A DNA stretch of 64,000 nucleotides from Prescottella sp. R16 (GTDB lineage: Bacteria > Actinomycetota > Actinomycetes > Mycobacteriales > Mycobacteriaceae), in NCBI RefSeq assembly GCF_030656875.1, contig NZ_CP130943.1:2356001-2420000 (forward strand), in the 5' to 3' direction. Position numbers and translations under genes: made by a program. This document shows, one piece after another, positions 1 through 64,000 of the stretch. The number at the start of each line of letters is the position of its first letter. Position 1 is the stretch's first letter. The notes below the pieces were generated by a model. The model was not told the origin of the DNA, made no database searches, and saw only the letters and a list, made by a program, of their open reading frames with translations.

Positions 1-8034
<8,034 letters not shown>

Positions 8035-8046
8035 TCGGAGAGCGCC

Positions 8047-8406
8047 ATGAACCTTCGCACCGCTTCTGCCGCAACCGTTCTCGCCGTCGCCGCGCTCGGC
8101 GTGGTGGGGGCGGGCACGGCGACCGCCGACACCCCGACCCCGCCGCCACCGCTGACCAAACAGGCCGCGCAGGACCGGCTGTTCCACGAGATCGAGGTCG
8201 GCTGGAACAACGGCGGCGCCCAGGCCACCCTCAACGGGGCCGGTACCGGACTCGCGGTCGGCTGCGTGTCGATCTTCCCGAACTTCGTCGCCGGCTGCAT
8301 CGTCGGCACCGCCGTCGGCGCCGGTATCGGCGCCTACAACGGCATCACCGCCGGCAATCCCGACGTCGAGCCCGCCTTCTACGACTGGCTCAACGCGGCC
8401 CCGTGA
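8047..8406 (+). CDS. Small secreted protein of unknown function
   Basis: This 119-residue protein starts 12 bp after the NRPS stop, behind a GGAG Shine-Dalgarno, so it is probably co-transcribed. Residues 1-27 form a classical Sec signal peptide (charged MNLR, Ala/Val-rich core, ATA-type cleavage site before DTPTPPPP). The mature part has a Pro-rich start, then a Gly/Ala-rich segment with two cysteines (GCVSIF and AGCIVG) flanking a hydrophobic glycine-zipper-like stretch. I recognise no catalytic motif. Its function is unknown. Position suggests a role linked to the NRPS product, but the pairing could be accidental. Confidence 0.8.
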   Translation: MNLRTASAATVLAVAALGVVGAGTATADTPTPPPPLTKQAAQDRLFHEIEVGWNNGGAQATLNGAGTGLAVGCVSIFPNFVAGCIVGTAVGAGIGAYNGITAGNPDVEPAFYDWLNAAP

Positions 8407-8412
8407 CGGCGC

Positions 8413-9057
8413 TCAGACGACGCCGTAGCCGATCCGGTCCGCGGCCCCGGCCAGCCGGGACGCGAGCGCGGGGTGCTCGAGCGGCAGCGACAGCTGCGGT
8501 GCCGCCGGGAACGCGCCGGTCGCGGGCGGGAACAGGGCCACGCACAGTCCGCCCGAGAACCGGCCGCGGTAGGCGAGGCCGTCGAGGTCGGGGTGCGCGG
8601 CGCGGATGGTGCGCGCCCACTGCTGGGCGAGGCCGTGCGTGGTGGTGGCGAGCGCGAAGTTCCCCCCGACCCGGGTCGGCCAGCGGCCGTCCCCGAAACC
8701 GCCGAGGTCGAGCAGGCGCAGGGTCCGCGTGAAACGCAGCCCCGTCAGATAGGGCGCCCCGGCGGTGCGGTCGACGACCCGCGTCCCCTGGAAGGTTTCG
8801 GCCAGGGCACCGGGTACGTCGGCGGCCCCGTACCAGACACCGTGCCGGGGATGGTCCCGCAGCGGGCGGGGATGCGGATCGAAGCGGAGCAGCGGACCGA
8901 ACGTCCGCAGCCGATTCCAGGCGAGCACGTGCCCGCCGCGGGTGCGGTGGACCCGCCAGATCACGGCGTCCGGCTGCAGGTCCAGGTATTCGTCGTCGGT
9001 GATGTCGTGGGCACGCAGGTCGGCGACGTGCGGGGGCCGCGGCAGGGGTGGGGGCAT
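8413..9057 (-). CDS. RES-domain toxin (predicted NAD+-degrading)
   Basis: 214 residues. The RES family is named for conserved Arg, Glu and Ser; here the Arg is in IWRVHRT (about residue 36), the Glu in GALAETFQG (about 87) and the Ser in RFSGGLCVAL. GVWYGAAD and the following region also fit the fold. Known RES toxins act on NAD+ and arrest growth until neutralised by a partner. The gene lies 10 bp downstream of its predicted antitoxin gene on the same strand, the usual antitoxin-first order. It ends 7 bp from the convergent secreted-protein gene. The family call is firm; the NAD+ reaction is by analogy. Confidence 0.88.
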   Translation of the reverse strand: MPPPLPRPPHVADLRAHDITDDEYLDLQPDAVIWRVHRTRGGHVLAWNRLRTFGPLLRFDPHPRPLRDHPRHGVWYGAADVPGALAETFQGTRVVDRTAGAPYLTGLRFTRTLRLLDLGGFGDGRWPTRVGGNFALATTTHGLAQQWARTIRAAHPDLDGLAYRGRFSGGLCVALFPPATGAFPAAPQLSLPLEHPALASRLAGAADRIGYGVV

Positions 9058-9067
9058 GAGCGGTCGG

Positions 9068-9664
9068 TCACGCCCACAGGTAGGCGTCGACGACGGTCAT
9101 CGCACTCTCCACGGCACCGCCACCGGCCAGCCATTCGACGATCGACGCCTCGCTGCCGCCGATCCGCAACTCCGGTTGCGCGGTGGTGAGCAGACCGTGC
9201 ACCGACAGCGGATGCAGGTCCGCGGGCAGCGCGGACAGGACGGTGTCCAGGCCCGGAATCTGGCCGCCCTCGGTGAACTGGATCGCCGGCAACAGCAGTC
9301 GGTGCCCGCGCTTGACCGCCCACAGGGTCCGGTCCCCGGCCCGCTGCCGGATCCGCGACGGGGACACCCCGAGACGCGCGGCGGCGGCATCGACGGTCAG
9401 CGCGTCGTCCCACAGGTCCCGCATCCGGGCCTGCCGATCCGCGGCGGCGGCGGCGAACACCATCGGCGTGTCCGGGGCCCCGGCCGCATCGAGCAGGGCG
9501 GCGTCGTGGGCGTTGAGCGCCGCGGTGGGGTGCGCGGCCTCCTCGAGGGCCCGCAGGATCGGGACGAGGAGTGCGCGGTCGATCGCCGAGGCGCCGAGCG
9601 CCCGCGCCGCCGCGGCCTCGAAGTCGAGCTCACCGGTCAGGTACCGGTCCTCCACACTGGTCAC
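9068..9664 (-). CDS. Antitoxin partner of RES toxin (Xre/MbcA/ParS-like)
   Basis: 198 residues with a putative helix-turn-helix in the middle (LTVDAAAARLGVSPSRIRQR) and a C-terminal region (IPGLDTVLSALP...VEWLAGGG) that looks like the partner-binding part of RES antitoxins. The strong AGGAGG at 9673-9678 (minus strand) overlaps the first possible GTG (9673) and is only 2 nt from the second (9670). The third GTG, ending at 9664, has 8-nt spacing and is the best start. It should bind the toxin and repress its own promoter. Confidence 0.82.
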   Translation of the reverse strand: MTSVEDRYLTGELDFEAAAARALGASAIDRALLVPILRALEEAAHPTAALNAHDAALLDAAGAPDTPMVFAAAAADRQARMRDLWDDALTVDAAAARLGVSPSRIRQRAGDRTLWAVKRGHRLLLPAIQFTEGGQIPGLDTVLSALPADLHPLSVHGLLTTAQPELRIGGSEASIVEWLAGGGAVESAMTVVDAYLWA

Positions 9665-9676
9665 CGACACCACCTC

Positions 9677-9709
9677 CTAACAAGTACTCACAGTATATCC
9701 ACCTGTTAG
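9677..9709 (-). promoter_or_regulatory. Promoter/operator of the RES toxin-antitoxin operon
   Basis: On the minus strand a consensus-like -10 TATACT (9692-9697) lies just upstream of the antitoxin Shine-Dalgarno, with a weak CCGACA -35 candidate at 9714-9719 (16-nt spacer). The -10 is enclosed by an inverted repeat, CTAACA (9677-9682) and TGTTAG (9704-9709). This arrangement suits autorepression, as is usual for toxin-antitoxin operons. Binding is inferred. Confidence 0.6.
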
Positions 9710-9914
9710 CCGATGTCGGGGTTCCGATGCCGGAAAAACGGTGGACGCACGCGGGGCGCCCTGACAGCATGGTCGGGACCGTGACATCACGCGAGGAGGT
9801 GAGACCCATGACCGCAGCAAGCAGGTGGGTGCTCCCACTCGTGTTCACGGTTCGGCGATCGTCGTAGGTGTCGCCGGGAGCGCCCCAGCAACGGCACTCC
9901 CGAAAGGCACCATC

Positions 9915-10670
9915 ATGCAGTTCACTTCCGAACAGTTCGCTTCGCAGGCATCGTCGAACGACGGTGTCGTCGAACGCACCTTCACCGTCGGTGACGTCAC
10001 CGGCATCCTCTGGTCACCCGCCTCCGGCCCCGACGGCGCACCACTGCTGCTGTCCGGGCATTCCGGCGGCATGCACAAGCGGGCACCCGGCCTGGTGGCC
10101 GCCGCCCTCCACGCCGTCACCACCGGCGGATTCACCGTCGCCGCGATCGACGCCCCCGGCAACGGGGACCGCCCCCGCGCCGACCGGGACCAGCAGTGGG
10201 CGGAGGAGATCCGTCGAGCCCGGGCGGCCGGCGAGAACATCGCCCCGATCGTCGTCGACTACAACCTGTCGCTGGCGCAGCGGGCCGTCCCCGAATGGCA
10301 GGCCACCCTCGACGCCCTGCAAGCCCTCCCCGGGATCGGCGCCGACACCCCCGTCGGCTACGGCGGTGTCACATTGGGTGTCACCACCGGCCTGCTGCTG
10401 GCGGCCGTCGAACCACGGATCGCGGCCGTGAGCTTCGGCGGGGTGATCGTGTCCGACTCCCTGCTCGAGGCAGCCGGGAAGATCACCGTCCCGGTCGAGT
10501 ACCGGATTCCGTGGGATGACGAGTACATCGACCGCACCGCCGCGATCGCCCTGTTCGACGCGTTCGCCTCGACGGACAAAACGCTGCACGCGCATCCGGG
10601 CAGCCACTTCCAGGTGCCCGAACACGAGCGGGACGGCGCGACCAGGTTCTTCACCCGACATCTCGGGTAG
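9915..10670 (+). CDS. Alpha/beta-hydrolase with altered nucleophile elbow
   Basis: 251 residues from the ATG at 9915, preceded by AAAGG; upstream in-frame codons look non-coding. The fold is visible: strand plus oxyanion region LLLSGHSGGMHK (about 40-52), AAIDAPGNGDRP (about 75), elbow GYGGVTLG (about 147-154), and a C-terminal His in HPGSHFQVPEHE. In related dienelactone-hydrolase-like proteins the elbow reads like GYWGLSMG, so the usual nucleophilic Ser appears to be Thr here. The enzyme could use Thr or be inactive. It overlaps the convergent VOC gene by 20 bp. Confidence 0.8.
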   Translation: MQFTSEQFASQASSNDGVVERTFTVGDVTGILWSPASGPDGAPLLLSGHSGGMHKRAPGLVAAALHAVTTGGFTVAAIDAPGNGDRPRADRDQQWAEEIRRARAAGENIAPIVVDYNLSLAQRAVPEWQATLDALQALPGIGADTPVGYGGVTLGVTTGLLLAAVEPRIAAVSFGGVIVSDSLLEAAGKITVPVEYRIPWDDEYIDRTAAIALFDAFASTDKTLHAHPGSHFQVPEHERDGATRFFTRHLG

Positions 10671-11115
10671 AGCGGGCGGCATCCTTGCGTAGGTCCTCGG
10701 CGAGCATCACGATGATGCCGCTGGGGCCGCGGACGTAGGTGAGCTTGTAGACGTCCTGGTAGGTCGCCACACCCCGCAACGGGTGACAGCCGTGCCGCGC
10801 GGCGACCGCCAGGGCGTCGTCGAGGTCGTCGACGGAGAAGGCGACCCGGTGCATACCGATCTCGTTGGGGCGGGTGGGGTCCGTCTCGATCGCCTCGGGG
10901 TGGAGATATTCGAACAACTCGAGACGACCGAGACCGTCCGGCGTCGCCAACATCGCGATACGGGCATGGTTGCCGTCCAGGCCGACCGCCGTGTCCGCCC
11001 ACTCACCACGGACCGTGTCCCGGCCGACCACCGTCAAACCCAGATCGGTGAAGAACGCGATCGTCGCATCGAGATCACGGACCGCGATGCCGACATTCTC
11101 GAATGTGATGGCCAT
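10651..11115 (-). CDS. VOC (glyoxalase/bleomycin-resistance fold) protein
   Basis: 154 residues with the paired beta-alpha-beta-beta-beta modules of the vicinal-oxygen-chelate superfamily: ENVGIAVRDLDATIAFFTDLGL at the N-terminus, GMHRVAFSVDDLDDAL in the middle and a typical YVRGPSGIIVMLAE end. Probable metal ligands are His/Glu residues in ELFEY, MHRVAF and the C-terminal strand. I chose the ATG ending at 11115 (MAITFENVG) because the preceding codons are not family-like. The substrate cannot be inferred; methylmalonyl-CoA epimerase-like or dioxygenase-like activities are possible. Confidence 0.85.
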   Translation of the reverse strand: MAITFENVGIAVRDLDATIAFFTDLGLTVVGRDTVRGEWADTAVGLDGNHARIAMLATPDGLGRLELFEYLHPEAIETDPTRPNEIGMHRVAFSVDDLDDALAVAARHGCHPLRGVATYQDVYKLTYVRGPSGIIVMLAEDLRKDAARSTRDVG

Positions 11116-11602
11116 GCCCCGCAGGCTAACTCGGCCGAGGCGGGCGGGCGTGGGTTTGCGCACCGCCCGCCGGGAACAGTCGCGCGACGGCGGTGACGTC
11201 GCCTGCTCATAGGCTGGGCCGTTCGATTGCGGTCATCACAGGAGCAGCGTCCGGGACAGGGCACCTGTCACGGACGCACTGTGCAGGACTCTAAACAGGG
11301 CGGATTTCGGCGGCGCGGTCGTCCGCTGCCGCTGGTCACGTTTCGCTGGCCCCTCCGATCCGGTGTCCTGTTTGAGGATCGTCATACAGGACCCGCCGGT
11401 GTCGCACCGATCTATCTGCGTGACCCCTGAACTCGCAGGCATCCGATCCTTCGTAATGACACCTGTGCCCAGCCGCGCAGCTCGCATGCAAGGAGGAGCG
11501 GACCGCACCGAGTTTCGCTCAACCCACTGGCGGACGATCGCAGAGCTGGCCCTCGTCTCATAGAGTTTGGTCGAGACGAAACAGGAACGAGGAGGTGCCT
11601 GC
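11116..11602. other. Intergenic stretch at the left edge of the defence island
   Basis: 487 bp with no convincing gene. It holds an inverted repeat GTCCTGT (11365-11371)/ACAGGAC (11386-11392) with a 14-nt spacer that could be an operator or weak terminator. I looked for a tRNA or tRNA 3' end as an integration site and saw none. The island operon is expected to start near the right end, where the effector Shine-Dalgarno GAGGAGG lies at 11589-11595. Confidence 0.6.
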
Positions 11603-12715
11603 GTGGCCCTGGCGACCCAGCCGAACGCAAGCAGCGGCGTCCCCGAACTCATCGACTTTCCTGTCCCCGTCGTGTCGGGCTCTCCAGCCCCAGCGCTCCG
11701 TGGATCGCCCGTGCCCCCGGCCCACCGCATCTACTTCTATTCGCCGGACGAATGGGAAGTCTTCATCACCGAGTGGGCAACCGGAGTCGCCGTCTCGTAT
11801 CGACAGATCAAGCAGCTCGGAGGTTCCGGAGACCGGGGCGTGGACGTCGCCGCGTTCAAGACCGACCGTGGCCTTGAAGACGCATGGGACTGTTTCCAGG
11901 CCAAGCATTACGACGGATCACTCACCATGTCAGACGCATTCCCCGAAATTTTGAAGATCTTCCACGGCGTTGTAGATGCCTTCTATCGTCTTCCAGATCG
12001 ATACGTGTTCGTCGCACCGCGGGGGTGCGGTCCCACGCTCAATCGTCTCCTCAGTAAGCCCACGGAGCTTCGAAAGAAGTTCCTCGAATTGCTCGATGCC
12101 GGAAGTGCCGCTACGCGGCTGTACGACGAACAAGCGCTGCAATCCATCCGTGAACTCGCCGAATCCTCGGACTTCTCGATCTTCCAGTCGCTTGAGCTCA
12201 ACGAGATGCTCGACGTACACCGCAAGACCCCGTACTACGCCGACAGGTTCGGGACATCCCTACCTGTACGGCCTCCCGTCGGACAGACCCCGGAGGCCCC
12301 TGCGTCGAGCGAAGCGACCTATGTCAAGAAACTCGTGGACGTCTACAACGAGCAGGACCCCGCATCCTGCTCCAATGTCGACTCAGTTGCCGCACACGCT
12401 AAATACGGCGCGCAACTCCAGAGGCAACGGGAGGCGTTCTACTCCGCTGAGGCGCTGCGCCTGTACGCCAGGGACTCTGTGCCCGAAGGCACGTTCGAGC
12501 TGCTCCAAGACGACGTCTACACCGGTGTAATCGATACGGCAGAAGCGAACCACCCCAGCGGTCTTGACCGACTCCGAGCAGTCCTCACGCAATCTAGCCA
12601 ACTCGACCTGGGCGCCCACGCACTCATCTCGGTCTCAAAGCTCCAGGACCGTCAAGGCATCTGCCACCAGCTCGCCAATGCCGACAAACTGACGTGGGTG
12701 GCCGCTGATGAGTAA
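11603..12715 (+). CDS. ABC-3C system effector: PD-(D/E)XK-type nuclease with C-terminal ABC-3C domain
   Basis: 370 residues from the GTG at 11603, 7 nt after GAGGAGG; an in-frame TTG further upstream lacks such a site. Residues about 60-110 carry a restriction-endonuclease-like core: GDRGVDVAAF, then WDCFQAKHYD, matching the D...QxK active-site pattern of Mrr-like nucleases. The rest is an alpha-helical region, probably the conserved C-terminal docking domain of ABC three-component effectors. The gene overlaps the next by 8 nt and begins a three-gene operon. Proposed role: DNA cleavage in an anti-phage response gated by the SMC-like ATPase. Confidence 0.78.
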   Translation: MALATQPNASSGVPELIDFPVPVVSGSPAPALRGSPVPPAHRIYFYSPDEWEVFITEWATGVAVSYRQIKQLGGSGDRGVDVAAFKTDRGLEDAWDCFQAKHYDGSLTMSDAFPEILKIFHGVVDAFYRLPDRYVFVAPRGCGPTLNRLLSKPTELRKKFLELLDAGSAATRLYDEQALQSIRELAESSDFSIFQSLELNEMLDVHRKTPYYADRFGTSLPVRPPVGQTPEAPASSEATYVKKLVDVYNEQDPASCSNVDSVAAHAKYGAQLQRQREAFYSAEALRLYARDSVPEGTFELLQDDVYTGVIDTAEANHPSGLDRLRAVLTQSSQLDLGAHALISVSKLQDRQGICHQLANADKLTWVAADE

Positions 12716-13187
12716 CCCCCTCAACAGCCCCCTTGAAGCGGGGATGCGTGTCCTGATGATCCTGGTCGAAGTCTTTCCCGCGCATCTCGATATCAACCGA
12801 CTGATGCTCCTCGACCACGGCCTGCTCCACAGTGCGGACCTCAACGGCCCCGAGAGTCTCCACCCGCCGATCCCAATACGAATCGGCGAACTCGGGGTGA
12901 AACGACAGCACATCGAGGATGGTCTCCACGTTATGATCCGGGCGGGCCTCGCCGAGATGTCCGCTGCGGACAGCGGTATCGAGTTCTGGGCCAACGAGAG
13001 TTCCGAGAGCTTCCTGAACCTGCTTGAAAGTGACTACGCGCACGCCCTGCACGACCGTGCGCGCTGGGTCGTCGAAGAACTCGGCACCGTTGATGATGCA
13101 AGCCTGCGAGAGCGCATGCGAGAGATCTCCTCGCACTGGTCAGAAGAGTTCGAGGTCATGCAACACGAGAGCGGGAACGACATCTGA
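12708..13187 (+). CDS. ABC-3C system middle component
   Basis: 159 residues, starting inside the end of the effector gene and overlapping the ATPase start as TGATG, so all three are translationally coupled. The sequence is mostly helical with a winged-helix-like organisation (RVLMILVEVFPAHLDINRL, then LHPPIPIRIGEL, then QHIEDGLHVMIRAGLAEM), as in the small middle component that sits between effector and ATPase in ABC-3C operons (probably the MC2 type). It has no catalytic motif. The identification rests on position plus these features. Confidence 0.75.
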   Translation: MSNPLNSPLEAGMRVLMILVEVFPAHLDINRLMLLDHGLLHSADLNGPESLHPPIPIRIGELGVKRQHIEDGLHVMIRAGLAEMSAADSGIEFWANESSESFLNLLESDYAHALHDRARWVVEELGTVDDASLRERMREISSHWSEEFEVMQHESGNDI

Positions 13188-15061
13188 TGGGACGACTCAC
13201 GCTTTCGCACCTGACTTTCACCGGCACCAATGTGACTCCGGCCTCGGTCGATTTCAGCCCGCACGTCACCGTCATCCACGGTCCCTCGGACACGGGCAAA
13301 TCGTTCATCGTCGACGCGATCGACTTCGTCCTCGGCGCCAAGAAACTCAAAGAGATACCCGAGCGAGAGGGATACAGTCGCGTCCTACTCGGCCTCGAAC
13401 TCCCCACCGGGGAGCGGGTCACGCTTGCACGCTCGGTGGACGGCGGCGCAGTCTCCCTCTACCGAGCAGACGTCCGCGTCGAACCCTCGACACCACCGGA
13501 CGAGACGCTCGCTGCGAAGCACAACGCGGCGAACACGAAGAACGTCTCCAGGTTCCTCCTCGACCAGATCGGCCTGGACGAGAAGCAGGTGAGGAAGAAT
13601 GCGCGGAACGAAACCCACATGCTCAGCTTCCGCGACCTCACCCGCCTGTGCCTCATCGGCGAGACAGAGATACAGGCGGAAGAAGCCCCCGGCCTCAGCG
13701 GTAACCCGGTCAACAAGACCAAGGAAGTCTCGGTCCTCAAGCTCCTCCTCGCGGGCGAAGACGACTCTGCGCTGACTGCGGTTCCCTCGACGCAAGAGCA
13801 GAAGCGCCTACGCGGAGCTCGGCAGGAAGTGGTCGAGAGGATGATCAGCCAACTCGAATCGCAACTCCAAGACGTCGCTGAACCGGCAGAACTCAAGACG
13901 CAGCTCGGCAAACTCAACCGCACAATTGACGAGCACAGCACGATGATCGGGGGCCTCACGGGACAGCGCGGCCAACTCCTCTTGAAGCACAACAAACTTC
14001 AATCGGCGGACAGTGCCCAGCGGTCGGAATACTCGGATGCGGCGGCGCTCCGCCAGCGGTTCACTCTCTTGCAGAAGCAGTACGAGAACGATTTGGCACG
14101 CCTCGAAATGATCGCGGAGGCCGGGAACCTGCTTGGGTACTTCCGACGCGGGACCTGCGTCTTCTGCGGTGCGGAACCGGCCAGTCAACATCTCAATCTG
14201 GACTGCGAGGGAGACACGACCAGCTTTGGTGTCTCCGTAGACTCCGAGTCCCGGAAGACTCGGGGCCTTCTCGATGACCTCCACGTGACGATTGAAAGCC
14301 TCGACGCGCGAACCGAGATCCTTCGCGCATCCATCACAACGACGCGTCAAGACGCCCTGGCATTGCAGAAGAACATCGAGAAGCTCGACGCCAAAATGAA
14401 CCCTGAGAAGGGGAACCTCCGAGACCTTCTTTCCAAGCGCAGTGAGATCGAGAAGCACCTTGGCCTCTACGAGCAGGCCAAGTCCCTTGAGGAGATGATT
14501 CGAAGGATCGCCGACGAGACTGAGGCTGAAGTTGCAACTGCGGTCGCGGGGCTGAGCCTCACCGCAGCACGAGAGTTCTCGACCGAGATCTCCAAGCGCC
14601 TCGCCGAGTGGGGCTATCCGTCCGCAGCGTCCGTCCGTTACGACCGAAACGAACTCGACATCATCGCCGGCGATCAACAGCGCTCGGCACACGGCAAGGG
14701 GGTACGCGCGGTCCTCCATGCTGCCTTCACGATCGCGCTTGCCCAATACTGCTTTGACCGGGAACTGCCACACCCGGGATTCGTCGTCCTCGACTCTCCC
14801 CTCGTCACATATCGGCCGCCAGACAAGTCCACAGAGGCGGGTGAGGAGCCTCCTGAAGTCGTTGTGCGGGCCTTCTACCGTGACATCCAGGATAACTTTG
14901 ATGGTCAGATCATCGTCATGGAGAACACCGACCCGCTGGACCCGCTCGGGTCCGAATCGCTCGATATCCGTTTCACAAAGCACCTCGACGTGGGGAGATA
15001 CGGGTTCCTGCCTGTTGTCGCTACCGATGGGACATCAGACACCCTGGCGATTGAAGGCTGA
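13187..15061 (+). CDS. ABC-3C system SMC/Rad50-like ATPase (DUF3732-like)
   Basis: 624 residues. The Walker A is GPSDTGKS (about 31-38), followed by VDAIDFVLGAKKL as in SMC/RecN-type heads. Long coiled-coil segments occupy about 210-330 and 370-450. Between them is a CxxC (GTCVFCGAEPASQH, about 323), placed like a Rad50 zinc hook. The C-terminal head half has a Walker B-like FVVLDSPL (about 543). Such ATPases are thought to sense invading nucleic acid or its processing and license the effector nuclease. It is the third gene of the effector-middle-ATPase operon. Confidence 0.85.
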   Translation: MGRLTLSHLTFTGTNVTPASVDFSPHVTVIHGPSDTGKSFIVDAIDFVLGAKKLKEIPEREGYSRVLLGLELPTGERVTLARSVDGGAVSLYRADVRVEPSTPPDETLAAKHNAANTKNVSRFLLDQIGLDEKQVRKNARNETHMLSFRDLTRLCLIGETEIQAEEAPGLSGNPVNKTKEVSVLKLLLAGEDDSALTAVPSTQEQKRLRGARQEVVERMISQLESQLQDVAEPAELKTQLGKLNRTIDEHSTMIGGLTGQRGQLLLKHNKLQSADSAQRSEYSDAAALRQRFTLLQKQYENDLARLEMIAEAGNLLGYFRRGTCVFCGAEPASQHLNLDCEGDTTSFGVSVDSESRKTRGLLDDLHVTIESLDARTEILRASITTTRQDALALQKNIEKLDAKMNPEKGNLRDLLSKRSEIEKHLGLYEQAKSLEEMIRRIADETEAEVATAVAGLSLTAAREFSTEISKRLAEWGYPSAASVRYDRNELDIIAGDQQRSAHGKGVRAVLHAAFTIALAQYCFDRELPHPGFVVLDSPLVTYRPPDKSTEAGEEPPEVVVRAFYRDIQDNFDGQIIVMENTDPLDPLGSESLDIRFTKHLDVGRYGFLPVVATDGTSDTLAIEG

Positions 15062-15072
15062 GTCGAAGTATT

Positions 15073-15116
15073 GGCGAGGCTCACCCGTTACCGCTCACGG
15101 CCGTGTATGCCTCGCC
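15073..15116 (+). terminator. Inverted repeat after the ABC-3C operon
   Basis: GGCGAGGC (15073-15080) pairs perfectly with GCCTCGCC (15109-15116) across a 28-nt loop, 12 bp after the ATPase stop. There is no T-run, so termination is only possible. Confidence 0.35.
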
Positions 15117-15254
15117 AGCTCGCCGCAGGTGCGCGCACGGTGCCCGCGTTGAAGCCGGCCCTCGCGCCGACCGTCACCACCGTGTCCTGGAACCGCGGCC
15201 GGTTCTACCTCGGCGTCTCGGCTGTCGGGGGAGGAAGCGCACGCGCCCGATACA

Positions 15255-16442
15255 GTGCGATCTGTGCTCGATACCTCGAACCCAGGGCCGGACTACTCAT
15301 TGAGGTGGCCGCGAGAACTCTTCGCTCGCGAAGCGGCATCGCTGTCGCCTCCGATGGGCAGTCGCCGGAACGAGTGGGAAGAGAGCGTGGAGTGGTTGTT
15401 AACGGAAGCCTTCGTCTCCGACGTTCCGGTCACAGACTTTCAGCAGTCGATCGGCGCGAGCCGCGGCTTCAGTGAGACCCTCAGTGCAGACCCTTGGCCG
15501 ACGACAACGTCGGTCGGCGATGCGAAGCAGTTGTTCCTGAAACAACTCGTTGAGGTAGCCCCTCGACTACCGGAAGAGCGTAAGCCGAAGCCGTATTACC
15601 TGACACGAACTGCGTCCGAGACGATGCAGGACACAGTCGACGGCCCCGGAGTGCAACGCGAGTGGGTCACGGCTGTGCGGAACCTCCAGCGCTCGGGATA
15701 CCTGCATCGCGTAGCACCTGACCCGTGCGAGGACGGTGATTACTCCGAATTCTCCCCAGACCAAGTTCTCGACGAGTTGGTCGCTGAACGGCTCGGGCGA
15801 CGTGGATTGTGGTCCCCTCTCCCCGAATCCTGGGACGAACCGACGTTCTACAGCCTCGTAGAGGTGTTTCACGACCTGGTGGCACGACCTCGTCGGAGGT
15901 GGTTCCACTCATGGAATTCGTGTGGCTGGCACTACGAGAATTTCGCAGTTTCTCCTGCTCAGATGCTATACCGGTGGACTGTCAACCGCCTACTGTCGAG
16001 AGCCGGTGTGGGCTTGCAGATCGCCAAAAGCGGCGAGGACGTAGGCCGGTTAGTGCACAGCGTTGACGACGGCCACCACACTCTCGTCACTGCTGTCTTC
16101 GAGACTCCTGATCCAGATCGGAAGAGCTCGTTGGAGCATGCCGTCGCCTTGTACCGTAGCCGGAATTCCGGGAGAACGGAGAAGCGAAGCGCCTGCGTCG
16201 TTCTCGCCGGTCTACTGGAAGAACGTCGGGATCTTCTCGAGCAGAACCTCTTGTCCAAGGACGAGGGCGCGCTCTTCACGATCGCGAACAAGTTCGCGAT
16301 CCGTCACCGCAGAGCGGACCAAATGGGCGACTACGATGAGTCCTATCTCGATTGGATCTTCTGGTGGTACCTCGCCACTATCGAGCTCACCGACAAGATG
16401 CTCGCGCGGCAGCCTGACCCCAAGCCAGTCGACAAAAACTGA
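15255..16442 (+). CDS. Island protein of unknown function
   Basis: 395 residues from GTG 15255; a second GTG at 15264 is equally possible and neither has a well-placed Shine-Dalgarno. The N-terminal half looks winged-helix-like (WVTAVRNLQRSGYLHRVAP) with FSPDQVLDELVAERLGRRGLW. The C-terminal third contains FETPDPDRKSSLEHAVALYR and KFAIRHRRADQ...YLDWIFWWYLATIELT. The RH-rich turn between helices vaguely recalls HEPN-type R-x4-6-H motifs, but I cannot make that call. Location between ABC-3C and hsdR suggests a defence role. Confidence 0.6.
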   Translation: MRSVLDTSNPGPDYSLRWPRELFAREAASLSPPMGSRRNEWEESVEWLLTEAFVSDVPVTDFQQSIGASRGFSETLSADPWPTTTSVGDAKQLFLKQLVEVAPRLPEERKPKPYYLTRTASETMQDTVDGPGVQREWVTAVRNLQRSGYLHRVAPDPCEDGDYSEFSPDQVLDELVAERLGRRGLWSPLPESWDEPTFYSLVEVFHDLVARPRRRWFHSWNSCGWHYENFAVSPAQMLYRWTVNRLLSRAGVGLQIAKSGEDVGRLVHSVDDGHHTLVTAVFETPDPDRKSSLEHAVALYRSRNSGRTEKRSACVVLAGLLEERRDLLEQNLLSKDEGALFTIANKFAIRHRRADQMGDYDESYLDWIFWWYLATIELTDKMLARQPDPKPVDKN

Positions 16443-16490
16443 CCCTGGCCAGCCAGTTCCTGTCGCGATTCTCGCCCCGGGGTCGGGCGC

Positions 16491-18540
16491 TCAGACGGTC
16501 GTCTCCTGGTCGATCGCTGCCTCGTAGAAGGCGTCCGCGAGGGCGATGATGACGGCGGTGATGGAGGGGCCGTCGCTGAAGAAGTAGTCGGCCATCGTGT
16601 TGTGGGCGCCCTGGTTGTCGGCGACGGCCTCGACGACCGCGGTCTGGAAGTCCTGCGATTCCATGAACTGCTTGCGCTTGTTCACCCTGGCCTGGTTGAC
16701 CAGGTCCAGGTAGGCCAGCAGGCGTTGGACAAGGCCGTGGACGAACTTGCGGACCTGGGATTGGGTGAACGCTTCGGCGCCGAAGAGGTCGTTCATCTTG
16801 TCGATGACGACCTGCAGGGCTACGTATTTCGGGTTTTGCGGGCGCCGGTGCCGGCGCCGCTGATGCCCGTGAGTTGCCCGGCGCCGCTCAGGGAGATGTC
16901 GACCGCATCCTTCTTGGTGTGGGTGACCCCGACCAGCACGACGTCGGAGAGGTCGACGTCGGCGGCCCAGGCTGTGTCGGCGGCGACCCGGTCGAGGAGG
17001 CGCAGGAAGATCGACAGCATCTCGATGTCCGGGTCGCCGTAGTCGACGATCTGGCTCATGAAGTCGTAGAGCCGGACGTAGGTGGCGACATCCTTCCGGA
17101 ACAGATCTAAGGTGTTCAGGGCGATCGTGTCGTCGGCTTCGAGGGCGGCAGCGTAACGTCGGGCGAAGTCGTGCTTGGCCGGGGAGATCGCCTCTGACAG
17201 GGCGTTGCTGCCCTTCCGCGTCACCCACAACTCGGCCACCTTGCGCACCTGGTCGGGGGTATAGATCCCGGCCTGGGCGAGTTTGGTAGCCAAATGCACC
17301 ACCACGTACGGGTCGGTTTCGGTTTCGAGGGCAGCGCCGGTGAAGTACGGCTCGAACGCGGCCCGAATGTCTTCGGGGGTGTTGACGAAGTCGAGGACGA
17401 ACGTCGTGTGTTTGCGTTCCCCGCTGGCGGTGCGGTGGGTGCGGTTGAGTCGGGACAGGGTCTGCACGGCGGTGACGCCGGAGAGTTTCTTGTCGACGTA
17501 CATCGCCGAGAGCAGCGGCTGGTCGAACCCGGTCTGGAACTTGTTGGCGACCAGCATCACCTGGTAGGTGGTGCCCTTGAACGCGGCCGCCAGATCGGCG
17601 CCGGCGCCCGAGTTGAGGTTGGCCTCGATGAACTCGTCGTCCTTGCTCGGCTGCGGCCCCCACTCCGACACCCACTGCTCGTGCTCGTCCATGCTCACTG
17701 CTCGGAGAACGCGACCAGGGTGCGGTAGTTGTAGGAGGTATCGAGGGCGGCGCGTTTGGTGATGTAGGCGTCGATCGCCTTCTTGTACTTCACCGCCGCC
17801 TTGCGAGAATCGGTGACGACCATCGCTTTGGCCTTGCCGTCGAGGAGGTGGGCGACGTTGGTGTGGAAGTGCTCGACGATGATCGCCACCTTCTGGCTGA
17901 TGTTCGTCGGGTGCAGCTTCACCCACCGCATCAACCCCTTCCGGGCCGCGGACTCCTCCACCTCACCCCCACTGCTGTCGCCGGCCTCGGCTTTGCCGGC
18001 GATCTTCAACGCGGTGTCGTAGGTCTGATAGCCCTTGAGCACGTCGAGGATGTAGCCCTCCTCGATCGCCTGACGCATCGAGTACAGATGGAACGCGACC
18101 GGCTTCCCGTCCAGGCCCTTGCGGCCGAACATCTCGAGGGTCTTGTTCTTCGGGGTCGCGGTGAACGCGAGATACGAGATATTCGGAGATTCGGCCCGCC
18201 CGGCCATCTCCGCCGCCAGGACCGCTTCGACTTCGCCCCCGCCTTACGGACATCCTCGGGGCTGATCGTGGCCACGATCTTCCCTGACCCGTCGATCTGC
18301 CGGATCGCATCCTGGAGCTGGCCGTCGAGGACGGTGTGGTCCACGACCACGACCACCGAATCGAACACCTTCACATCATCGACATGCAGGCGGGCGAGCC
18401 GGTGCGCCGTCCAAGCGATCGTGTTCGTCTTCCCCGACCCAGCCGAATGCTTGACCAGCTAGCGCTTGCCGACGCCCTCGCCGCGGACATCGTCGGCCAC
18501 ATCACCACCGGACTCGCCGCACTGGACCGAGCCGCTTCCG
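16491..18540 (-). pseudogene. Type I restriction HsdR remnant, multiply broken
   Basis: Reading right to left: a fragment ending GVGKR, an in-frame TAG where Tyr is normal (near 18460), then LVKHSAGSGKTNTIAW (Walker A). After VRKAGAKS the frame changes near 18230 and the text jumps to AEMAGRAESPNISY, so the DEAH-box segment is deleted. ISYLAFTATPKNKTLEMFG (motif III) follows. A second frame change near 17700 comes before DEHEQWVSEWG, then NKFQTGFDQPLL and QTLSRLNRTHR (motifs V, VI). A third change near 16833 fits loss of one base (GARK then NPKYVALQV). The last frame stops at 16491. The nuclease N-terminus and hsdM/hsdS are absent. Confidence 0.88.
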
Positions 18541-18668
18541 AGATTGGCTGCCTGCCCGGATGGAGGGCTGAGCGCCTTTGGGCTTAGCCGACGCTTCGGG
18601 CGCGGAGATCGTTGCCTCGTCTCGGTCCGCGCACTCGCTCGCATCCGTGCGGGTTTGGAGACTTCATC

Positions 18669-19016
18669 TCACAGGCGCGAGATCCGTTCGAACGGATACA
18701 TGGCCACCACGATCACGATCAGGCTGTATGCGGCGAGGCAAGCGAGTTTCCAAGTGGGGAGCGGGATCTGGAAGTTGGAGAAGGCGCTGGGCGCCAAGGC
18801 TGCCGCCGGGATCAGCAGGAGCACCGACGCCACCGTGCACCATCGGGCGACCAGGGTGTTCGCGAGCCGAGTCAGTTCGGGGCTCTCTCGCACCGTCGAC
18901 GGGACGTCGTAGCCTTTCGACCGGTCGGTGACCCAGCCGCGGTGTCCGATATAGGCGGAAAGAGCGCACGCACCGGCACCGGCCAGGAACAGCATCGTCA
19001 GTACCGCATCTTCCAT
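18669..19016 (-). CDS. Small integral membrane protein, unknown
   Basis: 115 residues from the ATG ending at 19016 (MEDAVLTMLFLAGAG). It has three hydrophobic segments: about 5-23, 60-80 (VASVLLLIPAAALAPSAF) and 90-108 (LACLAAYSLIVIVVAMYPF). The connecting region is polar, and the C-terminus is basic. The ribosome-binding site is weak. No family is recognised. It may belong to the island boundary. Confidence 0.55.
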   Translation of the reverse strand: MEDAVLTMLFLAGAGACALSAYIGHRGWVTDRSKGYDVPSTVRESPELTRLANTLVARWCTVASVLLLIPAAALAPSAFSNFQIPLPTWKLACLAAYSLIVIVVAMYPFERISRL

Positions 19017-19078
19017 GCGGCACAGCATGGCAGCCCATCCGGCACACCGCCGCCCGACGCCACAGATAGCCTCAGGTA

Positions 19079-19294
19079 GTGGGTGACGATCACAACTACG
19101 ACGTCTACACGATTGAGCTGGGCCCATACGAGCGACTGTCGGACCTGCACCGCGAGCTGTCGAACTACGCCTCGACCACCGTCACCGAGCTGTATCAGAC
19201 AGAAGACAAAGAGGTCGTTTCCATCTCCCACTCGGTTGTATCGATCGACGGAAAGCTCTTCGTCTCCATCGTGTTGACAACTGACGGCCCATGA
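19079..19294 (+). CDS. Small hypothetical protein
   Basis: 71 residues from GTG 19079, divergent from the membrane protein gene. The sequence alternates beta-like stretches (YDVYTIELG, EVVSISHSVVSIDGKLFVSIVL) around a helix (RLSDLHRELSNYA), giving a compact beta-alpha-beta-beta look. Codon use is coding-like but the start is not well supported. Function is unknown. Confidence 0.5.
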   Translation: MGDDHNYDVYTIELGPYERLSDLHRELSNYASTTVTELYQTEDKEVVSISHSVVSIDGKLFVSIVLTTDGP

Positions 19295-19354
19295 TCGGAA
19301 CTGCTGCACGCTTCGAATACAGCCGCACTGCCGATCCGCACCCCTCACCAAGGC

Positions 19355-19371
19355 TGTAGCAGATTGCTACA
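19355..19371 (+). promoter_or_regulatory. Perfect palindromic operator of ParD-like/zeta operon
   Basis: TGTAGCA-GAT-TGCTACA is a perfect 7-3-7 inverted repeat 30 bp upstream of the antitoxin ATG, which has GAGGAGG at 19391-19397. Placement at the expected promoter suits binding of a dimeric autorepressor. A looser CTCAG...CTGAG repeat follows. Recognition by this antitoxin is inferred. Confidence 0.65.
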
Positions 19372-19401
19372 CTCAGGTCAGTACTGCGCTGAGGAGGCGT
19401 C

Positions 19402-19779
19402 ATGACCGAGATCGTCGACCGGGTCACCCGGTTCTCGTCCGAGTTGGTGGACGCGGCTGCCGCGGAGGGGGAGCGGGAGCATCGTTCGGCTCGTCAGCAG
19501 CTCGAGCATTGGGCGCGGGTGGGCCGTGAGGTGTCGAATCAGCGTCAGGTGGCACGTCGCCGCGTCGAGGCCGCGTTGGCCGGTCGGGTGCCGCTGCGGG
19601 ACCTGACCGCCGAGGAAGGCGTCGTGTTCAACGCCGAGGTCGCCGCCGCACTCGAAGAATCCCTGGCCACCGGCAACCATGTCGCCGACCGGGCCGCGCA
19701 GGGCCGCGCCACCGTCGTCCTCGACGAGCAGGGCCGCGTCGTCAAGCATCTGCCCGACGGTACGTCGGTCGTTCTGTGA
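19402..19779 (+). CDS. ParD-like antitoxin
   Basis: 125 residues behind a strong GAGGAGG. It is helical and Arg/Glu-rich, with RSARQQLEHWARVGREVSN resembling the ParD-like family (TA_ParD-type) core and a short C-terminal beta tail (ATVVLDEQGRVVKHLPDG). Its stop overlaps the start of the kinase toxin gene by 4 bp (GTGA), so the two are translated in a coupled way. Expected role: bind and neutralise the partner and repress the operon through the palindrome 30 bp upstream. Confidence 0.8.
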   Translation: MTEIVDRVTRFSSELVDAAAAEGEREHRSARQQLEHWARVGREVSNQRQVARRRVEAALAGRVPLRDLTAEEGVVFNAEVAAALEESLATGNHVADRAAQGRATVVLDEQGRVVKHLPDGTSVVL

Positions 19780-20345
19780 GACGACTCGACCTCGTCGTCG
19801 GCCCCAACGGCGCCGGCAAGTCCACGTTCATCGAACAACGTCTCGCACCACTGCTCCCGGGCAGTGTGTTCGTCAACGCCGACGTCATCGCGAAACAACG
19901 GTGGCCCGACGCCCCCGAGGAACACTCCTACGAGGCGGCCCGCATCGCCGCCACCATCCGCGACACCCTCGTCGACCAGGGGGAGTCGTTCATCGCCGAA
20001 ACCGTGTTCTCGCACCCGTCGAAACTCGAACTCATCGACCGGGCCCGCACCGCCGGCTACGTCATCGTGCTGCACGTGGTCCTCGTCCCCGCCGACCTGA
20101 CCGTCGCCCGCGTCGCCGAACGCGTCGTCGAAGGCGGCCACCGCGTCCCCGAAAACAAGATCCGGGAACGCTTCACCCGCCTGTGGCCCCTGGTCGTCGA
20201 CGCCATCGGCCGCGTCGACCACGCCACCGTCTACGACAACACCGCCGCCGACATCACCCGCATCGTCGCCCGCTACGTCGACGGCGACCCCGTCGGCGAC
20301 ATCACCTGGCCCGCCTGGACTCCCACCGACCTCACCGGGGCCTGA
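19776..20345 (+). CDS. Zeta-toxin-like P-loop kinase
   Basis: 189 residues. The Walker A is GPNGAGKST (residues 9-17) directly after the first strand, followed by NADVIAKQRWP, ESFIAETVFSHPSK (substrate-binding region of zeta-type kinases) and a lid with Arg residues (RVAERVVEGGHRVPENKIRERF). Zeta toxins phosphorylate UDP-N-acetylglucosamine; the more distant homologues paired with ParD-like antitoxins have unproven substrates. The GTG start overlaps the antitoxin stop. Confidence 0.83.
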   Translation: MRRLDLVVGPNGAGKSTFIEQRLAPLLPGSVFVNADVIAKQRWPDAPEEHSYEAARIAATIRDTLVDQGESFIAETVFSHPSKLELIDRARTAGYVIVLHVVLVPADLTVARVAERVVEGGHRVPENKIRERFTRLWPLVVDAIGRVDHATVYDNTAADITRIVARYVDGDPVGDITWPAWTPTDLTGA

Positions 20346-20347
20346 CC

Positions 20348-20572
20348 TCAACGCGGCCGCTCCACGCGGGTGGCCCGATACCGGTAGCCGTCCTGGTCCG
20401 TCACCTGCTCCCAGTCGAAGGTGACGGTGCCGCCCACCGGCAAGGTGCGGTAGCCCTCGCTGACGATTGCACTGAAGAACACCCAGCATCCGCCCGGGGT
20501 CGCCGGAGAATCGATCACACCCCAGCCCTCCAGGTCGTTCCACTCCCGCACCGTGCCCGTCGTGTCGCCCAC
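20348..20572 (-). CDS. Cold-shock-domain-like protein
   Basis: 74 residues from the GTG ending at 20572 (VGDTTGTVREWN). It follows the CSD plan: TGTVREWNDLEGWGVIDSP (RNP1-like strand, here GWGVID in place of GFGFI), CWVFFSAIV (RNP2-like), VGGTVTFDWEQ. It is more divergent than housekeeping Csp proteins and may be a specialised RNA/ssDNA-binding member. It converges on the zeta-kinase gene with 2 bp between stops. Confidence 0.75.
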   Translation of the reverse strand: MGDTTGTVREWNDLEGWGVIDSPATPGGCWVFFSAIVSEGYRTLPVGGTVTFDWEQVTDQDGYRYRATRVERPR

Positions 20573-20685
20573 GACTCGTGAATCTACGTCCCGACCCGAC
20601 GACAGTCGAACACGTCGACGCCGTACCCGGGATCGGTTGGCCTGCACCGGGTCCACCCGCTCTCGTCGTGGAATAGTGATCGACC

Positions 20686-21183
20686 ATGGAATCGGTTGCC
20701 ACCTTGACTGCGCGCGACGCGGGCGAACTGTTGACCCTGCAGCGCGCCGCCTACGTCACGGAAGCCCAGGCACACGACGATCCGATCCTGCCGCCGCTCA
20801 CCCAGACACTGACCGAACTCGTCGACGAGTTGTCCGATCCGGCCGTGGCCGCCACCGGCCTACGCGACACGAACGGACGCCTGGTCGCGGCGGTACGCGT
20901 GCAGACCCGGGCCGACATCGGGGCCGTAGACATCGGCCGGCTGATCGTCGCCCCGGACCGGCAAGGTCGCGGCTTGGGCACACGGTTGCTGTCCCACGTG
21001 GAGCGTGGACTTTCCGAACCGGTGACCGTGCTGCGACTGTTCACCGGAGAACACAGCGCCGGAAACCTTCGCCTCTACCGCCGGCTCGGTTTCCAGGAAA
21101 CCCACCGCACGCCCACACCGGCCGGCTATGCGCTCGTCCACCTCGCGAAAACGATCACCACCCCCGACGGTCCGGTGGCCTGA
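20686..21183 (+). CDS. GNAT-family N-acetyltransferase
   Basis: 165 residues with the complete GNAT core: IGRLIVAPDRQGRGLGTRLL (motif A, acetyl-CoA pyrophosphate loop QGRGLG at about 102-107) and LRLFTGEHSAGNLRLYRRLGF (motif B). The acceptor is unknown. It starts at the ATG at 20686 and is followed 3 bp later by a small membrane protein gene. Confidence 0.9.
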   Translation: MESVATLTARDAGELLTLQRAAYVTEAQAHDDPILPPLTQTLTELVDELSDPAVAATGLRDTNGRLVAAVRVQTRADIGAVDIGRLIVAPDRQGRGLGTRLLSHVERGLSEPVTVLRLFTGEHSAGNLRLYRRLGFQETHRTPTPAGYALVHLAKTITTPDGPVA

Positions 21184-21186
21184 CCT

Positions 21187-21462
21187 GTGCGCGCACTACG
21201 AATCCTGCTGTCCTGCTTCGGTTTCGTGACCGGTCTGCTGGTCAATGCGTGCCTGCTCCTCGAATCGGTGTGGATGGACGAGCCGACCCGCACTACCTTC
21301 TCGTCCGTCGGCGACGACACGTACGGCACCGTGTCCTATGCGCTCGATCCGTGGTCGGCCGGAATCCTTCTCGTGGTGCCCGTCGTCGGAGCGCTCCTCG
21401 GCTGGCTCACGGGCGCTCTCGCGGGACGCGCCGGATGGGTACTGACACGCACGAGATCCTGA
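21187..21462 (+). CDS. Small membrane protein
   Basis: 91 residues from GTG 21187. Two transmembrane helices are evident: about 5-26 (ILLSCFGFVTGLLVNACLLL) and 57-83 (AGILLVVPVVGALLGWLTGAL), joined by a polar extracytoplasmic loop. The basic C-terminus fits the cytoplasmic side. Probably co-transcribed with the GNAT gene. Function is unknown. Confidence 0.7.
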   Translation: MRALRILLSCFGFVTGLLVNACLLLESVWMDEPTRTTFSSVGDDTYGTVSYALDPWSAGILLVVPVVGALLGWLTGALAGRAGWVLTRTRS

Positions 21463-21627
21463 CGCATGACCCTGCTGCGCGCGAGTTGACGTCCCGCGTA
21501 CGCAATCGGGCGCGCTGCACGCTGATCCGCGCGCAGCGCCACCGCAATCGGCCTCCGAACAACATGCCGGCGAGTACGCTGACCTGCGACACGTGGCCGG
21601 TCGGGGCCGACTCGGAAGGATCCGGGC

Positions 21628-22164
21628 ATGCAGCGTGAGAGATGTCGTGGTTCGTTCGCCGCACTGTTCACCGCGACCGTTGCCGGTCTCGCCACTATGG
21701 CTGCGTCCTCACCCGCCACCGCGGCAACGACCACGGTGTTCCCGATACCGGTGCGGTTCGTTGCGGGATGCTCGTTCGACATCATGGAGTGCTGGGGACT
21801 GCCGCCGTTGACGACGGTCGTCCCCGCGGCCACACCAGGTACGGACGGGACGGTGACCTTCACCGCCGACCATGCGGCACGCGTCTCGGCACACACTCTG
21901 TACTGCGTTGCGGTGCGAATACATTGGCGGAACCTGACCACCGGGGACGCCGACACGACCACGCTCGAACCCGTGGACGTCGACTTCACCCAACCCTACC
22001 CAGCGAACCCGTGGTGCCGGTACACGCCCGCCACCGTCGACACCGGAGGCGGACACGTCGTCGCGACCGCGGACGTCGTGACGTTCGGTGCTCCACCCGC
22101 CAAGTATCAGAACGTGGTCCACCCGGGAGTAGGCGTCTTCGACGTTGCCGGTAGCGGGCACTGA
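21628..22164 (+). CDS. Secreted protein of unknown function
   Basis: 178 residues. Residues 1-33 form a Sec signal peptide (basic MQRERCR, hydrophobic FTATVAGLATMAA, ATA-type cleavage near TAATTT). The mature domain is beta-rich with four cysteines (GCSFD, MECWG, LYCVAV, PWCRY), so one or two disulfides are likely. No family is recognised. A 165-bp gap precedes it, giving room for its own promoter. Confidence 0.75.
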   Translation: MQRERCRGSFAALFTATVAGLATMAASSPATAATTTVFPIPVRFVAGCSFDIMECWGLPPLTTVVPAATPGTDGTVTFTADHAARVSAHTLYCVAVRIHWRNLTTGDADTTTLEPVDVDFTQPYPANPWCRYTPATVDTGGGHVVATADVVTFGAPPAKYQNVVHPGVGVFDVAGSGH

Positions 22165-22197
22165 ACGGCACACCGGGCAGATCGTCGTCGACTCGAC

Positions 22198-22761
22198 TCA
22201 GCCGCGGCCCCACGCGGCGAGGACCTGTGCGGTGAGACTGTCGTCCGCGGGTGTTGTTGCCGGGTCGAGGGCGTCGGCCGAGCGCAGGATCGTGCGCACC
22301 GGTTCGCCGCGGTCGAGCAGGAATCGGCAGAGCGACGCCTCGAGTACGACATCCGGGTCGGTGGCGGCGGCGATGTCCCAGGTGTGGAGCACGAGTTCCT
22401 GCACCCGCATCACCAGCAGGGTCGGGGCGTCGACGGCCCGGATCGGGTGGGGCAGGACGATGCCGTCGTCGCGGTGTGCGTCGAACTCGCCGCGCAGCAC
22501 GGCCGCCAGCCTGCGGTGTGTCCCGATCGGGTCGTCGCCGGCGATCTCCGCGGTCCGGGTCCACGCGATCTCCGCCGGATCGGCGCCGGTGAAGTAGTGC
22601 GCATACCGGATCGCCCCGCCGAGAACATGATTCACGACATCCCGGGTACTCCATCCGGGGCAGAGACTCGGCCGCGCACCGTCCAGATTGTCTCTGCCCA
22701 GTACCGTCTCGAACAGGGTCGTGGCGGCGTCGAGATGCTGCAGATCGTCGTCGGTGATCAT
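22198..22761 (-). CDS. DinB-like/TIGR03086-type metal-binding protein (mycothiol-dependent maleylpyruvate isomerase fold)
   Basis: 187 residues from the ATG ending at 22761, which overlaps the upstream regulator's stop as ATGA. CPGWSTRDVVNHVLGG (about 35-50) supplies the first His of the DinB three-His metal site, and VLHTWDIAAA (about 125) carries the typical HxWD element. Such proteins are often thiol-dependent transferases or detoxification enzymes using mycothiol. Coupling to the tandem MerR gene suggests the two act together. Confidence 0.83.
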   Translation of the reverse strand: MITDDDLQHLDAATTLFETVLGRDNLDGARPSLCPGWSTRDVVNHVLGGAIRYAHYFTGADPAEIAWTRTAEIAGDDPIGTHRRLAAVLRGEFDAHRDDGIVLPHPIRAVDAPTLLVMRVQELVLHTWDIAAATDPDVVLEASLCRFLLDRGEPVRTILRSADALDPATTPADDSLTAQVLAAWGRG

Positions 22762-23459
22762 CGGGTCCCGTCCTTTTCGCACATCACCAGATACTCGTCC
22801 AGGTGTGCGGCCCCGGCGACGAGGTTCCGTCCGCGTGTCGTGATCCGCTCCTGCCAGGTCCGCAGGAACCGGTCCAGTTCGTCGGTGCCGCCGGCACCGC
22901 GCACCGTGTCGAGGAACCGGGCCACCCGCGGTAACGGGTATCCGCCGCGGCGCAGTTGCCGGGCGATCTCGGCGTCCCGCACCGTCTCGGGCCCGTAGAC
23001 GCGGTAGCCGGTGGCCCGGTCCCGTCCGGGACGCAGAATGCCCTCGGTTTCCCAGGCGCGCAGCGTCGCCGCGTGCACCCCGAGCCGGTGGGCGAGTTCC
23101 CCGACCGTGAACGACCCGACCGGAGCCGGCACCGGCCCGGACAGGGCGCCGAGCGCGGACGCCACCTCGGTGCGGGTCTCGCGGTCGGCGGCGAGCGCCA
23201 CATGAGCGGCGTCGACGAGCCGGAACACCGTCTCCGTCTCGCCGCCGTGGACGGCCCGCATGATCGCGGCCGCATCCCGATATCCGTGGCCGCGCCGCAA
23301 CGTCAGGAACGTGCGCAGCGCCTGCGCGTGGACGGGGGTGTAGAGCCGGTAGCCGGTGTCGCTGCGGTCGGCGGGCGGCAGAATCCCCGCGTCCTCGTAG
23401 TTGCGGACCGCCTGCGCGGACAGCCCGTGTTCGCGGGCCAGATCGACCGGACGCACCAC
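22758..23459 (-). CDS. Tandem MerR-family regulator (TioE-like)
   Basis: 233 residues with two MerR DNA-binding domains in one chain: VRPVDLAREHGLSAQAVRNYED (1-24) and FTVGELAHRLGVHAATLRAWET (about 115-137), each followed by GYR(L/V)Y wing sequences. Ordinary MerR proteins have one such domain and dimerise; this is a pseudo-dimer architecture as in TioE-type proteins. GTG at 23459 is only 1 nt from AGGAGG; the next GTG (23456) is better spaced. It is divergent from the esterase gene and probably controls it. Confidence 0.88.
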   Translation of the reverse strand: MVRPVDLAREHGLSAQAVRNYEDAGILPPADRSDTGYRLYTPVHAQALRTFLTLRRGHGYRDAAAIMRAVHGGETETVFRLVDAAHVALAADRETRTEVASALGALSGPVPAPVGSFTVGELAHRLGVHAATLRAWETEGILRPGRDRATGYRVYGPETVRDAEIARQLRRGGYPLPRVARFLDTVRGAGGTDELDRFLRTWQERITTRGRNLVAGAAHLDEYLVMCEKDGTR

Positions 23460-23572
23460 ACCTCCTGTGAAGGTTTTATCGCCAGAATCGGGGGTCAGAC
23501 CGGAAAAGTCTCACTCGAATCTTCAACGATAGCGTCGAGGGACACCACCTCGAGAAGGAGTGTTTTCCGCCC

Positions 23573-24754
23573 ATGACGCTGTCGCTGTCCACTCTCGCCC
23601 GCCCGTTCGGCACCCCCACCGATCTGGCCCGCACCGTCGATGCCCTCCTCGCCGCCCGCCCCGAGCCGCCGACCCTGTTCGGGTTGGGGGAGCCGACCCA
23701 CGGGATCGCCGCTTTTCCGGCCCTGCGAGGCGATCTGCTCGCGCATCTGGTGGATCGCGGGTTCCGGTCGATCGCCCTCGAAATCGACTGGTTCGCCGCA
23801 TCCGTCGTCGACGACTACGTCACCGGGGGAGCCGGCGATCTCGACGCCGTCCTCGCGTCCGGGTTCAGTCACGGATTCGGTGCGATCCACGGCAACCGGG
23901 ACCTCGTGACGTGGCTCCGGGACCACAACACGGGACGCCCCACCGGTGAGCAGGTCCGGTTCCACGGCTTCGACGCGCCGGTGGAGTACGCGGCCGCCCC
24001 GAGTCCCCGACCTTTCCTGGCCGCCGTCGTCGACCGGTTGCCGGCACCGGTGCGTCCGATATCCGCAGACGATCTCGATGTTCTCGCCGGAGACGACGCC
24101 GACTGGTCGAATCCGGACGCCATGTACGACGCGGCCGCCTCGATCGGCGGTAGCGAACGGGCCCGGGCGCTACGCATCGTCGCCGACGACCTGGCCGACG
24201 CCGTCCACCGGGCCGGCACGAGCCTGCACGACCACTCCGGGGCGGCCGCGCATGCCCGCACCGCACACGGTCTGCTGCGCTATCACGCGGCCATGGCCGC
24301 CCCCGGCGACGACCGCATCGCCTCACTGCTCGCGGTGCGGGCGGAGATGATGGCCGAGAACCTGCTCGCCATCGCCGCCCAGGAGGTTCGACGCGGCCCG
24401 ACGCTGGTGTTCGCGCACAACGCCCACCTGCAGCGCAGCCGACCCGACCGGTCCACTGGCCACGAGAATGCCGGTACCCGCGTCGCCCGCGTGCTCGGTG
24501 ACCGGTATCTGATGGTCGCCACCGATGCCGCCGTACATCCCGAAGCGGGCACCCTGCAGGGCATGCTCGCGGCCGCCACCGATCGCCGCACCCTGTTCCC
24601 GGCCGCAGACCTGCACGATGCCCTACCCTCGACGCTCCGGGCCGGCACCCCGCTCGTCCCCGGCCACATCCCCCTCGATGCGGACGCCGTCGCCGGCGCC
24701 GACGCGGTCGTATTCGTCACCGACACCGACGGGCACCGGCAGCAATACTGGTGA
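23573..24754 (+). CDS. Erythromycin-esterase family protein
   Basis: 393 residues. Family features are FGLGEPTHGIAAF (Glu and His of the active site, about 37-47), IALEIDWFA (about 65), GFGAIHGNRDLVTWLRDHN (about 100-118), RFHGFDAP (about 129) and VFAHNAHLQRS (second His, about 283). The catalytic His/Glu set looks complete. The family includes macrolide esterases EreA/B but many members have other hydrolytic substrates. Transcribed from AAGGAG, divergent from the tandem MerR regulator. A drug-resistance role is possible, not shown. Confidence 0.88.
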   Translation: MTLSLSTLARPFGTPTDLARTVDALLAARPEPPTLFGLGEPTHGIAAFPALRGDLLAHLVDRGFRSIALEIDWFAASVVDDYVTGGAGDLDAVLASGFSHGFGAIHGNRDLVTWLRDHNTGRPTGEQVRFHGFDAPVEYAAAPSPRPFLAAVVDRLPAPVRPISADDLDVLAGDDADWSNPDAMYDAAASIGGSERARALRIVADDLADAVHRAGTSLHDHSGAAAHARTAHGLLRYHAAMAAPGDDRIASLLAVRAEMMAENLLAIAAQEVRRGPTLVFAHNAHLQRSRPDRSTGHENAGTRVARVLGDRYLMVATDAAVHPEAGTLQGMLAAATDRRTLFPAADLHDALPSTLRAGTPLVPGHIPLDADAVAGADAVVFVTDTDGHRQQYW

Positions 24755-24808
24755 TGCGGGGTCAGAACAGGGTCGGGCGGCACGGTCACCGATGTGAAAG
24801 GGACGATC

Positions 24809-24919
24809 ATGGGACTCGATTACGGATTCTTCGGCAGAGGCCCACTCGGACCGGTGGGGGACGCAATAGACATAGCGCTGTACTGGATCTTCACCGGTGG
24901 GCAGACGCCGCCCATGTAG
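24809..24919 (+). CDS. Micro-peptide gene, 36 codons (plus strand)
   Basis: ATG 24809 follows GAAAGGGAC with about 5-nt spacing, 54 bp after the esterase stop. The peptide begins MGLDYGFFGRGPLGPVGDAI and continues DIALYWIFTGGQTPPM. It is aromatic and hydrophobic, with a short membrane-compatible stretch. Its core G-P-V-G-x2-I-D-I-x2-Y-W matches G-P-I-G-x2-L-D-I-x2-Y-W of the peptide encoded on the other strand at 24947-25045, so the two look paralogous. Translation is inferred. I recognise no known family. Confidence 0.55.
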   Translation: MGLDYGFFGRGPLGPVGDAIDIALYWIFTGGQTPPM

Positions 24920-24946
24920 CCACTGTGAGCGACAGCGGTCCAGCAG

Positions 24947-25045
24947 TCATTTCCAGCTGCCGGGCAGGTGCCCGTAGGCCAGCCAGTAGTTCACGATGTC
25001 CAACAGGTTGCCGATGGGACCGAAGTAGAAGCTCCAGAGATCCAC
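24947..25045 (-). CDS. Micro-peptide gene, 32 codons (third in minus-strand tandem)
   Basis: GTG start (25043-25045) with AAGGGAG 8 nt upstream. The peptide begins MDLWSFYFGPIGNLLDIVNY and ends WLAYGHLPGSWK. It shares FGP(I)G and DI..YW with the plus-strand micro-peptide at 24809. The gene is 21 bp after the previous tandem member, so the three can be one transcript. It is strongly aromatic; membrane association is likely. Confidence 0.55.
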   Translation of the reverse strand: MDLWSFYFGPIGNLLDIVNYWLAYGHLPGSWK

Positions 25046-25066
25046 TCGCGTATCTCCCTTCCCGGC

Positions 25067-25147
25067 TCATCCGAATGTCCGGTACCACCATGCGATCACC
25101 GCCGTGACGGCGATACCGGGCGGTCCCCAGAATCCGGGATCCAGCAT
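25067..25147 (-). CDS. Micro-peptide gene, 26 codons (second in minus-strand tandem)
   Basis: ATG ending at 25147, with GAGAGGAGA 9 nt upstream. The peptide starts MLDPGFWGPPGIAVTAVIAW and ends WYRTFG. FWGPPG followed eight residues later by WW repeats the pattern of the neighbouring peptides, and the central segment is a short transmembrane-like helix. It lies 15 bp after the first tandem member. Confidence 0.5.
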   Translation of the reverse strand: MLDPGFWGPPGIAVTAVIAWWYRTFG

Positions 25148-25162
25148 CTCGATCGTCTCCTC

Positions 25163-25273
25163 TCAGGGGCAGTAGCCGCCCGCCCAGCACGGTGCGTTGT
25201 ACAGGATCCAGACGCGTACATCGTCGGGGACGAACCCGTAGGGCAGGAGCCACCAGATCGGCGGGAAGTCCAT
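25163..25273 (-). CDS. Micro-peptide gene, 36 codons (first in minus-strand tandem)
   Basis: ATG ending at 25273 preceded by GGAGGTGA, a near-perfect Shine-Dalgarno, at 6-nt spacing; this is the best translation signal of the set. The peptide starts MDFPPIWWLLPYGFVPDDVR and ends with two cysteines (NAPCWAGGYCP). It is aromatic like the others but lacks their GPxG. It begins 56 bp after the N-oxygenase stop on the same strand, so it is probably on the pap-aurF transcript. Confidence 0.6.
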   Translation of the reverse strand: MDFPPIWWLLPYGFVPDDVRVWILYNAPCWAGGYCP

Positions 25274-25329
25274 CCGAAATCACCTCCGACCAGAACCCGA
25301 CCTATGTGAACGGCACTCGTGGCTACCGT

Positions 25330-26313
25330 TCACCACGCGTACGGCACCTCGTCGGTGACGCCGAGGTCGTCGCACAGGCGGCGGATGGCGCTGCAGTCCT
25401 GGACGAGTTTGCGGCGTCCGGTGTCGTGGGCGGCGTCGGCGACCATTGCCGCCCCGTCCCGGACGTTTTCCGTCTCGAAGATCGTCGACCAGGTGGACCA
25501 GTCGTTCGCCTCGAACGCTTCGAGTCCGGAGGCCAGCCCGTCCAACAGGATTCGTCGATCATCGGGGCGGAGGCGTTCGTAGACGATGGTGAGGAGTTCC
25601 GCGGCGATCGACGAATGGCAGTATTCGTCGCGGCGGTGCAGCACCACCGTGGCCCGGTTCACCGGCTGCAGGTCCTCGTCGTCGGTCATCAATCCCAGAT
25701 ACGAGCTGATCGACGTTTCCGCGACCGTCGTGAACGCCAGCGACGTCAACGCCGCCTCCCGCGGCGACTCGGCCGCCGCGACCGCCGTCAGGTGCCGGCG
25801 CACCGTCGGCCCGTACGGCAGCCGCGCCTCCGGTAGCTGCCAGCCCCGCCGCCGCCGCGTGAGCGCACTCGCATTCAGGTGCATCAGCGTGTGGTACTGC
25901 TCGTCGACCATCGCCTGCAGCGTCGCCACCGTCAACGCGTCCCCGAGACCGGTGCCGAACGCGTCCTGCGACAGCAGCCGGAATCCCGGATTGACCACGT
26001 ACTGTTCGACGTCCATCACGTTCTTGTTGTAGGCGATCCACGCCCACGCCAGCAGCCGCGCCCGCACCTCCCCGTCGATCCGGGTGAATCGGTCGTCGGC
26101 GGCGAACGGGATCAACGCCACCGGATAGTCGTCCCGCCCCGGATCGAACAGGGCATCGAGATCCGGTTCCTGGTGTTTGACGGTCGCCCGTTTCGGCCAG
26201 CTGCGGCCCATCGCCCGGATCACCGCGCTCTCCGCCGGATCACCCGGATCGAACGGCGGCAGCGACGGCAACCGCAGCAGCGTCTCCTGCTCGGCTGCCC
26301 CGTCCCCGGTCAT
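25330..26313 (-). CDS. AurF-like diiron arylamine N-oxygenase
   Basis: 327 residues from the ATG ending at 26313, overlapping the papC stop as TGATG behind GGAGGAA. The seven expected diiron ligands are present with AurF-like spacing: E103 (VEQYV), E138 and H141 (DEQYH), E199 (VAETS), H226, E230 and H233 (HRRDEYCH). AurF and CmlI oxidise aryl amines to nitro groups. Coupling to papB-papA-papC implies a substrate carrying a 4-aminophenyl group, such as 4-aminophenylpyruvate or 4-aminophenylalanine or a product of these. The exact substrate is unknown. Confidence 0.88.
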   Translation of the reverse strand: MTGDGAAEQETLLRLPSLPPFDPGDPAESAVIRAMGRSWPKRATVKHQEPDLDALFDPGRDDYPVALIPFAADDRFTRIDGEVRARLLAWAWIAYNKNVMDVEQYVVNPGFRLLSQDAFGTGLGDALTVATLQAMVDEQYHTLMHLNASALTRRRRGWQLPEARLPYGPTVRRHLTAVAAAESPREAALTSLAFTTVAETSISSYLGLMTDDEDLQPVNRATVVLHRRDEYCHSSIAAELLTIVYERLRPDDRRILLDGLASGLEAFEANDWSTWSTIFETENVRDGAAMVADAAHDTGRRKLVQDCSAIRRLCDDLGVTDEVPYAW

Positions 26314-27169
26314 CACATTCCTCCGTCCCGCAACTGCTCGAACATCCCCGCGCACAGCTCCCGGTAGCCGGCGGCCCGGTCACCGAGCGGGGCGAGCGCG
26401 TCCGCCATCACCGCCGCGAACGCCGCCTCGTCACCGACCGCCCCCGACAGCCGGTCCAGCGCCCCCGCCAGGGCCTTGCGGGCGTCGGCGGCGGCCGGAT
26501 TCCTGGCCTGGATGTCGTGATACACCTCCGGGGTGCCCGAGCCGACCCGCGCCAGCAGCGCCGACAACAGCCGGTGCGGTGGGGGAGCAGTGGCCGCGAC
26601 CGTGCCCGGATCCGCGTCGAGCTCGGCGAGCGCCAACCCGAACGCCAGCACCACCGCATGGGTGAGCGCCTGCGTCACCGCCGTCACCCGATCGTGCTCA
26701 CCGGCCCCGACCCGCACCACCTGCGCCCCCCACCCGCCGACCCGGGTCAGGAACGCCTCCACCGACGGCCCACCCCGGTGCACGACGGCCGCCACCGGCC
26801 GCCCCGACATGCCCAGCGCCGGCGCGAACATCGGGTTGATCCCCACCGCCGGACGCCGCGCCGCACACAGCAGGTCGTGGATCCGGGACTTCACCGACAG
26901 CGTCTCCACCAGCAGCACCCCCGGCGCCAGCACGCCGTCGAGCACCGGGACCGCGGCGATCGCCACCTGCTCCGGCACCGCCAACACCACCGTGGACGAC
27001 GCCGACAGCACCGCCCGCACCTCCGCCGTCGGCGCCGCCACGTCCCCGGCCACGACGTTCTCGGCCGTCGCCCGGTCCACCACCGTCACCGGAGCCCCGT
27101 CGCCGCGCAACCGCTCCACGAGCAGCGACCCGACCGCGCCGGCACCACCGACCACGACGACCGGGCCGG

Positions 27170-27173
<4 letters not shown>
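26313..27173 (-). CDS. papC: 4-amino-4-deoxyprephenate/prephenate dehydrogenase (PapC-like)
   Basis: 286 residues from the GTG ending at 27173, whose GTGA overlaps the papA stop. A longer start at 27215 is possible but would intrude into papA. The N-terminal Rossmann motif is VVVVGGAGAVGS (about 5-16), followed by VVLAVPEQ, LLVETLSVKS, GINPMFAP and a C-terminal dimerisation helix bundle containing HAVVLAFGLALAEL. This is the TyrA fold. In papABC pathways it oxidatively decarboxylates 4-amino-4-deoxyprephenate to 4-aminophenylpyruvate. Confidence 0.85.
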
Positions 27174-29287
<2,114 letters not shown>

Positions 29288-29294
29288 GACGTCC

Positions 29295-29666
29295 TCACCC
29301 CACCACTCGCGGCGAGTCACCGCCCGACCCGATGACCACATCCTCGACCCGGCACGTCTCGGCGATCAACACGTCGTACAGCACACTCACGAACTCCGGC
29401 GACAACCCGTGCTCCCGCGCGAACCGCTCCGCCCGGGCATGCACCGCATCCACCCGATGCGGCTGCATCATCGGAATCCGATCCCGCCGCTTGACCTCCG
29501 CGATCCGCACACACACATCGACCCGGTCCCGCACCGCCTCGAGCAGTCGCGCATCGATCGCATCCAACTCGGCTCGAAGACCGGTGAGCGCCGGCTGCTG
29601 CACCGACACCGGATCCGTCACGTCCTCCGAGGTCTCGGCCCCCACAGGGCCCACGGTGTCGTCCAT
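29295..29666 (-). CDS. papB: Chorismate mutase-type (AroQ) 4-amino-4-deoxychorismate mutase
   Basis: 123 residues from the ATG ending at 29666, with GAGGTGG a few nt upstream; a longer frame to 29777 is not needed. The AroQ helical fold is seen in LRAELDAIDARLLEAVRDRV, CVRIAEVKRRDRIPMMQPHR and SVLYDVLIAETCRVEDVVI, including active-site Arg, Lys (AEVKRR) and the Gln/Glu region. In pap clusters this enzyme rearranges 4-amino-4-deoxychorismate to 4-amino-4-deoxyprephenate. It is the first gene of the coupled papB-papA-papC-aurF operon. Confidence 0.85.
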   Translation of the reverse strand: MDDTVGPVGAETSEDVTDPVSVQQPALTGLRAELDAIDARLLEAVRDRVDVCVRIAEVKRRDRIPMMQPHRVDAVHARAERFAREHGLSPEFVSVLYDVLIAETCRVEDVVIGSGGDSPRVVG

Positions 29667-29921
29667 ACGCCACCTCGCTCTACCTGGGGCCGATCCGAAC
29701 CCTCCGCGAACGTTCGTCCGGTGAAACGTCGTGTCGGCCACGTCTGCCAGCTGCGTGCGTTCTCTCCATGATGTCACGGGTGCGAAGAGGGAGCGAACGA
29801 ACGACGAAGATCACCGACCCCACCGAACAGTTCCATGACGGAGTGATCACAACCCAGGAAACGCGCCCGAAACACGTTGCGCGACAAGCACTCGTCAGGT
29901 ATCCACCCACCCCGGAAACAG
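29667..29921. other. Upstream region of the pap operon
   Basis: No gene is seen. The operon promoter should lie here on the minus strand. A self-complementary CGAACGTTCG at 29707-29716 is inside the probable leader and could be an operator; it lacks the four-base spacer of an actinobacterial LexA box. Confidence 0.4.
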
Positions 29922-29957
29922 TTCGGCGCCGCCACGGAAAACCGTGACGGCGCCGAA
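29922..29957 (-). terminator. rbpA terminator hairpin
   Basis: A 16-bp stem with one mismatch (TTCGGCGCCGCCACGG / CCGTGACGGCGCCGAA) and an AAAA loop on the plus strand lies 22 bp past the rbpA stop. It separates rbpA from the pap operon upstream region. Confidence 0.75.
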
Positions 29958-29979
29958 CCGGAAGAAACAGACCGCGAAA

Positions 29980-30318
29980 CTACGCGCCCCGCCGCTTGGC
30001 CTTCAACAGATCCAAACGCTCCTTCAGCAACTCCTCGAGCTCCTCCACCGAACGACGTTCGAGCAACATGTCCCAATGCGTCCGCGGCGGCTTCACCTTC
30101 TTCGCCTCCGGCGCAGCCCCCTCCAGCAACGTGCCCTCGAGCCCGTTCTTGCACACCCACGTACCCGGAATCTCGGCATCGTCGGCGAACGGGACATCGA
30201 ACTCCTCACCATTGTCGCACCGATACCGAGCCATCCGGCGGGGAGCCAGATCATGGTCGCGATCCGTCTCGTAACTCACCGCACCGAGCCGACTACCTCG
30301 AAGTACGCGATCCGCCAT
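29980..30318 (-). CDS. rbpA: RNA polymerase-binding protein RbpA
   Basis: 112 residues matching RbpA over its length: N-terminal tail with LRGSRLGAVSYETDR, core domain with ARYRCDNGEEFDVPF and VCKNG, basic linker (KKVKPPRTHWDM) and the C-terminal sigma-interaction helix (ERRSVEELEELLKERLDLL). RbpA binds RNA polymerase with the principal sigma factor and stabilises open complexes; it is specific to Actinobacteria. A strong hairpin follows the gene. Confidence 0.97.
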   Translation of the reverse strand: MADRVLRGSRLGAVSYETDRDHDLAPRRMARYRCDNGEEFDVPFADDAEIPGTWVCKNGLEGTLLEGAAPEAKKVKPPRTHWDMLLERRSVEELEELLKERLDLLKAKRRGA

Positions 30319-30478
30319 GGCGTGTCCTCTCCTCGTTCATTCACCGCGCCAGTTCGCCGGGGGCGGCTCACCGAGCGTTCACAACCCTCTCAACGTGCCG
30401 GACACCCGAATCGTTCCCGCACACGCGGCCGCACCATCCTACCGGCCCCGACACCCCCACCCGTTAAGGTGGTCGATC

Positions 30479-30811
30479 ATGGCACCCGCGCCCCGCAAAC
30501 CCGTCACCTGCGCCTGGTGCGGACGCGACGTAACCCCCACCGGTGTCGGCCGCCGCCGCCGCTACTGCCGCCAGGCCTGCCGCCAACGCGCCTACGAACA
30601 ACGCAACGCCGTCAAAGGCACCACCATCCCCGCAGACGCCGTCATCCTCACCACCACCGAAGCCGACGCCCTCTCCGACCGCATGTTCGAACTCCGCTGC
30701 GCCGCCGAAGACATCGCCACCGCCGTCGCCGAAAACGCCGACCACACCGAGCTCGCCGAACTCGCCGACCGCCTCGTCACCCTGGCCCGGAACGCCGAAC
30801 GCTTCCGCTGA
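30479..30811 (+). CDS. Small zinc-finger-like protein
   Basis: 110 residues from ATG 30479, after AAGGTGG. The N-terminus holds a four-Cys metal site: CAWCGRDV then RYCRQACRQRAYEQR, a treble-clef/FCS-like knuckle with a basic helix suited to nucleic-acid contact. The C-terminal half is acidic and helical (LTTTEADALSDRMFELR, ELAELADRLVTLARN). The divergent rbpA gene shares the upstream region. Function is unknown; similar short proteins are common in actinobacteria. Confidence 0.82.
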   Translation: MAPAPRKPVTCAWCGRDVTPTGVGRRRRYCRQACRQRAYEQRNAVKGTTIPADAVILTTTEADALSDRMFELRCAAEDIATAVAENADHTELAELADRLVTLARNAERFR

Positions 30812-30870
30812 CCCCCACCCGTCACTACCGTGGACGGTGAACCGGGGGAGACCAGCCGGGAGGTGATCCC

Positions 30871-32382
30871 ACGCCCACCCCACCCACCGACCAACCCCAC
30901 GCCGCGCTCCACGAAACCCACTCCGGCGTGGTGTTCCTGCTCGGCGACCGCGTCTACAAGATCAAAAAACCCATCCACACCGACTTCCTCGACTTCCGCA
31001 CCCGCCACGCCCGCCACGACGCCTGCACCCGCGAAACCGAACTCGGCCGCCGCCTCGCACCCGACGTCTACCTCGGCGTCACCCACCTCACCGACCCCGC
31101 CACCGGCCACGACGAACCCCTCGTCGTCATGACCCGCATGCCCGAACACACCCGCCTCTCCACCCTCGTCCACCCCGACAACGACAACGACGACACCGGC
31201 GACCTCGTCGACGCCATCGCCGACCGCATCGCCACCTTCCACACCACCGCCCACCGCGGCCCCCACATCGACACCCACGGCACCGCCGACGCCGTCCGCA
31301 CCCGCTGGCTCGCCAACCTCCACGAAACCCGCAACCTCCACCAACCCCTCATCACCCCCGACCGACTCGACACCCTCGAACACCTCGCCACCCGCTACCT
31401 CGACGGACGCACCGCCCTCTTCGACCGACGCATCACCGACCACCGCATCCTCGACGGCCACGGCGACCTCCTCAGCGACGACATCTTCTGCCTCCCCGAC
31501 GGCCCCCGCATCCTCGACTGCCTCGAATTCGACGACCACCTCCGCTACCTCGACGGACTCGACGACATCGCCTGCCTCGCCATGGACCTCGAACACCAGC
31601 ACCGACCCGACCTCGCCACCCGCCTGCTCACCCGCTACACCACCGCCACCCACGACCCGGCCCCCACCTCCCTGCACCACCACTACATCGCCTACCGCGC
31701 CTTCATGCGCGCCAAAGTCGACTGCGTCCGCTACCTCCAAGGCCACCCCACCTCCGCCACCGACGCCCGACGCCACACCGACCTCGCCGAACACCACCTC
31801 CACCACGGCGCCGTCCGCCTCGCCCTCGTCGGCGGCCTGCCCGCCACCGGAAAATCCACCGTCGCCCGCGCCCTCGCCGACCACACCGGCGCCGCACTCC
31901 TCTCCAGCGACACCATCCGCCGCGAACTGTTCACCGACCGACGCCACACCGACCCCACCCCCGGATACCGCGCCGGCCGCTACAGCCCCGACGCCACCGA
32001 CCGCGTCTACCGCACCCTCCTCGACCGCGCCCGCCACCACCTCCGACAGGGCACCTCCGTCGTCCTCGACGCCTCCTTCACCGACGCCCGCCACCGCCAC
32101 CACGCCACCGACCTCGCCGCACACACCCACACCGACCTCATCGCCCTCCGCTGCACCGCACCACCCGACGTCACGACACAGCGCCTCCACCGACGCCTGC
32201 GGGTCCGCGCCGCCGGGGGAGACCACGACTCCGAAGCCACCGTCGACATCGCCCGCGCCATGACCGCCCACACCACCCCCTGGCCCGACGCCACCGACCT
32301 CGACACCACCGGACCCGACGCCACGAAAACCGCACTCGCACACTGGAACCGACACCACCCCGCCACCCAGGAGGAACCGTGA
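30871..32382 (+). CDS. Two-domain phosphotransferase/P-loop kinase (Rv2004c-like)
   Basis: The N-terminal domain (about 1-300) is aminoglycoside-phosphotransferase-like: VYKIKKP, DGHGDLLSDDIF (HGD catalytic loop) and CLEFDDHLRYLD. The C-terminal domain is a P-loop kinase: GGLPATGKST (about 336), LLSSDTIRRELF, VVLDASFTDARHR. The family N-terminus HAALHETHSGVVFL is in frame, but no ATG/GTG/TTG precedes it. GGGAGGTG at 30858-30865 is 5 nt before an in-frame ACG at 30871. I take this as the probable start; GTG 30928 is the first canonical one and would cut into the conserved domain. Overlaps the stress-protein gene (GTGA). Confidence 0.85.
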   Translation, partial: TPTPPTDQPHAALHETHSGVVFLLGDRVYKIKKPIHTDFLDFRTRHARHDACTRETELGRRLAPDVYLGVTHLTDPATGHDEPLVVMTRMPEHTRLSTLVHPDNDNDDTGDLVDAIADRIATFHTTAHRGPHIDTHGTADAVRTRWLANLHETRNLHQPLITPDRLDTLEHLATRYLDGRTALFDRRITDHRILDGHGDLLSDDIFCLPDGPRILDCLEFDDHLRYLDGLDDIACLAMDLEHQHRPDLATRLLTRYTTATHDPAPTSLHHHYIAYRAFMRAKVDCVRYLQGHPTSATDARRHTDLAEHHLHHGAVRLALVGGLPATGKSTVARALADHTGAALLSSDTIRRELFTDRRHTDPTPGYRAGRYSPDATDRVYRTLLDRARHHLRQGTSVVLDASFTDARHRHHATDLAAHTHTDLIALRCTAPPDVTTQRLHRRLRVRAAGGDHDSEATVDIARAMTAHTTPWPDATDLDTTGPDATKTALAHWNRHHPATQEEP

Positions 32383-33248
32383 CCGCACCACGCGCACCGA
32401 TCGTCGTCGGCATCGACGGCTCCGACACCTCCCGAGCCGCCGTCACCTGGGCCGCCCACACCGCACACCTGCACGAACGCCCCCTGCGCATCGTCTCCGC
32501 ACTCGGCGCCCCCACCCCGTACGGCGACGGCATCCGCCTGCCCCAGAGCTACTTCGTCGACCGCGACCGCGCCACCCACACCCACCTCGACGACGCCGCC
32601 CGCACCGCCAGGGAAGAAGCCCCCGACATCGACGTCACCACCGACGTCCTCGAAGGACCCGCCCGCCCCGCCCTGCTCGACGCCGCCACCACCGCCCACG
32701 CGATCGTCGTCGGCAGCAGGGGACTGGGACGCGTCACCGCCACCCTCGCCGGATCCGTCGCCGTCGCCCTCAGCGCACACGCACACTGTCCCGTCGTGGT
32801 CGTCCGCAACCACGACGTCCCGGCCGGCGGCGACATCGTCGTCGGCGTCGACGGCACCGACAACAGCCGGCCCGCACTGGCCGCCGCCTTCGACGAGGCC
32901 ACCCGGCGCGGCCGCACCCTCACCGCCGTCCACACCTGGTCACCGTTCTCGATGTCGACCGCCTTCGACGACCAACTCGACCTGCCGTGGGACGAGGTGG
33001 AGGTGGCCGAGCAAGCCGTCCTCGCCGAAAGCCTCGCCGGCTGGGCGGACCGCTACCCGAACACTCCGGTCACCCGGGCCGTGGTGCGCGGCAACACCGC
33101 CGACATCCTCGCCGAGCACGCCGCCGAGGCCGAGTTGCTCGTCGTCGGCAGTCACGGCCGCGGCGGATTCGCCGGCATGCTGCTCGGGTCGACGAGTGCC
33201 ACACTGCTGCATTCCGTGTCGTGTCCGTTGATGATCGTGCGGGCGTGA
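32379..33248 (+). CDS. Universal stress protein, tandem Usp domains
   Basis: 289 residues with two Usp domains: IVVGIDGSDTSRAAVTWA...IVVGSRGLGRVTATLAGSV (about 8-140) and IVVGVDGTDNSRPALAAA...LLVVGSHGRGGFAGMLLGST (about 150-285). Both keep the ATP-binding G-x2-G-x9-G-(S/T) signature. GTG at 32379 overlaps the kinase stop. A kinase/Usp pair of this type (Rv2004c/Rv2005c) occurs in the dormancy regulon of M. tuberculosis; I did not see a convincing DosR box here. Confidence 0.93.
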   Translation: MTAPRAPIVVGIDGSDTSRAAVTWAAHTAHLHERPLRIVSALGAPTPYGDGIRLPQSYFVDRDRATHTHLDDAARTAREEAPDIDVTTDVLEGPARPALLDAATTAHAIVVGSRGLGRVTATLAGSVAVALSAHAHCPVVVVRNHDVPAGGDIVVGVDGTDNSRPALAAAFDEATRRGRTLTAVHTWSPFSMSTAFDDQLDLPWDEVEVAEQAVLAESLAGWADRYPNTPVTRAVVRGNTADILAEHAAEAELLVVGSHGRGGFAGMLLGSTSATLLHSVSCPLMIVRA

Positions 33249-33269
33249 GGGTTCGACGTCCCCGCGTCG

Positions 33270-33302
33270 CCCATCAATACGTCACTGTGACGAATTGATG
33301 GG
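33270..33302 (+). terminator. Long hairpin after the stress-protein gene
   Basis: CCCATCAAT-A-CGTCAC-T-GTGACG-A-ATTGATGGG is a 33-nt inverted repeat with one A/A mismatch, 21 bp after the Usp stop and followed by TTTCC. A terminator is most likely; the near-perfect symmetry would also suit an operator. Confidence 0.6.
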
Positions 33303-34030
33303 TTTCCGTCGGGTAGTCGGGAGAGGGCCGACGCAGCACCCGACATCCACATCGGCACGAAACGGACATCGGACATCGGAGCTCGAGCCGGTGATCGCCG
33401 GACGGCCCGCCGGCGGCGGCAGACGACGCGCCGGCGGGCACCGACAGTCGACGTGTGTCGCCGCCGGAGCCGCGGGACGTGCACCCGGCGGCGTGTCGGC
33501 GTGCAGCACGGAGTCGTCGTGCAGGTCGTCACACAAGCCACGGGCGAGCGGCGACGGCACACGAATCGTCCGGAGCGGCAGGCTGTTTCACCAGGTCGGT
33601 ATTTCGCCGATAATCTACATTATGTCAAGTAATGGAGATCGGACCCACCCCTGCGGTGATCGGAGCACCCCGGGCGCTGTCGACGGCAACTCCACCCGCC
33701 GCGCGCGTCCCGACGTCCCGCGCGCGCAATCGGACGCGCAGGGCGCGAATCCGCGCGCCGCGACAGTCGCCCCGTCCGGCAGCCCCATCCGGCCGCACGG
33801 ACGGTCCCGGATCCTGCCGGCGCCGGACTCCAACGAACCGAACCCGGACATGTCGTGTCGGACGCCGGCGCTCCGGAATGCGCACCGACGGTTCATCGCG
33901 TGTGCGGATCATCGCATTGCAGCCCGCGCCGCAGCAGTTCACACGGCGGGACGGCGTCCGGGACGGTACCGTGACGCACACGGCCGGGCGCACTGCCCCG
34001 CTCGATCCCGGTACCTACCCGCGCCACCGT
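33303..34030. other. Gene-poor stretch
   Basis: About 730 bp in which open frames exist on several strands but none has a domain, a start signal or coherent codon use. It contains an AT-rich island (near 33600-33640, around ACATTATGTCAAGTAATGG) unusual for this GC-rich DNA, which could be a promoter or a remnant of insertion. No transposase fragment is visible. Confidence 0.5.
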
Positions 34031-34054
34031 CATGGATAATGGCGAATATCCATG
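34031..34054. repeat. Perfect 8-8-8 inverted repeat
   Basis: CATGGATA-ATGGCGAA-TATCCATG, 37 bp downstream of the Cys-rich protein gene. It is AT-rich in a GC-rich context. It could be an operator, a recombination site or a weak terminator. Confidence 0.5.
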
Positions 34055-34091
34055 TCCGCGAAGTGTTTTCGTCGACACTCCCCGACGTGCG

Positions 34092-34325
34092 TCACACCCG
34101 GTCGACGAGCCGTTCGTGTCCGGCCGTACGCGCGCAGTTGGCGCAGCAGAAGATGCGGCTCTCGTCCTCGACGCCGTGCCCGAGGATCCGGCATCCGCAG
34201 TGGGCGCACACCGGTGCCATCGCGTGTGCCGCGCACTCGAAACTGTCGAACACCCCGCGCCGGTCCCCCATGATCACCGTGAACGCCTTGTCGTAGTCGT
34301 TCCCGCAGGTTTCGCAGGTCGCCAC
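34092..34325 (-). CDS. Small Cys/His-rich metal-binding protein
   Basis: 77 residues from the GTG ending at 34325, with GAGGAGG 7 nt upstream. It carries C-x2-C (ATCETCGNDYDKAF), FECAAHAM, CAHCGCRILGH and CCANCARTAGHE: at least eight Cys and several His in zinc-knuckle spacing. The CETCGNDYDKAFTV start is typical of short actinobacterial proteins sometimes labelled prokaryotic metallothionein-like. Zinc binding is very likely; the role is not known. Confidence 0.78.
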   Translation of the reverse strand: MATCETCGNDYDKAFTVIMGDRRGVFDSFECAAHAMAPVCAHCGCRILGHGVEDESRIFCCANCARTAGHERLVDRV

Positions 34326-34672
34326 CGTGAACCTCCTCGCCCGGGACGGCCCTGTCGGCCGATCCGTCACCCGTGCGAGTACCCGACCGAGCCCTTCGGA
34401 AACACTCCCTGGCAACAGCCTCGGTGGACACTTCCGGAAACGTAAAAGGCCAGGCACACGTCGGGGGGTGCGCCTGGCCGACATTCAAGGTACGAGATCG
34501 GACAGGTGGGAGCAAAGCCGCGGCAGGGTGAATTCGAGGGTGAACCGGGTGTGTGCGCTCCCCCACCGCCTCCGCACACCCGGTATTCGACGCGGGACGC
34601 GGCCGGGTCCGCGGGATATAAGCTCTCATCGGAATCGAACACATGTGCTGACATCGGGTTGTCGGCGGGAGG
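34326..34672. other. Intergenic region upstream of the recombinase
   Basis: About 350 bp without a gene. CCGGGTGTGTGCG (34545-34557) pairs with CGCACACCCGG (34573-34583) with a 2-nt bulge. Two similar TTCsGGAAAC elements occur near 34394-34440. The recombinase promoter presumably lies near the AT-rich GGATATAAGCTCTCATC (about 34614-34630). Confidence 0.4.
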
Positions 34673-34678
34673 ATGGGC

Positions 34679-35704
34679 GTGAGCGACGACCGACGGCTAC
34701 TCGACGCGTGGTTCGAGGAGTTCCTGCTGCACCGGAGTACTGCGAAACCGTCGCCGCACACGATCAAGGCGTATCGGCAGGATTTCGCAGGTATCGGCCG
34801 GTTGCTCGCCGAGCAGACCGGGGTGCCCGTGTCGGAGCTGCCGGTGCAGGTGATCACGAAGGGGGCGATGCAGCAGGCGTTCGCGGCGTTCGCGGCGACA
34901 CATGAGCCGGCGTCGATCCGGCGGTGCTGGTCGACGTGGAACGCGCTGTGCGATTTCCTGTTCACGCTCGATGCGATCGTCGCGAATCCGATGTCGGCGG
35001 TGCTGCGTCCGAAGGCGCCGAAGCGGATTCCCAAGGCGTTGCCGTCGGATGCGGTGGCGCGGCTGATCGCGACGTTGCAGGAGGAGGACACCGACGGGGT
35101 CGGGCCGTGGGGGGAACGTGACTTCGCGATCATTCTGACGGCGTTGCTGACGGGGATGCGGTCGTCGGAGCTGATTTCGGTGAACGTCGGTGACGTTCGT
35201 GGCGGGGATGCGGGTGCGGGGCGCGTCGTCCTGGTGCGGGGCAAGGGCAGCAAGGAGCGGGTGGCGGCGGCGGAGCCGGCGTTGGTGGCGGCGTTGACGG
35301 GGTATCTGGAGTCGCGGATCGATCGGTTTCCGGGTTCGACGAAGCGGCGGGTGCCGGCGGAGGCGACGGCGTGGCAGTTCTTTCGGGCGTCGGATCCGTT
35401 GTTCGTCGGGGCCGACGGGGAGCGCATCACGCGGGGGACGTTGCAGTATCGGGTGTTGCGGGCGTATCGGCGGGCGGGGATCAACGGTGAGCGGGCGCGG
35501 GGTGCGTTGACGCATCAGTTCCGGCACACGTTCGCGACGAACATGGCGGACGAGAACGTCAGTATTTTCACGTTGATGCGGATGCTGGGGCACGAGTCGA
35601 TGAATACGACGCAGGTGTACACGGAGGGTGCGGGTACCGGCGTGCGGGAGGCGGCGGCGCGGAATCCGTTGTATCGGCTGCTGGAGGGCCCGGATTCCCG
35701 CTGA
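34679..35704 (+). CDS. Tyrosine recombinase (XerC/D-like)
   Basis: 341 residues from GTG 34679, 6 nt after GGGAGG; an ATG at 34673 abuts that site. The N-terminal SAM-like domain (LHRSTAKPSPHTIKAYRQDF) is followed by the catalytic domain: Arg in TGMRSSELISV, Lys in RGKGSKERV, HxxR in HQFRHTFAT, His in LGHESMNTTQVY with the nucleophile Tyr in TQVY. All catalytic residues are present, so it should be active. Single Xer-like enzymes can resolve chromosome dimers or integrate elements; no att sites are evident here. Confidence 0.92.
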   Translation: MSDDRRLLDAWFEEFLLHRSTAKPSPHTIKAYRQDFAGIGRLLAEQTGVPVSELPVQVITKGAMQQAFAAFAATHEPASIRRCWSTWNALCDFLFTLDAIVANPMSAVLRPKAPKRIPKALPSDAVARLIATLQEEDTDGVGPWGERDFAIILTALLTGMRSSELISVNVGDVRGGDAGAGRVVLVRGKGSKERVAAAEPALVAALTGYLESRIDRFPGSTKRRVPAEATAWQFFRASDPLFVGADGERITRGTLQYRVLRAYRRAGINGERARGALTHQFRHTFATNMADENVSIFTLMRMLGHESMNTTQVYTEGAGTGVREAAARNPLYRLLEGPDSR

Positions 35705-35712
35705 GTGGGAGT

Positions 35713-35728
35713 CGATCCGTCCGGATCG
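35713..35728 (+). terminator. Short hairpin after the recombinase
   Basis: CGATCC-GTCC-GGATCG, perfect 6-bp stem, 8 bp past the stop. Weak without a T-run. A second inverted repeat TGACACG (35743-35749)/CGTGTCA (35761-35767) follows and may be an operator for the MFS gene. Confidence 0.4.
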
Positions 35729-35742
35729 GTGTGTGACGCGCG

Positions 35743-35767
35743 TGACACGACCTGCAGAAACGTGTCA
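35743..35767 (+). promoter_or_regulatory. Inverted repeat upstream of MFS gene
   Basis: TGACACG and CGTGTCA separated by 11 nt, 220 bp upstream of the transporter start. The size and symmetry fit a dimeric repressor site; no linked regulator gene is present. Confidence 0.35.
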
Positions 35768-35986
35768 TAACGGCAGGTGTCCGGAGGGCGCGTGTCTTCG
35801 GGGTCCCACTGAGTGCAACCGTGGCCGGGGCGGGGGTAGTGAGTTGCCACACTGTGATCCACCGAACAGGGGTGGCGTGCGTGTGCGCGCTGTCCCGCTG
35901 TGGGTGCGACGACCTCGCTACCTGCAGGCCCCACCCGTTACACCGGCCCGTCGACAGGGCCGTCAAGAGTCTGGATATCTACTTCA

Positions 35987-37423
35987 GTGACAGCTACAGC
36001 AGAAACCCGCGTCTCGGGCACCGCCCCGGCGCGCGGTCGATTCAACCGGAAGCGCCCGGCATGGGTGATCATCGGCGTTCTGATGCTGGTCGAGATCATC
36101 AGCGCGTTCGAGACGTCGATGGTGTACGCCGCGATTCCGACGTTCATCCAAGAGTTCGACAGTGACGCGGCCACGGTGGGGTGGGCCGTGACCGCGTTCC
36201 TGTTGGTGGCGGCGGCGTCCGCGGCGGTGTGTGGCCGGCTCGGCGACATGTACGGCCGGGAACGGGTGCTGGTGGTGTTGCTGGGTGCGGCGGCGCTCGG
36301 TTCGTTCATCAGTGCGATCGGTGACGGGATCGGCAGCATCATCGTGGGTCGGGCGATCCAGGGTGTGGCGGGTGCGATCCTGCCGCTGTGTATCGGTTTG
36401 GCGCGGGAGCATCTGCCGGCGGCGAAGGTGCCGGTGGCGGTGGCGGTGATCTCGGGTTCCGCGGTGGCGGCCGGGTCGGCGTCGTTGTTGGTGGCGGGTG
36501 TGATGCTCGATCACGCGAGCTGGCACATGATCTTCATCGTGGCCGCGGTGTATGCGCTGCTGGCGCTGCTGCTGGTGCTGTTCGTGTTGCCGTGGCGGCC
36601 GCCGGCGGGGACGACGCAGCGGATCGACTATGTGGGGACGGTGGCGTTCGCTCCGGCGATCGCGGCGGTGTTGTTGGGTATCAACAAGTCCGGTACGTGG
36701 GGGTGGACGGATGCGCGGACGTTGGGGCTGATCGTCGGTGGTCTGGTGGTGCTCGCGCTGTGGGTGCTGTGGGAGCTGCGGGTCACCGATCCGATTGTGA
36801 ACGTGCGGATGTTCACCGATCGCAAGGTGGCGTTGACGATGTTGGCGACGGTGTCGATCGCGGTGGGTCCGCTGGGGGTCACCACGATGATCATTCCGTT
36901 GATCCTGCAGACGCCGACGACGGCGCCGTTCGGTCTGGGTATCTCCCCCACCAATGCGGGGTGGCTGTCGTTCATCGGTTCGATGTTCGGGTTCGTGTGT
37001 ACGCCGCTCAGTGGTCGGATTTCGCGGGCGGTCGGGTCGCGGGCGTCGATGCTGCTGGGGACGGCGTTGTTCACGATCTCGAGTGCGATGTTGATCGTGT
37101 TCCACGATTCGGTGGTCGGCATGATGGCGATGATCATCACGGTGTCGGTGGGTACGGCGTTCGCGTTCACGGCGTTGCCGAATCTGATCGTGGAGGCGGT
37201 TCCGGAGAGCCATACGAGTGAGGCGACGGGCACGAATTCGGTGGTGCGGACCGGCGGTCAGGGTATCGGTACGTCGATCGCGACGATGCTGTTGGCGTCG
37301 TCGGCGGTCGGTGGCGTGTCGTCGGTGACGGGTCTGAACACGGTGGCGACGATGATGGTGGTGATGGGTCTGGTGACGTTCGGGTTCACGTTGTTGATCC
37401 GGCCGGGCCGGGTGTCCGTGTAG
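35987..37423 (+). CDS. MFS drug/H+ antiporter, DHA2-like
   Basis: 478 residues from GTG 35987 (VTATAETRVSG); the in-frame codons before it are not protein-like. About 14 hydrophobic segments. Motif A appears as GRLGDMYGRERVLV (about 82-95) after TM2, and motif C-like Gly/Pro-rich sequence GSAVAAGSASLLVAGVML follows in TM5. PLSGRISRAVGSR is the second-half equivalent of motif A. The family exports drugs and metabolites. The substrate is unknown. Confidence 0.9.
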   Translation: MTATAETRVSGTAPARGRFNRKRPAWVIIGVLMLVEIISAFETSMVYAAIPTFIQEFDSDAATVGWAVTAFLLVAAASAAVCGRLGDMYGRERVLVVLLGAAALGSFISAIGDGIGSIIVGRAIQGVAGAILPLCIGLAREHLPAAKVPVAVAVISGSAVAAGSASLLVAGVMLDHASWHMIFIVAAVYALLALLLVLFVLPWRPPAGTTQRIDYVGTVAFAPAIAAVLLGINKSGTWGWTDARTLGLIVGGLVVLALWVLWELRVTDPIVNVRMFTDRKVALTMLATVSIAVGPLGVTTMIIPLILQTPTTAPFGLGISPTNAGWLSFIGSMFGFVCTPLSGRISRAVGSRASMLLGTALFTISSAMLIVFHDSVVGMMAMIITVSVGTAFAFTALPNLIVEAVPESHTSEATGTNSVVRTGGQGIGTSIATMLLASSAVGGVSSVTGLNTVATMMVVMGLVTFGFTLLIRPGRVSV

Positions 37424-37447
37424 GTCTGCTCGCGCGGGAGTGTGCCG

Positions 37448-37478
37448 AGGGGCGGTGGGAGTTTCTCCTGCCGCCCCT
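37448..37478 (+). terminator. Terminator of the MFS gene
   Basis: A 14-bp hairpin, AGGGGCGGTGGGAG-TTT-CTCCTGCCGCCCCT with two G-T pairs, 24 bp after the stop, followed by TGTCGTG. Confidence 0.7.
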
Positions 37479-37573
37479 TGTCGTGTGTGGGGTTCGGTTG
37501 GCGCGACGGCGGGGGTGGTGGGCGGTTACCGTGGCAGGGTCGGCTCGTTTCGTCGAGTGTCGAGGAGCACGCC

Positions 37574-38953
37574 ATGAGTTCTTCTTCGGGGCAGCGTCAT
37601 CGTGTGGTGGTGATCGGTTCGGGGTTCGGTGGGTTGTTCGCGACGCAGGCGTTGAAGCGGGCGCCGGTGGATGTCACGGTGGTGGCGCGGACGACGCATC
37701 ATCTGTTCCAGCCGTTGTTGTATCAGGTGGCGACGGGGATTCTGTCGGTCGGCGATATTGCGCCGGCGACGCGGTTGGTGTTGCGGAAGCAGAAGAATGC
37801 CGAGGTGTTGCTCGGTGATGTGGAGTCGATCGATCTGGCGGCGCGGACGGTGACGTCGCGGTTGTTGGATCGGGTGACGGTGACCGAGTTCGATTCGTTG
37901 ATCGTGGCGGCGGGGGCCGGGCAGTCGTATTTCGGGAACGATCAGTTCGCGGAGTTCGCGCCGGGGATGAAGACGATCGACGATGCGCTGGAGTTGCGGG
38001 GGCGGATTCTGGGGTCGTTCGAGCAGGCGGAGTTGTCGGACGATCCGGCGGAGCGGGAGCGGTTGCTGACGTTCGTGGTGGTCGGGGCGGGGCCGACGGG
38101 GGTGGAGATGGCCGGGCAGATCGCGGAGATGGCGCATCGGACGTTGAAGGGGGCGTTCCGGCGGATCGATCCGTCGGATGCGCGGGTGATCCTGGTGGAC
38201 GGGGCGCCGACGGTGTTGCCGGTGTACGGGGGCAAGTTGAGCCGGAAGGCGGCGGAGCGGCTCGAGAAGATCGGGGTGGAGATCCAGCCGAACGCGATGG
38301 TGACGGGGGTGGATGTCGACGGGTTGACGGTCAAGTATCGGGACGGGTCGGAGAAGCGGATCGAGGCGCAGTGCAAGGTGTGGTCTGCGGGGGTGCAGGC
38401 GAGTCCGTTGGGCCGGCAGTTGGGTGAGCAGTCGGGGGCGGAGGTGGATCGGGCGGGCCGGGTGCACGTGCAGCCGGATCTGACGTTGCCGGGGTATCCG
38501 AACGTGTTCGTGGTCGGCGACATGATGGCGTTGGACAAGTTGCCGGGGCTGGCGCAGGTGGCGATGCAGGGCGGCAAGTATGCGGCCAAGCAGATCCGGG
38601 AGGACGTGAAGGCGGCGCAGTCGGGTGCGGTGCCCGGGGAGCGGGCGCCGTTCCACTATTTCGACAAGGGGTCGATGGCGACGGTCTCGCGGCACAATGC
38701 GGTCGCGAAGATCGGGAAGCTGGAGATCACCGGGGTGCTGGGGTGGATCGTGTGGTTGGTGATCCATCTGATGTATCTGATCGGGTTCCGGAGTCGGTTG
38801 TCGACGATGATGTCGTGGACGGTGTCGTTCATGGGGCGGGGTCGGGCGCAGATGGCGTCGACGGAGCAGCAGGTGTTCGCGCGCAACGCGCTCGATGCTC
38901 TGCAGGAGCAGCATCGAGCGCGGCGCGGTGAGGGGTCGCGGGAGGCGGGCTGA
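37574..38953 (+). CDS. ndh: Type II NADH dehydrogenase
   Basis: 459 residues from ATG 37574 (GAGGAG upstream). FAD-binding VVVIGSGFGGLFATQAL (10-26), HHLFQPLLYQVATG (quinone-site region), NADH-binding FVVVGAGPTGVEMAGQIAEMA (about 170-190), the second FAD element VFVVGDMM (about 312-319), and a C-terminal membrane-anchoring amphipathic helix (GWIVWLVIHLMYLIGFRSR). NDH-2 transfers electrons from NADH to menaquinone without proton pumping. It lies next to a thioesterase, as in M. tuberculosis where ndh and Rv1847 are near each other. Confidence 0.96.
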   Translation: MSSSSGQRHRVVVIGSGFGGLFATQALKRAPVDVTVVARTTHHLFQPLLYQVATGILSVGDIAPATRLVLRKQKNAEVLLGDVESIDLAARTVTSRLLDRVTVTEFDSLIVAAGAGQSYFGNDQFAEFAPGMKTIDDALELRGRILGSFEQAELSDDPAERERLLTFVVVGAGPTGVEMAGQIAEMAHRTLKGAFRRIDPSDARVILVDGAPTVLPVYGGKLSRKAAERLEKIGVEIQPNAMVTGVDVDGLTVKYRDGSEKRIEAQCKVWSAGVQASPLGRQLGEQSGAEVDRAGRVHVQPDLTLPGYPNVFVVGDMMALDKLPGLAQVAMQGGKYAAKQIREDVKAAQSGAVPGERAPFHYFDKGSMATVSRHNAVAKIGKLEITGVLGWIVWLVIHLMYLIGFRSRLSTMMSWTVSFMGRGRAQMASTEQQVFARNALDALQEQHRARRGEGSREAG

Positions 38954-38974
38954 TCGCCTCTCCCCCTCTCTGGG

Positions 38975-39436
38975 TCAGTTCTTGCCGATGGCGTCGGTGT
39001 CGGTGATGTTCGCGAGGCGGACCTGGCCGCGGGCGACGAGGCGGTCTTGTTCGTCGGTGACGGTGACGGCCCAGAGTTGTTGGGTGCGGCCGCGGTGGAC
39101 GGGGGTGGCGTCGGCGGTGAGGACGCCGTCGCGGGCGGCGCGGAGGAAGTCGGTGTTGTTGTTGACGCCGACGACGTGGCCGCGGTCGCCGAGCCAGAGG
39201 CTGGCGGCGATGCTGGCGACGGATTCGATGACGGCGCAGTGGACGCCGCCGTGCATGATGCCCCACGGCTGGTAGAGGTCGGGGGTGACGGTCCAGTGGG
39301 CGCGGACGTGGTCGGGGGTCAGTGCGGTGTATTCGAGGCCGAGGGCTTCGCCGAAGCCTTTGTTGAGGAAGGCGTTGACGGCGGTGGGGTCGGTGTCGTC
39401 GCCGGGGATGGGTATGCGTGGTGTTTCGGTGGTCAT
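38975..39436 (-). CDS. PaaI-type hotdog thioesterase
   Basis: 153 residues from the ATG ending at 39436, with GGGAG upstream. QPWGIMHGGVHCAVIESVAS is the hotdog helix with the HGG motif used by PaaI/YbgC-like acyl-CoA thioesterases, followed by GVNNNTDFLRAARDGVLTADATPVHRGRTQQLW. It should hydrolyse acyl- or aryl-CoA thioesters. It converges with ndh, with 21 bp between stops. Confidence 0.9.
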   Translation of the reverse strand: MTTETPRIPIPGDDTDPTAVNAFLNKGFGEALGLEYTALTPDHVRAHWTVTPDLYQPWGIMHGGVHCAVIESVASIAASLWLGDRGHVVGVNNNTDFLRAARDGVLTADATPVHRGRTQQLWAVTVTDEQDRLVARGQVRLANITDTDAIGKN

Positions 39437-39527
39437 GGGTGCTCCCTGATGGTGTCGACGGGGTCGTATGTCCATCGTGGGTCACGGCCGGTTCGGGTGT
39501 GTGGGCGACCCGCCGTGGGGAAAGAAT

Positions 39528-39562
39528 CGGCGGGTTCCGCGCGGTGTGCGCGGAACCCGCCG
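39528..39562 (-). terminator. Strong hairpin downstream of the FhuF-like gene
   Basis: A perfect 15-bp stem (CGGCGGGTTCCGCGC / GCGCGGAACCCGCCG) with a 5-nt loop. Read on the minus strand it is followed by ATTCTTT, fitting termination of the gene ending at 39677. Confidence 0.75.
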
Positions 39563-39641
39563 GGGCAGGGACCGAGTTGGTGGCGGAGTCGCTGCAGCCC
39601 TCAGGTCTCCGGCTCGGTCCGGCAGTATCGACCACCCGACC

Positions 39642-39660
39642 ATAGGGCAGGCTGCCCTAA
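39642..39660 (-). promoter_or_regulatory. Palindrome resembling an IdeR/DtxR box
   Basis: On the minus strand TTAGGGCAGCCTGCCCTAT matches 13 of 19 positions of the box consensus TTAGGTTAGGCTAACCTAA. It sits just after the FhuF-like stop and 200 bp upstream of the thioesterase. It could instead be the first hairpin of the terminator region. Confidence 0.35.
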
Positions 39661-39676
39661 GATCGCAAGGGTGTCG

Positions 39677-40414
39677 TCAGCAGGCGGCGGCGAGCGGGGC
39701 GCGGGCCCGCACCGGCATGCCGAGCAGCTCGAACGCGTCGAGCAGGCCCTGCCCGCGGCGGTGTGCGACCGACCGGGACGTGCCCGCCCGCACCGGCACC
39801 TGGGTGGCGGCGCCGAGGACGGCGTCGGCCACCAGGGCGGCGAACCGGGTGGGGTCGACCGGTGCGACGGCCCCGAGTGCGGTGCGGGCGGCGGTGAGCG
39901 AGGTCAGGCAGCGGTGCGCGGTCCACACGTGCAGGGCGCGTTCGCACGGGAGGGTGACGGTGCCCGGCGTGCCGGCGAGCGGGTCGTCGGCCAGGACGCG
40001 CAGCCGGGGATCGTCGAGGCCGGCCCAGTCGATGCCGGCGTCGTTGTCGAGGTGGAGCCAGAGATTGTCGACGCCGGGATCCCAGGCGCGGGCCTCGAGG
40101 ACGGCGAGGGCGGCGACCCGTCCGACGATCGCGTGGACGAGGGCGGCGGCGACCTGGACGGCGGCGGCGTGCGGCGAGCGCAGGTCGTCGAGGACGCGGG
40201 CGTACATGTGGCCGATGCGGTGCCCCGGGGCCCCGGACGTCCCGGGTGTTTCCGTGCAGGCGGCGAGGGGCCACCAGCGTCGGCGGCCCTGGTCGGCCAT
40301 GGTGGCGACGGCGTAGACGCGGGGATAGTCCGGGGAGATGTCGCGCAGGCGGGCACACGAATGTGCGAGCGGGGTCGTCGTCGAGGGCTCGTCGTGTGTT
40401 CGATCATGAAGCAT
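39677..40414 (-). CDS. FhuF/IucA-C-terminal-like iron-utilisation protein
   Basis: 245 residues. The helical pattern AAAVQVAAALVHAIVGRVAALAVLEA (about 82-107), LWLHLDNDAG and HRCLTSLTAARTALGAV recalls siderophore reductases of the FhuF/IucC-like group that release iron from imported chelates. The C-terminal Cys cluster that binds [2Fe-2S] in FhuF is missing: only a final Cys remains. Divergence from an iron-siderophore importer and an IdeR-like box directly upstream support an iron role. Activity is uncertain. Confidence 0.65.
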   Translation of the reverse strand: MLHDRTHDEPSTTTPLAHSCARLRDISPDYPRVYAVATMADQGRRRWWPLAACTETPGTSGAPGHRIGHMYARVLDDLRSPHAAAVQVAAALVHAIVGRVAALAVLEARAWDPGVDNLWLHLDNDAGIDWAGLDDPRLRVLADDPLAGTPGTVTLPCERALHVWTAHRCLTSLTAARTALGAVAPVDPTRFAALVADAVLGAATQVPVRAGTSRSVAHRRGQGLLDAFELLGMPVRARAPLAAAC

Positions 40415-40432
40415 GAGCGTAGGCTAGCCTAA
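40414..40432 (-). promoter_or_regulatory. IdeR/DtxR iron box 1
   Basis: TGAGCGTAGGCTAGCCTAA matches 15 of 19 positions of TTAGGTTAGGCTAACCTAA, with a perfect TAGGCTAGCCTA core at 40420-40431. It abuts the start codon of the FhuF-like gene, so iron-loaded IdeR should block it. Confidence 0.75.
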
Positions 40433-40468
40433 CTGCCCGGCCGTCCGGTCCTGCCGACACGCCTTCGG

Positions 40469-40487
40469 TTAGCCTTCCGTAACCTCG
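40469..40487 (+). promoter_or_regulatory. IdeR/DtxR iron box 2
   Basis: TTAGCCTTCCGTAACCTCG keeps both half-site signatures (TTAG and TAACCT; 11 of 19 consensus positions), about 50 bp upstream of the first permease gene. It probably controls the importer operon. Confidence 0.6.
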
Positions 40488-40535
40488 ACCCCGAACCGCC
40501 TGTGTTTCCGTGTTCTCGCTAGGAGCCACCCAGCC

Positions 40536-42008
40536 GTGACGACGACCCGCCTCCCGGACCTCCCCCCGGACGCGCCCGGGCCCACCCGTGCGCCCGACGG
40601 CGGAACCCTCGACATCCCCACCGGGCCCGCACCCGCCGTCCTGCGCGGCGTCGCCGCCGTCGCCGACCTCGGTGTCGTCGCACTGCCCCTGGTGGTCGGC
40701 TGGTACCTCGTGGCGTCCCTCGCCGACGCCAACGGCGGCGGCCAGGCCGACCGGCTCGTGTTCGGCGGCGCCGCCGTCGCCGTCGCCGCCGGGCTCGCGG
40801 TGTGGAACCACGGATTCCGGGAAGGCCGCACCGGCGCCAGCGTCGGCAAGGGCTGGGCCGGACTGGTCACCCGGGACGCCGGCACCGGCGCCCCGATCGG
40901 CACGTCCCGAGCCCTGCGCCGGTGGACCGGGGGCCGCACCGAGGTGGTGCGGCAGCGCACCGCCGACGCGGACGGGTTCACCCCGATCGCCCCCGACACG
41001 TCCCTGTCCGCGGTCCGCCGCCGACGACTCCTCGGCCTGGCCGCGCTCGTGGTGCTGCTGGTGCTGGTCGGGTTCGCGAGCATCGCGGTCGGGGCGCGTC
41101 CACTGACCCTGGCGGAGATCGTCCACGCCCTGTTCGAGAACACCGGCGGGGAAACCGACATCATCGTCCAGTCCCTGCGGATCCCCCGCACCCTCCTCGG
41201 CCTGGTCGTCGGGATCGCGCTCGGCGTCGCCGGGGCCCTCATCCAGGGCCACACCCGCAACCCCCTCGCCGACGCCGGCCTGCTCGGACTCAACGCCGGT
41301 GCCGCGTTCCTCGTCGTCCTGGCGATCTACGCATTCGGGCTGTCCACGCCCAGCCAATACCTGTGGTTCGCGTTCGCCGGGTCCGCGCTCGCCTCGATCA
41401 CCGTGTTCGGGATGTCGTCGATCGGCGGCGGCAAGGCCAGCCCGCTCAGTCTCGCGCTCGCCGGGGCCGCGGTCGCGTTCTTCCTGCAGGCCATGACGAA
41501 CGCCGTCGTCCTGCTCGATCAGACCAGCCTCGACGGCTACCGGTTCTGGGTCGTCGGATCGGTCGCCGGCCGCGGCTACGACGTGCTGTGGCAGGTGCTG
41601 CCGTTCCTCGTGCTCGGGGTGGTGATCGCGGTGGCGAGCACCCCCGGCCTGAACGTGATCAGCCTCGGAGAGGACGTCGCCCGCACCCTCGGCACCAACG
41701 TCGCGCTCTCCCGCACCGTCGGTATCGTCGCGATCACCCTGCTCACCGGCGCCGCCACCGCGGCCTGCGGCCCGATCGCGTTCATCGGCCTGGTCGTGCC
41801 GCACGTCGCGCGCGCGATCACCGGACCCGACTACCGCTGGCTCGTCCCCTACGCCGGACTGCTCGGCGGGCTGATGCTGGTGACCGCCGACGTGATCGGC
41901 CGGGTCGTCGTGCGTCCCGGCGAACTACAGGTCGGCATCGTGCTGGCCGTGTTCGGTACCCCGTTCTTCATCGCGCTGGTGCGGCGCAGGAAGCTGGCGA
42001 GCCTGTGA
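40536..42008 (+). CDS. Iron-siderophore ABC permease with N-terminal RDD domain
   Basis: 490 residues from GTG 40536. Residues about 35-130 form an RDD-like membrane domain (VLRGVAAVADLGVVALPLVVG, GRTGASVGKGWAGLVTRDAGTG, ending RALRRW). Residues 155-490 are a complete FecCD permease: IPRTLLGLVVGIALGVAGALIQG, NPLADAGLLGLNAGAAF, GPIAFIGLVVPHVAR and GELQVGIVLAVFGTPFF. The fusion is unusual. The stop overlaps the next permease start (GTGA). No substrate-binding lipoprotein gene is present. Confidence 0.93.
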   Translation: MTTTRLPDLPPDAPGPTRAPDGGTLDIPTGPAPAVLRGVAAVADLGVVALPLVVGWYLVASLADANGGGQADRLVFGGAAVAVAAGLAVWNHGFREGRTGASVGKGWAGLVTRDAGTGAPIGTSRALRRWTGGRTEVVRQRTADADGFTPIAPDTSLSAVRRRRLLGLAALVVLLVLVGFASIAVGARPLTLAEIVHALFENTGGETDIIVQSLRIPRTLLGLVVGIALGVAGALIQGHTRNPLADAGLLGLNAGAAFLVVLAIYAFGLSTPSQYLWFAFAGSALASITVFGMSSIGGGKASPLSLALAGAAVAFFLQAMTNAVVLLDQTSLDGYRFWVVGSVAGRGYDVLWQVLPFLVLGVVIAVASTPGLNVISLGEDVARTLGTNVALSRTVGIVAITLLTGAATAACGPIAFIGLVVPHVARAITGPDYRWLVPYAGLLGGLMLVTADVIGRVVVRPGELQVGIVLAVFGTPFFIALVRRRKLASL

Positions 42009-43105
42009 GTGTCCTCGATTCCCGCCGCCCCGGGGGCGCCGCCGCACCCACCTCGGTGCCGTCACGTCCCGCGTTCCGTCTCGGCCCGATCTCGCTGGTG
42101 TGGCGGCCGTACATGATCGTGGTGAACCTGGTCCTGGTGGCGCTGCTGTTCCTGCTGGTGTGCCTCGGGATCGGGCGCGGCGACTTCCCGCTGTCGGTGC
42201 CCGACGTCGCGCAGGTGCTGTTCGGGGGCGGCTCGAAGGTGCAGCGGTTCATCGTGATGGATCTGCGGCTGCCGCGGGCGGTGACCGCCGTCCTGATCGG
42301 GGTGGCGCTGGGGATCTCCGGTGCGATCACCCAGTCCATCGCCCGCAACGCCCTCGCCAGTCCCGACGTCCTCGGCATCACCGCCGGCTCGAGTGTGGCC
42401 GCGGTCGCGTTGATCGTCCTCGGCGGCGGCTCGTTCGTCGGCGTGTTCGCGACCCTCGGGGTCCCGCTCGCCGCCCTGGCCGGGGGCCTGATCACCGCGG
42501 CCGCGATCTATCTGCTGGCGTGGCGGCGGGGGGTCGACGGATTCCGGCTGGTCCTCATCGGTATCGGCGCGAACGCGATGCTGGTGGCGATCACCCACTG
42601 GCTGCTCATCTCCGCGGACATCAACGACGTCTCCCGCGCCAAGGTGTGGCTCAACGGCTCCCTCAACGGCGCCGGATGGGCGCAGGTGTGGCCGGTGGCG
42701 ATCGCGCTCGTCGTGGTCGGCGGCTGGGCGCTGATCGCCACGTTCACGCTCGGTGCGCTGCGCCTCGGCGACGACAACGCCCGCTCCCTCGGGGTGCGGC
42801 AGCAGTCGGCGCAGGCGAAACTGCTGCTCGCGTCGGTGGTTCTCGCCGCCGTCGCGACCGCCGCCGCCGGCCCGATCGGCTTCGTCGCGCTCGCCGCCCC
42901 GCAGGTCGCGCTGCGGCTGGTGCGGTCCGCCGGCCCGCCGATCGTCGCCTCCGCGCTCACCGGCGCCGTCCTGGTCGTCGGCGCCGACATCGTCGCCCGC
43001 ACCGTGCTGCCGGTGGAACTGCCCGTCGGTATCGTCACCTCCGCGCTCGGCGGTCCGTTCCTGCTGTATCTGCTCGTCCGCCACAATCGGAAGGTCTCCG
43101 CATGA
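42005..43105 (+). CDS. Iron-siderophore ABC permease (FecCD)
   Basis: 366 residues from GTG 42005, overlapping the preceding stop. Typical FecCD features: LRLPRAVTAVLIGVALGISGAITQ, NALASPDVLGITAGSSVAAVAL, GPIGFVALAAPQVALRL and ELPVGIVTSALGGPFLLYLL, with about nine transmembrane helices. With the upstream fusion permease it forms a heterodimeric channel. Its stop overlaps the ATPase start (ATGA). Confidence 0.95.
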   Translation: MSVLDSRRPGGAAAPTSVPSRPAFRLGPISLVWRPYMIVVNLVLVALLFLLVCLGIGRGDFPLSVPDVAQVLFGGGSKVQRFIVMDLRLPRAVTAVLIGVALGISGAITQSIARNALASPDVLGITAGSSVAAVALIVLGGGSFVGVFATLGVPLAALAGGLITAAAIYLLAWRRGVDGFRLVLIGIGANAMLVAITHWLLISADINDVSRAKVWLNGSLNGAGWAQVWPVAIALVVVGGWALIATFTLGALRLGDDNARSLGVRQQSAQAKLLLASVVLAAVATAAAGPIGFVALAAPQVALRLVRSAGPPIVASALTGAVLVVGADIVARTVLPVELPVGIVTSALGGPFLLYLLVRHNRKVSA

Positions 43106-43965
43106 CGACCACGATCCCCGCCTCCCCCGCCCCGCGGCTGACCGCGCAGAACCTCACCCTCGGCTACGGCGACCGCATCATCGTCGAGGGCCTGGACGTC
43201 GAGATCCCCACCGGGGTCGTCACCACCGTCATCGGCCCCAACGGGTGCGGTAAGTCGACGCTGCTGCGGGCCCTCGGCCGGCTCCTCAAACCGCGCACCG
43301 GCACCGTCCTGCTCGACGGCAAGGCGATCACCACGATGCGCACCCGGGACGTGGCCCGCACCCTCGGGATGCTGCCGCAGGCCCCCGTCGCCCCCGAGGG
43401 GCTCACCGTCGCCGACCTCGTCGCCCGCGGCCGGCACCCGCACCAGTCGTGGATCCGGCAGTGGTCCTCCGACGACGAGGGCGAGGTCGCCCAGGCCCTC
43501 GCCCTGACCGGGGTGTCCGATCTGGCGGACCGGCCCGTCGACCAGCTCTCCGGCGGGCAGCGGCAGCGGGCCTGGATCTCGATGGCACTCGCCCAGGGCA
43601 CCGACATCCTGCTCCTCGACGAACCCACCACCTACCTGGACCTGTCCCATTCGGTGGAGGTCCTCGATCTCGTCGACCGCATGCACGAGGAGATGGGCCG
43701 CACCGTCGTCATGGTGCTGCACGACCTCAACCTCGCCGTCCGCTACAGCGACCACCTGATCGTCATGACCGGCGGCCGGATCGTCGCGCAGGGACGCCCC
43801 CAGGACATCGTCTCCGTCGACCTGCTCCGCGACGTGTTCGGTCTCGACGCCGCGATCGTCGACGACCCCGTCTCCGACCGTCCGCTGATCGTGCCGATCG
43901 GATCCCGGCACGTGTTCGGGGCCGTCGGCGGGCCGGTCCCCGAACCGGCCGCGGTCACGGAGTGA
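43102..43965 (+). CDS. Iron-siderophore ABC transporter ATPase
   Basis: 287 residues. Walker A GPNGCGKST (about 44-52), Q-loop LGMLPQAPVAPEG, ABC signature LSGGQRQRAW (about 150), Walker B ILLLDEPTTYLDL, and H-loop VMVLHDLNLAVRY. It energises the two permeases with which it is translationally coupled. It ends 11 bp inside the convergent sulfatase gene. Confidence 0.96.
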   Translation: MTTTIPASPAPRLTAQNLTLGYGDRIIVEGLDVEIPTGVVTTVIGPNGCGKSTLLRALGRLLKPRTGTVLLDGKAITTMRTRDVARTLGMLPQAPVAPEGLTVADLVARGRHPHQSWIRQWSSDDEGEVAQALALTGVSDLADRPVDQLSGGQRQRAWISMALAQGTDILLLDEPTTYLDLSHSVEVLDLVDRMHEEMGRTVVMVLHDLNLAVRYSDHLIVMTGGRIVAQGRPQDIVSVDLLRDVFGLDAAIVDDPVSDRPLIVPIGSRHVFGAVGGPVPEPAAVTE

Positions 43966-45811
43966 CGATCGCGAAATCCGGGTCGGGGGCGTCGAGGTAG
44001 GAGACGAGTTCCGTGAGCCGCGCGACGTCACCGGTCCCCGTGACGGCCCCGTCGGCGAGCAGGGTGTCCATGTCGGCGCCGCCGAGCAGCAGCCGGTGCA
44101 GGTCGACGTCGGACAGGGTGAACGCCGCATCCGGGTCCGGCAGGCCGCCGGCGATGTCGCCGCCGCGATCGAAATGGACGAGCAGCCCGTTGCGCAGCCG
44201 GGTGCGGTACACCGTCCCCGTCAGATGCCAGTCGATCGTGATGTCCGCGTCCCACGACCTCGGCCCGTCCACCCGCAACGCCACCGCGTCGAACAGTTGC
44301 TCCACGCTGAGCGCGCCCGCGATGTCGGGGGACGCGGTCACCGTCGGCGTCCCCACCGGGCCGTGCCGTAGCTCGTACGCGCCCATGAGGTAGAAGTTGC
44401 GCCACGTGCCGTTCTCGGAGCCGAAACCGAGCTGCTCGAGGGTGTCCGCCTGCAATGCGGTCGCGTCCCCGTTCCCGGGATCGGCGAAGATCACATAGTT
44501 CAGCAGCTGCGCCGCCCACCGGAAATCCTTGTCCTCGAACGCTTTCCGTGCCTCCGCGACGACAGTGTCGGCGCCGCCCATGCATTCCACGTGCCGGATC
44601 GCCGACGCCACCGGCGGATGCTCCCACAGCCGGGCCGGGTTCCCGTCGAACCACCCCATGTAGCGCTGGTAGATCGCCTTGACGTTGTGGCTGACCGACC
44701 CGTAGTAGCCGCGGGTGTGCCACACGTTCGCGATCGCCGGCGGCAACGTGATGTCCTCGGCGATCTCGATGCCGGTGGCGCCCTTGTTGATCGCCCGCAA
44801 CGTCTGATCGTGCAGATACCCGTACAGGTCCCGCTGCACCGACAGGAACTCCGTCAGCCGCCCCGTCTCCCACGTCGGCCAGTGGTGCGACGCGAACAGC
44901 ACGTCCGAGCGGTGCGCGTACCGGTTGATCGACTCCGTCAGATAGGTCGCCCACACGTGCGGGTCCCGCACCAGCGCGCCCCGCAGCGTGAGCAGATTGT
45001 GCAGGGTGTGAGTGGCGTTCTCCGCCATGCACAGCGCCCGCCGGTCCGGGAAGTAGAAGTTCATCTCCGCCGGCGCCTCCGTGCCCGGGGTCAGCTGGAA
45101 CTCCATCCGCACCCCGTCCACCGTCTCCGTCTGCCCGGTGTGGGTGACGTCGACGGTCGGCGCGATCAGGGTCGGTGTCCCCGTCGACGTCGTCGGCCCC
45201 AGCCCGGCGCCCACCGCGCCCTGCGGGCCCCGCGGCAGCGCCGCCCCGTACATGTACGCCGCCCGCCGACCCATCGCGGTACCCGCGTACACGTTCTCCG
45301 CCACCGCATGTTCGACGAAGCCGGCCGGCGCCAGGACCGGGCAGCGTCCCGCATCCACGTCCTCCTGGGAGATCACCCCCTTGACCCCGCCGAAATGGTC
45401 GATGTGGCAGTGCGAATAGATCACTCCGGTCACCGGGCGGTCGCCCCGGTGCTCGCGGTACAGGGCCAGGCCCGCGGCGGCGGTCTCCGCCGAGATCAGC
45501 GGATCGATCACGATCACCCCGGTCTCGCCCTCCACCAGGGTCATGTTCGACAGGTCCAGGCCCCGGATCTGGTAGATGCCGTCGCACACCTCGAACAGGC
45601 CCTGGATCGCGCACAGCTGCGACTGCCGCCACAGGCTCGGATGCACCGTCGGCGGGCAGTCGCCGCCGAGGAACGCGTACCCGTCGCTGTCCCACACCAC
45701 CGCACCCGAGGCGTCCGTCACCGTACCCGGGGTCAGGGCGGCCACGAACCCCCGCCGCGCGTCCTCGAAATCCTGGTTGTCGTCCACTGGGAGGTCGCCA
45801 CTGTTCGTCAT
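43955..45811 (-). CDS. Alkyl sulfatase (SdsA1/BDS1-like, metallo-beta-lactamase fold)
   Basis: 618 residues from the ATG ending at 45811. The metal site HxHxDH is YSHCHIDHFGG (about 155-165); further ligands fit MAENATHTLHN and ASHHWPTW. The helical dimerisation domain (GWFDGNPARLWEHPPV...) and the C-terminal SCP2-like domain (SVEQLFDAVALRVDG, VHFDRGG) are both present, as in type III alkyl sulfatases. The enzyme cleaves sulfate from primary or secondary alkyl sulfates for sulfur scavenging. No obvious signal peptide is seen, unlike Pseudomonas SdsA1. Confidence 0.95.
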   Translation of the reverse strand: MTNSGDLPVDDNQDFEDARRGFVAALTPGTVTDASGAVVWDSDGYAFLGGDCPPTVHPSLWRQSQLCAIQGLFEVCDGIYQIRGLDLSNMTLVEGETGVIVIDPLISAETAAAGLALYREHRGDRPVTGVIYSHCHIDHFGGVKGVISQEDVDAGRCPVLAPAGFVEHAVAENVYAGTAMGRRAAYMYGAALPRGPQGAVGAGLGPTTSTGTPTLIAPTVDVTHTGQTETVDGVRMEFQLTPGTEAPAEMNFYFPDRRALCMAENATHTLHNLLTLRGALVRDPHVWATYLTESINRYAHRSDVLFASHHWPTWETGRLTEFLSVQRDLYGYLHDQTLRAINKGATGIEIAEDITLPPAIANVWHTRGYYGSVSHNVKAIYQRYMGWFDGNPARLWEHPPVASAIRHVECMGGADTVVAEARKAFEDKDFRWAAQLLNYVIFADPGNGDATALQADTLEQLGFGSENGTWRNFYLMGAYELRHGPVGTPTVTASPDIAGALSVEQLFDAVALRVDGPRSWDADITIDWHLTGTVYRTRLRNGLLVHFDRGGDIAGGLPDPDAAFTLSDVDLHRLLLGGADMDTLLADGAVTGTGDVARLTELVSYLDAPDPDFAIVTP

Positions 45812-45918
45812 GCCCACCACGCTGCCGTCCCGGGGGCCGCCGGTCCTCATCCACGGCGGGTGAACAATCGCGGTGCCCTTTTCCGGTGGTGGGAGCCACC
45901 GAACAAGCGCACCGCTCC

Positions 45919-48435
45919 TCACCTGCGGATCATCGTGCGCACCAGCCGGAGTCCCTGACCGAGGGACACGTCGGGCAGGTAGGCGCGGCCGACGGCGTTG
46001 CCGATGCTCGGCAGGGCCACCGGGTCGGGGAAACACATGTACATCGGTTCGTAGCGGGGCTGGAACTTCGACTTGAACGCCAGCAGCGACCGGAACCCGT
46101 AGACCGGTTCGAGGGTGCGGCCGAGCAGGTCGAGCATCGAGTTCACGGTGGACGCGGCGGCGTCCCCGTTCTTGGTGGCCAGCGGCGCCCCGGACAGGCT
46201 GACGAACTCGGCGCCCTCCGCCTCGAGGAGCAGCGCGGCCGACGCGATGAGGAACTCCATCGCCGGACGGAACCCGGAGGTGCGACGTCGCATGAAATCG
46301 AGAGTCCAGCCGACGATCCGGCCGTCCCGGTACACCGGCAGCCACGACGTGACCCCGTGCACGGTGCGGTCGGCGTCGACGGCGATCAGGCAGCGCACCT
46401 GCGGATCGTCCATCTCGGCGAGCCCGCCGAGGGTGAACCCCATCTCCGGCATGCCCTTGTCGGCGACCCATTCCTCGGAGATGGCGACGATCTGGTCGGT
46501 GATCGCGAGCGGCGCGGTGGGAAAACTGATCCATTCGGCGGTGATCCCCGTCTTCCCGGCCCGGTTCAGGGCGGTGCGCACGTCCTGGAACTTCTTGCCG
46601 GTGAACGCGATCGACCCGAGGTCGAGGACGGTTTCCTCGGCGACCTGCACGGCCGTCCACCCCTGGCCGGCGGCGGCGTCCCGGACGTGCCCGGTGACCG
46701 AGTAGAAGCACGGCACCCACCCGTTGGCGGCCGCGAACTCGGCGAACCCGGCGACGTCGGCGGCGGCCCGCTCCGGGCGGCCGACCGGGCCGCCGGTGGT
46801 CAGGGCGATGCCGCCGATCACCCGGTAGGCGACATAGCTGTCGCCGCCGGGCGAGAACCAGTAGCTGTTGCCGTCCCACAGCGTCATCCACGACAGGTCG
46901 CTGCCCGAGCCGCCGGTGAGGATCGTGCGGGCCCGGTCGACGGCGTCGGTGCCGGGCCCGTGCGCGGGACGCAGGAACGTCGCCGCCACCAGCACGCACA
47001 CCGCCACCCAGAACACCACCCCGGTCCACTCGTAGAGCAGGGTGGCCGCCCAGTTCACCGGCAGCAGCCGCGGGTCGAGCATCTGCAGGTACACCGGCGG
47101 CACCAGGCGCTGCGGGAAGTCGGCGAGCAGCGTCGGCACCGTCGGCGGCCGGTCGAAGCCGTGCCGCGCCCACAGCCCGCCGAACACGTAGGCGACGGCG
47201 AGCCCGGCGGTGAGGACGGTGAGCCGCACGAACAGTCGCCGGTAGGTGCCGGTGGGGGCGGCGACGTCGAACAGCCGCCGGGTCGCCACCAGCAGGATCA
47301 GCACCGCGAGCGGCGTCAGGAACGGGGTGAGCGTGCGGTACACCGTCGGGGTGTCGAGCCCGTAGAACAGGGACTGGCCGGGCAGCACGTCGATGTAGCG
47401 GACCGCGAAGTTCAGCAGCGACAGCGCCAGCAGCACCACCTGCGCGAGCGTGGAGGCGATCCACGCGAACCGGCGGCCGCGACGCAGCCCGTCGCACAGC
47501 ACGAGCAGCAGCAGCGACGGCATCAGGCTCAGCAGCAGCGGCCCGGTCCCGGACAGGCGCAGGTCGAGCTGTCCGCGGCGGCAGTCCGGGTCGGTGGCGT
47601 TCTCGGCGCAGATCTCCCGCACCTCCGCCGGCGTCCACGGCACCCCGCGCAGCAGGTCCCGCAGCACCGCGAGGGGGCCGACGGCGTGCGGGGTGAGGGC
47701 GGCGAGCATGGTGCCGATCGCGGTGGCGGCGACGACGATCGCGACGAGGACGCGGCCCTCGCGGCGGGTGCCGGTAATCGGTCGGCCTCGCTCTGTCGGA
47801 TACCGACTGCGGCCCACGAGCCACGGTCCGAGACACAGGCCGACGACGGCGCCACCGAGCCGCATCACGTCCTGCAGCTGTCCGGCGAACAGGACGAGGG
47901 TGATGGTCAACGCGAGCAGCCCGACACGGATGCGGCGCCGCCACAGGGTGTCCATCGACGCGCTCGCGGTCATCGCGACACCGACGATCCACGTGCTGGG
48001 GCCGATCGCCGCACCCAGATGCAACCGGAACCCCCACCCGGAGTCGAGGAGCCGGGCGGCGGCCGCGACCCCGGCCCCGAGGACCGCGCCGGCGACCTGG
48101 GTGATCAGGGCGGACGCCGCGAACCGGCCCGAGCCCATCCGCCGTTCCAGGGGGGCGGCGACCACGAACACCAGAACCGTCGCGGCCAGATAGCCGAGCA
48201 GGCCGTGCGCCCACAACCCGGACGTGAGCGGTGTCCACAGCCGCCAGTGCTCGAGCGGGCCGATCCCGACCGCGAGATGCCGGTCGACGAACGGGCCGGG
48301 CCCGTGCAGGACGGTGTCGGTGGCGAACCCGAGGATCCACATCACCGCGAGGATCGTGACGGCGACCGGCGCCCCGGTGACACCGTCGCGGAGCAGGTCG
48401 AGGAGCCGGCGGCCGTACCGGCGCAGCGCGGTCAC
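45919..48435 (-). CDS. MprF-like protein: membrane domain plus DUF2156 synthetase domain
   Basis: 838 residues from a GTG whose GTGA overlaps the upstream esterase stop. Residues about 20-250 resemble a rhomboid-like membrane region (GPLEHWRLWTPLTSGLWAHG), followed by further helices to about 500. The C-terminal 330 residues are the DUF2156/LPG-synthetase GNAT-like domain (WMTLWDGNSYWFSPGGDSYVAYRVIGG, EFAAANGWVPCFYSVTG, FVSLSGAPLATKN, FKSKFQPRYEPMYMCF). MprF proteins transfer aminoacyl groups to phosphatidylglycerol, altering surface charge. The exact donor and acceptor are unknown. Confidence 0.88.
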   Translation of the reverse strand: MTALRRYGRRLLDLLRDGVTGAPVAVTILAVMWILGFATDTVLHGPGPFVDRHLAVGIGPLEHWRLWTPLTSGLWAHGLLGYLAATVLVFVVAAPLERRMGSGRFAASALITQVAGAVLGAGVAAAARLLDSGWGFRLHLGAAIGPSTWIVGVAMTASASMDTLWRRRIRVGLLALTITLVLFAGQLQDVMRLGGAVVGLCLGPWLVGRSRYPTERGRPITGTRREGRVLVAIVVAATAIGTMLAALTPHAVGPLAVLRDLLRGVPWTPAEVREICAENATDPDCRRGQLDLRLSGTGPLLLSLMPSLLLLVLCDGLRRGRRFAWIASTLAQVVLLALSLLNFAVRYIDVLPGQSLFYGLDTPTVYRTLTPFLTPLAVLILLVATRRLFDVAAPTGTYRRLFVRLTVLTAGLAVAYVFGGLWARHGFDRPPTVPTLLADFPQRLVPPVYLQMLDPRLLPVNWAATLLYEWTGVVFWVAVCVLVAATFLRPAHGPGTDAVDRARTILTGGSGSDLSWMTLWDGNSYWFSPGGDSYVAYRVIGGIALTTGGPVGRPERAAADVAGFAEFAAANGWVPCFYSVTGHVRDAAAGQGWTAVQVAEETVLDLGSIAFTGKKFQDVRTALNRAGKTGITAEWISFPTAPLAITDQIVAISEEWVADKGMPEMGFTLGGLAEMDDPQVRCLIAVDADRTVHGVTSWLPVYRDGRIVGWTLDFMRRRTSGFRPAMEFLIASAALLLEAEGAEFVSLSGAPLATKNGDAAASTVNSMLDLLGRTLEPVYGFRSLLAFKSKFQPRYEPMYMCFPDPVALPSIGNAVGRAYLPDVSLGQGLRLVRTMIRR

Positions 48436-49751
48436 GCCGTCAACCCGAGGCGGGTCGCGAGCCAGCCCAGTTCGGTGCGCAACCCGGCGGACCACACCAG
48501 GAAACTGTGGGTGCCGGGCACCTCCACGAACCGCACGTCCATGCCGGCGTTCTGCGCGGCCGCGTACACCTTCTGCAGGTCGCCGCGGTAGGCGTCGTCG
48601 TGGTCGCCGACGACGAACACGCCGGCGGTGTCCGGGTAGCGGCGGGTGGCCAGGAGGTCCATCGGGTTGACGGCGGTGAACGCGGCCGTGTTGCCGCCGA
48701 ACGCCTCGTCGACGGTGCGTTTCCGGTCCCCGAGGGTCGGTTCGAGCTGCCCGGACAGGTCCAGGAACGTCGGGTACACGTCGGGTCGGGTGGTGGCGAG
48801 TTGCAGCGCGCAGGTGCCGCCGTACGACAGGCCGGCGACCGCCCACGAGCGGGGGTCGGGGTCGATCTGCAGGTGCGTCTTCGTCCAGGCCGGGACGTCG
48901 ACGGTCAGATAGGTGGCGACGTTGCCGAGTGCCGAGTCCAGGCACAGCGGGTTCGCGAACTGGCTGCCGGTGCCGTCCGCGACGACGACGACCGGGGCGA
49001 GACCGTGATGGGTGCGGGCGAACTCGTCCATGGTGGCGGCCAGTTTCCCGCCGTGCAGCCAGTCCTCGGGCGATCCGGGCTGCCCGGCGAGCAGCACCAG
49101 CACCGGCAGCAGCGGCCGTGGGGACGCGAAGTAGGCGGGCGGGAGGTAGACGACGGCGTCGCGGGCCGTGAACCCGGAGGTCGTGGCGGGGATCGGCACC
49201 GTCGTGTAGCGGCCGCTGCCGGGCAGGTCGGTGGGGGCCTGCGGCGCCCACACCGGTTCGAGGGGCCGTCCGGTGACGACGGGCCCGGACGGGTCCGGCA
49301 GCTGTGCGGCGTCCATCCGGTCGGGGTCGGGCAGCCCGAGTGCGGTCCCCACCGTCGGGTACGCGTAGAAGATCTGGTTGATCTGTACGGCCGCGGTGAG
49401 CACGACGGCCGTCGCGGCGACGATCGCCACCGGGATCGTGGCCCGCCGGCCGGCGACGCATCGCGGGACGACGAGCAGGAGCGCGGCGATCCCGATCCCG
49501 ATCCACACGTATACCGCGGTGGCGACGGGGTCGGGGAACGGCCGCCACACCTTCTCGACGACCAGGTAGATCACCGCCGTGGCCACGGCCGCCCCGGTCA
49601 GGGCCGCCGGGAGGGCCCACCGCAGGAACCAGCGGCGCCGGGCCGCGACGAGCCAGCCCGCACCGAGCAGCGCGAGGACGGCCGCGACGACGGGCAGCGG
49701 CCCGGACACCAGTGAGACGCGATCGAGCCAGCCTGTGAGCCCTTGCGACAC
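48432..49751 (-). CDS. Membrane-anchored esterase (esterase D/antigen 85-like fold)
   Basis: 439 residues from the GTG ending at 49751, with GGGAGG upstream. Four N-terminal transmembrane helices (about 15-130) lead to an extracytoplasmic alpha/beta-hydrolase domain: nucleophile GLSYGGTCAL (about 335), acid VVGDHDDAYRG, and His GTHSFLVW. The domain is of the type seen in S-formylglutathione hydrolases and mycolyltransferases. Coupling to the MprF-like gene suggests both modify envelope lipids. Confidence 0.87.
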   Translation of the reverse strand: MSQGLTGWLDRVSLVSGPLPVVAAVLALLGAGWLVAARRRWFLRWALPAALTGAAVATAVIYLVVEKVWRPFPDPVATAVYVWIGIGIAALLLVVPRCVAGRRATIPVAIVAATAVVLTAAVQINQIFYAYPTVGTALGLPDPDRMDAAQLPDPSGPVVTGRPLEPVWAPQAPTDLPGSGRYTTVPIPATTSGFTARDAVVYLPPAYFASPRPLLPVLVLLAGQPGSPEDWLHGGKLAATMDEFARTHHGLAPVVVVADGTGSQFANPLCLDSALGNVATYLTVDVPAWTKTHLQIDPDPRSWAVAGLSYGGTCALQLATTRPDVYPTFLDLSGQLEPTLGDRKRTVDEAFGGNTAAFTAVNPMDLLATRRYPDTAGVFVVGDHDDAYRGDLQKVYAAAQNAGMDVRFVEVPGTHSFLVWSAGLRTELGWLATRLGLTA

Positions 49752-49833
49752 CGGACCTCCCGTTCGACTTTTCCGTCCACCGGTATACCGCGCCGCCGGG
49801 GCTGCGACCACTATCACACCCGAAAACACGGGT

Positions 49834-49847
49834 TACTACCGGTAGTA
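49834..49847 (+). promoter_or_regulatory. BlaI-type operator
   Basis: TACTACCGGTAGTA is a perfect 14-bp palindrome 37 bp upstream of the blaI-like start, extending to TTACTAC...GTAGTAGTAA. It has the TAC-TA...TA-GTA form of BlaI/MecI boxes, so autorepression is likely. Confidence 0.75.
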
Positions 49848-49884
49848 GTAAGCGGTTGTGGTGTCCGGTCCGTAGACTCGGGTC

Positions 49885-50304
49885 ATGGCTGGACTCGGCG
49901 AGCTCGAACGCGCAGTGATGGACCACCTGTGGTCGGTGTCGGAACCGCAGACGGTGCGGCAGGTGCACGAGGCCCTGGCCACCCGCCGGGAACTCGCTTA
50001 CACCACGGTGATGACCGTGTTGCAGCGTCTCGCCAAGAAGCATCTCGTCATCCAGCAGCGCGACGACCGCGCCCACCGCTACCTGCCGGTCCACGGGCGC
50101 GACGAGCTCGTCGCGTCCCTCATGGTCGACGCGCTCGCGCAGGCCGACGCCTCCGGGGAACGCGCGGCCGCCCTCGTCCACTTCGTCGGGCAGGTCGGTG
50201 CCGACGAGGCCGCCGCGCTGCGGGAGGCCCTCGCCGCGCTCGAGCAGGCCGAGGCCGCGAAGCAGGCCCCGGGACTGCATCCGGGCGTCGGCCGGGCCAG
50301 CTGA
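49885..50304 (+). CDS. BlaI/MecI/CopY-family repressor
   Basis: 139 residues. The winged helix is clear: LGELERAVMDHLWSVSEPQTVRQVHEAL and AYTTVMTVLQRLAKKHLVIQQRDDRAHRY, followed by the dimerisation helices (ASLMVDALAQ, GADEAAALREAL). It should sit on the palindrome 37 bp upstream. It is paired with an M56 metallopeptidase gene 28 bp downstream, as in Rv1846c/Rv1845c of M. tuberculosis, where the repressor responds to beta-lactams and affects respiratory genes. Confidence 0.95.
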   Translation: MAGLGELERAVMDHLWSVSEPQTVRQVHEALATRRELAYTTVMTVLQRLAKKHLVIQQRDDRAHRYLPVHGRDELVASLMVDALAQADASGERAAALVHFVGQVGADEAAALREALAALEQAEAAKQAPGLHPGVGRAS

Positions 50305-50332
50305 CCCCGGCAGACCACAGAAATCCCGTGCG

Positions 50333-51298
50333 ATGAACGCCACTACGGCGCTGGCCTTCGGGTTGCTGGCGCTCGTTCTCACCGGCCCGGTGCCGACGCT
50401 GCTCAGCCGCGCCCGCTGGCCGTTCCGGTCGCCCCGCGCCGCGCTGGTGCTGTGGCAGGCCATCGCGATCGCCGCGGTCCTGTCCGCGTTCTCGTCGGGA
50501 CTGGCGATCGCGTCGCTACTGCTGGTTCCCGGCCCGGACGGGCGTCCCACCACCGAACCGACCGCCGAGATCGACGCCCTCGGCCTGCCGCTGTGGATCC
50601 TGTACGTCGCCGTGTTCGCGGTGACCCTGCTGATCGGCGCGAAACTGATCTTCTCGACGGTGCGGGTCGCGATCCACACCCGCCGTCGCCGCTCCCGGCA
50701 CCGCGTGCTCGTCGACCTCCTCGACCGCCGGGACATCGACCTGACCGAGGTACTCGGTCGCATGTCGGACGTGCGGGTCCTCGACGCCGCCGAACCGATC
50801 GCCTACTGCCTGCCCGGGCTGCGGCAGCGGGTGGTGCTCAGCGAGGGCACCTTGTCCTCCCTCGGCAACGACGAGATCCGCGCGATCCTCACCCACGAAC
50901 GCTCCCACCTGCGGGCCCGGCACGACCTGGTGCTCGAGGCGTTCACCGCCGTCCACTACGCGTTCCCGCGGGTGGTGCGGTCGAAGTCGGCGCTCGGCTC
51001 GGTGCAGCTGCTCGTCGAACTGCTCGCCGACGACTCCGCGGTCAAGGTCACCGGCCCCGCCCCCCTGGCCCGCGCCCTGGTCGCGTGCGCCGGATCCGTC
51101 GCCCCCCGCGGCGCGATGGCGGTCGGTGGCCCGTCCACCCTGGTGCGGGTGCAGCGGCTCACCGGTGCCGGCGCGGACCTGCGGGTCGCGGTGGCCGCCT
51201 ACGCCGCCGCGGCCGCGATCCTGATCGTCCCGACGATCGCGGTGGCGGTGCCGTGGCTCGTCGAACTGAGCCGGTTGTTCTCCCCCGCCCCCTACTGA
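50333..51298 (+). CDS. M56-family membrane metallopeptidase (BlaR1-like sensor-protease domain)
   Basis: 321 residues from ATG 50333. Transmembrane segments at about 5-25, 40-65, 85-110 and 285-310 surround a cytoplasmic zinc protease domain with HExxH (LTHERSHLRARHD, about 186-198). It lacks the extracellular penicillin-binding sensor domain of BlaR1. It probably inactivates the adjacent BlaI-like repressor by cleavage on an unknown signal. Confidence 0.92.
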   Translation: MNATTALAFGLLALVLTGPVPTLLSRARWPFRSPRAALVLWQAIAIAAVLSAFSSGLAIASLLLVPGPDGRPTTEPTAEIDALGLPLWILYVAVFAVTLLIGAKLIFSTVRVAIHTRRRRSRHRVLVDLLDRRDIDLTEVLGRMSDVRVLDAAEPIAYCLPGLRQRVVLSEGTLSSLGNDEIRAILTHERSHLRARHDLVLEAFTAVHYAFPRVVRSKSALGSVQLLVELLADDSAVKVTGPAPLARALVACAGSVAPRGAMAVGGPSTLVRVQRLTGAGADLRVAVAAYAAAAAILIVPTIAVAVPWLVELSRLFSPAPY

Positions 51299-51536
51299 CC
51301 GGCTCGCCGTTGCGCTGGTCACAGCCCGACACGGAACTGGTCGACCGCCGAAAAGATCGCGTACACTCGACCGCGGCCCTGCATCAGGGCAAGTTCATTC
51401 ATGTGAGGCACACAGCCCCGTCACCCCGCGAACGACGCATAGACGGCCAGGTGAATTGTGCCCTGGCTCGTCTCTTCGTGCGGCTGCAGGACAGCCCGCT
51501 CCGCGACGCGCCCGACGTCCGGAGAGGTAAATCCGC

Positions 51537-53825
51537 GTGACTTCTGCTGCCCCCGATACTTCCACCCCCGACTCGATCGACACTGCTGTCGACTCCGTCG
51601 TCGACACCCTCGACACCGCTGCCGTCGACTCGGTCGAGGCCCCCGAGGCCCCCGAGGCCGACACCCCGCAGGTGACGTTCGCCGAGATCGGGCTGCCCGA
51701 GCCCGTCGTCGCGGCCCTGGCCCGCAACGAGATCACCGTGCCGTCGCCGATCCAGGCGATGGCGATCCCGGACGCGATCGCCGGGAAGAACATCCTCGGC
51801 CGCGCCCAGACCGGCTCCGGTAAGACGCTCGCGTTCGGTCTGCCGATGCTGGCCCGCCTGGCCCGGCACGAGGACCGCCCGGACCCGAAGCGGCCCCGCG
51901 CCCTCGTCCTCGTCCCCACCCGTGAGCTCGCGTTCCAGGTGGTCGACTCCCTCACCCCGTACGCGGCGTCCCTCGGGCTGACCGTGCGGGCCGCGGTCGG
52001 TGGCACCCCGTTCACCAAGCAGGTCGACCAGCTGCGTCGCGGCGTCGACATCCTCGTCGCCACCCCCGGCCGTCTCGGCGACCACCTGCGGCAGAACACG
52101 TGTGTCCTCGGCTCCATCGAGATGACCGCCCTCGACGAGGCCGACCAGATGGCCGACATGGGCTTCCTGCCCGAGGTCCGCACCCTGCTCGGCGACACCC
52201 CCGCCGACAGCCAGCGGCTGCTGTTCTCGGCGACCCTCGACAACGACGTGCAGGCCCTCGTCCGCGAGTTCCTGCCCGAACACGAACTGCATTCGACGCA
52301 GGACGGCCGCGCCTCGGTCACCACGATGGACCACTACGTGCTGCTCGTCGAACGCGGCCAGAAGGACGCCGTCCTCGCCGAGATCGCGTCCCGCCAGGGT
52401 GGCCGCACCATCATGTTCGCCCGCACCAAGCTGGGCACCGAGGGTGTCGTCGAACGTCTCCGCGAGCAGGGTGTCGCCGCCGAAGCCCTGCACGGCGGCA
52501 AGGCGCAGAACCAGCGCACCCGCGTCCTCGAACGGTTCAAGACCGGCCGCACCCCCGTCCTGGTCGCGACGGATGTCGCGGCACGAGGAATTCATGTCGA
52601 CGGCATCGACCTCGTCGTGCACGTCGACCCGCCGCAGGACCACAAGGACTACCTGCACCGCGCCGGCCGCACCGCCCGCGCCGGCGAGGCCGGTGTCGTC
52701 GCCGCGATCGTGCTCCCGAACCAGCGCCGCATGTTCCGCCGCCTGACCGGCATGGCCGGTGTCGACGCCACCGCCGTGCCCGTCTTCCCCGGTTCCGAGG
52801 AACTCGCCGCCATCACCGGCGCCCGCACCCCCAGCGGGGAACCGGTGCGCGACAGCTACTTCCGCAGCGAACGCGGCGACCGGGGCGACCGGGGCGGCCG
52901 CAGCGGCTTCGGTGACCGCCGGGAACGGTCCTTCGGGGACCGGGGTCCGCGCCGCGACTTCGACAACCGCGGCCCGCGCCGCGAGGGTGGTTTCTCCGGG
53001 GATCGGAACGACCGGGGCCCGCGCCGCGACTTCGGGGACCGGGGCGACCGCCGCGACGGCGGGTTCCGCGGCAACCGGGACGACCGGCCGCGCCGCGACT
53101 TCGACAATCGGGGCGATCGGGGCGACAACCGCTCGTTCGGGGACCGGGGCCCGCGCCGGGACGGCGGATACCGCGGCGACCGGGACAACGGCCGCCCGTT
53201 CGAGAACCGCGGCCCCCGCCGCGACTTCGGTGACCGGGACAACCGGGACAGCCGCGGCGGGTTCCAGGGCAACCGGGACGACCGACCGCGCCGGGAGGGC
53301 GGCTTCTCCGGCGATCGGGATCGCCGGGACAGCTTCCGGGACAACAACTTCCGCGGCAACCGGGACGATCGCGGGGACCGTGGAGAGCGCGGCAACCGCA
53401 GCTTCGACGATCGGGGACCGCGCCGCGACGACCGTTCGTTCGGGGACCGGGGCCCGCGCCGGGACGGCGGATACCGCGGCGACCGGGACAACGGCCGCCC
53501 GTTCGAGAACCGCGGCCCCCGCCGCGACTTCGGTGACCGGGACAACCGGGACAGCCGCGGAGGGTTCCAGGGCAACCGGGACGACCGACCGCGCCGGGAT
53601 TTCGACAATCGTGGCCCGCGCCGCGACTTCGGCGACCGCGACAACCGGGACAGCCGCGGCGGTTTCCGGGGCGATCGCGACAACCGGTCCTTCGGGGACC
53701 GTCGTCCGTCCGGGTCGTCGGGGGCGGCAGGGTCTTCGGAGCAGCGCAGCGGCGGGTTCCGTAGCCGCACCGAGCGTCGCAGCTACGACGGTTTCGACGG
53801 CCCGCGCCGGGACCGCAACGCGTAA
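51537..53825 (+). CDS. DEAD-box RNA helicase with long RGD/RDN-rich repeat tail
   Basis: 762 residues from GTG 51537. The N-terminal 50 residues are acidic/Ser-Thr-rich. Helicase motifs: Q-motif region [57 protein letters not shown]. From about 440 on the chain is low complexity, rich in Arg, Gly, Asp and Asn ([24 protein letters not shown] units), a likely disordered RNA-binding, condensate-prone tail. Such helicases act in cold adaptation, ribosome assembly and RNA decay. A 240-bp leader precedes the gene (possible -10 TACACT at 51362). Confidence 0.95.
53133..53296 (+). repeat. Internal direct repeat in helicase tail, copy 1
   Basis: 164 bp that recur at 53436-53599, exactly 303 bp (101 codons) away, in the same frame and with one difference seen (GGCGGG versus GGAGGG). 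Such near identity implies a recent duplication inside the low-complexity tail. Confidence 0.85.
53436..53599 (+). repeat. Internal direct repeat in helicase tail, copy 2
   Basis: Second copy of the 164-bp unit at 53133-53296. The 139 bp between the copies also encode the same Arg/Gly/Asp/Asn-rich composition. Confidence 0.85.
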
Positions 53826-53844
53826 TACCGGATCCGATGCCTCT

Positions 53845-53884
53845 CACGGCCCCGGCCACCCGTGAACGGGTGGCCGGGGCCGTG
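53845..53884 (+). terminator. Helicase terminator
   Basis: A perfect 18-bp stem, CACGGCCCCGGCCACCCG / CGGGTGGCCGGGGCCGTG, with a TGAA loop, 19 bp after the stop. Confidence 0.8.
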
Positions 53885-53959
53885 TGCGTGTCGGGTGTCA
53901 CACCGGCGAACGTCGGGGCCGGTTCGCGTGTGGACGGGGTGACGAGGGAAGCTGTATCC

Positions 53960-55414
53960 ATGACCACCTCTGCCAGCACCGAGACTGCCCGCGCCCAGAT
54001 CGGCGTCACCGGGCTCGCCGTCATGGGCTCGAACATCGCCCGCAACTTCGCCCGTCACGGGCACACCGTCGCGCTGCACAATCGCAGCATCGCGAAGACC
54101 GATGCGCTTCTGGCCGCGCACGGCGACGAGGGCGACTTCGTCCGCACCGAGACCATCGAAGAGTTCGTCGGCGCGCTGCAGAAGCCGCGACGCGTGCTGA
54201 TCATGGTCAAGGCCGGCGACGCGACCGACGCGGTCATCGAGGAGCTCGCCGACGCGATGGAGCCCGGCGACATCATCATCGACGGCGGCAACGCCCTGTA
54301 CACGGACACCATCCGCCGGGAGGCGGCGCTGCGCGAGCGCGGCCTGCACTTCGTCGGCGCCGGCATCTCCGGCGGCGAGGAGGGCGCCCTCAACGGGCCG
54401 TCGATCATGCCGGGTGGCCCGAAGGAGTCGTACGAGGCGCTCGGCCCGCTGCTGGAGTCGATCTCGGCGCACGTCGACGGCACCCCGTGCTGCACGCACA
54501 TCGGCCCGGACGGCTCCGGTCACTTCGTGAAGATGGTGCACAACGGCATCGAGTACGCCGACATGCAGCTCATCGGCGAGGCGTACAACCTGTTCCGCGA
54601 CGCGCTGGGCTTCGACGCCGAGCAGGTCGCCGACGTGTTCACCGAGTGGAACGCCGGCGACCTCGAGTCCTACCTGGTGGAGATCACCGCCGAGGTGCTG
54701 CGCCAGAAGGACGCCAAGACCGGCAAGGCGCTGGTCGACGTCATCGTCGACGCCGCCGAGCAGAAGGGCACCGGCCGCTGGACCGTCAAGTCCGCGCTCG
54801 ATCTGGGTGTGCCGGTCACCGGTATCGCCGAGGCCGTGTTCGCCCGCGCCCTGTCCGGGTCGCGCGCGCAGCGCAAGGCCGCGCAGGGACTCGCGTCCGG
54901 TGTGCTGGGTACCAAGCCGACCGACGTCGCGCAGTTCACCGAGGACATCCGCCGGGCGCTGTACGCGTCGAAGATCGTCGCGTACGCGCAGGGCTTCGAC
55001 CAGATCCGTGCCGGCAGCGACGAGTACGGCTGGGATCTCACGCCCGGCGACATGGCCACGATCTGGCGCGGCGGCTGCATCATCCGCGCCCGCTTCCTCA
55101 ACCGGATCAAGGAGGCCTACGACACCAACCCGGATCTGACGTCGCTGATCGTCGAGCCGTACTTCCGGGAGGCCATCGAGAACGCGATCGACAGCTGGCG
55201 TCGGGTCGTCGTCACCGCCACCACCCTGGGCATCCCGGTGCCGGCGTTCGCGTCGTCGCTGTCGTACTACGACGGTCTGCGCGCCGAGCGGCTGCCGGCC
55301 GCGCTGACCCAGGGCCAGCGCGACTTCTTCGGCGCCCACACCTACGAGCGCATCGACCTGCCCGGCAAGTTCCACACCCTGTGGAGCGGGGACCGGTCCG
55401 AGGTCGAGGCCTGA
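53960..55414 (+). CDS. gnd: 6-phosphogluconate dehydrogenase, decarboxylating
   Basis: 484 residues from ATG 53960, the normal length for the long NADP-type enzyme. Features: GVTGLAVMGSNIARNFARHG (Rossmann, 15-34), IIIDGGNALYTDT, GAGISGGEEGALNGPSIMPG substrate signature, catalytic Lys in GHFVKMVHNGIEY (about 195), and the C-terminal helical domain ending HTYERIDLPGKFHTLW. It oxidises 6-phosphogluconate to ribulose 5-phosphate in the pentose phosphate pathway. In M. tuberculosis gnd1 (Rv1844c) lies beside Rv1845c and guaB1; here a helicase gene intervenes. Confidence 0.97.
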   Translation: MTTSASTETARAQIGVTGLAVMGSNIARNFARHGHTVALHNRSIAKTDALLAAHGDEGDFVRTETIEEFVGALQKPRRVLIMVKAGDATDAVIEELADAMEPGDIIIDGGNALYTDTIRREAALRERGLHFVGAGISGGEEGALNGPSIMPGGPKESYEALGPLLESISAHVDGTPCCTHIGPDGSGHFVKMVHNGIEYADMQLIGEAYNLFRDALGFDAEQVADVFTEWNAGDLESYLVEITAEVLRQKDAKTGKALVDVIVDAAEQKGTGRWTVKSALDLGVPVTGIAEAVFARALSGSRAQRKAAQGLASGVLGTKPTDVAQFTEDIRRALYASKIVAYAQGFDQIRAGSDEYGWDLTPGDMATIWRGGCIIRARFLNRIKEAYDTNPDLTSLIVEPYFREAIENAIDSWRRVVVTATTLGIPVPAFASSLSYYDGLRAERLPAALTQGQRDFFGAHTYERIDLPGKFHTLWSGDRSEVEA

Positions 55415-55428
55415 CCGACACGGTCGTG

Positions 55429-55468
55429 CCGAACGGGGCGGGTGCAGCGATGCACCCGCCCCGTTCGG
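55429..55468. terminator. Bidirectional terminator between gnd and PfpI-like gene
   Basis: A perfect 18-bp stem, CCGAACGGGGCGGGTGCA / TGCACCCGCCCCGTTCGG, loop GCGA. It lies between two convergent genes and directly abuts the stop of the left-going one. Confidence 0.8.
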
Positions 55469-56089
55469 CTATCCGGCCGGGGTGTGTGCCGCGAGCGTGG
55501 CGTAGGCGGCCGGGTCGGCCCGGCAGAACACACCCTCGTATGCGTCGAGCACCTCCTGTGGGACGAGTCCGAGCCGGGACAGGACGGCGGTCGCGAACTG
55601 CACCGGTGACTGCGGTCCCGCGGTGATCAGATCCCGGTCGACGACGGCGCGGGCGTCGACGTAGTGTCCGCTGCCCGCATACCGGGTGGCGGTGAGGTAT
55701 CCGGCGTCGGCACTGGTGTGCCGGCGGTCGTCGAGTAGACCGGCGCGGGCGAGGCCGGCGGTGGCGCCGCAGATCGCCGCGACCGGAACCCCGGCGTCGA
55801 GGAATCGGGCTGCGGCGGATACGAAGTCGTGTCCGCCGCCGTCGTCCCACAGCGCCGCGCCCGGCAGGATCAGCAGGTTGCTGTCGGCAGGATCGAGGTC
55901 GGCGAGCAGCATGTCCGGCAGGATCCGCACCCCGCCCATCGTGGTGACCGGCGCGGCGGTCGCGGCGACGGTGCGGATCGTGAACGGCACCCCGGTCAAT
56001 CGTCCGGTGCGCAACTCGGCCAGCAGATACCCGGGCTCCCAGTCGGCGAGCGAGTCGTACACGGCGAGATGTGCAATGCGATCGGTCAT
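55469..56089 (-). CDS. DJ-1/PfpI-family protein
   Basis: 206 residues. The family nucleophile Cys is in PVAAICGATAGLARAG (about 105), with an upstream acidic residue in LAELRTGRL (Glu about 25) as in DJ-1 proteins. LLILPGAALWDDGGG and DRDLITAGPQSPVQFA complete the class I amidotransferase-like fold. Members act as glyoxalases, deglycases, isonitrile hydratases or redox-stress proteins; the reaction here is unknown. Confidence 0.88.
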   Translation of the reverse strand: MTDRIAHLAVYDSLADWEPGYLLAELRTGRLTGVPFTIRTVAATAAPVTTMGGVRILPDMLLADLDPADSNLLILPGAALWDDGGGHDFVSAAARFLDAGVPVAAICGATAGLARAGLLDDRRHTSADAGYLTATRYAGSGHYVDARAVVDRDLITAGPQSPVQFATAVLSRLGLVPQEVLDAYEGVFCRADPAAYATLAAHTPAG

Positions 56090-56145
56090 GACGACATCGT
56101 GTCAGTGGGGTCCGACATCGGCGGGTCAGTCGGTGTTCCGCAGGA

Positions 56146-56634
56146 TCAGCGGCGGGCGTGCAGCCGCCGGTGCAGGTCGTGGACCTGGTCGACGAGTTCC
56201 GGGACCGGGCCGGCGACGTCGATGCCGGGGGCGACGTCCCGGATCGGCAGGGGCCGCACCGGCGCCGGGGGCACCTGCAGTTCGGCGAGCCAGGTGACGA
56301 GCTGTTCGGTGGACGTCACGTAGACGATGCGGCCGAGCCCCACCCAGGCGTGGGCGGCCGCGCACATCGGGCAGTGTTCCCCCGACGTGTAGACGGTGGC
56401 GGTGGCGCGCTGTTCGGGGGTGAGATGCTCGGCCGCCCAACGGGCCAGTTCGAACTCGGGATGCCGGGTGTGGTCGCCGCCGGCGACCCGGTTGCGGTCC
56501 TCGGCGACCGCGGTGCCGTCGGCGAGGGCGAGGACGCAGCCGAACGGCTCGTCCCCGGCGTCGAGGGCCTCGGTCGCGAGGACGACACAGCGCCGCAGAT
56601 GGTGCAGGTCGGTGTCGGTCAGGTGGGGTTCCAT
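56146..56634 (-). CDS. Nucleoside/guanine deaminase-like protein
   Basis: 162 residues from the ATG ending at 56634 (MEPHLTDTDLHHL). The zinc site of the cytidine deaminase superfamily is present: HPEFELARWA (H-x-E) and TSGEHCPMCAAAHAW (CPMC). It most resembles guanine deaminase/tRNA-adenosine deaminase-like proteins that deaminate free bases or nucleosides. A longer frame to 56745 lacks family support. Confidence 0.88.
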   Translation of the reverse strand: MEPHLTDTDLHHLRRCVVLATEALDAGDEPFGCVLALADGTAVAEDRNRVAGGDHTRHPEFELARWAAEHLTPEQRATATVYTSGEHCPMCAAAHAWVGLGRIVYVTSTEQLVTWLAELQVPPAPVRPLPIRDVAPGIDVAGPVPELVDQVHDLHRRLHARR

Positions 56635-56668
56635 GACCCCAGTATCGGCCACCGTGTCGCTCCCCGGA

Positions 56669-58057
56669 TCAGCGCCGGGCGCGTCCGGCACCGGCTGTCG
56701 GACGCTGTCGCTCCTGCCGGGGGCGATCGGCGCGCTGCCGGACATCGGCGCGCGCGGCCCGTGCGGCCGGGGCGGGTCGGCGGGGCGTGCCCGTCCCGGG
56801 GCGGGGGCGTCGGGGGGCGACGGATGCCGCGGTCGGTCGCCCGAACACCGTGCGCATCCATCGGCCGCCGCCGCCCTGGAGGGATACCAGGGCTTCCGGT
56901 TCCCGCAGCGCCGCGTGCGCGATGAACCCGAACATCATCATCGTGGTCACCATCGACGTGCCGCCGGCGGAGATCAACGGCAGCTGCAGGCCCGTCACCG
57001 GTACCAGGCCGACGACGTAGGCGACGTTGATGAACGCCTGCAACACGATCCAGGTGGTCGCGGCGGCGGTGAGGATCCGCAGGAACGGGTCGGTGGACCG
57101 CTGGGAGATCCGCATCCCGACCAGCAGCACGATCGCGAACAGGGCGATCAGCAGCAGCGCACCGACGAATCCGAGCTCCTCCCCGACCACGGCGAAGATG
57201 AAGTCGTTGTGCGACTGCGGCAGATAACTCCACTTGGCGTCGGACTGTCCGAGGCCGGTGCCGAACACGCCGCCGTTCGCGAGCGCATACTTCGCCTGGA
57301 TCGTCTGATAGTTCAGGCCCTGCGGATCCAGGTCCGGGTTCATGAACGCCTTGATCCGGTCCGACCGGTAGCCGGCCGTGAGGCCGAGGATCACCGACGC
57401 CACGACACCGGTGACGGTGATCGCCGTGACGTAGCGGGCCCGGAACCCGCCGAACCACAGCACCGACATCACGATGATGCCGATCGTGATCATCGTGCCC
57501 AGGTCCCGCTGCAGCACCACCAGCGCCATCACGAGTGTGCTCACCAACGCCAACGGTTTGAGCGCGGTGTTCACGTCGGCGCCGGCCGACAGGTACGTCG
57601 CGATCAGGTGCGCACACCAGATCACCAACGCGACCTTCGCGAACTCCGACGGCTGGAACGACACCCCGGCGACGACGAACCAGCTGCGGGCACCCATCTG
57701 TTCCACACCGATCCCCGGGATGAGCACGAGTACCAGCAGCACCCCGGCGATCCCGAGGAGCCACGGCGCCCACCGGCGGATCGTCCGGGTGCTCACCCGC
57801 ACGATCGCCACGAACGCGACGACACCGATCGCCGCGTACATCGCCTGCGGCAGGAACCGCGCATACGGGGATCCCGACGTCACGAACGACTCGACACTCG
57901 ACGACGACAGCACCATCGTCAGCCCGAACGCCACCAGCAGTGCGGTCACGGCGAGGATCACGTGGAAATCGAACAGTGGTCGCCCCGCCCACACCCCGAA
58001 CCTGCCCCGCGACGACGCCGTCCCCCGTGGCCCACCCATCCCAGACCGATCCTTCAT
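56669..58057 (-). CDS. SEDS-family peptidoglycan glycosyltransferase (FtsW/RodA-like)
   Basis: 462 residues with about ten transmembrane helices. SEDS landmarks: GARSWFVVAGVSFQPSEFAK (catalytic-region signature), LQRDLGTMI, NYQTIQAKYALANGGVFGTGLG, LPQSHNDFIFAVVGEELGF and LPLISAGGTSMVTTM. The C-terminal 75 residues are a basic Pro/Arg-rich tail. The PQSHNDFIFAVVGEE form is FtsW-like. No division genes are adjacent, so this may be an extra copy outside the dcw cluster. Confidence 0.92.
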   Translation of the reverse strand: MKDRSGMGGPRGTASSRGRFGVWAGRPLFDFHVILAVTALLVAFGLTMVLSSSSVESFVTSGSPYARFLPQAMYAAIGVVAFVAIVRVSTRTIRRWAPWLLGIAGVLLVLVLIPGIGVEQMGARSWFVVAGVSFQPSEFAKVALVIWCAHLIATYLSAGADVNTALKPLALVSTLVMALVVLQRDLGTMITIGIIVMSVLWFGGFRARYVTAITVTGVVASVILGLTAGYRSDRIKAFMNPDLDPQGLNYQTIQAKYALANGGVFGTGLGQSDAKWSYLPQSHNDFIFAVVGEELGFVGALLLIALFAIVLLVGMRISQRSTDPFLRILTAAATTWIVLQAFINVAYVVGLVPVTGLQLPLISAGGTSMVTTMMMFGFIAHAALREPEALVSLQGGGGRWMRTVFGRPTAASVAPRRPRPGTGTPRRPAPAARAARADVRQRADRPRQERQRPTAGAGRARR

Positions 58058-58209
58058 GCGGTCATGCTCCCATGCCGCCGCGGGACCGGCAGCGGGGCGA
58101 ATCGTTCCCGGCCGGTGCCCGGCGCAGCGGCGCCTTCCTCGTCGACGACGGGTATCGCCGGGTGGCGCGGTAACCTGGCTTTTTCCCTACGGAAGGCCCG
58201 CACCCTCTC

Positions 58210-59532
58210 ATGCCCGACAGTTCCGTTCCCTCGTTCGCGCAGCTCGGGCTGCCGGTGCCGCTGGTCCACGCCCTGGGCCGGGGCAAGATCACGACGCCGT
58301 TCCCGATCCAGGTGGCCACGATCCCGGACATCCTGGCGGGGCGGGACGTGCTGGGCCGGGGCCCGACGGGGTCGGGGAAGACGCTGGCGTTCGGGTTGCC
58401 GATGCTGGTGCGGTTGACCGGTGGGGCGTCCCGGCCGGGGCGGCCGCGGGCGGTGGTGCTGGTACCGACGCGGGAGCTGGCGCAGCAGATCGAGTCGGCG
58501 CTCGACGAGCCGGCGCTGGCGCTGGGGTTGCGGATGGTGTCCCTGGTCGGCGGAATGCCACTCAAGGCGCAGGCGTTCCGGCTCGCCCGGGGGGTGGACG
58601 TGGTGATCGCGACCCCGGGCCGGCTGGTGGACCATCTCGGCAAGGGCACCGTCACCCTCGACGACGTGCGGATCACCGCGGTCGACGAGGCCGATCACAT
58701 GGCGGAGCTGGGGTTCCTGCCGCAGGTCACCCAGGTCCTCGACCGCACTCCGGTGGCGGCGCAGCGGCTGTTGTTCTCGGCGACCCTCGACGGGGAGGTC
58801 GACACCCTCGTCGCGACCTATCTGCACGACCCGGTCACCCATGCCACCGCCGAGGCCGTCGCCGCCGTCGACACCATGACCCATCACGTGCTGCAGGTGC
58901 CGCGGCACATCAAGTGGGACATCGTCGCCCGCATCGCCGCCCGCAAGGGCCGGACACTGTTGTTCGTGCGCACCAAGGCCGGGGTGGACCGGCTCACCGA
59001 CGAGTTGCGGGCGGTCGGGGTGTGTGCCCGCGGCCTGCACGGCGACAAGCCGCAGGCCCAGCGCACCCGGATCCTCGCCGAGTTCACCGGCGGCACGATC
59101 CCCGTCCTGGTCGCCACCGATGTGGCGGCCCGCGGCATCCACGTCGACGACGTGTCCCTCGTGGTGCACGTCGATCCGCCGACCGAACCGAAGGCGTACC
59201 TGCACCGGGCGGGCCGCACCGCCCGCGCCGGGGACAGCGGCACCGTCGTCACGATCGTCACCGAGGACGAGCGCGGTCCGGCCGCGAAGGTGATGCGGGC
59301 CGCGGGCGTCGACGCCGCGGTCCTGCCGGTCGGCGGTGGGGACCGGCGGTGGGAGTCGGTGACCGGGGCGCGGCAGCCGTCCGGCACCCCCGTCGCCGAA
59401 CCGACTCCCCCGAAGCCGGTCGAGGCGCCGGAGTCGGGCCGCCGGTTCCGGGGCCGCGGCGAACCGCAGCAGCGGCAGCATCGCCGGCCCACCGGTTCCG
59501 GTCGCGGACGCCGCCGCGGCGGAGCACACTGA
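58210..59532 (+). CDS. DEAD-box RNA helicase (second)
   Basis: 440 residues from ATG 58210. Motifs: [71 protein letters not shown]. It has a short basic Gly/Arg tail (RRFRGRGEPQQRQHRR). Compared with the helicase at 51.5 kb it lacks the long repeat tail. Likely role is RNA remodelling in ribosome assembly or decay. Confidence 0.95.
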   Translation: MPDSSVPSFAQLGLPVPLVHALGRGKITTPFPIQVATIPDILAGRDVLGRGPTGSGKTLAFGLPMLVRLTGGASRPGRPRAVVLVPTRELAQQIESALDEPALALGLRMVSLVGGMPLKAQAFRLARGVDVVIATPGRLVDHLGKGTVTLDDVRITAVDEADHMAELGFLPQVTQVLDRTPVAAQRLLFSATLDGEVDTLVATYLHDPVTHATAEAVAAVDTMTHHVLQVPRHIKWDIVARIAARKGRTLLFVRTKAGVDRLTDELRAVGVCARGLHGDKPQAQRTRILAEFTGGTIPVLVATDVAARGIHVDDVSLVVHVDPPTEPKAYLHRAGRTARAGDSGTVVTIVTEDERGPAAKVMRAAGVDAAVLPVGGGDRRWESVTGARQPSGTPVAEPTPPKPVEAPESGRRFRGRGEPQQRQHRRPTGSGRGRRRGGAH

Positions 59533-59536
59533 CCGG

Positions 59537-60436
59537 ATGTCGGGTCCGCCGGTCGCCGCGATCGGGTGCGCGCTGGCCGCTGCCCTGTTGTTCGCGTGTG
59601 CGTCGGTGGCGCAGCAGAGTGCGGCGGCCACGGTCCCGCACGGCCGGTCGCTGATCGGGTCCCTGGTCCGCAGCCCCCGCTGGTGGGCGGGGGTGGCCGG
59701 GGACGGCGGCGGCTATCTGCTGCAGGTCGTCGCCCTCGCCCTCGGGTCGGTGCTGGTGGTGCAGCCGCTGCTGGTGTCGATGCTGCTGTTCGCGTTGCCG
59801 TTGTCGGCCCGGTTCTCCGGCCACCGGACGACGCGGCGGGCGTGGCTGTCGGCGGGCGCGTTGACCGTGTCGCTGACGGTGTTCCTGATCGTCGGCGACC
59901 CCACCGAGGGTGCGGTGGACGCCCCGTGGGCGCAGTGGGCGCTGCCGCTGACTGTCGTCGTGGTGGTGCTCGCCGCCGTCACCGTCGCCGGTCTGTCGCC
60001 GCGGCTGGACGCCGGTGGCCGGGCGCTGCTGCTCGGGGCCGCGGCCGGTGGCCTGTACGGGGTGGCGGTGGCGTTCACCAAGTACGTGACCGGTCTCGTC
60101 GAGCACGGGGTCGGCGCGGTCGCCGGGGCGTGGCAGACGTACGCGCTGCTCGCGGCCGGGGCGGCCGGGGTGTATCTGCAGCAGCGGGCGTTCCAGGTGG
60201 GGCCGCTGCCGGCGTCGCTGCCGGCGATCACGATCGCCGAACCCGTCGTCGCGATCGTGCTGGGCACGACGGTCCTGGGGGAACGCCTGCGGACGTCCGG
60301 CGGCGGGGTCGTGGTGGTGGCTGCGGCGGGGGTGGTGATGGTGGCGGCGACGATCGCGCTGTCCCGGGAGCAGGCGCCCCGACGGGACGGTGCCGGGAAT
60401 GCCGGGACCGTCTCCCCCGTTACCCGGAACACATAG
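59537..60436 (+). CDS. DMT-superfamily transporter (EamA/magnesium-transporter NIPA-like)
   Basis: 299 residues with nine or ten hydrophobic helices in the two-repeat DMT layout: AAIGCALAAALLFACASVAQQSAA at the start, SVLVVQPLLVSMLLFALPL and, in the second half, PLPASLPAITIAEPVVAIVLGTTVLGERL. The pattern matches the DMT-family proteins of unknown substrate common in actinobacteria. It starts 4 bp after the helicase gene and is probably co-transcribed. Confidence 0.87.
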   Translation: MSGPPVAAIGCALAAALLFACASVAQQSAAATVPHGRSLIGSLVRSPRWWAGVAGDGGGYLLQVVALALGSVLVVQPLLVSMLLFALPLSARFSGHRTTRRAWLSAGALTVSLTVFLIVGDPTEGAVDAPWAQWALPLTVVVVVLAAVTVAGLSPRLDAGGRALLLGAAAGGLYGVAVAFTKYVTGLVEHGVGAVAGAWQTYALLAAGAAGVYLQQRAFQVGPLPASLPAITIAEPVVAIVLGTTVLGERLRTSGGGVVVVAAAGVVMVAATIALSREQAPRRDGAGNAGTVSPVTRNT

Positions 60437-60462
60437 AAATTTCAACCATTCTGGGAGGCATC

Positions 60463-61488
60463 GTGAGTGCATCGCCCCGCACCGGTCAGCTGTTCCGGCT
60501 CGGCACCCCGTGGCCGGGACTCGACCCGTTCCTGTTCGCCGTCCACCACGTCGACCACTATCCCGCCGGACGCGACGACCTGACCCCGGCCGTCGACGTC
60601 TCCGATCGGCCGCTGGGCCGCGACTTCGGGCATCCGTCGGGCTGGAACATGTACCACGGCACCACCGTTCCCGGGTTCCCCGCACACCCGCACCGCGGTT
60701 TCGAGACCGTCACGGTGCTGCGCCGCGGCATCGTCGACCACGCCGACTCCACCGGGGCGTCCGCCCGCTACGGCGCCGGGGACGTGCAGTGGGTGACCGC
60801 GGGCGGCGGCGTCAGCCATTCGGAGATGTTCCCGATGCTGCACACCGACCGCGACAACGACTTCGAGCTCTACCAGATCTGGCTGAACCTGCCCGCCCGC
60901 AGCAAGTCCGCGGCCGCCGAGTTCACGATGCTCTGGAGCGAGGACATTCCCGAGGTGGTCACCGACGGCGCCCGGGTGCGGGTGATCGCCGGCCGGTTCG
61001 GCGACGCCGCCGCCCCTGCACCGCCGACGAACTCGTGGGCGTCCGAACCCGACACCGACGTCGCGATCTGGCTGATCGACCTCGACGCCGACACGACCCT
61101 CGACCTGCCGGCCGCCGGGAACGCCCACCGGGTGCTCTACGTGCACGGCGACGACGCACACGTCACGGTCGACGGAACCGCGGTACCGGCCGGGTACGGC
61201 TGGGCCCCCGGGGACGCCGGCCCGTCGACGCTGCACGCGGACCGTCCGTCGACGGTCCTGGTGCTGCAGGGCGCCCCGATCGGCGAGCCGGTGGCCGCGC
61301 AGGGCCCGTTCGTGATGAACACCGACACCGAGATCGCGGCCGCGTACGACGACTACCGGCGCACCGGGTTCGGCGGCTGGCCGTGGCCGACGCAGGACCC
61401 GGTGCATCCCCGCGACGCCGGACGGTTCGCCCGCCACGGCGACGGCCGGATCGAGCGTCCCGGCCGGGACGGGGACACGCGCGGCTGA
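60463..61488 (+). CDS. Pirin-family protein
   Basis: 341 residues from GTG 60463 (GGGAGG upstream). The N-terminal cupin carries the pirin iron ligands: FPAHPHRGFETVTVL (two His) and WVTAGGGVSHSEMF (His, Glu). The C-terminal cupin is degenerate. Pirins act as quercetinase-like dioxygenases or redox-sensing regulators. The substrate is unknown. Confidence 0.93.
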   Translation: MSASPRTGQLFRLGTPWPGLDPFLFAVHHVDHYPAGRDDLTPAVDVSDRPLGRDFGHPSGWNMYHGTTVPGFPAHPHRGFETVTVLRRGIVDHADSTGASARYGAGDVQWVTAGGGVSHSEMFPMLHTDRDNDFELYQIWLNLPARSKSAAAEFTMLWSEDIPEVVTDGARVRVIAGRFGDAAAPAPPTNSWASEPDTDVAIWLIDLDADTTLDLPAAGNAHRVLYVHGDDAHVTVDGTAVPAGYGWAPGDAGPSTLHADRPSTVLVLQGAPIGEPVAAQGPFVMNTDTEIAAAYDDYRRTGFGGWPWPTQDPVHPRDAGRFARHGDGRIERPGRDGDTRG

Positions 61489-62967
<1,479 letters not shown>

Positions 62968-63091
62968 GGAATGTCCGTTTCATCTGTTTCCTGGGCTGCT
63001 CCGGTACAGTGAAGGCTCGTTTTCGGAAACAAACGCGGCACCGGACACGTTGAACTGTCACGACCTGCGCCGCCCGACAGAGAGGACCGAG

Positions 63092-63235
63092 GTGCCCGAG
63101 GCACCCATATCCACACCCCCCGACGCACCCCCAGCGGGCACCTCCCCCGGATCGGATTCCGACACCGCGGAGGGCTCCTCTACCGAGCCGGGCGACAAAC
63201 CCGGCGCGCCCCACACGTCGAGCGGGTGGTGCTGA
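63092..63235 (+). CDS. Possible short leader ORF before the CNNM gene
   Basis: 47 codons from GTG 63092, after GAGAGGACC, ending one base before the ATG of the membrane protein. The product is Pro/Ser/Thr/Gly-rich ([20 protein letters not shown] and on) with no fold. It may be a translated leader coupling translation to the next gene, or an untranslated coincidence. A TACAGT -10-like element is at 63004-63009. Confidence 0.35.
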
Positions 63236-63236
63236 C

Positions 63237-64000
63237 ATGGACATCGCCTCCATCGCACTCACCACGCTCAGCCTGGTCGGCTTCCTCGCCCTGACCGCCG
63301 GCACCGCCCTCTTCGTGGCGGCCGAATTCTCCCTGACCGCGCTCGAGCGCAGCACCGTCGACGCCCACGCACGCGGCGGTGACCGCCGCTCCCGGCAGGT
63401 CCAGCACGCCCACCGCACCCTGTCGTTCCAGTTGTCCGGCGCCCAGCTGGGTATCACGATCACCACACTGATCACCGGTTACCTGGCCGAGCCGGTCCTG
63501 GCCCGGTTCATCACCCCGCTCCTGACCGCGGTCGGCCTGCCGTCCGGTGCCGCGAGCGGCGTCTCGCTGGCACTGGCACTGATCATCGCGACCTCGTTCT
63601 CGATGATCTTCGGTGAACTGGTGCCGAAGAACCTGGCAATCTCGCGGCCGCTGCCGACCGCCCGCGCCACCGCCGGCCTACAGGCCGGCTTCTCCCTGAT
63701 CTTCAAGTGGGCCATCAACGGTCTCAACGGCACCGCGAACTGGATCGTGCGCCGACTCGGCATCGAGCCCGCCGAGGAACTGCGCTCGGCCCGCTCCCCA
63801 CAGGAACTCGGGTCGCTGGTCCGCACGTCCGCCGAACGCGGCTCCCTCGACGCGGGCACCGCGCTACTGGTCAACCGGTCGCTGCGGTTCGGTGAGCTCA
63901 GCGCCGAGGAACTGATGACCCCGCGGGTGAAGATCGAATCCCTCGACACCGACGCCACCGTCACCGACCTGATCGCGGCAGCGTCCCGCACCGGGTTCTC
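63237..64000 (+). CDS. CNNM/HlyC-CorC-type CBS membrane protein, 5' part
   Basis: The frame from ATG 63237 stays open to the window edge; 254 codons are seen. The N-terminus has the CNNM transmembrane domain: [27 protein letters not shown] (the conserved AAEFS), [16 protein letters not shown], and [14 protein letters not shown] (the GEL-PK motif). The start of the first CBS domain appears at [18 protein letters not shown]. Family members are implicated in magnesium or other cation efflux. It matches Rv1842c in context. Confidence 0.95.

Follow-up and report, generated by a model that had tools for sequence, protein, structure and literature searches.

A 64,000-nucleotide stretch of the Prescottella sp. 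R16 chromosome, hereafter the window, holds four open reading frames (ORFs) of 26 to 36 codons directly behind a pap-aurF gene cluster. The locus raises the question of whether ORFs this short are genes and, if so, whether they serve the nitro-forming pathway beside them or have a role of their own.

Four micro-ORFs behind aurF

When the sequence was re-read, the four ORFs, gaps and Shine-Dalgarno strings given in a preliminary description of the window were all present (Table 1). Three ORFs form an array on the minus strand, with gaps of 15 and 21 bp, and follow aurF, which is on that strand too, at a distance of 56 bp. The fourth, on the plus strand (24809-24919), is immediately 3' of an erythromycin-esterase-like gene. 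The pattern G-P-x-G ... (Y/W)W was found, as described, in three of the four peptides, which have aromatic residues, G-P-x-G and then a hydrophobic stretch with W. The remaining peptide, encoded nearest to aurF (25273-25163), is of a different, Cys-containing type with a C-terminal P-C-x5-C. Its ribosome-binding region gave a calculated duplex of -17.7 kcal/mol with what we take to be the 3' tail of the 16S rRNA. An inverted repeat noticed by eye (GTGAACGG-12-CCGTTCAC, window 25307-25334) lies over the aurF stop codon and directly upstream of the minus array; it could be a terminator or an operator.

Table 1. Features of the window locus and ORFs of a third micropeptide class at other loci.
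Feature	Position	Strand	Remarks
C-type micropeptide gene, 36 aa, MDFPPIWWLLPYGFVPDDVRVWILYNAPCWAGGYCP	25163..25273	-	ATG start; first of minus-strand array
GP-type micropeptide gene, 26 aa, MLDPGFWGPPGIAVTAVIAWWYRTFG	25067..25147	-	ATG start
GP-type micropeptide gene, 32 aa, (M)DLWSFYFGPIGNLLDIVNYWLAYGHLPGSWK	24947..25045	-	GTG start
GP-type micropeptide gene, 36 aa, MGLDYGFFGRGPLGPVGDAIDIALYWIFTGGQTPPM	24809..24919	+	ATG start
Ribosome-binding region of C-type gene, GGAGGTGATTTCGG-ATG	25274..25293	-	
Possible remnant of recurrent array leader, GGTCAGAACAGGGTCGGGCGGC	24760..24781	+	by eye; cf. TAGCCTGACCTGACAGGGTCGG at other arrays
aurF, p-aminobenzoate N-oxygenase family	25330..26313	-	Pfam AurF E 3.7e-52; neighbour, outside system
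Erythromycin-esterase-like gene	23573..24754	+	Pfam; neighbour
Third-class ORFs	L034:2045-2164, 2440-2520	-	remnants in L016, L021
Third-class ORF	L089:519-641	+	

The micro-ORFs belong to a two-type family

The four ORFs belong to a micropeptide family of two types, C and GP, that is restricted to rhodococci and occurs on chromosomes, on conjugative plasmids and in one temperate phage. Its peptides are aromatic-rich, 25-40 residues long and have no signal peptide; the C type carries the motif W-x-L-P ... P-C-x-L-G-G-x-C and the GP type the motif F-W/Y-G-P plus one helix. A DNA search of 61 genomes with a 571-bp stretch found similar pieces in eight, its own genome included. Several of the matches lay at unrelated positions within one genome, and most of the matching sites held more tiny ORFs of the same two types. 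The C profile matched in 11 of 14 Prescottella genomes, 19 of 401 genomes of the taxonomic family and four of 31 genera, and the GP profile in 7 of 14, 12 of 301 and four of 31, respectively; the peptides were found in Prescottella and three other genera of its taxonomic family only. At the order level (298 genomes) the C profile gave two matches, its own genome and one weak partial match (G058), and at the phylum level (296 genomes) its own genome was the single match. The G058 match, partial and without a ribosome-binding site, was judged spurious. Among the seven named loci are those of P. subtropica, P. defluvii, Rhodococcus hoagii AcN21-7, R. qingshengii and R. tukisamuensis.

Across the loci retrieved, the profiles matched 92 ORFs at E<=0.05, and 82 of these (54 C and 28 GP) also at E<1e-5; many of the sequences matched had also served to train the profiles. 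These 82 ORFs fell into 34 clusters, 20 with at least two genes and 16 with both types. The "cluster of four" that was originally described is therefore better seen as one variable array of a large family. The view that the peptides fit no known family held in that none of the four window peptides had a Pfam match. A PDB sequence search gave no significant chain, and open-licence papers, among the matches listed, contained nothing on these peptides.

The individual window genes have close relatives elsewhere. The C-type protein is identical in P. subtropica (G005), with one synonymous DNA change. The 26-aa gene has a copy at an unrelated locus of G013 that is 92% identical over 118 nt, the likeness spanning from 33 nt upstream to 4 nt beyond the stop, and the 32-aa gene has a counterpart, MDPYGIWFGPIGNLLDIVNYWLTYGHLPG, elsewhere in the G013 genome. 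Relatives of the plus-strand 36-aa peptide are found on the pVAPA, pVAPB and pVAPN plasmids and on the SGAir0479 plasmid.

Three further observations were made at other loci. ORFs of a third micropeptide class, VP-x-W-[LY]-Y-x-x-[LV]-Y-Q-x-W-L, have strong ribosome-binding sites and lie near C-type genes. One of them is on L089 (NZ_JARXVG010000032.1), a 5.8-kb contig filed as Variovorax boronicumulans that carries a typical rhodococcal array and is probably a contamination of that assembly. In G152, a GP-like ORF beyond the reach of the profiles (L070:1389-1478, minus strand; MLDLELFVGEPFATMIRVAVAWLVSVGVL) lies directly downstream of a C-type gene and is possibly another C-then-GP pair.

The short frames are under purifying selection

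The micro-ORFs are real genes whose frames are under purifying selection. Codon-level conservation, a check already suggested for the short frames, gave a dN/dS of 0.22 and differences by codon position of 59/37/123 over 18 non-overlapping pairs from different contigs. These pairs were chosen greedily, at equal length and at least 60% identity, from a set that excludes ORFs with E>=1e-5 or a start other than ATG or GTG. Between distant pairs the 60% floor makes for a lower ratio, but it does not create the result, since 24 synonymous and 13 non-synonymous differences were counted in the nine closest pairs by themselves. Over all pairs, which are not independent of one another, pS was 0.53 and pN 0.15. 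In four of five control frames pS was below pN; the fifth, antisense +1 (pS 0.25, pN 0.09), mirrors the codon phase of the real frame and carries its signal in weaker form. Chance ORFs are ruled out by this selection on the frame and by the recurrence of similar ORFs at unrelated loci in other species. The description of the window ORFs as paralogous, aromatic genes is borne out.

The translation signals of the peptide genes were strong. The anti-Shine-Dalgarno duplex had a median energy of -14.7 kcal/mol in 69 peptide genes, compared with -10.5 in 114 long genes and -5.2 in 1334 random small ORFs. This comparison is circular in part: a Shine-Dalgarno filter had been used to pick the seed ORFs, and starts were set by the best Shine-Dalgarno, a choice also given to the long genes but not to the random ORFs. 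The set used for this comparison and for peptide composition comprised ORFs with E below 1e-6, ATG or GTG starts and at most 42 aa, with duplicates removed. Start regions (-35 to +25) were less structured than those of long genes, with medians of -15.7 and -19.8 kcal/mol, respectively. Short Trp/Pro-rich ORFs with strong ribosome-binding sites could also be regulatory leader peptides that act by attenuation or arrest on neighbouring genes. We disfavour this explanation as very improbable, as the ORFs occur in arrays, on both strands and beside unrelated genes, and their amino-acid sequence is kept.

Arrays of small cassettes

Between copies at different loci, similarity was confined to about one ribosome-binding site and one ORF. 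Gapped alignment gave 11 non-syntenic pairs from different loci with an identity of 85% or more, some of which share a member or are mutual orthologues. The downstream limit of similarity lay from -18 to +4 nt relative to the stop in nine of them and at +19 and +37 in the other two; the upstream limit lay 1-37 nt before the start in nine and at 72 and 135 nt in two. In an 83% pair (gapped) the upstream similarity ran for 205 nt, with the downstream end still near the stop. A separate, ungapped comparison of flanks left out four contig pairings that were regarded as syntenic. The end points of similarity indicate a unit of about one ribosome-binding site and one ORF, sometimes with upstream sequence, and we infer that the genes move as cassettes of approximately 100 bp.

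A common promoter-like leader, GGTCTAGCCTGACCTGACAGGGTCGG, stands at the head of several arrays, ahead of an intact or broken C-type ORF, and the arrays contain decayed copies. A scan for the leader motif with at most six mismatches found no copy in the window, which may at most hold part of an array leader before the plus-strand gene. Same-strand neighbours within 100 nt were ordered C then GP in 13 cases, C then C in 13, GP then GP in five and GP then C in three, counts that include near-duplicates (G298 and G310 are identical there) and that, like the clusters, leave out 10 of the 92 ORFs (those with E>=1e-5, and G058). Of the gaps counted, which were those of at most 100 nt, 21 of 34 measured 9-30 nt. 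In P. subtropica, the array encloses a DDE transposase gene. Prophage residence was considered for the G001:C28 array and rejected, its four scanned neighbours being SNF2, GmrSD C-terminal/HNH, shikimate dehydrogenase and APH genes. Taken as a whole, the micro-ORFs almost certainly constitute a real and mobile gene family.

The arrays are not tied to the pap-aurF pathway

The preliminary description had tied the peptides to the papABC-aurF genes, as might be expected of subunits, a scaffold or a product of a nitro-forming pathway. The minus array indeed follows aurF at 56 bp in P. subtropica as in the window. In P. subtropica, a 393-aa gene, of the same length as the esterase-like gene of the window, also occupies the same place beside the array. 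However, the AurF family was present in 14 of 14 Prescottella genomes, with two to six matches each, whereas arrays adjoin aurF in two of the 14, the window genome and P. subtropica. In each of the remaining 12 genomes, approximately 5 kb downstream of the orthologous pap-type aurF revealed neither the esterase nor any peptide gene. At least six weak tblastn matches (E 5e-4 to 7e-4), among those listed, fell in three of these 12 stretches; they are short or badly aligned, and we take them to be chance. An array of G012 is on the same contig as aurF, 9.4 kb apart, and three aurF-bearing genomes (G004, G010 and G011) had no peptide profile match. Other arrays are near PucR, ECF sigma, LysR, DUF222-HNH, SNF2, GmrSD and other unrelated genes, and aurF was absent from the plasmid and phage stretches examined. 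The proposed tie to the pathway therefore did not survive; as a general function of the peptides it is refuted, and we give it scarcely any credence.

Two observations concern the neighbouring genes themselves. The genes upstream of aurF, a glutamine amidotransferase-chorismate-binding fusion (27170-29341, minus strand) and a prephenate-dehydrogenase-like gene (26313-27215, minus strand), fit a papABC-like pathway, and the presence of such an aurF throughout the genus suggests a genus-wide nitro product. Erythromycin-esterase-like genes are near arrays both in the window (23573-24754) and in G013 (L016:6543-7346), which may be a coincidence or a shared island.

Plasmid copies

Tblastn identified GP-type genes in 36 plasmid records, 35 of them from P. 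equi, and two C-type queries matched 28 and 5 plasmid records. On the SGAir0479 and pVAPB plasmids, the peptide genes lie between a recombinase gene and parB, and the annotated neighbours on the fetched plasmid stretches are replication, partition, recombination and hypothetical genes. The GP gene was present in 25 of 26 P. equi plasmids with at least 95% identical ParB; the exception, CP027795, which is of the P. equi backbone type, has another annotated ORF at that place. In the PLSDB table, which is incomplete, no feature was recorded under the match in 32 of 36, 28 of 28 and 27 of 27 records for three queries, and three of five records list hypothetical proteins at the match for the fourth.

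Both flanks of the peptide genes are common to pVAPA and pVAPB (87% over 226 nt and 96% over 639 nt), but the enclosed C-type genes come from different subfamilies. The part in which the plasmids differ starts 27 nt upstream of the C start in pVAPA and 107 nt upstream of it in pVAPB, and extends as far as the start of the GP gene that follows. To judge from this alignment, the C cassette is swapped between the two plasmids inside conserved flanks. The pVAPN plasmid has a third C-type, likewise followed by a GP gene.

Phage copies

No phage or plasmid genes were recognised among the scanned neighbours of the window array, which is chromosomal. Members of the family occur in the genome of Madraxi, a Rhodococcus phage. 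There, the ORFs for MFDLPFWGPLAPVVIAVVNVLDWFGVW and MDFGFFGRGSLGAFGTAIDAVIWWFVTGGQLMPGVF overlap (TGATG) and are antisense to genes annotated as structural (late), with a hairpin after the last micro-ORF (-24.5 kcal/mol, 50-nt fold). A third ORF, of 30 aa, lies upstream on the same strand and is preceded by a leader that resembles, by eye, the chromosomal array leader. Over the stretch from -12 of the start to +2/+3 past the stop, the first Madraxi cassette shares 87-89% identity with the copies on pVAPB and SGAir0479; against the chromosomal G001 copy, a similarity of 78% runs on into the second ORF.

The Madraxi genome has serine integrase and repressor genes, and the phage is presumed temperate by its authors (PMC11955845). 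Its relative Jflix2, described as temperate (PMC13313380), has the 30-aa ORF and lacks a 1,080-bp segment with the other two. The 30-aa ORFs of the two phages differ by codon position at 5/3/11, and that of Jflix2 matched the GP profile weakly (E 0.045). The two phages thus present what would be expected of exclusion cargo, namely a separate antisense cassette on a temperate phage that varies between relatives. No micropeptide ORFs were found in a 9-kb stretch of REQ1 or an 8-kb stretch of Shagrat.

One GP query gave one match against 50,697 phage records. Two C queries gave none that were convincing; the first had zero matches and the second matched 24 records, with no Rhodococcus phage and E values of at least 2 for those listed. 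IMG/VR yielded none, one matched stretch being without a fitting ORF at the match and seven further stretches without a 20-60-aa ORF that matched the profiles.

Two annotations in Madraxi deserve comment. A longer opposite-strand ORF, gp4 (L128:4725-5138, minus strand; hypothetical protein), overlies the micropeptide ORFs in the annotation and was probably called in error. In addition, gp3 (L128:5169-5960, minus strand; record 1301-2092), annotated as a minor tail protein and located in the segment absent from Jflix2, has a signal peptide, HC and GDSGGP, and we presume it to be a secreted trypsin-like serine protease.

The peptides are tiny, hydrophobic, multicopy and accompanied by decaying copies, and they are encoded on chromosomes, in a temperate phage and on plasmids between a recombinase gene and parB. 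These are also traits of type I toxin peptides such as Hok, Ldr and Fst, which are tiny, hydrophobic and multicopy on plasmids and chromosomes. The genes could accordingly be plasmid or prophage addiction toxins, kept for maintenance of the element, whose products damage the membrane unless the mRNA is silenced. Unlike Hok, Ldr and Fst, the genes here form tight multi-gene arrays, in which gaps mostly of 9-30 nt leave little space beyond the ORF for an antisense RNA per toxin. Their start regions are open, so that the ribosome-binding site is not sequestered (-35 to +25), no antitoxin gene recurs among the neighbours scanned, Rfam gave no match in window 23500-26500, and the P. equi backbone plasmid CP027795 does without a peptide gene. 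We therefore consider an addiction function unlikely, albeit still a serious candidate.

Peptide properties and a possible role at the cell envelope

The distinct C peptides are 29-42 aa long, with 21% aromatic residues and 11% Trp, and 42 of 44 have exactly two Cys. The distinct GP peptides are 24-39 aa long and 20% aromatic, and 22 of 23 have no Cys. Mean net charge was -1.18 for C and -0.87 for GP, and was positive in two of 44 C and in none of 23 GP peptides. Compared with shuffled sequences, GP peptides had a mean helical amphipathicity z of 1.15, and the C type showed no helical amphipathicity (z -0.38). AlphaFold2 modelled GP as one helix (residues 14-29, pLDDT 72) and C as two (5-9 and 17-26, pLDDT 73), both models being of moderate confidence and built from 13 and 9 sequences.

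It is fairly probable that the two types form an envelope-associated system. Expressed from a prophage, a plasmid or a chromosomal array, the peptides would act at the cell envelope, GP through one short hydrophobic helix behind the GP turn and C through two short helices and the Cys pair, with a variable C peptide often encoded ahead of a GP partner. Either the element that carries them or its host would gain an accessory benefit, and the envelope may be altered against competing phages or plasmids. Exclusion or defence as that benefit is argued from gene placement: genes found on phage, plasmid and chromosome alike that are under selection, are exchanged and decay, and whose phage copy is antisense to the structural genes and followed by a hairpin, match what such cargo would look like. 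We regard this step as possible, though rather doubtful. Accessory envelope-associated micropeptides of mobile elements that serve in exclusion or defence are nevertheless our best, if tentative, reading of the family as a whole. The fit of exclusion is only slightly better than that of addiction toxins or of secreted leaderless peptides.

A precedent for such cargo is known from actinobacteriophages. Sbash gp30 and gp31 are lysogenically expressed defence genes for which defence was shown, and gp31 is a membrane protein with four predicted membrane spans and a partner protein (PMC6426596). The likeness to the system described there lies in cargo genes on a temperate phage, one membrane member being present in Sbash; unlike gp31, the peptides of this putative cargo have 25-40 residues and come in arrays.

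Leaderless secreted peptides, surfactant or antagonistic and exported by a transporter encoded elsewhere, are a further explanation. Staphylococcal phenol-soluble modulins and multi-peptide leaderless bacteriocins have 20-45 residues and, like the peptides here, lack a leader and are encoded by tandem genes, each with its own (here strong) ribosome-binding site, some on mobile elements. The spread of the family over mobile elements, its fast turnover and the two Cys of nearly all distinct C peptides, which suit an oxidising, extracytoplasmic place, agree with this explanation. The peptides here differ, however, in being acidic and Trp-rich, with two types of which one has a Cys pair. Most membrane-attacking bacteriocins are not negatively charged, and the cationic character of leaderless bacteriocins was found in next to none of the peptides (two of 44 C and none of 23 GP, as above). 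Moreover, the 37 neighbours scanned, which are a part of all neighbours, included no recurrent gene for a transporter or for immunity; single MFS transporters lie 2-6 kb from peptide genes at two places. We regard secretion of this kind as decidedly unlikely.

The peptides might instead form channels in the mycomembrane. Corynebacterial PorA, PorH and PorACur, of approximately 37-57 residues, are similarly small and acidic, are encoded in tandem pairs and belong to mycolic-acid bacteria of the same order. PorACur, of 37 aa, has been modelled as an amphipathic helix (PMC5944148), and the GP helix is amphipathic as well. Nevertheless, the Pfam search with the four window peptides and the PDB search found no sequence relation to these proteins, the R. 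corynebacteroides and R. ruber channels described in one report are of the MspA-like family (PMC9233653), and the peptides here differ in their Cys pair and their mobility. Ser is absent from 19 of 44 C and 13 of 23 GP peptides, and therefore Ser mycoloylation cannot be general. A channel would also not obviously need mobile, swapped cassettes, and we consider this explanation improbable.

Returning to the exclusion or defence reading, a more specific and distinctly speculative form of it is that arrays of interchangeable cassettes of approximately 100 bp, each with one ribosome-binding site and one gene of 25-40 codons, are a new kind of mobile cargo. A variable C peptide would pair with a less variable GP peptide in the envelope, and a C swap would change specificity against phages, plasmids or rival cells, as is suggested by the occurrence of three C-types on the P. 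equi plasmid types.

Significance

The window array belongs to a conserved, selected and mobile gene family that has largely been missed by annotation because its genes are so short. The family offers a testable rhodococcal system in which two-type micropeptides are common to phage, plasmid and chromosome, and in which natural cassette swaps already serve as experiments. If the exclusion reading is true, these would be very small defence genes, with a bearing on phage use and plasmid ecology in rhodococci.
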